Of a stretch of 64,000 nt of DNA, positions 1 to 64,000 are shown piece after piece. The stretch comes from Rapana venosa (lineage: Eukaryota; Mollusca; Gastropoda; Neogastropoda; Muricidae), in NCBI GenBank assembly GCA_028751875.1, contig CM054140.1, forward strand, positions 19,784,064 to 19,848,063, written 5' to 3'. The translations under genes and the position numbers were made by a program. The notes beneath the pieces were generated by a model that ran no database searches, was not told the origin of the DNA, and saw nothing but the letters and a program-made list of their open reading frames with translations. How positions within the stretch are numbered: the first letter of the stretch is position 1; each line of letters starts with the position of its first letter.

Positions 1-72
1 GGCATAATTACATCTGTGTGTGTGTGTTTAATTACTTTTATTTTTTAAATGTATTTTTAGTTTATTTGTTTT

Positions 73-170
73 ATTCTTTTATCTCAAGGATAATAAAATA
101 AGCACTCATGTGCTTTTTTACATTCAGTCCCTGTGTGTATGCAGTTTTGTCAATTTTGTCATCCAGCACA

Positions 171-245
<75 letters not shown>

Positions 246-330
246 TGTGCGTGTGTGTATGTGTGTGAGTGTGTGCGTGTGCGTATGTGTGTGAGTGTGT
301 GTGCGCACATGTGATGTACGTGTGTGCGCG
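73..330 (-). repeat. SINE-A 3' fragment joined to (GA)n and (GT)n microsatellites
   Basis: 73-165 is the tail part of the abundant SINE-A family in minus orientation (aaggataataaaataagcac, then the fixed tail block). It runs into about 70 bp of (GA)n and then a GT-rich tract. Confidence 0.8.
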
Positions 331-544
331 TGCGCATGTTTGTGTGTGCACATGCATGCCCACATGTGTCTGTAAAACCGTGGGTCAATGAACATTGTCG
401 ATGATGTATCTGTGCATTCCCCTGTGTCTGCCACTCACCTGTCTGCTGCCTAATGGATAGCATGAGAATCACGGTCCTGCACCTACCTGCCTGTCTGTTA
501 GGGGAAGACAACAGCGCCGACCTTTGGCGAGGTACGTCACATAG

Positions 545-830
545 CATCGGATATTTGGAGATGCACACACAGCATCGACATTTGGAGATGCACACATAGC
601 ATCGGATATTTGGAGATGTACACATACTATCTGATATTTGGAGATGCACACACAGCATCTGATATTTGAAGATGCACACATAGTATCTGATATTTGGAGA
701 TGTACACATAGCATCTGTGATATTTGAAGATGTACACATTATAATTTATCTTGGAGATGTACACATATTATATTTGGAGATGTACACATCATATCTTGCA
801 CATGTACACATTCTATCTTGAAATTTACCC
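545..830. repeat. Tandem repeat of about 28-30 bp downstream of NAGLU
   Basis: Eight to ten units with the core gatatttggagatgcacaca followed by tagcatc, decaying towards 830. No coding signal. It lies in the 3' UTR or downstream flank of NAGLU; I found no convincing poly(A) signal between here and the stop. Confidence 0.85.
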
Positions 831-1489
831 ATACTTCATGTACGGACTAACATTCAGTTGAGAGACAGAAATCTCAATTTGTTCAAACCCACTTCAGCAC
901 CTTTGCTCACCAAGGAAACCGTACAATCACATGCATTACCCAAAACAGGCTCCACACTGGTAATATTTTCCATGTGATCTGTACAAGCACACATTCAAGA
1001 CTGTGGATGATAGCCCCCTATGAAGCAGACTAGATTACTGATAATGTACAATACCATTCACAAACCACCCAAAGTCAAAGCATAAAAACCAAAACCCAAA
1101 CAAAACCCAAACATTATGGCTCATTACATTGATATGACATTTCGTTCATGGCAAAAATAATCGAAATAAACCAAGCTTGAATCAAAATTCAATCAACCCA
1201 CATAATGCTCTACAGTCATTCTGTAAGTTTTTTTCTGGCAGAAACTTGTGACAGCAGCTCTAAATGCTGATTTAACATGCACACGCGCGTGTGTGTGCGC
1301 ATGCACACACACACACACACTTAGGCGGTTCTTCTTTTCAGGCATTCCTTTATCTTGTGATAACTACAGGTACACACGTGAAGTTTTTCAGGCATAAATC
1401 TGTGACACTGGCATCAATTCAACATACACACACATATTTGGCTTTCTTTGGATGGGGGTTGGGGGAGGAGTGACAATAAGACAACTTTA

Positions 1490-1665
1490 TCTCATATGTA
1501 AAAAATATCTCATGATAACAACTTTATCTCATATAAAACAACCTTAACCGTCTTCTACCTCACATCAAACAACATTGACTGTCATTTATCTCACATCAAA
1601 TAACCGTAACCGTCTGCTATTCTCACATCAAACAACCCTAACTGTCTTCCTCACGCCCACTTCTT
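1490..1665. repeat. Tandem repeat of about 40 bp covering the NAGLU stop codon and proximal 3' UTR
   Basis: Four to five units with the core ctcacatcaaacaac, spaced by variants of cgtctnctat. The first unit, read on the minus strand, supplies the last NAGLU codons and the TGA; the others lie in the 3' UTR. Confidence 0.75.
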
Positions 1666-1920
1666 CAAACAGAGGAGGGCTCTGCCTTTTGCTGGCAAGA
1701 TAACGACGCCATTCGTCGGGTCGTTCTTGGAGATATTCTCCCTCCTCCCAGTCAGCGCTGAAGCTCTGGCCTTGGTTCCGGTTCTTCCAGGAGAACGGAG
1801 ACGTGACCTTTCGCTGCCGGGGCTTCTGGGCAGCGGCAGCAGCCAGGGTGGGCAGCACTTTCTGCCCCAGCATCAGCCTGTACTTCAGGTACAGCTCCTT
1901 GACTATGGCTAACGAGTCAC
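1628..1920 (-). CDS. NAGLU: NAGLU exon 23, C-terminus and stop, residues 739-834
   Basis: Acceptor aacag; starts two bases into Gly738. [14 protein letters not shown] aligns with the end of human NAGLU (DTVDLAKKIFLKYYPRW). About 80 further residues follow, with an Ala run, a basic QKPRQRK cluster, an acidic [16 protein letters not shown] segment and the end RKTVRVV. This tail has no human counterpart. The TGA lies inside a tandem repeat of about 40 bp that continues into the 3' UTR. Confidence 0.92.
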
Positions 1921-4900
1921 CTGTTAGAGCGCACCACACACTCCTATTGAACGGAGGCTGATAAAGAGAGTATTCCCTTTTAGACGTACATGGACGCATG
2001 CATGCACATGCAGGAACCCTCCCCCCATCCCCCTGAAAAAACCCACACCCACACTCATATACACACATATATGTTTTGCATTCATACACAAACACACACA
2101 CACACTACACATGCACAAAGAGTCTCTCTCTCACACACACACATACACACACACTATCTCACACACACATTCCCATTGAACAATGGTTAGTAAAGAGAGT
2201 ATTTCCATTTCCACACACACACATGCACACGTGCCCCCCCACACACGCACACACTACACACACTATATACCAACACACAGAGTCTCACACACACACTACA
2301 CACACACACAGTCACATACACACAAACACACTGCTAACAACTATCCAGTAAAACCTTGTCAAACAGGGAACAGCATAATGATTTTTATAGAGCTCGCACA
2401 AGTCTGACATGATGCACGCAGTTTTAACAAAATACTCACTTTTCAGACAAAACAGAGCATTAACACCCACACCACCCTCCCCCAGCCAAAACTCCCCCCA
2501 CCCCACCAAAAAAACCCCCAAGAAAAAAAAATCAAACAAAGGCAAAAGAAAAGAAAACCAACAAAACACCCACACCCACACAGACATACATACACACACA
2601 CACACTACACCACCCACACCTGTGTCTGTGTGTGTGTGTGTGTGTGAGAGAGAGTGTTTGTGTTTACTTTCTTCTTTTTTTCTCTGTTTCTCTTTTTCTT
2701 TCGGAGTTAGTTTTATTATTACTGGTTATGGTAATAATGTAGTTAGATATTTTTGATCAAGTTGGTTTTTTTTTTGTTCCTAAATAAGATGGCTTGATGA
2801 AAAAAAAGCAAATGCATTGCTTATTCAATGTACCATCTGGAAATACAAACTTGACTTGACTTGACTTGACTTGACACACACACAAACGCACATGCACACA
2901 CACACTACACACAAACGCATACACACACACGCGCGTGCACGCACACACACAACACTACACATTACACACACACACAAATGAAATCCCCAGCATACCTTTA
3001 GGCTCAGTGGGGTACAGGTCAAGCTGGAGGGTGAAGGGCAGCTCCACCTGTTCCAGGATGTCTTGGTTGAACTTGCCAGGGTCAAACTTGGTTTTCTGCC
3101 ACAAGTCACCAACAGTCTTCAGGTCAGACCTCGCTATCCATTCACTGGGGACGGCGATAGCTCAGTGTCAGAGCACTCACTTTCCCCCAGCTAAGGTTAA
3201 GCAGCATCGAGCGTGGTTACCAAGTTGGATGGGTGACCGTTTGCACACCTTGGATTCAGTACAGTTCCCCCAGTTCACCCAGCTGTAAATGGGTACCTGC
3301 CCTCTTTAGGGTCAGGGAAGGTAAAGCCGCGAGAGAGAGGAGATGGGCGCCGCCCTCAATATGCTGGCCCCTTGAGAAGTTGAGGTCTCTGACGCCTCAC
3401 TCCCCTACGACCTTATAGGTTATGGGACACCTTTACCTTCTCCATTCACTTAGGTTAGATGACGTCCAGCTGATTAGCCAGAACGACCACAGACCACGGC
3501 CTCAGGCTTGACTTCCTCCTCGACTTCTTCAGGAGTTGTCGGGACATTACCCGTCCCTCTCCAGGTAGCAGGGTGCATGCTGGGTATGTTTCTGCCATTC
3601 ATCCCACTGGTCATAGCTACTCTACTCTTTCATGAAAGGTGGATGGTGTGTTAATATGTGTGCAAGATGTTCTGCATGCGCTTTCAAACGGGACCTCAGT
3701 TTACAGTCTCATTCACAGGAGTTTTGTGGAAGTGGAACCAGTAGCAATGTTAGCTTCTGGAGAAAAATCCCCTCAAAGATGCACTATAAGGAGAAGACTT
3801 GAACCCATGCCCGCAGTTATGGTCACATCCTAGTAAGGCTGGACAAGGCATCATGGAGTGACACTCCAGATATGAGGTCACAGATATGTGGAATTTAACA
3901 CAAGTGTGTTTTCTCCAGGTGTATAGGGGAGTATTTTCTTCAACATATGCTACACCATGTCTTCCCCTTCACCTTCAACTATCCCCTAGTCTAGTAGACT
4001 GTATGGGCCCCACTGAAGATTTCACATCACATCAAACAAGGTAAAAAAACAAACAAAACCCCACAAAAATGTTAAAAAAGGAAACACTTATTTTAAAAGG
4101 CAAAAAGTCTATTGAAATATACTTAGCACACACTAGATACATGTGCACATCGTCAATCTGCTAGTCAAGCATTCAGTGTCTCCAGTGTTCCCATCAACTG
4201 CATAACTGTCTGTCCTTTGTTATATGCCAGATATTGTGCAAATGTATACTTGAGCTTGACAACTTCTGCCAGTGACTGTTTGAGTGAATGATAAGTCTGC
4301 CTGTATATGTTCAAGTGTACCCACAAGTATGTACATATCTCTGTGTGTGCGCTTGTGCATCTGTGCGTATGTGTGTGTGCACGTGCGCGCATGTGTGTGT
4401 GTGTGTGCATGCATGTGTGCGTACATGAGTGGAGGTCATGTACATGCGTTTGTATGACAATGACACTGTGCTTTATTAGGTAATGACAAAGTTAAAACAA
4501 AAAAATCATTTCATATAAATACAGGAGGGATAAACAAAAAAAGAAAAGAAAAAGAAAACACTGACCTTCTCCAGAACCTGAACGAGCCAGTCAGCAAAGA
4601 ACTTCCAGCGTGGCACGTAATAACTGAAAAATGAAAGGTCAGGGCATGGTTTGACTTGTCATACATTTCATAGTCAGTTGGTTCCTGTCTTCCTGTTTTC
4701 AGTGTTGATGAAGAGTAAAAAAATGTCATTCATACAGGATGATGATCCTACACTGTAAATAAATCAAGATAAAACAACAATGAACTATTTGTCATTTGAG
4801 TAGAGTCAAGAAGCAAGCGATGGAGAAGTATTCGATAACTGATTGCACATGAAAAAATGTGAGGAAGTGTGTAGGCACTCAGTTCAATATAACTACATAC

Positions 4901-7900
4901 TTTTGCTGACACATACATCTGTGTATTGCTAGGAGAGTATGATGTGAGAATGCAATTCTCTTATGCATGGATGTGGTCAAGTCAAGTCAGAAACACTTTA
5001 ATCATCCCATGAAGGGCAATTACAATACTGACAGGCGTGCTGATACAAACCATGGCCTCGAAAGACACCAAAAAAAAGCTACATTTTTGGAGAAAGAACA
5101 AGACACTGGATGTACATATCCAAGCACCACTTACTCTTTAAAAAGTCCAGACCACTGTTTAGCGGCATAGTCCACAATCTGCACAAAGAACAACCACAAC
5201 ACATCAATGTTTGCCAGTGGGAATGGATGGCAAAATTGACAAAACCGCATACACAACAGGGACTGGATGTTAAAAAAAAAAGCACATGAGTGCTTATTCC
5301 CAGCCTCGCCCTTTCTTCCCGGTTTGACAAAAACATCCAACTGAATGTCAAAGTCCTTTGGATGAGACTATAAACCGAGGCCCCGTGTGCGAACGCATGC
5401 AGAACATCTTGCGCACACGTTAAATCCTGTTCCGCTGTTCGAAAGAGTAGTCCATTGTGTGCCGGTGGGAACAGATGACAAAATTTAAAAAAAACGCGTA
5501 CACACGCATAAAAAAAATCCAAAAAAAAAAAATCATCTGAGCGCTTTCATTTGTTGCTTTACAAGATTCAGCGCTATATAAATTCCATACATTATTATTA
5601 TTCTGCCATTATCCTAGAAATAAAACAATAAAAAGAAAATGAAACAAAAGGTATTGTGTAGGGGACTGATCCACTGACTGATCCACCGACTTCCTCCCTC
5701 AGCACCTGTGGCGTCGTTGGCTCCCTGCGCTGCATTTTCCAGGTGGTGTGGTGTGGGCAAGCTGAGCCTGGGGAGAAACCAGGGCCTTTCTGGACAGCAG
5801 GGTGCAATGCACACTGGGTATACTGATGCCCTCTACCCCACCTGGCCAACTCTTCTGTGAGAGGCACAAGGTGGTTTAACACCTGTCCAAGATGTTCTAC
5901 GAGTGTTTGTACACCGAACTGTCATTTAAAATCTCTTGTGAAGAACTTTCAGGAACATAATAATAATAATAATAATAATGTATGGAATTTATATAGCGCT
6001 GAATCTTGTAAAGCAACAAATCAAAGCGCTCAGATGACTTCTTTGTAAAAAAATATTTAAAATATTTTTATATCAAAGATAATGGAATAAGCACTCATGT
6101 GCTGGGTTTTTTTTAACATCCATTCCCCGTGTGTATGTGGTTTTGTAAATTTTGTCATCTGTTTCCACCGGCACACAATGGCCTACTCTTTCGAAAAGCG
6201 GAACAGGATTTAACGTGTGCGCAAGATGTTCTGCATGCGTTTGCACATGGAGTCAGTAACAATGTTAACTCCTCGGAAACCTGAGGGAAGACTGTATGGT
6301 GGACAGAGACAACCCTGCACACCCAGCTGAACAGCCCCATGAGAGGAGCTGGAGAGAACATGCCATCATTTTTCCCTGACACATCTGACGGCGTAAAGCA
6401 AACAAGAAAAGAAGAAAAACAACAGGGAGGAAAAATCCCCTTGAATGGACACCTCAGAGGACATCTTAACTCAATGGGGTCGCAGCAAAATGGATCCCGC
6501 CATTTTGTGGTGACACGTGATTTTGCTATATTTGAAAAATTAAGCAGACTTACCCAACATAATAATGACATACACATTATACATCATTTAAAAGTTTATA
6601 ATGTCTACTTTTGAGATTGTTTCACATTTTTTCAATAGATGACTGTATTTATTTTTTTACAAATTTTCAATATATGTCACTGAATGCTGAAAAATAAAAA
6701 AGTTTTGGAAATTAGGGTTCCTTAACTTACATGCCTTGAACTGTACATCAACTAGTCCCCTTGAAGCAATGTGATGCTTTTTCACCAAAGTAAAGTTCCC
6801 TGTTTGCCGTTTCTTTCTGTTAGCCAAAATGAAACTATTTACGTGGTTTGTTCTCCTTTATTTTATAGTGGTTTTGCTTTGTTTGGTTCTGTTTTGGTTT
6901 GGGGTTGTTGTTGCTTTTTTGAGGGGGGACTATTTGGTTGTTCCCTCTCCCCTTGTTTTTGCCGTTTTTGTTTTGCTCTTGGTTCTTGCTATTTTTTCGG
7001 TTGTTTCTGTGTTTTCTGCTCTGCTTTCTTTCTTACTTGTTGCTACTTTTTTTTTTCTTTCTCTCTCTCTTCGGTGATTTTTGTGGGGATTTTTGTGTAG
7101 ATATTTTTCCCGTAAGCTGTGTAAGTGTATTGCTATGGGCTTTATTTTATTTTATTATCATATATATCCTTAAGGGCGGGGACTGGATGTAAAAAAGCAC
7201 ATGGGTGCTTATTCATTATCCTCGAAATAAAAGAATTTGTCATTGTCATTGTCATTGAAGTTGGCTGAATCCATCTGTTGTCACTTTTAGTACAACAGAT
7301 TTTTAAAAAAAAAAGAATCATAACACTGGAGAGCCTGAAATCCCAAAGATATCACTTGTTGACATGTCAAACAAAATTAGCCAACAGACACAAACTAGGC
7401 AAGCTTATGGTCAAGGAAAGCAACTGTGTTTAGAAAAATGATTGCCCTACAGGCCAGAGTACCTTCCCATGAGTTGAACACCACTAAGTGTATTTTTAAA
7501 AATTCGTAATTCTGCCGAAGCGTCACAGTGAAGGAGAGCTTAAGCTTCGGCACAACCTCAATGAATTAAACTATTCTAGAATGGATGGCAGCTAAACAAA
7601 ATGCCTCAACTTTTAATTCTGATGACGATCCACAAGACGTAAAAGAAAATGACCCTATGATGAACCCTCAGAAAAAAAACTCTGGCACTAAAGAGTGCAC
7701 AAGCACCTAGTAAATTTTTATTTCTTTCTTTATTTATTATTCTTTTATATCGAGGATAATGGAATAAGCACTTTTGTGCTTTTTTTTACATCCAGTCCCT
7801 GTGTGTACGCGGTTTTGTAAACTCTGTCATCTGTTCCCACCGGCACACAATGGCCTGCTCTTACAAAAAGCGGAACAGGATTTAACGTGTGCGCAAGATG

Positions 7901-10900
7901 TTCTGCGTGCGTTCGCACACGGGGGCCTCAGTTTATAGCCTCACCCAAAGGACTTTTAGGGAGAGTGGAGTCTGCACTGGCGATAACTCCAGGGGCAAAA
8001 TATCCCCCTTGAACGGGAATCAAACCCGGGTCGTCAAACTGCGAGCACAACGTTCTAACCACTAGGCTATCAAGGCACTGAGCAACTTAAAAGATGATCT
8101 GAACCTCCTAATAGAAAAAAACCCAACAAAAAACAACAAAAAACCACCCAGACTGACTTCTCCGTCAGGCCCCCAGATGGTGATCTGGTTGCGGGCGTTG
8201 TTCTGCAGCAGGAAAGTCTCCTGCATGTCGGAGGCGTAGTTCACTGCGTCCCTGATCCAGTTGCCCAGCAGGAAGTGGCGGTCCGAGGCCAGCAGTGTCT
8301 CCATGTCCGTCAGCAGGTCTACCATCTTCCCTCCGGCCAGTCTGTCACAGCGCAGCGCAGAATATTGTTGTTGTTGTTGTCGTCGTTGTCGTTGTTGTTG
8401 TTGAATGATTGTGTTCTCAAGTTTAACCCCCCCTCCCCCTTAGGTTCTTTCTTTGATTTAATGTCCATTCACTTAAGGTGATATTAGATGAAAGATTAAG
8501 TGTTAACGATATGTAGAGAACGTGTGTGTGTGTGTGTGTGTGTGCACTTGTGTATGTTTGTTTGTGAGTGCACGTGTGTGTGTGTGTGAATGTGTGTGTA
8601 TATGCATGAGTGTGTGCGTGCTTGCGTGCATGTGAGTATGTTTGTGCGTGTGTGCGCATGTCTTTGTTTGTATGTGTGTGTGAGTGTGTGTGTTTATTTA
8701 GGTGTGCTTGCAAGAATGTGAGTAGACATACATTTGCGAGCTAAGGTAGAGGTGTGCGTGCGTGCATGTGTGTGTGTGTGAGTGTCTGTGTTTACCCATT
8801 AGTGTTTGTGCACAAAATAAAAAAAAAAAATACAAAGAAATTATGGGAGGGACGGGGGTGGGGTGGGGTTTGGGGTGGGGGGGCACTGAACAGCTTAAAC
8901 TGCAGCAAGAACAATCACAAAAGTTTGCCAACAGAACACCACCCTAGGTGTTACCCACAATATGCACTCTGTCTCACGCATCAGTGAATCTGAGGTGCAT
9001 ATTCTGTCTGCAAAGATGACAAACATCCTTTACGATCTTGCCTTGCCATTTACCCTGAAATCAACTTTAAGAAGGAAGGTGGCAGGATGGTTGAGACGTT
9101 TGCCTGCCAACAAATAAACCATGACGTTCTGGGTTCCACTCCCAGCGCCTCACCCTTTCTTCCCAGTTTGATGAAAATATGGAAGTGAATGTCAGTCCTT
9201 TAGATGAGACTATAAACTGAGGCCCCGTGTGCGAATGCACGCAGAACATCTTGTGCACACGTTAAATCCTGTTCCGCTTTTCGTAAGAGTAGGCCATTGT
9301 GTGCCGGTGGGAACGGATTACAAAATTTACAAAACCGCAACACACACACGGGGACTGGATGTAAAAAAGCACATAAGTGCTTATTCCATTATCCTTGATA
9401 TAAAAGAATAAAATAAAATAAATAAATAAAATAAACAGATGACAATATTAAAAAAAATGCATGGACGCAGGTGTCATGTTTAGACATGATCCCCGAATTT
9501 GGAATGCAGCTACCTAAATGTTACGGGGGGGGGGGAGGAATTGTCACATATGCAAAAATCTCACCAATGAAAAAAACCCAACAAACCCACCCACCCCCCT
9601 ACCCCCAAAATCTATTTTGTACTAAAATTGCACATCATCATAAAAATCCTGAAATGCTATTCAACTTCCTCTTCACGCCACTTACTGGACCCCAATTGTG
9701 TCGTTGATCTCGAAAGCCTCCATGATTTCCGTGTACAGGCGCAGGGACACGATCTGCAGACTGTTGCGAGTCACATCCACAAGGTCGTAGCTGAAAACAG
9801 CACCAAGCAAGGTGGTCACTGGATAAAGCAAGGTGGTCACTGGATAAAGCAAGGTGGTCACTGGATAAAGCAAGGTCATCACTGGATAAAGCAAGGTCGT
9901 CACTGGATAAAGCAAGGTCGTCACTGGATAAAGCAAGGTCATCACTGGATATAAAGCAAGGTCGTCACTGGATAAAGCAAGGTCATCACTGGATAAAGCA
10001 AGGTCATCACTGGATAAAGCAAGGTCGTCACTGGATAAAGCAAGGTCATCACTGGATAAAGCAAGGTCATCACTGGATAAAGCAAGGTCATCACTGGATA
10101 AAGCAAGGTCGTCACTGAGTGACCACACTTCACTGATGGTGGCTTTGATAGACAGGAGGAATAAAGCTAATTGGTTAACATTTGCACAAAACCTTTTTTC
10201 CCCAGTCAAGCTGAGCTAATACTTTTTCATATACAAGTTTAGAACAGACAAAAAGAGATGAAAAGCAGGAGGACACAGACAAATCATAGTTACATATTAG
10301 ATAAATAGATATTTTCTCTCTCTCTCTGTGTCCTTGATGTATGCACGCGTGCGCGCGCTCCCACATAAACACACGTGCAACTTTTACTTCAAATTTCTAT
10401 TTTACTGGAACCACCATCCCCACAATGCACAATACCATCACAATCACCATGATTACATCCATTATCACCATAATTCATCCAATACCAGATTCCACCACCA
10501 CCGCCATAATACAGCCATCATCACCGTAATACAACCACCATCACCATACACACATTACAATCACCATATACACATTACAATCACCATACACACATTACAA
10601 TCACCATCACCACACACACATTACAACCACCATCATCATACACACATTACAATCACCATCACCACACACACATTACGTAAAATCACCATCACCATAATGC
10701 ACATCACCATCACCATAACAAAGGGTACATGCTCAAAGTGACACAGCCTGTGGACTAGCCACAATCATGATATACAAGTTACACCCACCATCACCATAAT
10801 GCACATCACCATCACCATAATGCACATCACCATCACCATAATGCACATCACCATCACCATAATGCACATTACCATCACCATCACACAGGCTACATGCTCA

Positions 10901-13900
10901 ACGTGACACGGCCTGTGGACTCACTAGTAGAGGTCGTTGGGTTTGAACTGGCTGGCTCCCTGAATCAGGTTATCCCAGGCAGCTAGGAGCTCGTTGGGGT
11001 CGTACCACAGCTGAAAGGACACAGGCACTAAAGTCAACTAACTAACTACACGTACAGCTATCACTGTTACAAAGGACACAGACACTGCAGTCAACTAACT
11101 ACATGTACAGCTATCGCTGTTGCACACGTCTTCCTATTTCATTCAAGAAAAATTCTCTGTTTAATTTCCTTTATGAAAGAACATAAAAGTTTGTGTGTGT
11201 GTGTGTTTTCTTAAAAAAAAGTTTTAATATCAGTTCTGTAACAGGAGTACGGTTTTTCATGACCTGTTTCTTCATGAAAATGTAATTCTCCAAGTTTTCA
11301 TATGCTATGATTTTACGACTGGATATTGACTACTTAGCAAATTCAAGAAAAATAGCATTGTTCTACATTAAAATTAAATACAATATGAAACAATAATGGG
11401 TAAAATAATATCAAAAGTATATTCATGCATTTATGTCATAAATTGTGACTATTTCATTAAAAAAGCAACAAAACTATTGAAATAATCAACTTTCTTCTGT
11501 CGCATAACCATCATCAATAAAAATGAAAACAAATTTAAGAAAAAAAAAACTTATGCAAAGTTCACATTGAAGATAAAAATCACAAGTTTTATCACATTTT
11601 CAAATTAGCACAAACTACTTGCATTAGTGTTATAGAAAGCTAAATCTAGTCAACCTACAACAAGTTTGCACAAAACTATTCAAAATACAGACACTTGAAA
11701 AAGTAAATTGAACAGAAATGTTGGGACATTCTTGATTTCTATTTCCTATTTTTTTTTCTTCCAATGGCACAAGATTGCTTTTTATCACATTATCAAATCA
11801 GCTTCAATGTAATTTACAAAGTCTATTGCATTATCAAATCAGCTTTAATGTAATTTACAAAGTCTATTGCATTATCAAATCAGCTCTAATACAAAGTCTT
11901 CCACATTATCAAATCAGTTCTAATCTAAAGCAAAGTCAAATTTAACATGCCTACCAAGCTTGCATAATTTTCAAGAATCAGAAATCACAGCTTTGATAGA
12001 TTATTATGTAAAACAAACAAACAAACAAACAAAACTACTACATCTAAACACAAATAATTACAAGAGATTTTTGCTGTTTGTTTTTTTAAGCTACAAGGAA
12101 TTTATTTCAGATTTATAAATGGTGCTTTGAGCTATGTTGATTCCACCAGTAAAGATGAATTATCTGTAAACAAAAGCAAAAATTTTATACTTGGATATGA
12201 AAAGTAGAGTGGGCTAACATGAATACTTTCATGTGCTGATCAAGTTTTTCAAGAAAATTTTGATAAAAAAAAAGCTATTTCCTTGTAGCTAAAAAAAAAT
12301 TCCAATAAAAGTTTTCCAGCATAGTCTGTGCAGTAGTTCACATAAATGCTTTGATTTGTGTTTGCAAGATATAGCACTATATAAATTCCATTTATTATTA
12401 TTTTATTATTAACAAATGTATCTGAGTTGGATATTATGCAAAAGATACTTTTAACTACACATTTTGATTTCATCACAGCTATCTCCATTAAAAAGAAACA
12501 AATCTATTTGTACACAAATAACACACAACAGAAAACACCAAGGACAAAGCAAAAAAAAAAAAAAGGTAACAGCAACAATTATAACAATGTAACAGATTTA
12601 GAAGCAGCAGAGCAGGCAGAGGCACAGGAAGGAACATATAATTATAATTGATAAAGATACATAATTAATTAATTATATAGACTACACAAATAAAGAAAAT
12701 AAGAGCAAAACCAAAAAAAAGCCCTAAACCATTAATAATCAGAAAAAAGGTTGCAAAATAAGACACTGCAATACTGAAATAAAGCATGATCAAGAAAAGA
12801 AAGGTCCACTAGCTTCTATACTGTGAGCAGCATGCATATATTAGAAATAATATATGGAAGCGATGTTAAACAATGACCATTTTAAAAATGATCGTCTCTG
12901 TGCTGTTTCTCTCTCTCTCTCTCCTCATGCACGCACACATGCGTGCAGACAAACACAATCTCTCTCTCTCTCTCTCACACACACACACTCGCATTAACAC
13001 ACACACACTCGCACTAACACACACACACTTCCACCTGGTAAATTTCCATAAATAAAACATCTATTTTCCACCAATCTTTAAGTATTCTTTATTTCATTTT
13101 TTTCCCATTTATTTTCCACTTTAAGTCACGAGATTTCTCTTTGTGAAATTCGGGCTGCTCTCCCTGGAGAGAGCGTGTCACCACAAGAACAGCGCCACCC
13201 TTTTTTTTTTGGGTCTGCAACTGTATTTGTTTCCCTATAAGAGTGGCTTTTTTTCTAAGAATTTTGCCAGGGACAACTCTCTTGTTGCCGTGGGTTCTTT
13301 TACATGCGCAGAATAATTTTGTGTAACATACGGGACCTTGGTTTATTGTCTCATCCAAAAGACTAGCGCCCAGACCACTACTCATGATCTAATGGATAGG
13401 GGAAAAGTTTCGGGCCCAAACGGATTCAAACCACCGCACACTTCCGACCTGGACTTTTTCGCTTTCTAGACAGGCACGTTACCTCTAGACCACCGATCCA
13501 CCAAAGTCTTCTAATTGTCTCTTCTAAGAGAGGTGCATTTGCATTCCTATAAGAAAAAATAAAGTTTTAAAAGACTTCTGCTATATTTCCATCATCTTAC
13601 ATTCATACTTGCAGTACTAAGTCTGATAACACTTCTCTGTTCTTTGTCACTACTTGAACTATTTCTATCATCTGCTGATAATTAACTGTACTTAACTTTT
13701 CTGCTGGATAAATGAGAGTTGAATAAAAGACATATTTTCTGCCAAACTTTCGAAGGTTTTAGCCTTTTTTCTTTTATATACTAAAAATGCATGTACATAT
13801 CTACTACATGATTAAAGTCCTACGAAATTATCCATTGATACTTAATTTATTTTTTAAATGAAATGCTCTCATACATTTATAAGAGGAAGGAGTCAAAGGA

Positions 13901-16235
13901 GAAGAAAGAAAATGAAAGCCAACTACAGGATGGTTTTTGTTCTGTGGTTTTGTTGCTGTTGTTGTTGTTGTTGTATTAGAACAATTTTTTAATTATTACA
14001 TAGTTATTAGCTCAGAAAGTCTATCAACAAATTATGAATAACTTTACAGATACGGTTTTTTAAAACACACACATACACACACACATGCACACACGCGTGC
14101 ACACACACACACTGATCATGTTAAAATGATAAGCAGAGTAGAGCATACCCTCATACAAGTATCAAAAGCCACAAAAGCAAAAAAACAAACAGCTTAAGCT
14201 GTAAACACTACAACTATAGTCATGCACCACCCCCACCCCCACAAAAACAAAACAACAACAAGAAGAAGCCCCACCACCACCACCGATAATGGCAATATAA
14301 ATCACTGCTTTCTCCAAAGCCATGTCATTTTCTCCTCACAAACCACACCCAAATAATCCTCAAGCCACCCATGCCTCACTTAAAAAAAAGAAAGTTCAAG
14401 TTTTGGATTGTTCTGAGGAATAAAAATATTTTTTTTACACCTTGTCTTTTGTGATCTACCCATTCTTCCCACATGGCTCATCCCTTTCTGACTGTTCTAG
14501 CCATACCCAGGCTCATTATAAGGTAAATAAAAATTCTGGGATGTTGTCCCCTCTCTCCTTCTCCCTTTTCTTTTGTTACGATTTGTTTATTTTTATAAAA
14601 AGCTGCAATCACCACTATATTTTGGAATAACTTAAAGCTTGCAACATAAATTCTGCAGCTGACTTTTTCTATTGTTGTTATGATTTTTAAAATATGTTGC
14701 TTTTTTTTTTTTTTAGTCACTTTTCTTACTTCAGTTTATTTCATCATTCGCATAAGTTTCTTCACCATCACTAATCAGTATGTGTTTAGTAAAAAAGAAC
14801 TAAAAGAGCACATAAATTCAAATTACTATTAGAATAACCTTCCTTTTTTCTTTTTTTTAGATACAAAACCTAAAGGCAAGAGGCAAAAAGCAAATTTAGA
14901 ATATGAGAAAAAGGGGGACTGAAGTATAAAAATGACAGAAAAAAAGAAAAACAAAGGGTAAAAGTGGGGGGTGGGGGGGGTGGGTTGAAGATGATCAGCA
15001 ATAGGAAAAGAAGAAAGCAAAAAAATAAAAATGGGGAGTATGCTTGGTTGAGTGGGTGGGTGGTGGAGGGAGGGGGAGGGGGAAAGTACAAAGCTGGATA
15101 AGTGGAGGGGTGGGAAAACACAGATTACATACATGCAACCAAGTCTCGTTTCATGAGTGCAGGTTCTATTATATTCACCTTTTCTCCCCATAACTTCATT
15201 AACGTAGTCAAAATGAAATGAACTAAAAATGTGTGTCATGTTAAGACACCAACCCGTAAGTTGGAATATGGATACCTAAATGCGAGGAGGGGGGGGGTGG
15301 GTGGGGGGGGGGGTGGGGATGGAACTGTCGCACACACAAAAATCTCACCCTCGGAGCTCTAGCCAAGGAACGAAAAAAAAATCTCTTTAACAGCTTATAA
15401 AAAAATGGATAAATTTCCTATCTCTTGTTGTAGGGAAAAGAAAGTTATATGTGTACTTTTCGCATTAATGAAGTATTTATTTCTGAAAGCTAATAAAAGC
15501 AAGTGATCATCAAACGAAATGAAGGAAATTAATATTTTCAGAGATTTAAAAAAAAAAAAAAAAGAAAAAAAAAAGGAAGAATTAAAAAAAAACGTGACTA
15601 ACACGCATATATGTAAACACATGCAGACACCGACCTTCTTCATCTAAAAAACAACAACCCAACCCCCAAAACCCAGCCACAGATTACAAAATCAAGACAA
15701 AACTACCCCCAAAGCTCCGCTACAAACTTACATCAGAATGATTATTATAGTCTGTCCGGGGTCTCCTAGTCAGCAGCACAAAGTCAAAATCGGTGTGGCC
15801 CGTGTGGCAGTTATACACACTCGACTACAAAAACACAGACAAGGACAAAGGAAAGCACGTTACCGGGGAAAACAGCTGGCCAAACCCAAGACAGCTCGCT
15901 CACTCACGTCGTTCAGAATGTTATAGTACATCCGAGGGCGCTCCGTGATCAGGGTATAGTCGTTGTCATGGTGGGAGTCCGTGCAATTATACACACTGAA
16001 CTATACCGTGGGCCGGGGAAAAGAAACATGTCAGAATGTAAAAAAAAAGAGGTTCAGAATATCTCTTTCCTGTTGAAATCATAAACCAAATTCAGAATTA
16101 AAAAAGGGATTCAGAATATCTCTTTCCTGTAGAAATCATGACAATGACAAATTCTTTTATTTCGAGGATAATGAATAAGCACCCATGTGCTTTTTTACAT
16201 CCCGTCCCCGCCCTTACGATATATATATAAGAGAG

Positions 16236-16273
<38 letters not shown>

Positions 16274-19200
16274 TAGAGAGAGAGAAGATGTGTGTGTGTG
16301 TGTGTGTGTGTTGGGGTGGAATTGAACCTAAGACTGTTCATGTTTTTTGTCCACCTGCTGGTCTAAAACCCACATATAAACACACATCATAAACCCACTT
16401 GTGGGTCATTATTTTCACCATATTCTTTCCCTGTTAAAATCACATCCAAATTGTGATTCATGTTTTATGTTCACTGGGTCATGTGTCCAAAATGACTCTT
16501 TCCTGTTAAAATCACATCCAATTTGCGAGTCATATTTTGGGTTTGTTTTATTATCTTCCCAGAATTTCATTTCCTGTTGATTTCAATGCCCTGCACAGAC
16601 AGATGTTCACAGGGTGTGTCAGCTGCACACATCGTGGACAAAATGAAGTTTGCCCTAGAGAACAATGATGCTGATGCTGTGTTAGGAATGCATTCCATTC
16701 CATATTGTTTACAGCCCTACTGACCGTGAAAAACCTAGCAGGGCGCGGTAATAGGAAACAAATACACTAAAAACAGCAACAGATGATGGATCTTTATGAT
16801 GGATACTTCTGCGTATGTTACCATAATCATGAATAAACAAAGCCTACACCTGGTCCATTGTATGTGTGTGTGTGTGTAGGGGGAGTGCAACACAAACAAA
16901 ACAACAGCATCAGCAAACCTCTTGATACCTCTTCTCTCACCCATGAATTAAACCATAAAAAGAAAAAATACATTCAAAAATACAAAACAAAACCCCCAAC
17001 TCAAATATCCCCCCTCCAAAACTTACCCCTTAGGGAAAAAAAATCCCCTCTAAAAGGATCCTTGCTTATTACTGTATGTATGGAATGTTTAGTCTCCTCC
17101 TGCCTGTTCTTATATTACAGTCCCATAGATTTGTGTTTATTTCTTATATTGACCAAAAATCCCTTCTAAGGTGTGCCAAGACTTGCAACAGAAAGTGAAC
17201 AGCAAAATACAGATATATCAACTTTGATCACCACGCGACATTTATGTCTGATTTCTGACACAGATAGAAATCTGTCATTTGTGAGAAAGGATAAGATACC
17301 CCATAGATATCTCAATGAATGATCATTAACTATTTCTTTAGGTTTTTACGGAACACTTTCGCTGCTTACTGAACGACTCTCGTAGTAGCTTTGGGAAAGC
17401 AGTGACTTTTTGAAGGAATGAAAAGAAACTGGACAAAACCACAGCTATGCATACATAAACATCTAACAGCCATGATGCTTTCACAAGAAAGGTGTTAGCT
17501 GGCAGTATCTATAGTCAAGTTAGTGTACTACAATGAAACAGGTCCTTTTGAATTATCAGCCCGGAACAGATGAAGACACACACACAAAATGGACAAGCCT
17601 GGCAGCAGGTAACCAAACCAATTAAACAATTTTGAACATCCACAGTCAAATTTTAAAGTCTTGCATGAATTCCTTACTTTCTCGAAAAAAACCAAAAGAG
17701 TAAGCATCATACTCTTTGCGTTCAAAACAAAGTTTTCATTTCCAAACTGAAAAGAGGATGTAAAATTCCAACGTCTGACAAAGCCTGTCCACGGTGAAGC
17801 TAGTCATGCTTGGAGGACGGCATGAGCATACACACACACAGAGCAGAACACAGAAACCCTGATCACAGCACTCCAGTCTTTACCGGCACTTTGACATGGC
17901 GATTGACAGAAGGCCTTTTGACAAACCCTGTTTTACCATGGAAGCGTCGAGTGCCATTGTATTTGTAGACGCTGCCCTGCTCAACAGGGACAAAAACCAC
18001 CACCACCTGCTGAAACCTTCATCTTCAACACTCCAATGCAAAAGAAGGTTTGGAGTTTTGTCTAAGAGCTTGCACAATGCCAAAATGGCCCGACTTGACT
18101 CGACCCTACCCCCTAACTCCTTGAGAAATCACTGGGACACAGCACTGATCTTTTCAGGCAATGTGGTGTGGGTAATTTGAACCTGGTGAAGCCCATCTCT
18201 CTCCAGGTAGCAGGATGCATGCTGGGTATGCCTGTGTCATCCATCCATGTCTGGTCAATTCTTGTAAGAAAAGTGGATGGGGTTTTAACATGTGTACAAG
18301 TGTTCACACACAGAACCTTGGTTTACAGTCTCATCTGAAGAACTTTCTGGAGAGTGGAGTCAGCACCACTGTTAACTCCTCGTGTAAAATCCCCTTGAAC
18401 TGACGCCACAGCAGAAACACAACTGCACCTTGAAATGCAATTTGACCAGGAGTTTGACACTCTTAACAAAAACAAGGCCACCCTACTCCCTTTCCTACAG
18501 AACCACACATCAATTTGATGAACCTTGTTCAAGAACTCAAACCATGATACTTTACAGGCTATTTATTATCTGTTAAGACATTGAGGCTGTGAATGGTAAA
18601 ATCTAAGATGACAGCTAGGTTCTGAAGAAAAGTAGTCACAGATGTTTGAAAGATGCATAACAACTATTCTAACATACATCAGACAATAAGAAATTTGACA
18701 AATGAGCTCTACTCTGAGCCATGAATCGGTAAAAAACAACAACTTCACATCCAACATCCTTTACCCAATTGCTCGATGAAAAATCAATAAGCAATGAACA
18801 CTGCAACAGCTGTCTGCACAATTTGTCATACAGGAGACTATTTCAGCAGGTCAATGTCTGATCTTGCTGAAGGCACAAGATTTTGAGGTAGTCACTGAAC
18901 CTAACATGAAAAAAAAAGCAGCAAACAAAAGATACTTCACATAAATATCTGCAAGGACTTAAATTGCACATGCAAGAATGCACACACCCACACACTGTTT
19001 GTCCATTTCAGTCTATCCATTTTTTGTTCTTTCTTTAAGATACTACTCAAAAGGGAGGGATGTTGAAATGAAAATGAACCTTTTTAAAACTCAATCACTG
19101 AAAAAAAGGGTCGTTAAATAATGAGTCTGATATATGCATACTTTATGCGGATGGTACCTAAGCAGCTGACAAACCCTGTGATACATCGTGGCACTGGACA

Positions 19201-19538
19201 ATGGCTCTGTGTAGACACTGTGCACTCAGTTGCAAGTATATTTTCTATTCAACAGCAACACTTAACATCTGTTGTCTCAGATGGGCACATTTATTCACTT
19301 GGCAAATGCAAGGACACATATTTAACATCTCTGTAGTACATAAATGCTTACTCAGCTCTTAGTTTCTTTCCTATAGGTGTTCAAACACAGGTGTACGTAC
19401 TCATAAATACATGAAAGCATACAGACACAGACATACACACACAGATGCACACACACATAAATATACACACACACACCACTTTAAAACCATGAGTATGCAC
19501 AGACACTCTCTCTTTCTTCTCTCTCACTCTCTCTCACC

Positions 19539-19604
<66 letters not shown>

Positions 19605-19939
19605 ATGCATCCATACATACATGGACATCCACACAGACACAAGCACACACACCATACCTTCAACAGCTGCCATGCTAAATCAATCTGAGGACTTGTGAAG
19701 CCATATCTCTTCTTAGGGTATTCAGAAATCCTGAAAGAAAAAAAAAGACCACCTTTATTTTTACTGCCATGTTCTGTATACTCAATTACAAAGCAATGCA
19801 CTCAAAAGCTTCCACCAAATCTTATTCTAAAAGCATATGGAAACAAACTAATAACCATTTGAAAAGAAAGATTTGAAGAAAGAAAACATAAAGACTAAAA
19901 AGGCTGGTCAGGATTTTACTACGAACCTCCCCCCCCCAA

Positions 19940-19973
<34 letters not shown>

Positions 19974-21948
19974 GCCATCAGTTTCCCCCACTTTCAGTTT
20001 CTCTCAGCTCTTATCCATTCCATCCCATCCCAGCCGGTGCTAATTATTGACAGTACTTGGACTTAAAAAAAGGAAGGGGTACATATGCTTAATTCAGCAT
20101 CAAGCCCTGGACCCTTGCCTGAGCTCACAGCATGAAAATCAGGCCTCAGTCAGGGGCCCAGTGCTAAAATTAGTGCCCTCCTTCATGTTCCCAAATCCCA
20201 AGTGTGGTCAGTTCCTGTAGCACCAGCTGGGATGGGATGGGATGGATAGCAGCTGAGAGTAGCTGAAAGTGGGGGAAACTGACACCTGTGCAAGTTATGA
20301 TGGATTTATTTATTGATAATTTATATATTTATTCATTTATTTATTTATATCAAGGATAATGGAATAGTCAAGTCAAAAACACTTTAATCATCCCATGAAG
20401 GGCAATTACAAGCACTCATGTACTTTTTTTTTTATACATCCAGTCCCCGGGTGTACACGGTTTTGTAAATTTTGTCACCTGTTCCCACCAGCACACAATA
20501 GCACTGTGCCCCCTCTTCCTCCTAAACTGCGCACCCTTACCCCCCCAAAACCCAACAAAAGTGCCTGCAGCTACAAGTGTCCTGTCTGTCTGTCTGTCTG
20601 TCTGTCTGTCTGACTGACGGACAAGTCGACACGCCTGAAGGGCTGCTCACCAGGCGGTGATGTTGCGCGGCTCGGGGATCCAGGCGCTCTCCATCATGAA
20701 CTCGTACATGACCTCGTTCTGGAAGATGCCTTCCATGGTCAGCCCCAGGCCCACCATGGTCGAGTTCTTCATGAAGCTCCGCCCAAAACTGGGACCCTGC
20801 ACACACGCACGTGTATACATAACTGCGTACGCACGGAGACTGGATGTAAAAAAAAAAAGCACAATGAGTGCTTACTCCGTTATCCTCGAAATAAAAGAAT
20901 AAAATGGAAATGCACATACAAACAACCAAAACACACACACAGAGTGACACATATACACACACACATGCGCGCACACACACACACACGCACTTATATATAT
21001 AGAGACACTGGTACAAATTTATGCTGGAGTGCATGCACTATCCACACTTACATACATGCATGTAAACGCTTGAACACATGCACACACGCACTCAACATTT
21101 TGTCAAATATCACTTTTTGTGAAGAGATGTAAAACTGAAGACCACACACACACACTCCCCCCCCCCCCTCCCCCCCCCCCCCCCCCCCCACACACACACA
21201 CAAGAGTGACACACGCACACACAAAGTGACATACACACACAGACACACCCTGTGTGCAAACGCACACAGAACATCTTGCGCACACGTTAATTCCTGTTCC
21301 GCTTTTCGTAAGAGTAGGCCATTGTGTGCCGGTGGGAACAGATGACAGGATTTACAAAACTGCATACACACGGGGACTGGTTGTAAAAAAAAAAAAAAAA
21401 GCACATGAGTGCTTATTCCATTATCGTCGAAATAAAAAAAAATAATGAATAAATAAATAAATAAATAACACACACTCACACTCAACCACCCACCAAACCC
21501 ACCCCACCCCCTACACACACATACATACTCACCCACACAACAAAAACAAACCCACCTTCCCACATACCCACCCCACAAACACAGAGAGACTTACCCACCG
21601 ACCCACACTTCTCCCCCCCCCCCCTCCCCCCCACACACAGTGACACAGACACACACAGCCAGCCAGACAGACACACAGACAGACAGCCAGCAGCCAGTGA
21701 CGGACCACGTTGACGTTGTCCAGGGCCCCGTACAGCTCCATGGTTCCCCCGAAGTTGTGCAGCATGCACCAGATGAAGGGCTGCCCAAAGTAGGAGCTGG
21801 TCCGCAGGTACTGAGGCTCCATCTCCGACATCAGGTCCAGGATCAGCATCCGGCCCTGTCACCAGCAGCATCAGCGTCATTGTCGTCGTCATCGTTATCG
21901 TCATTTTATCATATTGTTGTTTTAAGCTATTTCCCTTGTTGATTTAAT

Positions 21949-22013
<65 letters not shown>

Positions 22014-24885
22014 ATATGCATACAATTGTGATTGGTCTACGTTATGGTTTTGGTTGATGACGGCTACTCGACACAGTCTAGATTAAACGTGTCATTAACC
22101 CTCTTGCATTCGGATTCTCTGAACACAAACTAACCCTAGGGTTTCGCATTCTTTCATTACTTTTGGGCCTAAAATCGGGTAGTAGGTGTCAACCGTAATT
22201 CATTTTGACAGTGTTTGAATGTTTACAAGAACGAAACTCGGCAGGTGGCTTTATAAGACAACGTACTATAACTTGTACTGTATTTTTTGTGCCTGGGAGG
22301 GAATGGAAAACTACTGTGTGTAAATCCCGGCTAATCCCGGGTCCGGGATTAAAGGGGGGGGGGTCAATCCTGGCTAATCCCAGGTCTGGACTAAGAGGGT
22401 TAACTTTTATTGTTGGTCTTCTTCGATGTTGTATGGACAGAATTTAACAGTCATGATCGTTATCATCATCACCATCATTGTTATCATCATCGTCGTCATT
22501 GTCATCATTATTATCACCATAATCATCATTATTATCACTACAATCACTATCATTATAATCACTGTTATCATCATCATCCCCACCACCATTGTCATCCCCA
22601 CCACCAGTATTATCATCATTGCTATTGTTACCACCACCACCACCACCACCACCACCACCACCACCACCACCACCACCATCATTGACGGCTATGAGTTGAT
22701 GTTATTCATAGCGAGTACTTTTTTTTTTTTTACACATTAATATACATACGGGGGGCAGGATAGCCTAGTGGTTAGAGTGCTGAGCTCACGATCCGACAGC
22801 CTGGATTCAAGCCACTACTGAGATGCACGTTCAAAGAATTTTTTCCCCTGGAGTTAACATCAGTGCCGATTCTTCTCCCCTGAAAGTCCTTCGGATGAGA
22901 CTATAAACCAAGGTCCTGTGTGTGACCACACACAAGCAGAACATCTCGTACACACGTTAAAACCTGGTCTGCTTTCCAGAGGACGAAACCATCATCAGTG
23001 CCGGAGGGAACGGATGACATTTACAAATCTGCATGCACACAGGGACTGGATGTTAAAATGTTCATGACTGCTTATTCCATTATCCTCAAAATGAAAGAGA
23101 AAGGGAAAAAAAAAGAACAAGGAAAATGCTGCAACAACACTGGTTCACAACACAGCGCTCAAAATCCGGCATAACTCAGTCAAGGGGCCCAGGGTCCAGT
23201 GCTAAAATCAGTGCACTCCTTCCTATTACCAAGTCCAAGTGTGGTCAGTTCCTGCTATAATCAGCACCAGCTGGGATGGGCTGGGCTGGAATGGACAGCA
23301 GCTGAGAGTAGCTGAAAGTGGGTGGAAACTGACAGCTGTGACAAGTGTACACATGTAAGTGGATCTCTGCAGTATTCCATTTTACATTAAGTTCACACAG
23401 GCAAGAAAGAGGAAGCCATACCCGGGGTACTGAGTTGACCAGGGCGTTGACCTGAGGAGATTTCCAGAAGGCTCCGTTCAAAAACAGCCACCCTTGCATC
23501 AACCTGCACAGGCACAACTAAAGACATCAATCTTCTCTCTGTGTGTGTGTGTGTGTGTGTGTGATTTTTGTTTCTTTTTTGTGCTTGTTCGTTTCATTTT
23601 TAGATGATCAATGTAAATCATATTATGATTTTTGATTCCGTTTTTTTCCCCTTGTTCATTAATATTTTTTAAAAACTATTAATGCATATCCATCTTTCAT
23701 CATTCAGGCACAGTTGCTCTGCCCTTAGGATATTCACAACTTTCACACGTCTCACACAGAGTAAAATCTACCAAAACTCAGTCAAGAGTCCAGAGCTAAA
23801 AATCAGCTCCCTCCTTTAACCCAAGTTCAAGTGTGGTCAGTTTCTGCTATCATTAGCACCAGCTGGGATGGGATGGACAGCAGGTGAGCGTCGCTGAAAG
23901 AGGGGGAGACTGACATCTGTGGTTTACTACTTCAAGAACAAAAAGGGGGCTCAGTGCCTTACCACACAGCGTCAGGGTCTGCTTTCTGCATGGCGTTGAA
24001 CACGGCTCTCCCTGCTGAGGCCAGGTACTCTGTGGAACTGAAACAGGCATACATGTGCATGCATGAAAACGTGCGCACACACACACACAGAGGCATGAAA
24101 ACACGCACACGCATACACACACACACACACGCACATGCACACACATATATACACACACATGCTCTATTGAGCAACTGGTGTACGAATGCTTAAAAATACA
24201 AGATCTTAATGCAAAACCTGGACATTCAAACTTCTAAGATTTTTTTTAATAGTAAAGAAAAACAATTATATAGAAAGTGCATACATGAAGAAAAAATTGT
24301 AGAAAAAGAGTAAAAACTAAAAAAAACAACAAACTTGTAAATAACCCAGAGATTGCACACACAAAAACAAACAAAAAAATGCCCAACTAATCTGGTAGTG
24401 TAAAACATTTTTTTAAATGAAAAACACTATTCTGTCAGAGAACAAATTCATACAGCACCTTTACCCCACTAATCAGATGTTATCCACTGTGTTCTTCAAT
24501 CCCTTGCCATTATTTCACTTTGACTGGTCACTCTGGCCGAAAGTTCTGTCAGCTATTAACGTTAGCAAAGTGCCAAGGCCTACACAAAGATGTTTTTATG
24601 CTTTGAAATTTATGTTCACATCGCTTTCAGCCATTTAATTTAATTTAATTTCATTTCATACCACTTTAAGTCACGGCAGATTTCTCTCCGTGAAATTTGG
24701 GCTGCTCTCCCTGGGGAGAGCGCATTGCCACAAGAGCAGCGCCACCCATTTTTTTCTTTTTCCTGTCTGCAACTGTATTTGTTTCCCTATCATGAGAGGC
24801 TTTTTTCTACAGAATTTTGCCAAGTAAAACTATCTTGTTGCCGTGGGTTCTTTTATGTGCGCTAAATAATTATGTGTAACACACG

Positions 24886-24916
<31 letters not shown>

Positions 24917-27900
24917 TAGCGCCCAGACCACCACTCATGGTCTAATGGATGGGGGAAAAGTTTCGGGTCCAAACGGAATTCGAACCACCACACACTTCCG
25001 ACCCGGACTTTTCGCTTTCTAGACCACCGGTCCACCAGCCATAACAAAACTCTTAGCAGGACAACCTGTATTTTTCAACAAAGGAGAAAAAAATCCTCTG
25101 AAGTTGGGAGTATGGTACTTGGAAAAAGCCATAAATCAAACATCTCATCAAGTGTGTACCTAGGTCTCACAGCTTGTGAATGACTCTCAGGGTGTTAAGC
25201 TGTAGAATGCCCAACATCTGATTTCCAGCTCTCCTAAGAGTTTCTTTCTTCTTCTGCCAGTCACATGTTGGAAAAAAACCCATACAGGATGAAGCAGGAT
25301 GGACATCGGTTATATTGCTGGTTTTATCCCTAATCTTCACAATGAAGGACGTATTAAGGAGGGCAAGTCTAATTCAAACTAACTCGATAAAACTACTTTT
25401 CTGTAAAACATTCTTCCCAGTCCTTCAGATGAGACTATAAACCAAGGCTCTGTGTTCGAATGCATGCAGAACATCTTGCGCACACGTTAAATCCTGTTCC
25501 GCTTTTCGGAAGAGTAGGCCATTGTGGAAACAGATGACAAAATTTACAAAACTGCATACACACGGGGACTGGATGTAAAAAAGCAAATGAGTGCTTATTC
25601 CATTATCCTCGATATAAAAGAATAAATAAAATAAATAAATAAAGTTAAAACAATATTCAAGTGTTACCCTAGAAACAAGATGGATGAAATGTCTCAACAT
25701 CTGGATGAGATCATTTTTTATGTTGACTGACATAAACTGCTTACTTTGATCTTGGCGTCATCTCGTTGAAAGTGTCAGCATTGTAGACATGGTCTACTCC
25801 AAATTCACTGGCCATCTGAAATGATAGACAATAATGATGATAAACTATTTCTGTTTAGTATCCCCAAAGTGATATGTTCACACCTTTTGCACTAATATCC
25901 AAACATTATTCCCAGAGCACAAAATGTACATGTGCGCTCATGCACACTCACACATGCACACACACAACTACACAAGGGGGACAGGATAGCCTAGTGATCA
26001 GAACATTGCGCTCGCAATCTGACAACCCGGGTTTGATTCAAGGGGGATATTTTCCCCTTAAGTTAACATCAATGCAGACTCCCCTCTCCCCAAAAGTCCT
26101 TCGGATGAGACTATTAACCGAGGTCCCGTGTGCGAATGCACACAGAACATCTTGCGCACACGTTAAATCCTGTTCCGCTTTTCGAAAGAGTAGGCCATTG
26201 TGTGCCGGTGGGAACAGATGACAAAATTTACAAAACCGCATACACACAGGGACTGGATGTAAAAAAGCACACGAGTGCTTATTCCACTATCCTCGATATA
26301 AAAGAATAAATAAATAAATAAATAAACACAACACACATGAAAAACATACACAACTACACACACACACAAAAAACACACACTCACTCACTCACTTACACAC
26401 ACACACGTGCACGCGCGCATGGAGTAAAACTACTAACCAGCTGAATGAACTTGGACCCAATCACTTGAAACAGCGGGTCATTGAAGTCCAACAGGTATGT
26501 TCTGGCAAGAAAGGAAAACATCCAAAAATGACAGCAGAAACAAATAAACAAACAAGCAATCAGACAAGGAATCAAATGTGTGTGTGTGTACATGAGCGTG
26601 CAAGTGAGTGTGTGTGTCTGTGCATGTGTGTGTGTCTGTGCATGCGTTCCCCTGCATCTGCAGGCATGTGCATACGATTCATGATTCACATGAATAAACA
26701 CAAAGAACATCTATAAACTGATATTCCTGAGACTAAGCATGTAATTCCCCAGCCCTTTGTACACACTTACAGTGATAATAAAGACACTTGAAGCGTAACT
26801 GATACAGTCATTATACACATTTGTAAGCATGCACGTATGTGTGCACACAAACACACACATTCCATTACATGAGAATGTTTTTAAAGAGTTGTTTTTTTTC
26901 CCCAACTGTACACACTTACGCAGAATAGGTGGTGTTAAAACCTGCCCATGTTCCAAGCCTAGTGACGTTGGCCTCTGGATACAACCTGAAGAAAACACAC
27001 ACCACACCACACCCCACACAAAACACACACCACACACCACACACAACACACACACACACAACACACAAAACACACACACACACACACACACATCAGATAT
27101 CACGACAGAAAAAACTCTTTTCATATGAAAAAACCCAAAAAAATCCGTTGAGTTCTCCCCTTACATTCCAATTTTTCCTTCCCTTCTTTTCATTTCTTAT
27201 TTCTCTACTATCTTTTTTCCCCCCATCTCATGAGCACAAACTGACTGACTTGCACAATCATGGAAGATATAAACATAGGTGGGCTGAGAGAGCCAGAGGC
27301 AAAAGAGATGACCAAAAACGCACTTTCTATATATTTGATGCTGTCTTGTTTTCACAAAAATGAAATGAAGACACCATGACACAACAAGAAGACACACCTG
27401 GGACTGTTGAACAGCACAAAATATTCAGAGAAAGCAGCCACCTTTTCTAGCAAGACTTTTAATAATAATAATAATAATAATAATATATGGAATTTATATA
27501 GCGCTGAATCTTGTAAAGCAACAAATCAAAGTGCTCAGATGACCTTTTAAAATTTTTTTAATATATCGAGGATAATGGAATAAGCACTCATGTGCTTTTT
27601 TTCCCCATCCAGTCCCCGTGTGTATGCGGTTTTGTAAATTTTGTCATCTGTTCCCACCGGCACACAATGGCCTACACTTTTAGCCCAAGGCAGCTTGCAC
27701 TCCGGGGCAACCAGGCTGCATCCACATCCCACTTACTGGATGCTCCTCTGCTGAAGCAGTTTTATCACTGATGTTTCCACAGAAAAGGAGATACATTATA
27801 CATGCATGGCATATTCTCATGTAATGCAGCACTCCCAAAAATTCTGATCTATCCATACGTCAATGGATCAAAACCCCATGTCGAGTTTTACATGTCTTCC

Positions 27901-30900
27901 ACTTCTTGTCACCTTGTTTATTTATTAGCTAAGTCTTTTAATACCTTAGGGAGCATTGACAACATTTCAACAAACACAGACCATATGCATTAAGCAAACT
28001 CTAACCCATAAATCCAACCATCTACCACTTTCTAACAAAGCTACATCCATCCAAATACCTGCCCATTTTTTCTCAACCTTACCACACAGAGGAGTGCAGG
28101 ATTGTACCAAAGTCTCTCTCTATCCTCTCTTCCTCTCACACACCACACACACCACACAACACCACACCACACATCCACACACAAAACACAACCAAGGGGG
28201 GGGGGCCATGGCTGGCAATCCCAGCAGGGGCAAGAAATCAAGCCACACCCCCATCCACCTCCCCCCCAACACACACACACACTTACTTCACGATAGCAGC
28301 AGGGACATGACCGGCAAATCCCGGCAGGACAGGGATCATGCCGTAGTCCCTCATCCTCTGCAGGATTTGGTGCTGCAGCAGCAGCTTCTTGATGATCCAG
28401 CTCTGAGGCAGAGGCCCTCCCCAACCCTGAATGTTCCCCATCCGTGACCTGCATAACAACACACAGATAATCATGATAATGATGATAATGATGATACTGC
28501 AGCAGCAGCTTCTTGATGATCCAGCTCTGAGGCAGAGGCCCTCCCCAACCCTGAATGTTCCCCATTCGTGACCTGCATAACAACACACAGATCATCATGA
28601 TAATGATAATGATAATGATGATAATGATATTGCAGCAGCAGCTTCTTGATCCAGCTCTGAGGCAGAGGCCCTCCCCAACCCTGAATGTTCCCCATTCGTG
28701 ACCTGCATAACAACCGCACAGATAATCATAATGATAATGATGATAATGGTAATGATGATAATGACACTGCAGCAACATTTTCTTGATGATTCAGCTCTGA
28801 GGTAGAGGCCCTCCCCAACCCTGGATGTTCTTCATCCGCAACCTGCCCAACAACACACAGTGACAGTTGTCTGCATAGATAGATAATTCATCAGAATCAT
28901 GATAATTATGATACTGCAGTAGCCTCTTCCAGGACCTATATAACACAGTGACAGTTGTCTGCATTGATTTAAATTTTAAAAAAAGATGTTAATAACACTG
29001 TTAGTGAAAGCAATGATGATGATGATGACGATGATGATGACGACGACGATGACGATGATGATGATGGCAATGATGATGATGATAAAAATGAAGATGATGA
29101 CAATAACACTACTATTACTACCACTACTACTACTACTGCTACTACTTTTGGAATGAAATGTTCTAAATGTGACATACCTATCCATAAAATATGGGAAGGG
29201 GAGGGGGGGGGCTCTTTTAACCAGTTTGTCTTAATTTAAGCTCATTAAAAACAAACAAATGAACAAACAAAAGACCACCACCGCTGCCGCCGCCGCAGCA
29301 GCAGCAACAACAACAATAAGGACAATTCAGTTAAGGAGGTGATAATTTTTTATTTATTTTTATAAAAAGACTAGAAATCTCTGCTTGAAAATGATGTTCT
29401 GATATTTTCAAAGGCAAAGTCAGATAAACTTCCTTGTAAATTACTTCTGGCGGTATCACAGCTTTTGAAATCAAAGGTTTTGAAAATACACAAGTCCCTT
29501 CGTCTAAGCGTGCCAGCAAACTTGAACACCAGAATTGTTCTCCCCCCCCCCCGTTTCAAAGACTTGAGGAGAAACAATACATCACACACACATGCAAGCA
29601 TGCACACACACACATGCGTGCGCGCGTGCACACACACACATACTACGATCAAAATCACATAACCACATCTCATTCTTACCATGCAAGGAAAGCAGGACCA
29701 CCAAAGAACCCTTCCAAGTCTTTGTCGGAGAACCCCATATTCATGTACAACTGAAACCAGAAGTGAGACTTACGTCATGGAACAGTCATTCGAAATGTAC
29801 ATCAATCTATAGTAGCGCCTTGAGCCTATGTAGATTTTCTTTCTCTCCAGTAACACTGCTTCAGTACTTCGGAACTCACGCACATGGTTTCTGTATCCAA
29901 CAAAAGGTATTCTTTCATTATCTCTGCAGCAGTCACTTTCCCTCACTTTCAGCTACTCTCAGCTGCTATTCATTCCATCCCATCCCATCCCATCCCAGCT
30001 GGGGCCAGCTGGTGCTGATTGTAGCAGGAACTGACCACACTTGGACTTGGAAAAGGAAGGGAGCGCTGCTTTTAGCCCTGGATCCTTGACTGACTTATGC
30101 TGGATTTGTGCACCGTGTCTCCAATGTTCCTCTCTTATCTGCTTTTTCTGGACTTGTTACTTCTAGAGGGAAGAGCTGTGCATCCAGAATCGGCCTCTTC
30201 TCCCATATGAGGATACATTCTGACAGATAAGCCTGCCTGCCTACTCATCCGTCGATCCGACGGGAGACTCCATCATCATCACTTCTAGAGGTCAAAGTTT
30301 TTATGATTTCTATTACAGCAGTTTCTTTTATGACATATGTCTTTATTCAGAAAACATGAATAAAGTACATACACAAATTGAGAGCAATAACAAGCAAACA
30401 GCTTATGGCACACTCAAAACCATGTATTTGACTCATTTAGTGTGGCAGCTGATAAGCGTAGTTAAATCAGCTTAACAACAAGGTAGTGTTTTCAAAAACA
30501 CCATTTTGTAGATCAAACAACGGAGACCTTTAACGCTTCCTTTATGTTTGTTGCAATCACGTTCATATAGAAAATATGAAAAAGAAATAAACTTTTACTA
30601 AATTTTAACATTACAGGATTTATATACCCAAATTCTTTGCAACACCCTACCCACCCCCTTTAGAAAATGGCCTCCAGGCCAGTAACGGTCAAAGGTACAA
30701 CACAATAAGACACAGCATAATACACCCCCACCCAACAATAACAACAAAACCAAAGAAACGGGAGGGGGGGGGGGGGGGGTGTACCCTTCAGAAAATGGCC
30801 TCCAGTTCAGTAACGGCCAAAGGTACAACACAATCAAACACAGCATAACACACCACACCACACAATATTACAAAACCAAAGAAACGGGGGTGGGGGGGTG

Positions 30901-33900
30901 CGTACCCTTTGGAAGATGGCCTCCGGCCCAGTAACAGCCAAAGGTACAACACAATACAACACAGCATAACACACCACACCACACCACACAATATTACAAA
31001 ACCAAAGAAACGGGGGGTGCATACCCTTCAAAAAATGGCCTCCAGCCCAGTAACGGCCAAAGGTACAACACAATAAAACACAGCACGATACGCCCCTATG
31101 TTAGTCCGTCGTTTTCGACGATGACCTCCAAAACAGCAGAGGAGGCAGCTGCTGTTTCGGAAACTGGGCAGAAATTTGATTATAGTGGAGATGCCTTGCC
31201 CACAGTACATCCCCACTCTCTCGGCCAAGAGGGCATAAGGACAGTCAGCGTTGGAGATGTTCTCCAAAGGCCAACTATCCCCCCAGGGCTGCAGCACATA
31301 AGGACTGTGCGAGTCAAGCCTCCTAGTCAGAGAGTCATAGTCGATCAATAAAGACTAAAGCTGTAAAGTGGAATTTTCCATGAGTGGGAAAGAAAGCCAA
31401 TGGTCATACAACCTCTCACTTTGCTGTTGTTGCCCCCAGCGTCAATGGATTGATCAAGAACTGTGATAAACCCCAGGTGATACGCCCCACCCAACAATAT
31501 TACAACAAAACCAAAGAAACAGGGTGGGGTGTGTACCCTCTGGAAGATGGCCTCCTGCCCGGTGAAGGCCAGGGGCAGGTTGATGCCGTTCATGGCCATC
31601 CAGTCCAGGTGTCGCTCCCACCGCGTCCAGTTCCAGAACACCGATGAGTAGCTGACCGTGCACACGTTCTGGTAGTACCGGAACCTAGCCAGGAAGGAGG
31701 GAAGGAAGGTCGTGGTGGTGGAGTGAGGATGGGGAACAACTTCAATTAACCATGATAAAGTGATGTACGATATGGCTTGTGACCGACCGCTTGATTTCCT
31801 TTCTTTTTATTGATATGATCAAGTGCTGGTATTGGTTTTATCTTTTAATGTGTGTGTGTGTGAGGTGATGGTCAATTACTGTGCCGTGTTATTCTTTTGG
31901 GTTTAATGTTTTTCCTTATTCACTATTTTATATAGGGCTTGTAACCCATGTGATTTTTTTCTATTTGTGAGATAATAAAATGATTGAATTGAATTGAATT
32001 GATTGATTGAAAGGTTTGAGGTAATCTAGTAGATACTGAGAGTATAGTTATTGTCAGTAAGAATAAACAGCAATTAATATAATGACTGATATCATAAGTA
32101 GATATATATATTATAATAATTTATACACACACATAAGCAGACCCAGGCATGCACACCAGCATGCACATGCACACACACTGATTTTTTTTTTTAAATCAGT
32201 TTCAGCACAGCCTGCTTTTCTTGGGTAAAACAAGTCAGAAAGCACACCTTAGTTCTACTACTGCTGACAAACTAAACATCGATGAAACTTACTGACTTTT
32301 TGTGCAACAGAGAAAATATGTACCACTTGTTACTGGGAAAAACTGGTTCTGTTCACAACCAACTCTTTTATTCTATTCTATTCTGGTCTCTTTTATACTG
32401 TTCTTCCAGATATTTATATGAATGTTGTTATGTTTTTAAAAAGGATAAAAAGACTACTATGAAACTGGTTACCTGAGTTAGCAAAGCATCATGTTGTCAA
32501 GAGGTAAAACTTTCTTTCATTAAAGGACTAGTCTTTCTGAGAAATCTGGTACAAACACATTGCAGCTTAGCTGATGACAGGGGCACTGAAGTTGTACAGA
32601 AAAATTGACTTGTATCCACTGACTTGAAATGAAGTCTGATGCAACATAGCGATACACCTTGGAAAATGCACTGAGATACATGTTCAGCTGGCCCAAAGGA
32701 AAAGTAATGATCAAAAGCTTTTGGCAAAAATCAAACTGTGGGTATGTGAGGTTCAGTTTTTAGTTGGAATTATTATATCTTGGCATAAATGTATCTTGGA
32801 ATAAACGTATCTTTCCACAGAAAGCCTAGATAGATGTTTTGAGGCCAACAACCAACATGGTAGGCTGAGATGGCAAATGCCTTATATAGAACAGTTTCTG
32901 ATGCTGTACATGTGATATATTTAACACAACGCTACAAGAAACAAACCAAAAAAAACCCAGAATAAGCAGAGTAAGCTTTTATCACTTGTCCAGGACATTG
33001 ATGATCACAGGAGAGGTAACAGGAGGTAAGGGGGAGGGCAGGTCGATGTGTTCACCACCCCAGGTGAACTGACTGTTGCAGTAGGTCTTCAGGTAATAGT
33101 ACACCCCCATGGCGGCTGCCACACCTGTGGTGCCTGTGATCTCCACCTGAGAGCTTACTGTCTGAATCTGTCAACACACACACACACACACAGTCACACA
33201 CACACACACACACACACGCACACACACAATAAGTAAATGTGCTTATCAATTTTAGGCAAAATTTGTCTTTGCACTGAGAGTTCATCAAGAATGCTTTCAC
33301 TTGTTCTTCTGTCTGACCATTTGGCTCTTGGAATTCACCTGTACAACCACATTTCTGTTACAAGCAGGTTTGATTTACAAATGGGGTGGGTAGGTGGGGG
33401 GAGGGGGGGGTGTGGGGCATTCGGTATAGCCTAGTTGTTAAGAGTTTTGCGCTCTTTATCTGATGACATGGGTTTGAACCAACACTGAGGCACTGGGATT
33501 TCCCCCCTGAAGTCACAAATTCCACTCCCACAAAAAAGTTCTTTGGATGAGACAATAAACCAAGGTCCCATGTGCAAACACATCTACAACATATCATGCA
33601 CATTAAAACCTGTTCCATCTTTCAGAAGAGTAGGTCATTTCATACAAATAGGAATGGATGATAAAATTTGAAAAAACAACAACACTTCTGCACACTAGTG
33701 CCAGGTTTAGATACCCCCGAAGTTGGAGTGCAGCTACCTCAGTGGTAGCTGTTACATAAACTGTTACATACGCAAAATCTTACCATTGGTGAACCTCGGA
33801 GCTCTAACCAAGGAACTTAATAAACAAACTAACAAATAGGACTCGGATGAGACTATAAACCGAGGCCCCGTGTTCAAACGCATGCAGAACATCTTGCACA

Positions 33901-35968
33901 CACGTTAAATCCTGTTCCGCTTTTCGGAAGAGTAGGCCATTGTGTGCCATGGAAACAGTTGACAAAATTTACAAAACCGCATACACACGGGGACTGGATG
34001 TAAAAAGCACATAAGTGCTTATTCCATTATCCTCGATATAAAAGAAGAAATAAAAAATAAATAAAATTTCACTCCTCAGCGAGATGTTAAATAATATAAA
34101 GGAGGTAAAGGAGTTCCATAACCTATAAGGTCGTAGGGGAGCGAGGCGTCAGAGACCTCACTTCTCTAGGGGCCAGCATATTGAGGGCGGCGCCCATCTC
34201 CTCTCCCTCGCTGCTTTACCTTCCCTGACCCTAAAGAGGGCAGGTACCCATTTACAGCTGGGTGAACTGGGGGAACTGTACTGAAGCCAAGGCGCGCAAA
34301 CGGTCACCCATCCAACTGGTAACCACGCTCGACGCTGCTTAACTTGGCTGGGGGAAAGCGAGTGCTCTGACCACTGAGCTATCCCGTCCCCAAAATAATA
34401 TAAGAATGGTTAAAAAAAGAAAAAAAAAGAAAGAAAAAAACCCATTCATGTGCCTGTCTTTACCTTGAAAGCATCTTTGCCTGTAGCGGACAGCTCTGGA
34501 CTGACCACAATGCTGAACTCAGAGGCTCTGTCCTTCAGGACGCGCTGTACCATGGCCACGACTGTGGCCGTCTGTACGCTGGCCGGCGTCTTGCTCCGCA
34601 GCTTATTCAGTGCCTCAAATTCTGGACACAGGGGAAAAAAGTGATGGGTATAAAAAAAAATTATTAGTATATATATATATATATATTATATATATATATA
34701 TATTAATTTTTGTTTTTAGCTACATGATATACATGTACTAATGACTAATGTAAATTTTTTATGTATACATGATATGTACTAATGACTAATGTATACATAA
34801 TATGTACTAATAACTAATGTATACATGATATGTACTAATGACTAATGTAGAATACTATTATGAGGTCATTGTCATTAGCTCTTCCCCTCCACAGAAGTAT
34901 CCCCACATATCAAATGTAAAATCTCTCTCTCTCTAACTCTACCTCTCTCACTGTCTTTCTCTCTTTCTTTCTTTCTCTCAATCTCTCTCTTTCTCTCTCT
35001 CCATCCCACTTCTTGCTCTGAAGTTCAAAGCCAGTTAACCATTAATTTCTATCCCCATGTTCAATACATCATATGTCATGTATGAACACAGATATTATGC
35101 CTTTTGAACTGAGATGCAAGAAAGACAAATGTGATAACATAAGGAAGATATCTGTTTATTGTTACATAAAGCTATGCAGCAAGTTCTACTTTTAATCCAC
35201 CTAATGAATTTGTTTTCCTTATAGTTGAAAGAGATCCAGTGGTTTCTTGACACTTCCTCCAAAAATAAACCCCTAAAAATCAACTAAGCACTGAATGTGA
35301 ATGATTCATGTTGGTCTATAAATTAATGATTACACTATATCAAATGTTTGGCCACAGACACCCAACAACAACAAAAAAGAACTGCGCAAGAAAAAGAGAC
35401 AATGGGGAGATAATCAGATATAGTCTGATCCCATAACAGAGGCTAAGATATCTCGACAGAAAGTACATTCCTTAAACTGATACAGCATTCAAACACTTCA
35501 GAAACCAACTTAAAAGAAAACTTTTTCAAAGCGGTTTTTAAAAATTTTTTTATAACTTATAAAAGAATATGAAGCTTAAACCACACTACCTCAAAATGAA
35601 GAAAGTTAATTGAAATGAATACAAGTAAATTATGATATTATTTCAACAATGGTTTAATTCTTACCCACTGCTGAGACCATGACAGCAGAGAGACAAAGCA
35701 AGGAGAACACCTGCACGGTAATCACCTGAAAACAGAAAATTCAAAACATAGTAGTATTTGAAAATCAGACATGTCTTCAAGCAGTCAATAAATGATATTA
35801 TTCATAAAACAGTTTATACAGAGCACATACCACACCAATGGGTATTACTATTAGGTGTAATCACAGTGTTGAGAAAGGAGAAAACTGATGAGAGGGTGCT
35901 GGGGTATGGGGAAGAATCAGGGGTGTAGTGGTATGCCTCTCACACACACACACACACACGTGTTCAGT

Positions 35969-36004
<36 letters not shown>

Positions 36005-36293
36005 AGAGGCAACACACACACACACACACACACACGATACACACTGACACACACAAACACATACACTCACTCACACATGTACACAAGACACATACAGACA
36101 GCACACACACACAGTGACATAGTGACACACCACCACCATCACCACCACCACCAAAAACAACAACAACAACAACCTTCATAATTAATTGAACTTCATTAGT
36201 TCATTTGTGTTTCTATTCCACACCAAACACTGAAACAGTAACATTTACTAATTCTAATTTCGAGTCTGGAGACAAAACCAAACCACAGATCAC

Positions 36294-36371
<78 letters not shown>

Positions 36372-37344
36372 CAATCCCAGTCCTTGAAATGAAAAGTTGG
36401 GGCTTATAAGTTATATTGGATTCACACACTGGTACAGTGGTAGTCAACAAACATTTTAAACAATTTGCTCACCCAAAATGACAGTGACTGAGTGAGTCAA
36501 GTCAAATTTTTATTTCCAGATGGTACATTGAATAAGCAATGCATTTGCTTTTTTTCATCAAGCCATCTATCTAAGAACAAAATTAATTTCTTAATGATAA
36601 TACTGAAATACTAGTTTTTACTACATTATTGCAACCTTTACCAATAAATCTGAGTGAGTGACTATGCATGTTTTACACATGTATGCTGTCCATTATCTTT
36701 TTTTCTTACTTGTTGTTGTTGGGTTTGGGTGGGTTTTTTAAAGGAAATTTTTAATTTGGAACTGAACCTAAAAACATTTTAGTGTATATATATAAGAATT
36801 ATAATTTATATATATATTGACATGGTTTACACCTTTTCCAATTTTCTTAGGTCCCCACAGTATGACTGAGTACTCAGTACTGGAAAGTGTTCTGTGGATT
36901 CACACAATGAACATACTGAGTAAACAATGCGATGTTATTTATACTATTTATAGGTTGTGAATTGATGGCCGATACAAATCAGAAATCTTAAGTAATTCTG
37001 AGCAAATGTTCTCAAGTATGTAATTAATCAAGCTTTCTTTGGCAAGCAAAATGTATACTACAGGCTAGACAACAACAGCAAACAAACAGTAATCAGCAGA
37101 AGAGGGATTGGTGTATCTTGTGACTGCCTTTGATTAGAATTAGATATCAAGCTAATCAGCTGTTATCTAACACCTTCAAAATGACCAGATGCACTCCAAG
37201 TCTTGATATATTCTTTTTCTTTCTTTTTTGTTGTTGTTCCACAATAGAGCTCCCTGGTTCAACAATGGTGATATAATATATCATATATATCTATATATAT
37301 GATATATATATCTATTATATATATATATCTATTATATATATATC

Positions 37345-37397
<53 letters not shown>

Positions 37398-37845
37398 TAT
37401 GACAGTTTATCCACCATTTAACTTTTAACTTATCATGGCATTCTGACTTCAGGTGTCTACACCAGAGTACATCACTGCATGCCTTTTTAGATTTTGCAAT
37501 TGGTTCCTGCTATGTGCACAAGATGTTCTGCATGCATGCATTCACACACAGGACCTTTATTTATAGTCTCATCAGAAAGATCTCTGGGGAAAAGTGGAGT
37601 TGGTACTGATGTTAGCTCCTGGGGAAAAAATCCCCTCCATCTTGAGTACAAAGTTTAGTAGAACTACAAGTCTACAACCATCAACACTCTAACCACCTAG
37701 GCTATCCTGCCCCCTTCTGGACATATGAAATGCTGTATACATATTCAGCAGTGAAGTAGGAGGGAAGAAGAAGAGGAAGAAACAAGCTTTTGTTGTCACT
37801 GGTGTTATTTGTTATCGACATTGGTACACCCACCTGAAACGCCAT
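1628..37845 (-). CDS. NAGLU: Alpha-N-acetylglucosaminidase (GH89), whole gene, 23 coding exons
   Basis: Lysosomal exo-glycosidase that removes terminal alpha-linked N-acetylglucosamine from heparan sulfate. The 23 exons listed separately join with matching phases at every junction and total 2505 nt (834 residues plus stop); human NAGLU has 743. Order along the protein: signal peptide about 1-24, NAGLU N-terminal domain about 26-135, TIM barrel about 139-480, helical C-terminal domain about 483-750, then a tail without human counterpart. The acid/base Glu is expected at 326 (motif TFNEM, human E316) and the nucleophile at 456 (TMEG, human E446). N-glycosylation sequons at 271, 282, 445 and 512 match human sites; 479 is extra. 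The start ATG is the first after an in-frame TGA and opens a good signal peptide. Family assignment is certain; the exact border of exon 13 (donor) and exon 22 (acceptor) is less so. Exon 16 has an alternative copy. Confidence 0.96.
2040..2350. repeat. CA-rich microsatellite block in intron 22
   Basis: Interrupted (CA)n with a duplicated island carrying catt(g/c)aac...agtaaagagag, also seen at 1945-1975. It yields long spurious reading frames of His/Thr repeats. Confidence 0.9.
2755..2878 (-). repeat. Interspersed repeat D (fragment), with (CTTGA)n end
   Basis: The segment with aaatgcattgcttattcaat and gtaccatctggaaatac, ending in repeated acttg, recurs in opposite orientation at 36490-36590. 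The recurrence shows a dispersed element, probably a SINE tail. Confidence 0.7.
2996..3116 (-). CDS. NAGLU: NAGLU exon 22, residues 698-737
   Basis: Encodes [20 protein letters not shown] and then a segment ending LDLYPTEPK, parallel to human IPFQQHQFDKNVFQLEQAF. The donor is AAAG|gtatgc. The acceptor (ctgaag|ACT) is poor, with little pyrimidine tract; an alternative cag seven codons inside would also keep phase. A SINE sits 31 bp upstream, so the natural acceptor context may have been disturbed. Confidence 0.85.
3147..3440 (+). mobile_element. SINE-B, full copy: tRNA-like head plus 5S rRNA-like segment
   Basis: A 294-bp element flanked by perfect 10-bp target duplications tccattcact (3137-3146 and 3441-3450). 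The head gatagctcagtgtcagagca resembles a tRNA A box. The next part, ending ttggatgggtgaccg, matches the internal promoter region of 5S rRNA (gttaagca...cg block and C box). The other copy, 34100-34393, has exactly the same length. It is inserted 31 bp upstream of NAGLU exon 22. Confidence 0.9.
3505..3845 (-). mobile_element. SINE-F (SINE-A-related core with a different 3' end)
   Basis: Shares the block caggtagcagggtgcatgct and the core gcaagatgttctgcatgcg, then tagtctcattc..., with copies near 5690-5950, 18100-18410, 40320-40640 and 42025-42200. The 3' half differs from SINE-A while the core and tRNA-like head are alike. Confidence 0.65.
4566..4623 (-). CDS. NAGLU: NAGLU exon 21, residues 679-697
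   Basis: Encodes [19 protein letters not shown], parallel to human YYTPRWRLFLEALVDS. Acceptor tttcag, donor AAG|gtcagt, phase 0 at the end. Confidence 0.94.
4978..5030 (+). repeat. Short dispersed repeat (aaacactttaatcatcccat)
   Basis: The string gtcagaaacactttaatcat with cccatgaagggcaattaca recurs almost exactly at 20363-20412, where it interrupts a SINE-A. Likely a SINE 3' end. Confidence 0.6.
5135..5178 (-). CDS. NAGLU: NAGLU exon 20, residues 664-677
   Basis: Short exon encoding [14 protein letters not shown], parallel to human ILDYANKQLAGLVA. Acceptor gtgcag, donor GA|gtaagt; both phases fit the neighbours. Confidence 0.94.
5207..5520 (+). mobile_element. SINE-A, two partial copies in tandem
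   Basis: 5207-5300 is the tail block (gggactggatgttaaa, gcacatgagtgcttattcc). 5300-5520 restarts upstream in the element (cctttggatgagactataaa, cttgcgcacacgttaaatcc). It begins 29 bp beyond the start of NAGLU exon 20, in intron 19. Confidence 0.8.
5540..5605 (+). mobile_element. LINE 3' tail fragment
   Basis: Carries gcgctttcatttgttgcttt, then agcgctatataaattcca and ending in attatt repeats. The same end recurs at 5951-6035, 12345-12412, 27458-27545 and at the end of the 46.95 kb LINE fragment, which identifies it as a LINE tail. Confidence 0.65.
5690..6300 (-). mobile_element. SINE-F copy, LINE tail and SINE-A fragment, clustered
   Basis: 5690-5950 resembles SINE-F. 5951-6035 is an inverted LINE tail with (ATA)n. 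6060-6300 is SINE-A in minus orientation. All lie in NAGLU intron 19. Confidence 0.65.
7170..7255 (+). mobile_element. SINE-A 3' fragment with (GTCATT)n tail
   Basis: Holds the fixed tail block ggggactggatgtaaaaaag, then cctcgaaataaaagaa and a short tgtcat repeat. Confidence 0.7.
7735..8080 (-). mobile_element. SINE-A, full length, minus strand
   Basis: Complete copy. The right end, read in reverse, gives a tRNA-like head with an A box (tagcctagtggttagaacg) and a B box (gggtttgattcc). The left end is the tail block with tatcgaggataatggaataa. Ends 78 bp from NAGLU exon 19. Confidence 0.88.
8158..8341 (-). CDS. NAGLU: NAGLU exon 19, residues 603-663
   Basis: Encodes [14 protein letters not shown] and [15 protein letters not shown], close to human LASDSRFLLGSWL and NSRYQLTLWGPEGN. 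Acceptor gacag, donor GAA|gtcagt. High GC relative to the flanking introns. Confidence 0.97.
9078..9437 (+). mobile_element. SINE-A, near full length, with a different tRNA-like head
   Basis: The core and tail are standard SINE-A, ending in (AATA)n. The head (ggatggttgagacgtttgcc...gttccactcccag) differs from the tagcctagtggttag head, so it probably derives from another tRNA or is a subfamily. Confidence 0.8.
9686..9790 (-). CDS. NAGLU: NAGLU exon 18, residues 568-601
   Basis: Encodes [20 protein letters not shown] and a following helix, parallel to human [21 protein letters not shown]. Acceptor tttcag, donor CA|gtaagt. A 21-bp minisatellite ends about 25 bp upstream of the acceptor. Confidence 0.96.
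9805..10125. repeat. 21-bp minisatellite, about 15 copies, intron 17
   Basis: Unit gcaaggtcatcactggataa(a) with a/g variation at the cat/cgt position. As 21 is a multiple of three, the minus-strand frame stays open and runs without a stop into exon 18. It is in the intron, so I do not count it as coding. Confidence 0.95.
10400..10890. repeat. CACCAT-type minisatellites, intron 17, with a duplicated exon-17 flank
   Basis: Units of about 18-22 bp (cacacattacaatcaccat; cataatgcacatcaccatca). The single-copy block catgctcaaagtgacacagc (10729-10765) repeats the flank next to the exon 17 donor (10893-10925), so the whole piece was duplicated. Confidence 0.85.
10925..11010 (-). CDS. NAGLU: NAGLU exon 17, residues 539-566
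   Basis: Encodes [20 protein letters not shown], parallel to human IWYNRSDVFEAWRLLL. Acceptor tttcag, donor TA|gtgagt. The intron sequence just past the donor is duplicated about 165 bp further on. Confidence 0.95.
11785..11935. repeat. Tandem repeat of about 46 bp, three copies, intron 16
   Basis: Three successive units with attatcaaatcagctttaat and gtaatttacaaagtctattg, the last one truncated. AT-rich, no coding signal. Confidence 0.85.
12345..12412 (+). mobile_element. LINE 3' tail fragment
   Basis: ctttgatttgtgtttgcaag, then atagcactatataaattcca and (TTA)n, the same end as the 46.95 kb LINE fragment. Confidence 0.6.
13088..13502 (-). mobile_element. SINE-C, full copy, minus strand
   Basis: Family with ggctgctctccctggagaga, gttgccgtgggttcttttac and tctcatccaaaagactagcg, and a tRNA-like head at the right end (cctctagaccaccgatccac read in reverse). 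Other copies: 24648-25036, 38880-39245, 59580-59930. Confidence 0.85.
15240..15375 (+). repeat. Interspersed repeat E with G-rich centre
   Basis: Shares gttggaatatggatacctaa and aaaaatctcacc...ggagctctagccaaggaac with segments at 9461-9570, 33700-33825, 45805-45860 and 60220-60310. The centre here is an unstable G run. Confidence 0.6.
15732..15824 (-). CDS. NAGLU: NAGLU exon 16b (downstream alternative exon), residues 508-538 of the alternative form
   Basis: Encodes 31 residues starting [20 protein letters not shown], 16 of 31 identical to exon 16a by my alignment. Same length (93 nt) and phase 0/0, with a long pyrimidine tract before ttgtag and a strong GAT|gtaagt donor. The NCT sequon of 16a becomes NCH, but a new NHS sequon appears at 535. 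Not counted in the 834-residue total. If both exons were included the frame would still hold and the protein would gain 31 residues. Confidence 0.85.
15908..16000 (-). CDS. NAGLU: NAGLU exon 16a (upstream alternative exon), residues 508-538
   Basis: Encodes 31 residues starting [20 protein letters not shown], aligning with human SVYNCSGE...LVRRPSL. It carries the NCT sequon matching human N503. Phase 0 at both ends; acceptor gtatag, donor GAC|gtgagt. A second exon of identical length and phase lies 83 nt downstream (16b), so this one may be one of a mutually exclusive pair. Confidence 0.92.
16025..16540. repeat. SINE-A tail, GA/GT microsatellite and short duplications, intron 15
   Basis: 16050-16140 holds two copies of ttcagaatatctctttcctg. 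16142-16225 is a SINE-A tail (minus). 16226-16312 is (GA)n then (GT)n. 16425-16540 holds two copies around cctgttaaaatcacatcca. Confidence 0.8.
16541..19400 (-). other. NAGLU intron 15, middle part
   Basis: Mostly unique AT-rich intron sequence. The one clear element is a SINE-F copy at about 18100-18410. No conserved exon-like frame is seen; the longest plus-strand frame (17896-18180) has no recognisable features. Confidence 0.6.
19425..19655. repeat. (CA)n microsatellite block beside exon 15
   Basis: Long CA runs interrupted by a CT tract, ending 3 bp before the exon 15 donor. Length is likely polymorphic. Confidence 0.9.
19658..19730 (-). CDS. NAGLU: NAGLU exon 15, residues 484-507
   Basis: Encodes [20 protein letters not shown] then QLLK, parallel to human [23 protein letters not shown]. 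Acceptor ctttcag, donor AAG|gtatgg. Ends in phase 0, so either exon 16 version can follow. Confidence 0.95.
19975..20300. mobile_element. Palindromic MITE-like element, copy with long inverted arms
   Basis: The left arm (gtttcccccactttcagttt ... attccatcccatcccagc) is mirrored by the right arm (gctgggatgggatgg ... gctgaaagtgggggaaactg), about 100 bp each with a centre between. Partial copies lie at 23150-23345, 23755-23925, 29935-30120 and 46855-47430. Confidence 0.75.
20340..20505 (-). mobile_element. SINE-A fragment, minus strand, interrupted by a short repeat
   Basis: The tail block is split by the 4978-type repeat (aaacactttaatcatcccat) and then resumes with catccagtccccgggtgtac. Confidence 0.7.
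20651..20796 (-). CDS. NAGLU: NAGLU exon 14, catalytic nucleophile, residues 435-482
   Basis: Encodes [20 protein letters not shown], matching human [20 protein letters not shown]. Glu456 (TMEG) aligns with the human nucleophile E446 and the NST sequon with human N435. A second sequon, NIT at 479, is not in human. Acceptor gtgcag, donor TG|gtgagc. Confidence 0.98.
20818..20905 (+). mobile_element. SINE-A 3' fragment
   Basis: Tail block gactggatgtaaaa, gagtgcttactccgttatcc, then cctcgaaataaaagaataaa. Starts 22 bp beyond exon 14's acceptor in intron 13. Confidence 0.75.
21160..21470 (+). mobile_element. Poly-C tract followed by a 5'-truncated SINE-A
   Basis: 21160-21190 is almost pure C. 21244-21470 is SINE-A from the cgcacacagaacatcttgcg core to the (AATA)n end. 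Confidence 0.8.
21706..21855 (-). CDS. NAGLU: NAGLU exon 13, residues 385-434
   Basis: Encodes [11 protein letters not shown] and then [20 protein letters not shown], almost the human [19 protein letters not shown]. Acceptor gacag. The donor is either GTG|gtccgt (used here) or three bases earlier at AAC|gtggtc; both keep the frame and neither is a strong consensus, so the last residue is uncertain. Confidence 0.93.
21950..22012. repeat. (TA)n microsatellite
   Basis: About 27 TA units in intron 12. Confidence 0.95.
22445..22680. repeat. (ATC/ATT)n passing into (ACC)n
   Basis: Trinucleotide repeats that create artificial Val/Met or Ile/Thr reading frames on both strands. Not coding. Confidence 0.95.
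22748..23110 (+). mobile_element. SINE-A, full length
   Basis: Head aggatagcctagtggttaga with B-box-like ggattcaagcc, core ccttcggatgagactataaa, and a tail ending at cctcaaaatgaaagag. It lies in intron 12, next to a palindromic-element copy at 23150. Confidence 0.88.
23150..23925 (+). mobile_element. Two partial palindromic-element copies flanking exon 12
   Basis: 23150-23345 and 23755-23925 both carry the aagtgtggtcagttcctgct arm and the gctgggatgg...gctgaaag end, one on each side of NAGLU exon 12 (23422-23503). Confidence 0.75.
23422..23503 (-). CDS. NAGLU: NAGLU exon 12, residues 358-384
   Basis: Encodes [20 protein letters not shown] followed by LVNSVPR, parallel to human LLQGWLFQHQPQFW. 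Acceptor gtgcag, donor CGG|gtatgg. Confidence 0.96.
23963..24037 (-). CDS. NAGLU: NAGLU exon 11, residues 333-356
   Basis: Encodes [20 protein letters not shown] and then PDAV, parallel to human [23 protein letters not shown]. Acceptor tttcag, donor TG|gtaagg; the split codon is the conserved Trp357. Confidence 0.96.
24648..25036 (-). mobile_element. SINE-C copy, minus strand
   Basis: Same order of blocks as at 13088 (ggctgctctccctggggaga, cgtctcatccgaaagactag, tttcgctttctagaccaccg), lacking part of the head. Confidence 0.85.
25418..25645 (+). mobile_element. SINE-A, 5'-truncated
   Basis: Starts in the core (ccttcagatgagactataaa) and runs to the (AATA)n tail. Lies in intron 10, about 100 bp before exon 10. 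Confidence 0.85.
25745..25815 (-). CDS. NAGLU: NAGLU exon 10, catalytic acid/base, residues 309-331
   Basis: Encodes [18 protein letters not shown], nearly the human EFGTDHIYGADTFNEMQP. Glu326 in TFNEM corresponds to the human acid/base E316. Acceptor tttcag, donor AA|gtaagc. Confidence 0.98.
25975..26330 (+). mobile_element. SINE-A, full length reference copy
   Basis: Head ggataGCCTAGTGatcagaac with B-box-like cccgggtttgattc, then the complete core and tail ending in (AATA)n. Its low divergence suggests a fairly recent insertion. Confidence 0.9.
26438..26501 (-). CDS. NAGLU: NAGLU exon 9, residues 288-308
   Basis: Encodes [20 protein letters not shown], parallel to human [20 protein letters not shown]. 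Acceptor gccag; donor CTG|gttagt is slightly atypical but in phase with exon 10. Confidence 0.93.
26920..26985 (-). CDS. NAGLU: NAGLU exon 8, residues 266-286
   Basis: Encodes [20 protein letters not shown]. Both sequons (NVT at 271, NTT at 282) match human N261 and N272. Acceptor ttcag, donor gtaagt. Neighbouring intron DNA is rich in CACA repeats. Confidence 0.95.
26990..27095. repeat. CACA-type microsatellite beside exon 8
   Basis: (CACAC, CACAA)n starting about 8 bp beyond the exon 8 acceptor. Confidence 0.9.
27458..27675 (-). mobile_element. LINE tail followed by SINE-A fragment, minus strand
   Basis: 27458-27545: (ATA)n, tatggaatttatatagcgct and caaagtgctcagatga. 27548-27675: SINE-A tail in minus orientation. 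Same pairing as at 5951-6300. Confidence 0.75.
28287..28448 (-). CDS. NAGLU: NAGLU exon 7, residues 212-264
   Basis: Encodes [17 protein letters not shown] and [13 protein letters not shown], matching human GRMGNLHTWDGPLPPSW and PVLPAFAGHVPEA. Acceptor atgcag, strong donor AA|gtaagt. The 5' half plus its acceptor is repeated in three truncated copies in intron 6; only this copy continues through the full exon to a donor. Confidence 0.98.
28488..28960 (-). repeat. Tandem truncated copies of NAGLU exon 7 5' half plus its acceptor
   Basis: Three upstream copies (about 28495-28570, 28630-28700, 28768-28850), plus a degenerate remnant at 28910-28960. Each has the acceptor region, then exon sequence down to the LLLQ codons, then an ATG/ATC-rich spacer. 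Spacing between copies is about 124, 130 and 140 bp. Two copies are open; the farthest has TGA at the Trp codon of QSW. None continues into the rest of the exon or has a good donor. Confidence 0.9.
28985..29145. repeat. (GAT/GAC)n and (ACT)n trinucleotide block
   Basis: Trinucleotide repeats in intron 6; source of artificial Ser and Val frames. Confidence 0.9.
29680..29750 (-). CDS. NAGLU: NAGLU exon 6, residues 188-210
   Basis: Encodes a [20 protein letters not shown] segment corresponding to human LGLTQAEINEFFTGPAF. Ends two bases into the Trp211 codon at donor gtaaga; acceptor tttcag. Confidence 0.96.
29935..30310 (-). mobile_element. Palindromic-element copy and adjoining unknown interspersed repeat
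   Basis: 29935-30120 is the palindromic family in reverse (ccctcactttcagctactct, then the cccatcc run). 30150-30300, with atgaggatacattctgacag and gatccgacgggagactccat, looks like another dispersed repeat, with no second copy in this window. Confidence 0.55.
30646..31096 (-). repeat. Four tandem copies of NAGLU exon 5 3' end plus its donor
   Basis: Units at about 30646, 30780, 30902 and 31022, each reading on the minus strand PLAVTG.EAIF.R followed by intron-like sequence with cctttggtttt. Only the copy at 30902 keeps an open frame and a gtacgc donor; the others have TGA or TAA in place of the Gln codon. The true exon end is at 31537. Confidence 0.88.
31097..31478 (-). mobile_element. Interspersed element G, 382 bp, with target duplication
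   Basis: Flanked by the perfect 10-bp repeat gatacgcccc (31087-31096 and 31479-31488). A plus-orientation relative lies at about 60740-61310, sharing atctccaacgctgactgtcc and gtcatcgtcgaaaacgac. No coding capacity seen. It inserted between NAGLU exon 5 and the duplicated donor array. Confidence 0.8.
31537..31684 (-). CDS. NAGLU: NAGLU exon 5, start of TIM barrel, residues 139-187
   Basis: Encodes [13 protein letters not shown] and the hallmark [19 protein letters not shown], matching human DWMALNGINLALAWSGQEA, which lines the substrate pocket. Acceptor ctag, donor AGG|gtacac. The 3' end of this exon with its donor is repeated four times further into intron 5 (see repeat at 30.65-31.10 kb). 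Confidence 0.98.
31700..32950 (-). other. NAGLU intron 4: no further gene seen
   Basis: AT-rich intron DNA with short CA and TA tracts. I see no conserved frame or dispersed element. Confidence 0.6.
32986..33167 (-). CDS. NAGLU: NAGLU exon 4, N-terminal domain, residues 78-137
   Basis: Contains [20 protein letters not shown], closely matching the human segment with STGVAAAAGLHRYL. Ends two bases into the Lys138 codon at donor gtgata. A (CA)n tract lies just upstream of the acceptor. Confidence 0.96.
33415..34065 (+). mobile_element. Old SINE-A, repeat E and a second SINE-A in series, intron 3
   Basis: 33415-33665 is a diverged SINE-A with head. 33700-33825 is repeat E (cggagctctaaccaaggaac). 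33838-34065 is a 5'-truncated SINE-A with a fresh-looking core and (AAATA)n tail. Confidence 0.75.
34100..34393 (-). mobile_element. SINE-B, full copy, minus strand
   Basis: Same 294-bp family as at 3147, opposite orientation, flanked by 10-bp duplications aataatataa (34090-34099 and 34394-34403). It lies in intron 3, 71 bp past the exon 3 donor. The 5S-like block is intact (ctacgacc end, cggtcacccatccaa read in reverse). Confidence 0.9.
34464..34621 (-). CDS. NAGLU: NAGLU exon 3, N-terminal domain, residues 26-77
   Basis: Acceptor gtccag, donor AAG|gtaaag. It encodes the first part of the NAGLU N-terminal domain, including the FSIVVSPEL stretch that parallels human FSVSVERAL. High GC compared with the introns. 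Confidence 0.93.
34665..34860. repeat. (TA)n and 29-bp tandem repeat, intron 2
   Basis: A TA tract at 34670-34705, then four units around gatatgtactaatgactaat, partly decayed. Confidence 0.85.
34920..35010. repeat. (CT)n-rich tract, intron 2
   Basis: Interrupted CTCT/TTCT low-complexity. The rest of intron 2 to 35.66 kb is plain AT-rich DNA with nothing recognised. Confidence 0.8.
35665..35725 (-). CDS. NAGLU: NAGLU exon 2, signal peptide, residues 5-24
   Basis: Preceded by an acceptor ending ttttcag and followed by the donor gtaaga. It encodes 20 mostly hydrophobic residues (Val, Ile, Leu, Ala, Phe) and ends one base into codon 25 (Glu). With exon 1 it forms a signal peptide whose likely cleavage point lies near the VSA/VE step, as expected for a lysosomal enzyme made through the ER. 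Confidence 0.88.
35935..36175. repeat. (CA)n and (CAC)n block, intron 1
   Basis: Interrupted CA repeats ending in CACCAC and AACAAC trinucleotides. Confidence 0.9.
36296..36369. repeat. (TG)n microsatellite, about 35 units
   Basis: A pure TG run in intron 1. Repeat D follows at 36490-36590 (tttccagatggtacattgaa). Confidence 0.95.
37255..37395. repeat. (TA)n-rich tract, intron 1
   Basis: Alternating TA with atctat interruptions. Could extrude as a cruciform. Confidence 0.9.
37500..37715 (-). mobile_element. SINE-A/F copy with tRNA-like head, minus strand
   Basis: Right end read in reverse gives gggcaggatagcctaggtgg. The core has caagatgttctgcatgcatg and tttatagtctcatcagaaag. It ends about 120 bp downstream of the NAGLU exon 1 donor. 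Confidence 0.75.
37834..37845 (-). CDS. NAGLU: NAGLU exon 1 (coding part), residues 1-4
   Basis: Encodes only MAFQ and ends CAG|gtgggt. It joins in phase 0 to exon 2, giving a hydrophobic signal peptide. Reading upstream in frame there is a TGA before any other ATG, which supports this start. The rest of the exon, towards 38 kb, would be 5' UTR. Because the coding part is so short, it depends on the join to exon 2 for support. Confidence 0.75.
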
Positions 37846-38189
37846 CAAGCAATAACCACTGATGATCGCAATGTGCTCATATCTAAAGTAATCTTCCTTC
37901 GTGTATGAATGGAATAATCGTATTCATCAAAATAATGACTAAAGGTACGAAGATTATAGGTCTAACTAAATCATTCAGCTACATTAGTTACGTAACAAAC
38001 TTTTCTGAGCTCAAAGCAGACTCGATCATAATCATTTCACTACTTTTTCACATAGACACACATAACTTACGTGCTTCATTGTGTCTGTTTAAACGCTTAC
38101 TCCTCGGAACTCTTGTTGCAGACAAACTAGGCCTAGTTGTCAGGAAAAACTCAGATCGCGCTAGAGATAATACACAAGAGAATGTCTTC

Positions 38190-38250
38190 TGCTTCCTGAC
38201 GTCGTCCGGTCACATGATGATCATATGCCATCATGTGCTCCAAATTAGAC
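38190..38250 (-). promoter_or_regulatory. Candidate NAGLU promoter element: M-box/CLEAR-like E-box with CRE-like site
   Basis: About 365 bp upstream of the NAGLU ATG, the minus strand reads ATCATGTGAC (38209-38218), which contains the M-box TCATGTGA recognised by MiT/TFE factors, the regulators of many animal lysosomal genes. Close by are a CRE-like GACGTCA (38198-38204), CATATG, and a second TCATGTG on the plus strand near 38230. Motif matches are seen; use by this gene is inferred. Confidence 0.4.
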
Positions 38251-38356
38251 AATTGCAAGGGAGAGAAACGAATTTCAACTGCAGTTATTTACCTTGGATT
38301 AGCCAGATTGTTTTTGTGGGGTTTTTTGTTGTTTTGTTTTGTTTTTTGTTTTTTTA

Positions 38357-38357
38357 A

Positions 38358-38399
<42 letters not shown>
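38357..38399 (+). repeat. Poly-G tract of about 40 bases
   Basis: An uninterrupted G run of about 40 bases, preceded by a T-rich stretch, about 0.5 kb upstream of the NAGLU start. It could form G-quadruplex structure, and its length may be unreliable in the assembly. Confidence 0.85.
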
Positions 38400-38879
38400 G
38401 AGTAGAAGAGTAATTGAAAACAACAACAACAACAAATCCCCAACCCACTCCTTTTGTGTATTCTGGTGTGTGTGTGTGTGTGTGTGTTCGAAATTGGGAT
38501 GTTTGTTTTGGTCTTGCCATCTTCTTTCAGTTCATTTCATTTTACTTTAAGTCGAGTTGGGGTATCCACATAATTTATTTCTTCTTTTTCCATTTCAAAT
38601 GTTAATACAACAGATCATGCAACTGATTCATCTGGCATAACTGGCATGTAAAACTGACGACCTTCTTTGATCTCTTCTAGTTCAAACAAGGATAAACCTG
38701 AATGTCTGTTGATTTTTGTGCACTGTTTTATGATGGCTGGAATCTGATAGCTCTGAATTTCTTCTAAAAATTTGTTTTAATGCGTATCAGAAAGTGAAGT
38801 CAATTTAGTAAAATCAAATAGTCTGGACTTCAATACCAAAAATTAGCCTATTACAAAGGAACCCTGCTGTGTGCTCGTG

Positions 38880-39245
38880 AAACCTGCTGGTTCGAAATAT
38901 GTGGTGGTTTGATCCCCGTTTGTGCCCGAAACTTTTCCCTCATCCACTAGACCGTGAGTGGGGGTTTGGATGATAGTTTTTCAGATGAGAGGATAAACCG
39001 AGGTCCCAATGGCAACGGGCATTTAGCACACGTAGAAGAACCCACGGCAACAAGAGAGTAGTCTCCGGCAAAATTCTGATTTAGAAAAAAAACAACAACT
39101 CTGTGATAGGGAAACCAATACACATGCAGAGAGGACAAGAAAACAAATAATGGGTGGCGCTGGTTTTGTGGCGACATACTCTCCCCGGGTACAGCAGCCC
39201 GAATTTCCCGCAGAAAGATCTGCTGTGACTTAAAGTGGTTTACAA
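38880..39245 (+). mobile_element. SINE-C copy, plus strand
   Basis: Reads cacggcaacaagagagtag and gatctgctgtgacttaaagt; the reverse of the 13088 copy. Intergenic, upstream of NAGLU. Confidence 0.8.
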
Positions 39246-39259
39246 TACATACCGCAGAC

Positions 39260-39419
39260 AGACAGACATATAGATAGATACATAGACAGACAGACTGACA
39301 GACAGACAGACAGAGACAGACAGATAGAGATAGACAGACAGACAGACGGACGGACGGAAGGACGGGGGATGGACTGACAGACAGATAGATAGACAGACTG
39401 ACAGAAAGATAGATAGATA

Positions 39420-39461
<42 letters not shown>

Positions 39462-39580
39462 CGCGTGTGTGTGTGTGTTTTACGCACGAGCGAAAAAGTG
39501 CGCGCACGTGTGTGTATATGGTGTGAGAAGGGAGGGTGGGGGTAGGGTGTATGTTTGTAAATCAGAGAGAGAGAGAGAGA
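39260..39580. repeat. (GACA)n, (GATA)n and (GT)n microsatellites
   Basis: Tetranucleotide tracts passing into GT/GC and then a GA run at 39565-39580. Confidence 0.9.
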
Positions 39581-39589
39581 GGTGAATGC

Positions 39590-39690
39590 TTACGTGCAAC
39601 AGCTCGTCACTGCTGATCGTGCGGACCGTGGCAAATACTTCATTCACCCATAGAGGGGTGAGAACTGTAGTGCGAGCCCAGCAACTCACA
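39590..39690 (-). other. Possible small exon or degraded coding fragment, unrecognised
   Basis: On the minus strand an open stretch reads ARTTVLTPLWVNEVFATVRT and ends at TTGCAC|gtaagc, with an ag dinucleotide (ctgtgag) in front. The plus strand is open in another frame too, so this is weak. It could be a 5' exon of the NAGLU transcript, a relic of a mobile element, or chance. Confidence 0.2.
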
Positions 39691-40107
39691 GATGTTTCAA
39701 AAAGCAACGATGGCTGTTACAAGACCGAGGGATGAACATAACGCAGTAGATTAAAAAAAAAAAAAAGTATGTACGTTCAAGATCCTGTCATTCTTGACAG
39801 CACTGCCTGCCACCTCTCCACCACTTCTTACACAGTTTGACCTAAGGCTACATACAGGTAACACTGTTGTTATTTTAGTTAGTTTGTTTATTGTACTTCT
39901 TAATTTGTTGCTGTTGGGTTTTTCTGTTCTATTTTCATATTTTGCTTTCACGTTACATATTTCAAATGAAAGTATATCGAAAAGAAAAGAAAAGAAAACC
40001 AACAAAAAAAAAGAATGAAAAGGGAACAAGCCAATAACAACAAAAACCACAAGCCAACTAGATGTCTGAAATAGTCTTACATTCTCAGTTTTAAAATCAG
40101 CTTGCAT

Positions 40108-40640
40108 AGATCAATATCTTGGCGCACACGTTAAATCCTGTACCGCTTTTCGTAAGAGCAGGCCATTGTGTGCTGGTGGGAACAGGTGCCAGAATTCACA
40201 AATCCGCATACATGTAAAAAAAAAAAGCACATAAGTGGTTATTCCATTATCCTCGATATAAAAGAAGAAATGAATAAATAAAATAAATGTCGGCGTTATC
40301 CCTCTCCTGTGACGTGACATCTACTTTAACTCCTTTAGGAGTCATTTGGGACACAGCACCGAATTTTTCAGGCTGTATCCTGGGTGAACTGAATCCGGCG
40401 ACATTCTTCCCTTTCTAGGCCATCCATGGCATCAGCCTCTTCTAGGAAAGATGAATGGGATTTTAATACCTGTACAAGTACGTGTACTGCAGATTTAGAC
40501 ATGGATTCTCTAGGTTTATGGTGTCAACTAAAAGACCTGCAGGGGACTGGAGTCGGAACCGATGTCAAATCCAAGCGGGAAAATCATTGAAACAGACAGC
40601 TTAGTGAAGATTCGAAACTCCTACCTTCAGTTACAGTCGG
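40108..40640. mobile_element. SINE-A (plus) then SINE-F (minus, old)
   Basis: 40108-40290 is SINE-A from the cttggcgcacacgttaaatc core to its (AATAA)n end. 40320-40640 is a diverged SINE-F. Between 40640 and 41250 I see nothing beyond a poly-C run near 40960. Confidence 0.65.
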
Positions 40641-41259
40641 ATCGTGAATTCTGCTTTATAACTATTTTTATGTTCTGTCCTCTCCCTCCTTCCCCTTCCC
40701 TCATGTACTGTTTTTAAGACAGTTTTTTTTTTTAACTGACAGCCAAACTGCCTTTCTTCACGCCTTCTTGCCCCACAGAAAAAAAGACGCTTTAGACAGT
40801 ATTATTTGCTTTTCATTTGTTTCGGCAGTTGCATAGCTGTTTGGCTATAGATAAAGGCCTAGCTGCTTATGATTTTTCAAGATTCAGTTGGACATTGTTT
40901 CTCTATTAAATGAAGAACAATCCTGACCATTCATTTCCCATCCCTTTCCAATATTCGCCCCCCCCCCCCCCCTTCCCTTTTCTCCACCAGGCATTTTTGA
41001 GGTTTTCTTGGATTTTTGTTGATATTCAGCGAGTCTGTGAAGAAAATCAGACAATTTAGAGACCAAGATTAGAGACCAAGATTTGATTCTAAATCAGTTT
41101 GTAGGATACTGTTTATAAAAGGATTATATAAAAAAAACAACCACCGAATTAAAGGAAAACAAATGTGAAATAATGTCATCTCCCTCTTAAGATCTACACC
41201 AATCAAATGGCTGCAGGCATGATTGCTGTATAAGTCCTGGTGGGAAAACCCGCCAGCAT

Positions 41260-41490
41260 GTCAAAGCCCGTCATTGATTGGTCAAATGAAATGCCCTTTA
41301 CTTAGGCCTGTTGGTACAGAGTTACCCCACCTGGATATGGTGTTGAAGTGAGCACAAAATGGTGGAGTTTGGATGGCAGCTGAGATCACTTTAGTTTGTG
41401 ATGCTGGTTGGCCTTCGCCTTCTTCCAACAAGTTTTGTGTGGAATGGAGATTGTAATCTGCACTCGATGTTTCATACAATACAGTGGTTA
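41260..41490 (+). promoter_or_regulatory. Promoter-like patch and possible first exon of a plus-strand transcript
   Basis: An inverted CCAAT box (gattggtc, 41276-41283), a YY1-like caaaatggtgg (41358-41368) and an ATG in a short frame beginning MAAEITLVCDAGWPSPSSNK lie together. A weak donor (gtaatc) or a later gttagt could end the exon. The layout is suggestive only; no product is recognised. Confidence 0.25.
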
Positions 41491-42024
41491 GTAATATTTT
41501 AGTTAAACGCGTTTTTAGTTTTTCATGCCAATCCTTGAAGTCATAACTTTATTTCCCAGCAAATTCTGAAATTAAGGTCAGCCATTTTGATTTGACTATG
41601 AATATCTCATTTAAGTTTTAAGGCGCGAATAGCCTTGTTTGTTTTAACAAAAACACACAGTTTAAGCATAACTTAGACAACTATGTCACTAAAGTACAGC
41701 AAGGCCATCAATATTGGGGGGAAAAACGTGGGCAGATTGGGACTGAAATTAAAAGCTTGGGTTCATTTTTTATGCTACCACACTGTCAAAACTACAATAC
41801 TAGGGGAAAAAACCGTCCAGCCAAACAAACGGATCCCCCTAAACTTGAGGCATTTTCCAAGCCAGCATCTGCAAAAGCAGGTATAGGGCACATGTGAGAA
41901 ACTGATATTTTATAATTCGTTATCCATAAACAATGGAGTAAGCTTCTATTTTTTCCCAGTGCAGACATATAATGCAGTACAAAGCTGTGTGTTAAATGTT
42001 GCTGACTTGTGAAGAATGCAGGCA

Positions 42025-42410
42025 TTACCTTGACTTCTTCCATAACTCCTCGAGTTGTGGGGTACCACACTGAAACTCTCAGGCAGTGCAGTGCCGTTTG
42101 GCTAGTGAACCTGGGGGAGCCAATGTCATTCAAGGCCATAGGGTGCATGCTAGTAGTGTTAGTGTCATTCACACCTCTGGTCATAATTGACTTTTTTTTT
42201 ATATTGATGAAACTTTTTTTTTATATTGATGATTAGTTCAGGACTTATTCTTCCTCTTTTCCAAAATCTTATGATTTTATGTGGTTTATCTACTTATTTT
42301 CCCTTTTTATTGTTTTTTGTTCGTTTTTTGGTTTGCTTTTAAATCATGATAATAATCCATAATAAGGGTGGAAACTGGATTGGATGTACAAAACACACAC
42401 CAGTGCTTAT
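42025..42410. mobile_element. Old SINE-F copy and SINE-A-like tail
   Basis: 42025-42200 matches SINE-F blocks (catagggtgcatgct, cattcacacctctggtcata). 42350-42410 resembles a diverged SINE-A tail (gaaactggattggatgtac, accagtgcttattta). Confidence 0.55.
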
Positions 42411-42679
42411 TTACAGGGTTCGCATGCCCCTTGAAAATTACTAAAAATTAATGACCTGTGACAAAAAGATTTAAAATCAAGGCCTATGGTCTTTTATTCA
42501 GCCTCTGATAGTAGCTGAAACGTTGCTTAGATGGTAAAACGTCCAACACGATTGCCTTGTTAAAATTTCATATGTACATTGGAAAAATCTTTGAATTACA
42601 GTACAACACACCACACACATGCACGCACACACTGTTTGACTGTTATGTGCTTATCACACATTTATGTTTTTGTTTTCAG

Positions 42680-42865
42680 ATATTCCTCAGCAGACTCTGA
42701 CCTGCTCACCACAAATGCCACGATTCTTTTGACTTCAACCTCGTTATGCCCGTGTTTTTAAAAGACAAATCGACTATGAAATCCCTTTACAATGCTTATA
42801 AAACGAAGGAACATAAGTCTCACCTGTACGTACCTTTCCCCCCTGCCAAAGCCAAATTTTGTCCC
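42680..42865 (+). other. Possible exon, unrecognised, with two overlapping frames
   Basis: A good acceptor (tttttgttttcag, ending 42679) is followed by a frame reading YSSADSDLLTTNATILLTST. A second frame, offset and longer, reads VMPVFLKDKSTMKSLYNAYK. Possible donors (gtacgt, gtacct) lie near 42830. If real, a frameshift or sequence error separates the two frames. I cannot name a family. Confidence 0.3.
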
Positions 42866-42959
42866 TGAACTTCTGTCTATAGGATTATCCTGTCAGTAGC
42901 CTTCAGTTACTGGGTATCAAGTTGCTGATTGCATCAATACTCTTAGCAAATAGACTCAA

Positions 42960-43905
42960 CTAAAACTTAGGCTAAACTAAACTAAATCTGAAAGTACTGG
43001 AACTTACACCTAAGCCTAAACCTTAAAACTGAGACCTTAACCTTAAAACTTAAACCTTAACCTTAAACCTTAAAACTAAGACCTAAACCTTAAAACTAAA
43101 ACCAAAACCCAAAAGCTAAACTTAAATCTCAAAGCTAAAACCTAAATTTAAAACTAAAACCTAAATCTTAAAGCTGAAACCTAACCTTAAACCTTAAATC
43201 TAAACTTAAATCTTAAAACTAAAACCACAACTTAGACCTTAAAACTAAAACCAACTTAAACCTTAAAATCAAAACCTAAACTTAAAACTTTAAACCTTAA
43301 ACCTAAAACCTAATCCTTAAAGCTAAAACCTAAACCTTAAAGCTAAAACCTAGACCTAAACCTGAGAAGATAAAACCTAAACCTTAAAACTAAAACCTAA
43401 TCCTTAAAACTAAAACCTAAACCTTAAAACTAAAACCTAAAGCTAAGACCTAAACCTTAAAACTAAAACCTAAAGCTAAACCCTAAACCTTAAAACTAAA
43501 ACCTAAAGCTAAAACCTAAACCTTAAAACTAAAACCTAAAGCTAAAACCTAAACCTTAAAACTAAAACCTAAAGCTAAAACCTAAACCTTAAAGCTAAAA
43601 CATAAAGCTAAAACCCAAACCTTAAAACTAAAACCTAAACCTTAAAACTAAAACCTAAACCTTACAGCTAAAACCTAAACCTTACAAACTAAAACCTAAA
43701 CCTTAAAACTAAAAACCTAAGCCTTAAAACTAAAACCTAAACCTTAAAGCTTAAAACCTAAACCTTAAAGCTAAAACCTAAACCTTAAAACTAAAACCTA
43801 AACCTTAAAACTAAAACCTAAACCTTAAAACTAAACCTAAAAGCTAAAACCTAAAACTTTAAACTTAAACCCAAACTTAAACCAAAACCTTAACTTTGAA
43901 AATAA
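42960..43905. repeat. 20-bp satellite (cctaaaccttaaaactaaaa)n
   Basis: Nearly 1 kb of a degenerate 20-bp unit, best ordered between 43300 and 43850, decaying to both sides. It is built from cctaaa blocks but is not a simple telomere repeat. No open frame. Confidence 0.92.
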
Positions 43906-44056
43906 AACAAGATAAACTAACATGAAAAATAAGACTGAGATTAAACTCAGTAAGATATAAAATAGAAGTAATAAAAGATAAAATAAAGCATAGGACTAAA
44001 ATGAAATGAAAAGGGCTGGTGGGAAAATCTGCAAAAAATCGGAGAGCAATTTTAGG

Positions 44057-44217
44057 GACAATGATCTCGGTGTCAAAAAAATCACCACCTACAAAGGCTT
44101 TCAGACAGTGGTTATGTGGGATTGTAAGTTTGTCACCCCCACACTCTTTGAATACATTTCCAAAAACAACCCTTTGTCCCCTTATTACCTTTTATCCCAC
44201 ACGGGTCCTAACCTGGT
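44057..44217 (+). other. Possible coding exon, unrecognised product
   Basis: An open segment runs from a possible acceptor (caattttag) to a perfect donor context AACCTG|gtgagt. It reads VKKITTYKGFQTVVMWDCKF, then TPTLFEYISKNN, and ends SHTGPNL. The composition looks coding, unlike the surrounding repeats, and a frame in this reading continues to 44395 if unspliced. It may belong to a host gene or be a transposase relic; I do not recognise it. Confidence 0.35.
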
Positions 44218-44790
44218 GAGTCATGTGGATCATCTGAGAGTCTTCAGGAGTGAAACTCGCTCCAAGCTGTCGTCTGGGGAAAACGTACCATCAATTTCTT
44301 GCATGCGTAAGTATATGAACTGTGCAGGCACAGCTGAACGACTGTATTATACAGGATTCGGGTGTCACGTTTATAGCCCAAAGTATTGTTTATGAGGAAA
44401 AGTTCAAATCTTAAAACAGTCATTTGGGTTTTAAATTGTAAAGAGCTTGTAATGTTTGCTCGTTGCATACATGGTAGTATGGACATTGGGAATTTGTGGA
44501 GTATCATGGATGTGTTGATAAAAATATATGTGCTTTGTTTGCAAATAATACCCTCACAAGTATGCTGAAGAAGTGGATTCAATAGTTCCAATAATATAGT
44601 TTCATGCTCCATTTCAGTGTCTTAATACCATAACCATTTGAGTCTGACTGAATTTAAGCATGAAAGACTTAAATGAAGAAGCATTGTGAATTGAGTTGTC
44701 AAAGTGACTGAATCAAATACATTACTTTGATATTTGCGCCAATAAAACTTCAGTTTTTTTCAGTCTCACTGATGATGGTTTATTGCTTTC

Positions 44791-44831
44791 AGGGGCTCTG
44801 GGGCTCGTATCTGGTGCCATTGACTTGAGGT
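44791..44831 (+). other. Possible short exon
   Basis: tattgctttcag precedes 41 bases ending GACTTGAG|gtatgt. The borders are good but the piece is too short to judge. Its phase does not follow from the 44.2 kb donor without a stop. Confidence 0.25.
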
Positions 44832-45726
44832 ATGTGATGGCAGCCATCATGGCTTGCGTTTTCTTATAGGGAGGTAAGGTATTCATATTGTTGTGTCCAT
44901 TTTTTTCAGGTTTTATTCATATCTGACAAAACTCTACTACAGATTTTTGTTTTTAACTGTTTGTATTTGTGTCTTTCATCTTACTCTGTTCTGCCTAGCT
45001 AATTTATGACTTAATTTATTAAGTTTATAAGAATGATTTTGAACTTAATTTGGTTTTTAATGTAGCAGTATCAGATTGATGTATAATTTGGCCAAGAAAA
45101 CAATCTTGTTTCTGATTAGGTGTCTCGTGCTTTTTAAAGGGTTGTGGGACTGGAACCAAGTGCCATATGTGTCATGGCAATAATATTGAAATCGATATTT
45201 TTTCTTTTAAAAAGGGATATGCAGTCATGGTAATATCTGAGCTGATAAGCAAAAGTTGTAAAAATGTCTTAGAGGTATGAAGTTATTTTGTATGGCATCA
45301 ATCTTGATTCTAACTAGCAAAGAACAAGATGAATTTAATATGTATTTCCAAAGTTGTTTTGAATTAGTTTCTAAATCACGAGGTCAAATTGTCATTTCAG
45401 CTAATAAAGTTAAAGATGAAATGTAGTAAATATTCTTAAAGAATGACTGAATTTATTATGTTACGAAAGGGCACCATGAAAATTCTGAATTTTGAGCTGA
45501 TATAGAACAAGTTGAATGTAAGAATGTTTTAAAAAATATAATGAATTGATTCTCTTCCGGAATGATGAGATCAAAGCATTCTTATATTTAAGGTAACAAA
45601 GCAAGAGGTGAATTGCAATCTTAAGAGAACAATTGTGATTTGATTCTAAGTGATACCAAATTAGTGTAATGCTTGAGCTAATAAATAATTCATTTTCTCT
45701 GTTACTGATGTCTTCTCTACTTTCAG
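44832..45726 (+). other. AT-rich stretch between candidate exons
   Basis: No dispersed element or conserved frame seen; reads like ordinary intron sequence. Confidence 0.5.
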
Positions 45727-45927
45727 GATTAATTGGACATGGAACAGACATGCCATCAGGCACCTCATCATGTCATCCCTGCAATTGTAATGCAGCAACC
45801 TTAATGGTGGACAAACCATGCATACACAAAATCTCGCCATTGGTGAACCTCCACGCTCTTGCTGAGAGTGGGGTGAAGAAAAAGGAAAACGAAACAAAAA
45901 CATCGTCAGTTGCCGTTGCATGATCAG
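45727..45927 (+). other. Possible exon, partly repeat E-derived
   Basis: Acceptor ctactttcag and donor TCAG|gtaggc bracket 201 bases. One frame is open to TGA just before the donor (GLIGHGTDMPSGTSS...SVAVA). Bases 45805-45860 (ctcgccattggtgaacctcc) match interspersed repeat E, so at least that part is not an old gene. Confidence 0.3.
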
Positions 45928-46124
45928 GTAGGCATTGACTGTGTGACTTCCACTCCATCTGACATAGCATGATGTCTGGTTGTGTCTGGGTCCCTATTGT
46001 CTTCCTCTTTGCCTTCTTTCTCTGTCCAGCTTCTGTCGCTTACTGTTTGTATGTCTGTGCGTGCTTGTCTTTGTCTTCTTTTCCGTTTTTAGGTGTTACT
46101 TTGTCTCCTTCACTGGGCCTTAAT

Positions 46125-46460
46125 TTTTTTCTTTTATTTTGATAATAATGGAACAAACTCCTGTGCTTTTTTTTTTTACATCTAGTCCCTGTGTGTATGC
46201 CGTTTAGTAAATTTTGTCATCCCCTCCCACCGGCAAACTTTCAAAAACCAAAATCGGTTTTAACGTATGCACAAGATGTATTGACTGTGTTCGCACACCG
46301 GACCTGGCTTTATAGTCTCATCCAAAGGACTTTTTGGGGGGAGAGGAGTCAGCACTTTTGTTAACTCCAGAGGAAAAAATCCCCTTGAATGGGATTTGAA
46401 CCCATGTCAAAAGATCTCTAGCGCAATGTGCAATGCTCTAACCACCAGGCTTAACTAGTC
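46125..46460 (-). mobile_element. SINE-A, near full length, diverged, minus strand
   Basis: Tail at left (gataataatggaacaaactc), core tttatagtctcatccaaagg, and a head at right reading, in reverse, aagcctggtggttagagc. About 46460-46830 shows nothing further. Confidence 0.8.
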
Positions 46461-46854
46461 AGCTATAGCATCCACCGACCAGCAGCTGTTGGCTTCATCC
46501 CATTTCATTTCATTACGTTCCTCCCACAACACAGTAACTGTCTTGGGTCAACCGTTATGATGGGCTAGGGTGTTGATACGAGGAACAAAAATAGTGTTGG
46601 TTTTACTCTGCGTAAATTGGTACAGTTTAAACTGAGATTTTAATTTTAATGTGGTGATATGGCCTGTGTGGTCGACAGTACAGGGTTGTAAACAATAATG
46701 ATTGGGTTAGAAAATTTGTATAGTCAGCAGAACTGCCCAAGTCCATGGATTGTAACTGATGGGTTGCAAGTCAGTCTGTAATAATAAGCGGCACCCTTTA
46801 AGGCGAAAAGAATAGAAGTCCTTTTCAGGTGTGTCTGTAAAGCCCAGTAAGTAT

Positions 46855-47430
46855 GCCGCAGCAAGCAAATCCAACAACACTCGGTCAAGAGTGCTAACTT
46901 TAGTATTTTCCTTTTACCTAGTCCAAATGTGGTCAGTTCCTGCTATTTCTGATCCATCGATCTGGAATGACCTCCCTCTCTCTCTTCGCCAAAAGCCTTC
47001 TTATGACGATTTTAAATCCAGTCTCAAGACTTATTTTCAAACCTAAGATTTTCCTCTTCTTGCTACATGTCAAAGCTTTCCCTGCCTTCAACAGCTGAGA
47101 TTCTATCGACCTGTCAGGGTGTGTGACCTGTGTGTGCGTGTGTGCGTGTGTGCGGTGTGTGTGTGTGGGGTTTGGTGTGTGTGTGTGTGTGTGTGTGTGG
47201 TGGCGTGTGCGTGCGTGCATGCGTGCATATTTGGACTTGTTGGAACTATTGTTACTGGTTGTATGACTGTGTGCGTAAGAATGAGTTGAATGCAAGCGCT
47301 TTGATTTGTCTCTGCCAGATATAGTACTATGTAATTTCCATTTATTATTATAATGAGCACCAGCTGGGCTGGTATGGGAGGGAATGGATAGCAGTTAATA
47401 GTGGGGGGAAACCAACTGCTGTGGTGCAGG
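46855..47430 (+). mobile_element. Palindromic-element copy interrupted by a LINE fragment
   Basis: Left part ends ggtcagttcctgctat near 46946. The element resumes at about 47352 with gagcaccagctgggctgg and agtggggggaaaccaac. The LINE piece between splits it at one point, so the LINE came later. Confidence 0.75.
46947..47352 (+). mobile_element. LINE 3' end with reverse-transcriptase ORF C-terminus
   Basis: Bases 46950-47046 encode SIWNDLPLSLRQKPSYDDFK then SSLKTYFQT and stop, the typical WNxLPxxIR...FKxxLKTxLF end of non-LTR retrotransposon ORF2 proteins of the CR1/L2/Jockey sort. A GT-rich 3' UTR follows, then the tail atatagtactatgtaatttc and (TTA)n. 5'-truncated, inactive. Confidence 0.75.
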
Positions 47431-47700
47431 ACATGTCCGATGTTTGCAAACAGCAGTGGCAAAATTTTTTTTTTTAAAGTTTGTGTGGAAATTGAAATCG
47501 GTGTTATTAATTTTTATAACGTTGTTGGTTAGGTCTGTAATCGACAAAAGTAACGGATAGGAGATAATATGCAAGCCTGGTTTTACCCTAATGAGAGGTA
47601 GAAAGAGGGGTAGATACACATGATCGAGTTAAAATAATGAAGCATCGAAAAAAAAGAAAAGTAGGAAAGCTCTAATTTTTTGTCAATATTTTGTTTCCAG

Positions 47701-47830
47701 GATCTCACCCTACTAGACCACAATTAAAGCCCAGCTATTGAAAACGTGATACACATCAAGTACTCGATATTCATCAAAGGTGATGCCTACAGTTCATTGA
47801 AGATGACACCACTAGTCCTATACAGTGAAG
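47701..47830 (+). other. Possible start of a terminal exon
   Basis: The acceptor attttgtttccag precedes sequence with stops in all three frames within 50 bases, so if transcribed it would be 3' UTR or non-coding RNA. It leads straight into the 23-bp minisatellite. Confidence 0.25.
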
Positions 47831-49015
47831 GCAACATCTCACAGACATCAAGGACAACATCTGGCAGACATCAAGGACAAATTCTCCCAGACATCAAGAA
47901 CATAATCTCCGAGACAGTGAGCACATCTACCAGACATGAAGAACATCTACCAGACATGAAGAACATCTCCCAGACATCGAGATCATCTCCCAGACATCAA
48001 GAACACCTCTCAGACATCAAGAACATCTTCCAGACATCGAGATCATCTTATCCCAGACATCGAGAACATCATCTCCCAGACATCGAGAACATCATCTCCC
48101 AGACATCGAGAACATCATCTCCTAGACATCGAGAAAGACATCTACCAGACATCGAAGAAGAAATCTACCAGACATCGAGGAAGACATCTATCAGACATTG
48201 AGGAAGACATCTATCAAACATTGAGGAAGACATCTACCAGACATCGAGGAAGACATCTACCAGACATCGAGGAAGACATCTACCAGACATCGAAGAAGAC
48301 ATCTACCAGACATCGAAGAAGACATCTATCAAACATTGAGGAAGACATCTACCAGACATCGAGGAAGACATCTACCAGACATCGAAGAAGACATCTACCA
48401 GACATCGAAGAAGACATCTACCAGACATCGAGGAAGACATCTACCAGACATCAAAGAAGACATCTACCAGACATCGAAGAAGACACCTACCAGACATTGA
48501 AGAAGACATCTATCAGACTTGAAGAAGACATCTACCAGACATCAAAGAAGACATCCATCAGACATTGAAGAAGACATCTACCAGACATCAAAGAAGACAT
48601 CTACCAGACATTGAAGAAGACATCTACCAGACATCAAAGAAGACATCTATCAGACATCGAAGAAGACATCTACCAGACACCAAAGAAGACATCTATCAGA
48701 CATTGAAGAAATCTACCAGACACCAAAGAAGACATCTACCAGACATCAAAGAAGACATCTACCAGACATCAAAGAAGACATCTACCAGACATCAAAGAGG
48801 ACATCTATCAGACACCAAAGAAGACATCTACCAGACATCAAAGAGGACATCTATCAGACATCAAAGAAGACATCTACCAGACATTGAGGAAGACACCTAT
48901 CAGACATTGAGGAAGGCATCTACCAGACATCAGACAACTTCTACAAGACATCGAAGAGGACCAGTTCTACAGATATCGAGGACAACCTTTACCGGACGTC
49001 GAGGACAACCTTGAG
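47830..49015 (+). repeat. 23-bp minisatellite, about 50 units, open in all forward frames
   Basis: Unit gaagacatctaccagacatc plus gag, with c/t and g/a variants. Because 23 is not a multiple of three, each frame reads the same 23-residue peptide period (EDIYQTSRKTSTRHRGRHLP then DIE). Only two or three breaks occur over 1.2 kb. The reverse strand has a TAG in every unit. No upstream ATG is linked to it. Confidence 0.93.
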
Positions 49016-49079
49016 GACAACTTTTACCAGACGTCGAAGAGTACAACTTCTATCAGACACTCACTGATTGACCCTGATT

Positions 49080-50750
49080 GAGGATGAAGACGCTCTGTGG
49101 TTGAAAACATCCTTAACAAATCCTGAAGCGGACCACACAGATTTTGTAGCGTGGCTTTAAGTGTGAACCTTCAGTAAAAACAGTTACATAAAACATGAGT
49201 CGTGTACACAATAAACGGAACAGTTCACAAAAAGTACAGAAACAAATGAATTCGAATATCGGCTACACTTTTTGCAAAAAAAGCATCTTCCAGTGGCGAT
49301 TTTCCTGAAAAATCTATCCCTGCATTAGAGGCAGAATTGATGACACAAAGTAGCATGCAACATTGAAGCACACACTAGACTAGTAATAAGCCCAGACAAA
49401 TGCAATCGCTAAACCAAACATAAACTGCATGCATCGGCATACACTAGAGCAGCAACAACAAAGTCAAATAAAATTTGCAGTTATATCTTAGTGGACATAC
49501 ATCATCTCACACAGTAGGGCAGTTCTTGCTGTAGACATTAGGCACAAAGAAGGGAAAACTTTTTAATTTTTGAAACTGTAAAATATGTATAAAGCACCTA
49601 TAACTTCCCCCTCCCACCCCCCACCCCCCAAAAAAAAGAAAAATGGGAAGAAGAAAATACAACCAAAAAAAAAAAAGAAAAAGGGGAGGAAAAGAAAAGA
49701 AAAAAAAAGAAAAAAAAGAAAGATTAAGAAAAAAATGGTGCTTTACAATCTGAATGCAGATGAGGTAAAATATATTTTTTAAAAAACTAACAATAAAATT
49801 AAATAGTAGAATCCATTGTCAGACATATGGAAAAATGGTGGAAAATATACTTGTTGGTGATAGAGGTTTTTCTTTGATTTTTTTATATCTGTTTTTGAAC
49901 TTTGCATTTAAAAAATGAAATATGCGATTCATTGCGTCTTTTAAGAGTTGCTGCATTTTATATTTAAGAATTGTCTGTTTGATTCATAGAATTGAATTTT
50001 AACTGAATGAAATTGGAGTGACTGTTGTTTTGTTGTAGTGCGTTCAGAGGATTTATGTTGCATGTTTAGCTGTTAAACTTTGAACATGAAGTAGATCTTG
50101 ATTTTGCGGGTGTGAGAGGGAAGCACCATATCATGTTAACATCCGCGATCGGAGATTCTGTCTTTAAAACTTCTACCTGCTGGTGGCTTTGTGAGCAGAG
50201 CTGATTGAGTGTACCCATCATGAAGTCAGCCTCACAGAGTAACCACTGCACTTTTGCTTTGTTTTGCCAATGACGTCGCAGTTAGAGGGCGATTTTCCAA
50301 CCTTAATTGCATAAATTTGAACACATTATTTTTTCCTCCTCTTTATAAAATAAAAACCTTAGCAGCAAGTGCATTTTGTCATTTTTCAATATATTATTTC
50401 TGTGGCCCAATTTTAGGACTGTCTTATACAGCTTAAATTTTGTTTTTATAAATATATATATTTACTCCAAATTGCCTGGTATGCATTGCGTTGAGATTAT
50501 TGTTGTAAAGTGTGCATGTATAGGTGTAAAGTGTACATGCATAGGAGCGCAGGCATAAGTGTGTGAAGTCAGTTTTCTTTATTCATGGTAAAGCATTAGT
50601 TTTATAGAATGCTGGTTCATCCTGCCCTCAAAACAAAACGTCAGAAAAATGGTATGAAAAACTGCACAAGAAATACTAAGTTTTATAATGAAACGGAAAG
50701 AAAAAGATAAATGAAAATTAGATTACTACATTGATCTTAAAATATGTTTT
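49080..50750 (+). other. AT-rich stretch after the minisatellite, possible 3' UTR
   Basis: No SINE and no convincing gene. An A-rich low-complexity patch lies at 49600-49740. A short frame just after the minisatellite (EDEDALWLKTSLTNPEADHT, ending 49160) looks protein-like but has a stop directly upstream. Confidence 0.4.
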
Positions 50751-50779
50751 TGTGTGATATTTCTTTATCGATAAGTGAA

Positions 50780-52080
50780 CCTGATTAAATCACTGGCAAA
50801 GAAAGTTCTCTTGTTCAAACATATGCTTGATATGTGAGGACTTTCCAGTAGTTCGTCATTTTTAATACAATGAAGTTTACACTTTTTTAAATGACAATCT
50901 GATTAAGCAATTGATTTTAAAATATGCTCTAGTCCTGATATACCATGTTTGTATGGCTGGCAAAAATGTGTAAAGGTTTTAAAAAAAAAAAAGTTTTTGC
51001 ATTCTTTTTAAATGAGACCAAATGATCAGGCAATGCTCTTATATCCTTTCAGATTTGTAGCACTAGCATTATTGTGAATTTATTTTAGTTAAAAAACCCA
51101 ACTGATATCTAATGATAGGCAACACCCATAGGTTGTCATTCTTGTAGTAATGGCATCATTGTGAGTTTTTTGTGTGTTTTTGATTTTTTTTCATTGAGAT
51201 CTAATGATTAGGCAATGCTCCTATGGTCTTTTATACTTGCAGTAGTGGAAATAGTTTATGGTTCTTTGGCATGAGTTTTTTTTAATGAGTCAAATAGATT
51301 GAGAAAATGCCCTTAGCTCGCTATTGCATTCATTTCAATTGGGACTGGAAATATTGTGTGGTGGCTTTTCATGAGAGAAGTGATTTTTTTTTTTTAAAAA
51401 AAGTAAAAACCATATCAAATGATTGGCCTTGAAAAAAACTCATGTCCCAGTGAGGCTTGTAGGACTAGCAGAATTAATGGGATATTTTTCATAACTTTTG
51501 ATTGAGTTGGATCATTCTAGTGTAGAAAATACTCGTGTCCATGCTTATAGGACTAGCTGTAATTTGCTCATTAAAAAATATTTTTGATGTATTTGAATGA
51601 AGATCAATTGATAATTGATGAAATCCTCTTGTCCTTTTTTGATATTCATTGGATTGGGAATGATTTGTGATATTTTTGGTATGAGTGTTTTCCCCCCCCA
51701 TCAGAACTAGAAACATGTTATGGTTGGATTTTAAAGAGTTTGACCTTTGTTGCTTTTATTATTTTTTTTAGATGGTCCAGATTTAATGGTTGGTTGAAAA
51801 AAATGCTAAACATGCCATATTGATGTTTGTATGACTGGTAATTTGTGATGCTTTTTTTTCTTTTCAAAGCCTGCATTTTTCTTTAAATGAACCCAGCTCA
51901 ATGGCTGGTTATGAAAAATGCTCTTGGTCTTATTTCTTATAGGATTTGCAGTAATTTGTCATGCTGTTTTATAAATGTCATAATTTCTCCATCAGATCAA
52001 ATTTGGGAAAATACTTCTTGTCTTATGTCCCGTCTTCAGTTGTTAAATTTAGCGTTGATTTGTGATACTTTGCTCTGAAG
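50780..52080 (+). repeat. Strongly diverged tandem repeat, period about 80-120 bp, at least 12 copies
   Basis: By eye, successive units share the order: aaatgat.aggcaatgct, ctct..gtctt, cttgtaggactagcagtaat, ttgtgat, then T-rich. Clear units start near 51013, 51105, 51195, 51288, 51412, 51508, 51600, 51770, 51890 and 51985, with weaker ones at about 50780 and 50890. Copies are too diverged for an ordinary repeat finder setting to be sure to catch. Confidence 0.7.
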
Positions 52081-52427
52081 TTTTAAAAATGTGGAAAATG
52101 CACTGATATAAAAGATGGGTGCAGGGGCTATATGATTTGCAGTAGAAGTTGTAATAGCTGTAGTAGTTGTAGTAGTAGCAGTGTTGTGCGCGAGCGCAAG
52201 GTTTAAAAAAAAAAGTTTTACAGTACTGTGAGCAAGTTTATGGACTAGTCTACCATTGGTATACCATTCATAATTAGATTTAATGACTGCACTTTCGCAT
52301 TTTTACAGATGAGAAATTTCTTCCATATTTCACAAAACAGGGGGGGGGGGGGGCAGTGAGGCTGCATTAGGCCCTATAGGAAAGGGGTGTTCAAAAGGAG
52401 TGATAGAAACTGTGTTCAGTGAAGGTA

Positions 52428-52434
<7 letters not shown>

Positions 52435-52464
<30 letters not shown>

Positions 52465-52565
52465 AGAGAGAGAGAGAGAGAATCTTTTATTTTATTTTTA
52501 TATCGAGGATAATGGAATAAGCACTTATGTGCTTTTTTACATCCAGTCCCAGTGTGTATGCGTGT
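52435..52565 (-). mobile_element. (GA)n tract with SINE-A tail fragment, minus strand
   Basis: (GA)n at 52435-52480, then tatcgaggataatggaataa and catccagtcccagtgtgtat, the SINE-A tail read in reverse. Same pairing as at the window start. Confidence 0.8.
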
Positions 52566-52599
52566 GTATTAGAGAATGTGTGTGTGTGGAAGTTTTAAG

Positions 52600-55500
52600 T
52601 ACAGGAAAATCTATGGAATGGTATACCACTGGTAGGTAACGGTAATATATGCTGTCATGAAACGAGCATGAAAGTTGTGCTCTTGCTTGGGTTTGTGTGT
52701 GTTTGCTTTTCTGGTAAGTGGAAAATCCTGTTAGTGGTGTGTGTGTAAGTTAAGGAAAGGGGGTGTGGATGGAAAGAGGGGTTTGACACTATGGTGTTTG
52801 TGTTGAGCTTGGGAATTTCTCCTAAAAGTACAATTAACGTGTACAATGTTTCTTGTTTAAGTTGGTAAATAGTCATAATCAGAACATTTTCCAGATATGT
52901 AGAGATTCCTTTGTGAACCTCGTGTAAAAAATACAAATCGCCCCTTTTAAGAAACCCAACAACTTACATTAACGAATTACTGAATGATCTTGGAATAATT
53001 ATGGTATATGGTTTTATTGAGTTACTGATGCCACTTTCACATTTAAAATTATATGTCTAAAGGACCAATATATTCACTAAAATCAATTCAAATAAATTTG
53101 TTAAGATATTTCGGGCTAAATTTTATTTTGGAAACTTATATTTGCTGCCTGAAAAGACTGCATTGACAAGTTTAGAACACTAAATCTTAGGAAGGATAGT
53201 AAACATCCCACATAATACTTTTGTATTATATGCACAATAATTTATTTGGGTGACGAAATTCACTTATTTTATTCATATTTTAGTGACGATAGATCTAAGT
53301 TATTGCCAAAGGTATATGGTAAACAGCCAAACATACTAGAATGTTATACAGTATTGAAGATAAAAAAATGATTGGGCACTTGTCAACTTGGTTCATTTTC
53401 TGAAAATGATCAAATTGCAAGATTTTGCAGGGTTTGTGCATGAATGTTCCCAGTGTATGAGAGGATCTGTGTGTCATATTTGAGTATAATCGTATTAACC
53501 CATGATTTTTGTAAAATATATATTCTCATGAACTTTGTTTTTGGAATGTTTACACATCGCTGACATTTGTTTTGGGTGGATATTTTTTGTATAATCGACT
53601 GCTAGTACCTTTGATTTGTTTTTGATTAAAATTTTTTTCTTAACATTGATTCAGTAAAAAAAAAATTCAAGTAAAAATAATCAAATTCTGTGATTATCAG
53701 AAGAAAATGGCAGGAGTGTTTATTATAAAGTATGAACATTGATGAACTTTTGGTAGATTTTGCATTATACACTTGTGTGAAGAAAACTGTAAAGTGATTC
53801 AATTACATCTTTGTATATTTGTACATTTTCAAAAAAAATCAAATGAATGTTGTCATTGTGCCTTGGTGCTTGTGTTTGCTTGGGTGGTTGACTTCTAATG
53901 TTTGGGTGGGGTAGGGTGGAGGGAAGAGGCTTAAATGGGTACTTAAGAGGAATAGTAGTAAGTCGGGTAGGTGGGAATGGAAGAAGGCATGGAGCCTGAT
54001 GGAGAGGATGTTTTTTTCTGACATAGTTAAGTTTGTTGTTTTTGTTATTGAGACCAAATGAAAGGAATAATGCGGGCCTCACTCTTTTTTTAATAATAGT
54101 GTAGGCAGGTTTGGACATTTTTTACATTAATGAAATGTCAGTTGGAAAAAAGGCAGGTTTTTTGTGACCTCTCATGTTGGTAGAATGTTATAAATGTTCT
54201 GTAGTGGTGTGTGAAGTATGTGTGGAAGTTTTTTTTTAAAACACTGTCTACATTAAGGGAGAGAACCTCTCTTTCTCAAAACGCGTGCACTGTGCACGTT
54301 TGTATGCTACCGTAACCCAGTAGTGGGTGATACGGAGGGAAGGGTTATAAACGTTAGTAGATGGTTGGTTACCCTATGGAGGGTTACCTGTAGGGGAAAG
54401 GTTAATCGGTCAAATTTCACTTGAACATCCCCCCACCCCCCCCCCCAAAAAAAAAGAAGCTTGTAATCATCTTTGTTTGTTGAAATATCAGCGTTGGTGG
54501 CAGATTTGTGTACTGATCGTTCACTGGGAGATTGGCGCAGATTTTACACCAACGCATCTTAATGAAAAACTTGATATGAAAGATTATTAGTGGTTTAAGT
54601 GTGCCTCTCTGTGTGTTGGTTTTTTTAACCATTGGTTTTTTTAACCAGATAAAATTCCTTACGACACCACCCATAAAATTCCTTACGACACCACCCCTAT
54701 ACCCTCCCCTCCCCCCCCCCACCACTCCTAAACAACCCATAGTCCAGTGCTGAGGTTTGATAACGCAGAATGACATTAGTCTTGTGTTAGTGGTATATCT
54801 GTGTACTGAGCAGGTCAGGAGGTTTTACACCCACACATCTTAAGACAAGTGTACATGACAAATGTTTGAACTTTCCGTGTATAAATTGATTGAGGGTGGC
54901 GATTGAGTGGGAGCAGATGTTGACTAAACTATTTGAGAGTCTTATTTGTGAAATTGTTTGTGGTGAAAGGGGGGGGGGGGGGGTAGCTAGAAGAAAGGAC
55001 TTTTGTAATTGTGTGTTGTAACTTCCAGTAAAATTGTTAAAGTGAGCAGGTTAACAAAAAAAGAAATGAGGCTTTTTTGGAGGGGAGGCTTTATTTTCAT
55101 GAATTAAAAAAAGTGAAACATGCTTTATCAACTGGATGGGTTTTTTCTACTGAAGGTTGAAGGTTTTCCTTTGAAAAAATTCCCAAGAAAATTATTTTGC
55201 TGACCTTTTCCGTTTAGTTTCCCTTTTAAAGGGTCTTCAAATTACTTTGTGTGTTTGTTCATATATTTTATGTGTTTATGTTAATTCATTTAGATTGGTT
55301 ATGAATGAGTTGCTTTTTTTTCTGTGTACATGGTTTCAAGTGATTATCACAGTTACATAATGAATGTTGATTAAATTTATCTTTGAAAGAAAGAGGGTTG
55401 CTTTGTGGTGGTTTTATTTTTTATATGTTTGAAATGTTAAATTATTTTAAATTTGTTATAGGCCTATATATATGTTTTAATGTGTGTGATACAGTCTATT

Positions 55501-57240
55501 TAAAAGGCTGTTTTTTGTATTGTTTTTTGGTTTTTGGTTTTGCTTTCATTTAAATATTAATGAAAAAGCAAATCAACAATTAACGCTTTTAACTTTTAAG
55601 TGTGGAAACAGTATGTGTGAGGGTCTTCAATTAAGTACTAAGCTGAACATTTTTTTGTCGTTTGAATAGAAAAAAACTCTGAAATAAACTCAAATTGATC
55701 ATAGAGGTGTCATTGTTTGCTTTTTTTTTCAAAGGGCCTTAATTGCACTCAGACCTTGACGGACTGAATTTTTGTTGTGTCCCTTGCATTGCAGGATGTG
55801 TTCGCTCATTAAGCCTGTACGTCACTATCATTGCAAAATATTTAGTGTACCTGTAGTAAATAGTATGAAGAATTTCAGAACATATGATTCCATGTATACC
55901 ACACTGTCATTTTTTGAGAGCAAAAAATAATAGATATCAAATATTGTGAATATAATTTGATAACTTATGTTCCCAAGGTGGGTTTTTTTGCATAGGGAAA
56001 CAAAGCATTAAACAAAAGTACTGATCAAAGTGCTGGTGAACATGTACAGCTTGTTTGATGTTTTAACTGCTACAGTTGTCACTGCAGATGATACTTGTCT
56101 GCATACGCATCAAACAACTCCTCATGGGGGTGAGGCTCAAAATAAGCTGTAGCTTGATAGCCTTCCCATGCTGTATCGTTTGCTTATGTTGTGTGAATAT
56201 CGAATAAACCATGTTTAAACTAACCGCAAAATGAAGAAAAACTGTACAAATATTTATTCTTGTGCAAGGGAATTAAAATCGAGATAACACAGTGGGAGAG
56301 CGTAATGCAGAAATCGTTGGCAACTATCAACAATCGTATACAGCCTGGTGTTTTCAACAGCTTTTTTGTTTTATTAGCTTGGAATGTTTTGGCCTTCGCA
56401 TGGGGTAAAATTGATTGAGCCCGTTATATTCTTTGTGACTTGAGTAACAGCTGTAGTATTTGATTGATTGTTTTATTAGAAATATTTGTACTGACTTGTG
56501 TATCCTGTGTGTGATTGCTGTGTACTATACCAGATCAATTACATGGTTTGGGTTTTTTTGGGCTAAGATTTCTCATTTTAGTGGCATTTTTGTTTCAATG
56601 ATGTACCCGATAGGTTCCATCGTAAAGAAAAAAAAATCCTATTGTATTTAGATCATTTTAAAAAGCTCATTTGCATTTGTGTCTTTTGTCTGTTTTACGC
56701 TTTTTTTCTTCGTGAAGATTGCATGTTGTGGTAGAGGAGATTTTATATATTTGTGCGTCAGTGTTTATGCTTGTAAAAATATTTTGAGATTGTTGGTTAA
56801 AAAATTTTTTTTTAGAAATACTTTTGAGTTTTTTGGAATTTCTGTTTTTCTTTGCTTTATTCTGTATATTAATAAAGATGATTCAGAACATTTAAGTTCT
56901 GCGGCAATCTTTCATGTATTTTGATTTTTTTTCTTTGCTAGTTTTTGCTTTTTCTCTTGGATTTTTTTTACCCTGAAGGATGTATGTTTGTGTAAGGAAA
57001 TATATCCATGTTCATGTTTAGATCGCCGTTTTTGCTGAATCTATCTTTGTCTAAATGACACAGACTGCATTGTAAAATTGTTTTTGGAGTTTTCCTATTA
57101 AGGAGGCGGGATATATAGGAATACAGGAATGCTTGCAAATTGGTATGTAGTTGTCAATGTTTTGGGGTTTTTTGTTTATTTCCTTCCATATTGAAATGAT
57201 CTCTGTGTTTTATTGCAATACATTGTCTAAATTTGTTGGG
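52600..57240 (+). other. Repeat-poor AT-rich stretch, possible long 3' UTR
   Basis: Almost 4.7 kb with no SINE, few microsatellites and no convincing frame, unlike the rest of the window. Plus-strand AATAAA signals occur near 55682 (gaaataaactc), 56203 (cgaataaacc) and 56871 (ttaataaag). This pattern fits a long 3' UTR of a plus-strand transcript, but gene-free DNA is also possible. Confidence 0.35.
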
Positions 57241-57247
57241 GTTTTTG

Positions 57248-57298
<51 letters not shown>
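57248..57298. repeat. (TA)n microsatellite
   Basis: About 24 TA units. Confidence 0.95.
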
Positions 57299-57299
<1 letters not shown>

Positions 57300-57339
57300 C
57301 TCCATAGTTTGCAATGGTATCAAGTTGTACATAATCTGT

Positions 57340-57565
57340 ATTTCCAAAGAAAGAAAATGCATTTTATCATTTGATATGTGACATTTTAATATGGCATTGA
57401 CATTGGGTTTTTTTTTATTTCCAAAAGAAGCAAAATCCGTTTTATCATTTGATATGTGACATTTTAATATAGCATTGAAGTTTTTATTTAAAAAAAAAAA
57501 GAAAATCCATTTCATCATTTATGTGACATTAAAGCATTGAAATGTGACATTAAAGCATTGAAATA
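57340..57565. repeat. Tandem repeat of about 75 bp, three units plus part-units
   Basis: Units share catttgatatgtgacatttt, then atagcattgaa and a T-rich link with an A-rich aagaaaatcc start. The last two units are shortened to tgtgacattaaagcattgaa. Confidence 0.85.
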
Positions 57566-57659
57566 TTCAATTTTTGTCTTTGTATTCATGCTATTACATC
57601 TGAAATATTTCTAGTCACATAAAAGTCACCATGAAATGTGTGTGCTTGTTTGTTCTATT

Positions 57660-57740
57660 TTGTTTATTCGTTTATTTTTTTATTTTGAGGATAAATGAAT
57701 CGGCACTCACATGCTTTTTTTTAAACATTCAAACTGTGTG
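57660..57740 (-). mobile_element. SINE-A tail fragment, diverged, minus strand
   Basis: ttttgaggataaatgaatcg, cactcacatgctttttttta and acattcaaactgtgtgtg match the SINE-A tail in reverse. Confidence 0.6.
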
Positions 57741-58135
57741 TGTGTGGTGTGGTGGTAGTGTGTGTGTGGTGGTGTTGACGTGCCATTATAATGTTTCTGT
57801 TTGTATGGCCTTGCTGTCCAGTTCTTCTTTCCTGTGCCTTTTCCCCTCACTGTTCCCTCCCAAATAAAGAAAACTTCTTGCAATCAGTAAGAGCTACCTG
57901 AAGACCATCATTATGGTAGTTCGGGTAGCCCTAGGGTGTGATTGTTTTCCTTTGTGTATGAAAAGAGCCATACAATCTCTCTGTGTCTCTGTCTGTCTCT
58001 GTCTCTGTCTATCTGTCTGTCTGTCTCTCTCTGTCTGGCTGGCTCTCCCTCCTCCCTCTCTGCCTCTCTCAAAAGCTGCACATGCAAGTAAGCAAATGGT
58101 ACCAATTTTTATTTTTATTTTGGAAAACTATGGAG

Positions 58136-58406
58136 AATGTGTAAAGTTGATGATCTGAAGTCTGTAGCTAGTAGCAATAGACTGCGCTGGTTTGGGCACG
58201 TTCAACGGAAAGCAGACCACCACAACATAAAATGAGCAATGAACTTCGTAGTGGATGGAAAGAGACCAAAGGGAAGACCTAGCAAAACCTGGGCTGCCTG
58301 TATTGCAGATGATCTTAGAGAAAGGGGCATAAATAAGGAGGAAGCTCAAAACAGAGAGAGATGGAGAAGGCTCATCAATGTCAAACCTCCCCTGGGAGAA
58401 ACATGA
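58136..58406 (+). pseudogene. Non-LTR retrotransposon (LINE) reverse-transcriptase C-terminus, broken
   Basis: Reads VASSNRLRWFGHVQRKADHH, then after an internal TGA, DGKRPKGRPSKTWAACIADD and NRERWRRLI, ending at TGA 58404-58406. The RLRWFGHVxR...GKRPxGRPxxxW...DRxxWRRL pattern is the well-known C-terminal signature of LINE ORF2 proteins. A 5'-truncated dead copy. Confidence 0.85.
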
Positions 58407-58579
58407 CAAAAAAGGACGAAGAAGATGATCAGGTTCAACACATTTGTGGTATTTTTGGCTATCAGTAGATAATTCAACATATTGAAACATTGCCCAGTAT
58501 TTTTCAAGCCACACTAGTCCCAGACAAAAACATGACCGATTTGTAAACGAGTTTTGGCACAACAGATGTTGCACGGGCA

Positions 58580-58589
58580 CACGTATGCG

Positions 58590-58632
<43 letters not shown>

Positions 58633-58695
58633 GCGCGCACGCACGCACACACGCACTCGCACGCACACACGCACTCACACGCACACACACCACGC
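58580..58695. repeat. (CA)n/(CG)n microsatellite
   Basis: CA and GC alternation, possible Z-DNA former. Similar short tracts occur at 59060-59100 and 59250-59277. Confidence 0.9.
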
Positions 58696-58699
58696 ACAT

Positions 58700-59242
58700 A
58701 ATTATGCGCACACTCTCACGCGTGTAGTGTCATTAAGCATATTCCTTGTTGCTAACTGGATTTCGGCGTTCAAGTTAGTGAACCCGATCTAAAAGTAACT
58801 AGAAATTATTTTAAACTGCACAATAAGTCGCTTTGAGTCAACACGGATTAAAACACGATCCAATATAACGCCAATAAAAAGTTGATAAAGAAATTACCCA
58901 TCAAGAACTAGAACGTAAAACAAAATAATTCCTTATATTGTAATGTGTTCTCCATTCCACCAAAACTGTCCATGGGAAGCTTTCACACCGGAGGAGTTCT
59001 TATCTGCCTTGAGCCTGTCCACTTAACGACAACAGTGACACAACACGCAAGAGTGCACACATGCGCGCGCGCGCGCGCACACACACACACACACACAATG
59101 TGCGCGCGGTGCAAACCCGTCAAATATCGCGTAATATGCAAGGGCATTAAATGGAAGAAGCCACATGCACATATTCGCAAACCACACACACATGTGCGAG
59201 CACGTTTAATATCGTATAAAGTGAAAAGGCATTAAATGGACG

Positions 59243-59279
<37 letters not shown>

Positions 59280-59580
59280 CCTTCCCACCCCCACTCTACC
59301 AAACCCTTTCTCCCCCTCCTTCAAAACAATGGCTTCCCTGATTGATGGCAGCAATCTGGGGTTGCTGACAGAAGAGTTACGACATCTCGACAAGCCAACT
59401 GACATTTGCTCAGATGCTTGCCTGCTTTCCATGGCATGTGTGTGCATACTGGGGGAGGGTGGTGGTGGTAGGGGCGTTTGTGAAGGGTGTGTGTGTGATG
59501 GAGTGCATGCACGACCTTTTAGAATATGAGAGTCGGTTGCTGATCGATGATCAAAGCCATTTTCAGAACTAAGGGGCAGT
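58700..59580. other. Intergenic stretch, nothing recognised
   Basis: Holds only CA/GC microsatellites and unremarkable sequence. Open frames here are repeat-driven. Confidence 0.5.
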
Positions 59581-59930
59581 AGTTTCGGCTCCTGTCTGAA
59601 GCGGGTCTGATTATTCCCTATGCACAAGACCGCGTAAGTGACGGCCTGTGTGGCGGTCTTTCAAATGAGACGACTCACAGAGGTGCTATATCAACATGCA
59701 TTCAGCACACTTGGAATCCACTGCAGCGAGATCCACTGCAGCGAGCTGTCTGTAGCATATTTCGGCCATAGAAAAACTAGTAGTAATGAAACGTAACACA
59801 GACAATTTTCTTTTTTAAAAGCCCAGGTGGCATTGCATTAGTGGCGACACATTCTCCCCGAAGAGAGCAGCAGCAACAGCCTCACGTAGAGAAATTCGCT
59901 GTGACTGAAATGTGCAAATAAAACAATGCA
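59580..59930 (+). mobile_element. SINE-C copy, old, plus strand
   Basis: Diverged match to the family blocks gacgactcacagaggt, gcatttcagcacac-like and gcgacacattctccccgaag, ending gctgtgactgaaatgtgc. Confidence 0.6.
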
Positions 59931-60219
59931 ATAAAATAGAAAACAATGCAATAGGGACCGTACAATTTATTTTCCTTCCTCGGCTGTTGAGATACGTATG
60001 TGATCATCCCCCACCCCCCTACCCCTCACCTTTAAGGTAGCCGCATTCCGACTTTGGGAATTACGTTTAAACACGACACCAGCGACCATGCTTATTTTGT
60101 ATTATTTATAAAAAAAAAGTCGTTTGTTCCTACTGACACGAGTGCCTACTCTTCTAAAAGGCACAACTAATTTTAAACTTAAAAAAAACAAGAGAGAAAG
60201 CAATGACATGCGCGTTGAA

Positions 60220-60655
60220 GTCTTGCTTAGACGTCATCCCCATAATTATTCTGAATGCAGCTACCTTACTGGTGGCCAAAAGTTCGCATACGCAAAATCT
60301 CACCATTGGTCAATGGGGGACGGGATAGTCTGGTGGTTAGAGTGATATAAGTCGTGATCTGCTGACCCGTGTTTGAATCTCGTTCAAGAGGATTTTTCCT
60401 CCTGAGTTAACATCAGTGCCGACTCCACTCTCCGCAAAAGTCCTTCGGATGAAACTATAAACCGAGGTCCCGTGTGCCAACGCATGCACAACATCTTGCG
60501 CACATTAACACCCATTCCGCTTTTCGGAAGAGTACGCTATTGTGTGTCTGTGGGAACGGATGACGTTTACAAACTACATACACACGGGGACTGGATGAAG
60601 AAAAAAGCACATGAGTGCTTATTCCATTATCCTCGAAATAAAAGAATAAACATGA
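60220..60655 (+). mobile_element. Repeat E fragment then full-length SINE-A
   Basis: 60220-60308 is repeat E (gaatgcagctaccttactgg, aaaatctcaccattggtc). 60310-60655 is a complete SINE-A with head gacgggatagtctggtggtt and a tail ending ctcgaaataaaagaataaac. Confidence 0.82.
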
Positions 60656-60739
60656 GTAAAACCTCGGAGATCTGGCCGAGGAACCAACCAAACAAAATCG
60701 ACAAAAGAACAATCTTGCTTTTTGTTGAAGAGTAGACCG

Positions 60740-61310
60740 AAAGCCAGTGAGATCGTTGACACGACCATGTAGTACCCAGCATGCACGCTTGCTACAAGAA
60801 GAGAGATGGGCTTCGCCAGGTTCAGCCTGCCCATGATGACCGCCTGATTAAATTCGATGCAGTCAGTGCCTCAGCGACCGGCTCCAAGTTTCATAAACTC
60901 GCTGTGTCGGTCCCGATTGTACTATGGTTTAGCCGTCAGCGCCTGGGCTTTATCACAGTTCTTGATTAAACCATTGACGCTGGGGGCAACAGCAAAGTGA
61001 GAGGCTGTAGTATGACCAGTGGCTTTTCCACTCATGGAATTCCACTTTACAGCTTAGTCTTTAGTGATCGACTATGAATCTCTGACTAGGAGGCTTGACT
61101 TGCACAGTCCGTATGTGCTGCAGCCCTGGGGGCTAGGTGGCCTTTGGAGAACATCTCCAACGCTGACTGTCCTTATGCCCACTTGGCCGAGAGAGTGGGC
61201 AAGGCATCTCCACTATAATCAAATTTCTGCCCAGTTTCCGAAACAGCAGCTGCCTCCTCTGCTGTTCTTTGGAGGTCATCGTCGAAAACGACAGACTAAC
61301 ATACATAACA
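60740..61310 (+). mobile_element. Interspersed element G, longer copy
   Basis: Its 3' part, from about 60945, matches the minus-strand copy at 31097-31478 (ttatcacagttcttgat, ctgcagccctggggg, gtcatcgtcgaaaacgac). It extends about 200 bp further upstream, so the 31 kb copy is truncated. No coding potential recognised. Confidence 0.7.
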
Positions 61311-61322
61311 GTATGGTACTGA

Positions 61323-61430
61323 AGGACGGGATATAGCCTAGGCAACTGTTAGAGCATTGCGCTCATGATCGGATGGCCCTGGTTTGGGCCACCACCCAGG
61401 CACCCGTTCAAGGGGATTATCTACCCCCAC
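61323..61430 (+). mobile_element. SINE-A head, cut short
   Basis: gggatatagcctaggcaact and the B-box-like ctggtttgggcc are recognisable. The element is lost as the sequence enters the distorted region beyond 61.49 kb. Confidence 0.6.
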
Positions 61431-61489
61431 TCCCCTCCCTCCCTTCCCAAACCCCAAAGGAAACGTCTGACAGGAAGTTGCACATGCTC

Positions 61490-64000
61490 TTCTCAGATAA
61501 AACACGTATCAAGAAGAGGAGGGGGGGGGGTGTGGGGTGGAAGGGAGGGAGGGGTTTTAAAGAAAAACAAGGGGGTAAAATCAGGAAATGTTTTAAAAGG
61601 GGTTGGAGAATAAAAAATTTTTGGTGGGTGGGGGGGAAAAGGGGGGGGGGGGGGCGGGGGGGGGGGGGGGGGGGGGGGGGGGCAAAAGTTCGTGGGTTGG
61701 CTTGGGAAAGGGGGGGGAAAAAGGGGGGTGTTAAAAGGAGTGTAGAAAAACCTGAAGGAGGTTGTTTTTGGGGGGGGAGGGGGGGGGGGGGGGGGGGAGG
61801 AGGGAAGGGTTAAAGGGAGAGAATTTTAAGAAGATAAAACGGAAGGAAGGGGGGTTGGAAAAATTTAAAACCCGGGGGAAAGTTTAAAAAGTTGTGCTTT
61901 TCGGGTTTTTGTTTGTTTGTTGGGGGGTTGGTTGTTGGGGGGGTGTGGTGGGGGGGTTAATTGGGGTTTTGGGGTTTTGGTTGGGGAATTTTGGTAAAAT
62001 TCAAGGGAAAAAAGGGAAAAAATGCGAGGAGTTGGGGTTTTAACCTTAAAAATAAAAAGGGGGGAAATTTTTCTTGGTTTAAATTTTAAAAGATACGGGG
62101 GGAATTTTCCAGGAAAAGTTATAAATTTTTGGGGGCCCGGGAAAAATTTATTTTTCCCCGGTTTTTTTTAAAATTTTAATTAAGAAAGGGGATTTTTTGG
62201 GGGAAAAGGGGGGTTTAATTAGGGTTTTTTAGGTTACTTTAATTTCCCTTTAAAAATACAAAGTTAAGGAAACCTTTTTTATTTAATTTTCTTAATTTTA
62301 AAATATTTTCTTTAAGGTAAAAAATTTTTTTTTTTGGAAATATCTTTAATCCAAAAAATTTTTCCAGATTAAATAAATTCCTTTCTTGCCCTTTTAAAAA
62401 ATTTTAAAAAAAAACCTTTTTTCCCCAAATAATTTTAAAAGAATTCCGAATATTTGGGGTGAGGGTTTTAGGGTTTTAAGTTATTAAAACTTTAATTAAA
62501 ATTAAAATTATTCCAAAAAAATGGAAAACACCCAAAAAAATTAAAATTTTACTTTTATTAAGGTTTTTAAAAAAATTTTTTTTAAAAATTTTTCCTTCCG
62601 GTTCCTTTTTCCTAAATTAAATAAATTTTAAGTTTTGCTGGGGGGGGCCTTAAAAATAATTTTTTTTTCCAGTTTTTTGGGGGTTCCCTTTTTTTGTTTT
62701 ATTTTAGTATAAGGTAAAAAAACCAAGGTTTTTAAAATAAAAAAAATTTTTTCTGTTTTGGGTTTTTGGGGATTTTTAACCTTTTTTCTAAAATTTTTTG
62801 GTTTTTGGGGGGGGGATAATTTTTTGTTGAGGGACTTTGTGTCCTTTGATTTGTTTTTTGTTTTTTTAAAAAGTTTTTATTAAATTTTTTTTTGGAAAAA
62901 AAAAAAAAATTTTTAAAAAACCCTTTTAAATTTGTTTTGGGGGTTTTTTTTTTTTGTTGTGCTTTTTCCCCTTTGAGGGTTTTTGGGAAAAAAGGTTTTA
63001 AATTAAACATTTGTTGTAAAAAAAAAAGAAAAAAAATTTTTAAAAAATTTTTTTGTTTTTTTCAGAAAAAAAAAAAAGGAAAGGTTTTTTTTGTTGTGTT
63101 TCTTGGGGGGTTTCTTTTTTTTTGGGTTTTGGGGTTTAAATTTTGGGGGTAAGGGGAAAAATTTAAATTTTGGGGTGGGGGGAATTAAGAAGGCTTTTGG
63201 AAAAAAAAATGGGGGGGGCTTGTTTTTTTGGGTGCTTGGTTTTTGTTTGGGGGGTTTGTTTATTGGGGGGTTTGGGTGGGGGGGGGAAACCTTTTTTTAA
63301 AATGGGTAAAGGGGAATTTTTAATTTAGGGTAGGGGGGAAAAAAAGGGGGGCAGGAGGGTTTTTTTTTCTCTGGGTTTAGTTTTTTGTTTTTTATGGGTG
63401 GGAAAAATGGGGGTTTTTTTTTAAAAATTTTTAAGGGGGGAAAAAACCCTTTTTTTCTTAAAAAAGCTTTAAAATTGGGGGGGTTTTTTTGTACCTTTCC
63501 ATGTTTTGGTGGGGGGGGTTTTTAAATTTTTTAGGGGTTTTGGGGTTATTGGGGGTTTTTTTTTCTTCTATTTAAAAAATTTTTCTCAAAATACTTTGAA
63601 AATTTTTTTTAAAATGGTGGGTAAAGGGGGGGGTTTAAAATTTGGTGGTTTTTAACCTTTTAAGGGGGAAAGGGTTTAATGGGGTTCAAATTTCCTTGAA
63701 CATCCCCCCCCCCCCCCCCCCCAAAAAAAAAGGGAAGCTTGAAATCTCTTTGGGGGGTTGAAATATCAGCGTTGGGGGCAGATTTGTGTACTGATCGTTC
63801 ACTGGAGTTTGGCCCGGGGATTTTACCAACGCATTTAAATTAAAAAAACTTGAAAATGAAAGATTTTTAGTGGTTTAATTTGGCCTCTCTGTGGTTGGTT
63901 TTTTTTAACCGGGGGTTTTTTTTAAACCCAGAAAAAATTTCCCCTTACGCCCCCCACCCAAAAAAATTTCCTTAGGGACACCCCCCCTATACCTCCCCCC
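61490..64000 (+). other. Probable assembly artefact: distorted second copy of about 52.2-54.7 kb
   Basis: Sequence is dominated by stretched G, T and A homopolymers. The last 330 bases still align with 54390-54715 (tgaaatatcagcgttggtgg, gatttgtgtactgatcgttc), and 61690-61770 with 52370-52430 (ggggtgttcaaaaggagtg), in the same order at an offset of about 9.3 kb. Reads as a poor consensus of the same locus or its other haplotype. Confidence 0.85.

What the first reader, a model, noticed from the sequence alone, without database searches (positions are those of the whole stretch)
15732..16000. Two tandem, same-length, same-phase versions of NAGLU exon 16, probably mutually exclusive
Exons 16a (15908-16000) and 16b (15732-15824) each have 93 nt, phase 0/0 and proper splice sites. 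They are about half identical in protein (16 of 31 residues by my alignment), and both align with the human SVYNC segment. The intron between them is only 83 nt. The best branch-point candidate (ggtaacg) is about 48 nt from the 16a donor, close to the lower limit for splicing. Such steric crowding is a known cause of mutually exclusive splicing, as in alpha-tropomyosin. I know of no described alternative exon pair in a NAGLU gene.
Basis: partly seen in the sequence, partly recalled or inferred. Interest (0 to 1): 0.88.

Follow-up and report, generated by a model that had tools for sequence, protein, structure and literature searches.

The report
Three swappable exons in snail NAGLU
A snail gene for the sugar-cutting enzyme NAGLU carries three interchangeable versions of one small exon, each encoding a different loop beside the enzyme's active site, so one gene can probably make enzymes with different sugar-binding pockets.

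Summary
In detail: 16a (16000-15908) and 16b (15824-15732) are 93-nt, phase 0/0 exons of a minus-strand NAGLU (GH89) gene, 16 of 31 residues identical, 83 nt apart. Mussel isoforms show the swap elsewhere: nine from Mytilus trossulus and M. californianus, all 780 aa, differ only in two segments, and this exon is one. The third version is 48-84% identical to snail, limpet, abalone and chiton segments, but 19-29% to 16a/16b. The segment is a modelled loop between two helices, opposite human active-site residues R510, H512, R519 and a bacterial specificity loop. Best reading: mutually exclusive splicing that retunes the substrate cleft. Three conserved versions are well supported, exclusivity is likely, altered specificity is inferred. 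Steric crowding (branch point 48 nt from the donor) can separate only 16a from 16b. No RNA and no DNA of relatives could be examined; five relatives' models join copies in tandem.

The parts
   Evidence: (E 1.6e-16 to Nucella segment)
15908..16000 (-). alternative exon 16a (type B), 93 nt, phase 0/0; lowest-scoring acceptor of the 20 scored (-0.4), ordinary donor
15825..15907 (-). 83-nt intron between 16a and 16b; single branch-point candidate TAAC with A at position 48 (about 15860)
15732..15824 (-). alternative exon 16b (type B), 93 nt, phase 0/0; strong acceptor (score 11.3)
10925..11010 (-). downstream constitutive exon 17, starts phase 0 with [12 protein letters not shown] (human IWYNRSDVFEAW)
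26920..26985 (-). exon 7, single copy here; its counterpart (human W268/H270 segment) is the second alternative segment in Mytilus isoforms and the only one differing between two Ostrea edulis isoforms

Best explanation
The gene carries a cluster of three alternative exons (A at 17976-17884, 16a, 16b), of which one is normally spliced between the flanking exons. Each encodes a 31-residue loop between two helices of the C-terminal domain that borders the GH89 active-site cleft. Choosing one version swaps the charge, glycosylation site and side chains of that loop, and so most likely changes which glycan fits beyond the terminal alpha-GlcNAc. Shown: three same-length, same-phase exons; conservation of the versions in relatives; same-length isoform models in mussels. 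Inferred: that each version is used in this species, that 16a and 16b exclude each other by steric crowding of the 83-nt intron, that A is chosen by a separate regulated mechanism, and that the change is one of substrate preference.
For: Sequence and frame. Isoforms: Mytilus trossulus X1-X4 and M. californianus X1-X5, all 780 aa, show no difference outside two segments (each compared with one reference of its species); four versions of this segment occur among the nine. Versions are older than the species: A is 0.84 identical to Nucella A, 0.68 to Littorina, 0.48 to Patella, Haliotis, Lottia and chiton, but 0.19 and 0.29 to 16a and 16b in its own gene; 16b is 0.74 identical to a Babylonia version and 0.71 to Nucella B, against 0.52 to 16a. 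Constraint: 16a versus 16b dN 0.51, dS 2.19 (near saturation; dS not computable against A). Active-site position: the exon lies opposite human residues 499-528, including R510, H512 and R519, named as active-site cleft residues in PMC6789092, and Ala508, a predicted GlcNAc contact in PMC12938346; and opposite CpGH89 residues 653-689, including the 680-686 loop with W685 that PMC8225759 describes as key to substrate recognition. AlphaFold models of a type A (Littorina) and a type B (Babylonia) protein keep the NAGLU fold (4xwh, TM normalised by target 0.94 and 0.92), with this segment as an irregular loop between helices 493-504 and 539-555, or 496-510 and 542-558. Net charges +8, -3, -1 and sequon positions differ. 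48 nt from donor to branch point is under the 50-bp criterion for steric interference used in PMC5740500.
Against: No RNA could be examined, so no junction is shown for this species. Five of the 155 relatives' proteins contain two or three copies in tandem (P0001, P0017, P0047, P0054, P0065; motif scan); some of these may be real double inclusions, and double inclusion would keep the frame. The 16a acceptor scores lowest of the 20 acceptors. Database isoforms are predicted models whose read support I could not check. In CpGH89, deleting the loop raised activity on one heparan-type substrate only twofold, so the loop may matter less than supposed. Model confidence in the loop is moderate (10-residue block means 57-90). 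The chiton segment is as close to Haliotis B as to the window's A (0.48 each), so its place in type A rests mainly on its FHGK..RRP motif.
Confidence: 0.78

Rival explanations
1. The copies are cassette exons that are often included together, giving a longer loop rather than a choice of loops.
For: Five of 155 relatives' proteins carry tandem copies, one with three. All exons are 93 nt, so the frame is kept, and the segment is a loop in the models, which might tolerate extra length.
Against: The nine Mytilus trossulus and M. californianus isoforms are all 780 aa and carry one version each; the motif scan found no tandem copy in the other 150 of 155 proteins; the 83-nt intron has its only branch-point candidate 48 nt from the donor. 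Tandem models may be prediction artefacts.
Confidence: 0.12
2. One or two of the copies are dead duplicates; the gene has recent decaying duplicates elsewhere.
For: Exon 6 has three upstream partial copies at 88-99% DNA identity, the farthest with an in-frame stop, so local duplication happens here. The 16a acceptor is weak.
Against: All three frames are open with splice sites; 16a and 16b are old, not recent, copies (52 of 93 bases shared); A-like segments occur from chiton to Nucella; 16a is 0.55-0.58 identical to its closest Pomacea, Batillaria and Babylonia versions, 16b 0.71-0.74 to Nucella B and Babylonia B1.
Confidence: 0.07
3. The versions are spliced alternatively, but the choice tunes stability, glycosylation or routing (lysosome versus secretion), not substrate preference.
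For: The N-glycosylation sequon moves between versions (NGT, NCT, NHS). The human counterpart holds glycosylation sites N503 and N526.
Against: The segment spans residues named as lining the active-site cleft, and the second alternative segment in Mytilus and Ostrea also lies at an active-site wall, human W268/H270.
Confidence: 0.3

Closest known systems
coq-2 mutually exclusive exons 6a/6e in helminths, annelids and molluscs (PMC7434440)
   Same: Mutually exclusive exons in one gene of an enzyme; the swap remodels the region by the active site and switches the product made (passages read).
   Different: A polyprenyltransferase with two versions, tested by exon deletion in C. elegans; here a glycosidase, three versions, no experiment.
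Short-intron steric mutual exclusion
   Same: 16a and 16b are separated by an 83-nt intron with a branch point 48 nt from the donor, under the 50-bp limit used there.
   Different: It covers only 16a versus 16b; exon A is 1883 nt away.
NAGLU / GH89 alpha-N-acetylglucosaminidase (human 4XWH, Clostridium perfringens CpGH89 2VC9)
   Same: Sequence, fold and the motifs of both catalytic glutamates are kept.
   Different: The human segment is part of one large exon 6 coding residues 341-743, so it cannot be swapped by exon choice; among bacterial enzymes the loop differs between proteins instead.
Dscam-type multi-cluster alternative exons
   Same: Mussel NAGLU has two alternative segments used in different combinations.
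   Different: Few versions, an enzyme rather than a receptor, no selector RNA structures shown. Comparison recalled; only abstracts in a search listing were seen.

Membership tests
Mutually exclusive exon cluster | homologous exons of similar length and same phase in one interval between two constitutive exons | tested here: met
   three exons of 93 nt, phase 0/0, between 19658 and 11010; 16a and 16b clearly homologous; A resembles them weakly by identity (0.19, 0.29) but its relatives align to the same protein segment
Mutually exclusive exon cluster | each version joined to both flanking exons in transcripts | not testable with these tools
   no RNA data; in mussels, same-length isoform models carry single versions
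Mutually exclusive exon cluster | versions not joined to each other | tested here: inconclusive
   motif scan of 155 relatives' proteins: 5 carry two or three copies, none found in the other 150
Steric short-intron exclusion | donor to branch point under 50 nt in the intron between versions | tested here: met
   48 nt for 16a-16b by pattern match, not by mapping; does not apply to A-16a, 1883 nt
U2/U12 splice-site incompatibility | mixed splice-site types | tested here: not met
   all three donors are GT with sequence like this gene's other donors, acceptors AG
Exclusion by frame shift and decay | exon length not a multiple of three | tested here: not met
   all 93 nt
Selector/docking RNA structure | conserved competing base pairings | not tested
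   needs DNA of relatives; no Rfam match at gathering threshold in 9000-22000
GH89 NAGLU | sequence match along the enzyme and catalytic glutamates (human E316, E446) | tested here: met
   E 3e-199 to 4xwh over 610 residues; FNEM and MEGIFQNE motifs in the joined frame and in three relatives

The most novel reading that the evidence does not exclude
Molluscs diversify one lysosomal or digestive glycosidase by splicing: alternative exons rebuild one wall of the NAGLU cleft in snails and two walls, combinatorially, in mussels, so that a single gene yields a set of alpha-GlcNAc hydrolases for different glycans. Type A, basic and human-like in its R-x-H-x6-[KR]-R-P pattern, would serve heparan-type chains; the neutral or acidic type B forms, with tyrosines after the RP motif, would serve other alpha-GlcNAc glycans such as mucins or dietary polysaccharides. 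Types A and B have been kept since before the gastropod lineages split.
Probability: 0.4. Interest if true: 0.8.

Novelty: new member of a known kind. Interest (0 to 1): 0.64.

Why it matters
NAGLU is the enzyme lost in Sanfilippo syndrome B and is usually thought of as a single fixed enzyme. A natural series of loop swaps next to its active site, kept over deep time in molluscs, would be a ready-made experiment on what sets substrate choice in GH89. It would also be a case, beside coq-2, of splicing used to change what an enzyme acts on. The cluster also offers a test of how exclusivity is enforced when only one of its two inner introns is short.

Tried and rejected
Search for more copies: a scan of in-frame AG..GT stretches of 75-117 nt between 19657 and 11011 gave no fourth SVY-type exon. 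Search for a second alternative cluster in the window: only one copy of exon 7 between 28286 and 26502. Further clusters from duplicated exon 6 and exon 4 pieces: rejected, as these are recent partial copies, one with a stop. U12 splice sites and frame-shift exclusion: rejected. Looping-out of exon A by (GT)n at 19602-19541 and (CA)n at 16310-16289: possible, but such tracts are common (14 GT and 9 CA tracts of eight or more units in 64 kb on the sense strand), so not pursued. A region search with type A (47 residues) returned only the Nucella protein. The PDB search with 16b alone returned nothing. A search from Lingula added 35 proteins, none with tandem copies by the motif scan. One apparent tandem hit, P0003, is a false match of the pattern and is not counted among the five; the pattern can also miss copies. 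In one search the segment-cutting pattern failed and only printed stretches before a fallback motif were used, so the segments were cut again by alignment; there the cut for P0017 lost its first copy, which searches show. The window's own genome could not be searched: the genome search was unanswered. The protein lists are capped: searches show the best 120 of 3298 and of 4254 hits.

Model caveat: in the joined protein used as query, exon 12 ends at AAC; the Nucella protein indicates three more bases (one V), so its end is nearer 21706. The joined protein lacks the N-terminal exons and the last exons, which were located separately; the signal-peptide exon rests on a weak match (E 0.003).

Full report
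What the window holds. The minus strand carries a nearly complete gene for alpha-N-acetylglucosaminidase (NAGLU, GH89), from a probable signal-peptide exon near 35.7 kb (weak match) to a last exon near 1.6 kb. Eighteen exons from 33167 to 4566, with one version of exon 16, join into one open frame of 619 residues. It matches human NAGLU 4XWH with E = 3e-199 and is closest to proteins of neogastropod snails: Nucella lapillus 81% and Babylonia areolata 82% identical (taxonomy). The source is therefore very likely a caenogastropod snail.

Checking the finding. 16a and 16b are present exactly as described: 93 nt each, phase 0/0, 16 of 31 residues identical, 83-nt intron. That intron is exceptional: the other 18 of 19 introns measured are 418 to 4721 nt. 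The only match to the branch-point patterns tried has its A 48 nt from the donor and 35 nt from the 3' end. Splice sites were scored against this gene's own constitutive sites: the 16b acceptor is strong (11.3), A is middling (5.1), 16a lowest of the 20 (-0.4); the donors of all three are ordinary (3.9 to 6.9).

A third version. The Nucella protein model contains two SVY segments in tandem. Searching the window with the first found a third 93-nt, phase 0/0 exon at 17976-17884, between the upstream constitutive exon and 16a. I call it type A. No fourth copy was found by the same scan.

Relatives. The segment was cut from 120 related proteins by alignment. Mytilus trossulus X1-X4 and M. californianus X1-X5 are all 780 aa; compared with one reference of each species they differ only in two segments: the exon 16 segment, in four versions (SVYNSTAG.., SVYNDTDHL.., SV[YF]NNTDGL.., SVFNDTDRM..), and a segment that corresponds to exon 7 here, in three versions. 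The versions of the two segments occur in different combinations. Three 789-aa M. galloprovincialis isoforms behave alike, and Ostrea edulis isoforms X1 and X2 differ only in the exon 7 segment. The window has one copy of exon 7. Of the 155 proteins fetched (the best 120 of each list), a motif scan finds two or three copies of the exon 16 segment in tandem in five, all molluscs: Nucella, Haliotis asinina, Ruditapes, Mercenaria and Pinctada. These are either double inclusions or prediction errors; I cannot tell which.

Age and selection. Type A of the window is 0.84 identical to Nucella A, 0.68 to Littorina, and 0.48 to Patella, Haliotis, Lottia and the chiton Liolophura, but 0.19 to 16a and 0.29 to 16b; its best match among type B segments of other species is 0.35. 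So the split of A from B is older than these gastropod lineages. The chiton segment is equally close to Haliotis B (0.48) and is placed in type A by its FHGK..RRP motif, so a chiton-age origin is not settled. 16b is 0.71-0.74 identical to Nucella B and Babylonia B1 and 0.52 to 16a, so the split of 16a from 16b is older than the divergence from these two snails. 16a is 0.55-0.58 identical to its closest Pomacea, Batillaria and Babylonia versions and 16b 0.48-0.52 to the Pomacea and Batillaria ones, too close to 0.52 to date the split further. dN 0.51 against dS 2.19 between 16a and 16b is compatible with constraint on both, though dS is near saturation. These are 29-31-residue comparisons; I built no tree.

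What the exon encodes. In AlphaFold models of the Littorina protein (type A) and one Babylonia protein (type B), both with the NAGLU fold, the segment is a loop between two long helices, modelled with moderate confidence (10-residue block means 57-90). By the alignments, renumbered and checked on catalytic residues (human E316 and E446, Clostridium perfringens E601), it lies opposite human residues 499-528 and C. perfringens residues 653-689. PMC6789092 (passages) lists R510, H512 and R519 among important active-site residues in the cleft between domains II and III. PMC13207710 (passages) reports docking contacts with R514, R519 and N526, and PMC12938346 (passages) a docking contact of the substrate GlcNAc with Ala508; these are docking, not solved complexes. 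PMC8225759 (passages) describes the C. perfringens loop 680-686 with W685 as important for recognising its GlcNAc-alpha-1,4-Gal substrate and absent from the human enzyme; deleting it raised activity on a heparan-type substrate twofold. The second alternative segment of mussels lies opposite human W268 and H270, which PMC12938346 also lists as predicted contacts. Both swapped segments therefore appear to border the substrate cleft.

What changes. Net charge of the segment is +8 in A, -3 in 16a and -1 in 16b. The N-glycosylation sequon sits at NGT, NCT or NHS respectively. Type A keeps the human pattern R-x-H-x6-[KR]-R-P; by position from the RP motif, 16a has E where human has R519 and 16b has R (sequence). 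The R and P of that motif are invariant in the 32 proteins aligned; of the others, at least P0029, P0041, P0048, P0049 and P0071 have LP.

How it most likely works. The splicing machinery picks one of three exons. 16a and 16b cannot easily both be used because the branch point for 16b is within 50 nt of the 16a donor, the criterion for steric interference used in the human catalogue PMC5740500 (passages). The limit in molluscs may be lower, so this is inference. Exon A is 1883 nt upstream of 16a, all donors look like this gene's others, and the frame is kept in any combination, so its exclusion must come from regulation or RNA structure, which I could not test. The weak 16a acceptor next to a strong 16b acceptor suggests that 16b is the default of the pair and 16a the regulated form; this is inference. 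The likely result is a set of NAGLU enzymes with different walls beyond the catalytic pocket.

What is known. coq-2 in helminths, annelids and molluscs is the closest precedent: exclusive exons remodel the region near the active site and switch what is made (PMC7434440, passages). My searches for NAGLU or N-acetylglucosaminidase together with mutually exclusive exons, molluscs or splicing returned no paper whose title or abstract start treats such an exon in NAGLU (listings only, with 20 of 23 papers listed and 20 of 204). The held library lacks most subscription papers. NCBI-sourced isoform records of mussels already show the swap, so the raw fact sits in public annotation.

Limits. No transcript evidence for this species, no genomic DNA from relatives, no coordinates for distances, and isoform models whose read support I could not see.

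Noticed in passing
window 28838-28501 (minus strand): Three partial tandem copies of the first ~72 nt of NAGLU exon 6 lie just upstream of it, 88-99% identical, the farthest with an in-frame stop; they may carry decoy acceptors.
   Followed up: partly
window about 31050-30900 (minus strand): Degenerate copies of the 3' end of exon 4 and its donor region (..[10 protein letters not shown]) repeated in the following intron.
   Followed up: no
Mytilus isoforms among P0022-P0081; P0027/P0040 (Ostrea edulis): A second alternative segment in bivalve NAGLU, opposite human W268/H270, used in different combinations with the exon 16 segment; two Mytilus coruscus models join parts of two copies (P0077, P0081).
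   Followed up: partly
P0002 and P0003 (Babylonia areolata): Two NAGLU proteins listed from a contig of the same length, about 80-86% identical with differences spread over their whole length, so probably paralogous genes on one chromosome rather than isoforms.
   Followed up: no
P0056, P0058 (Haliotis): A second, divergent Haliotis NAGLU with a shortened exon 16 segment (24 residues).
   Followed up: no
P0123 (Dimorphilus gyrociliatus): Gene model fusing NAGLU with a zwilch domain (PF09817); perhaps a prediction joining two neighbouring genes.
   Followed up: no
window 19602-19541 and 16310-16289 (minus strand): Long (GT)n and (CA)n tracts flank exon A in the pre-mRNA and could pair to loop it out; such tracts are common in the window.
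   Followed up: partly
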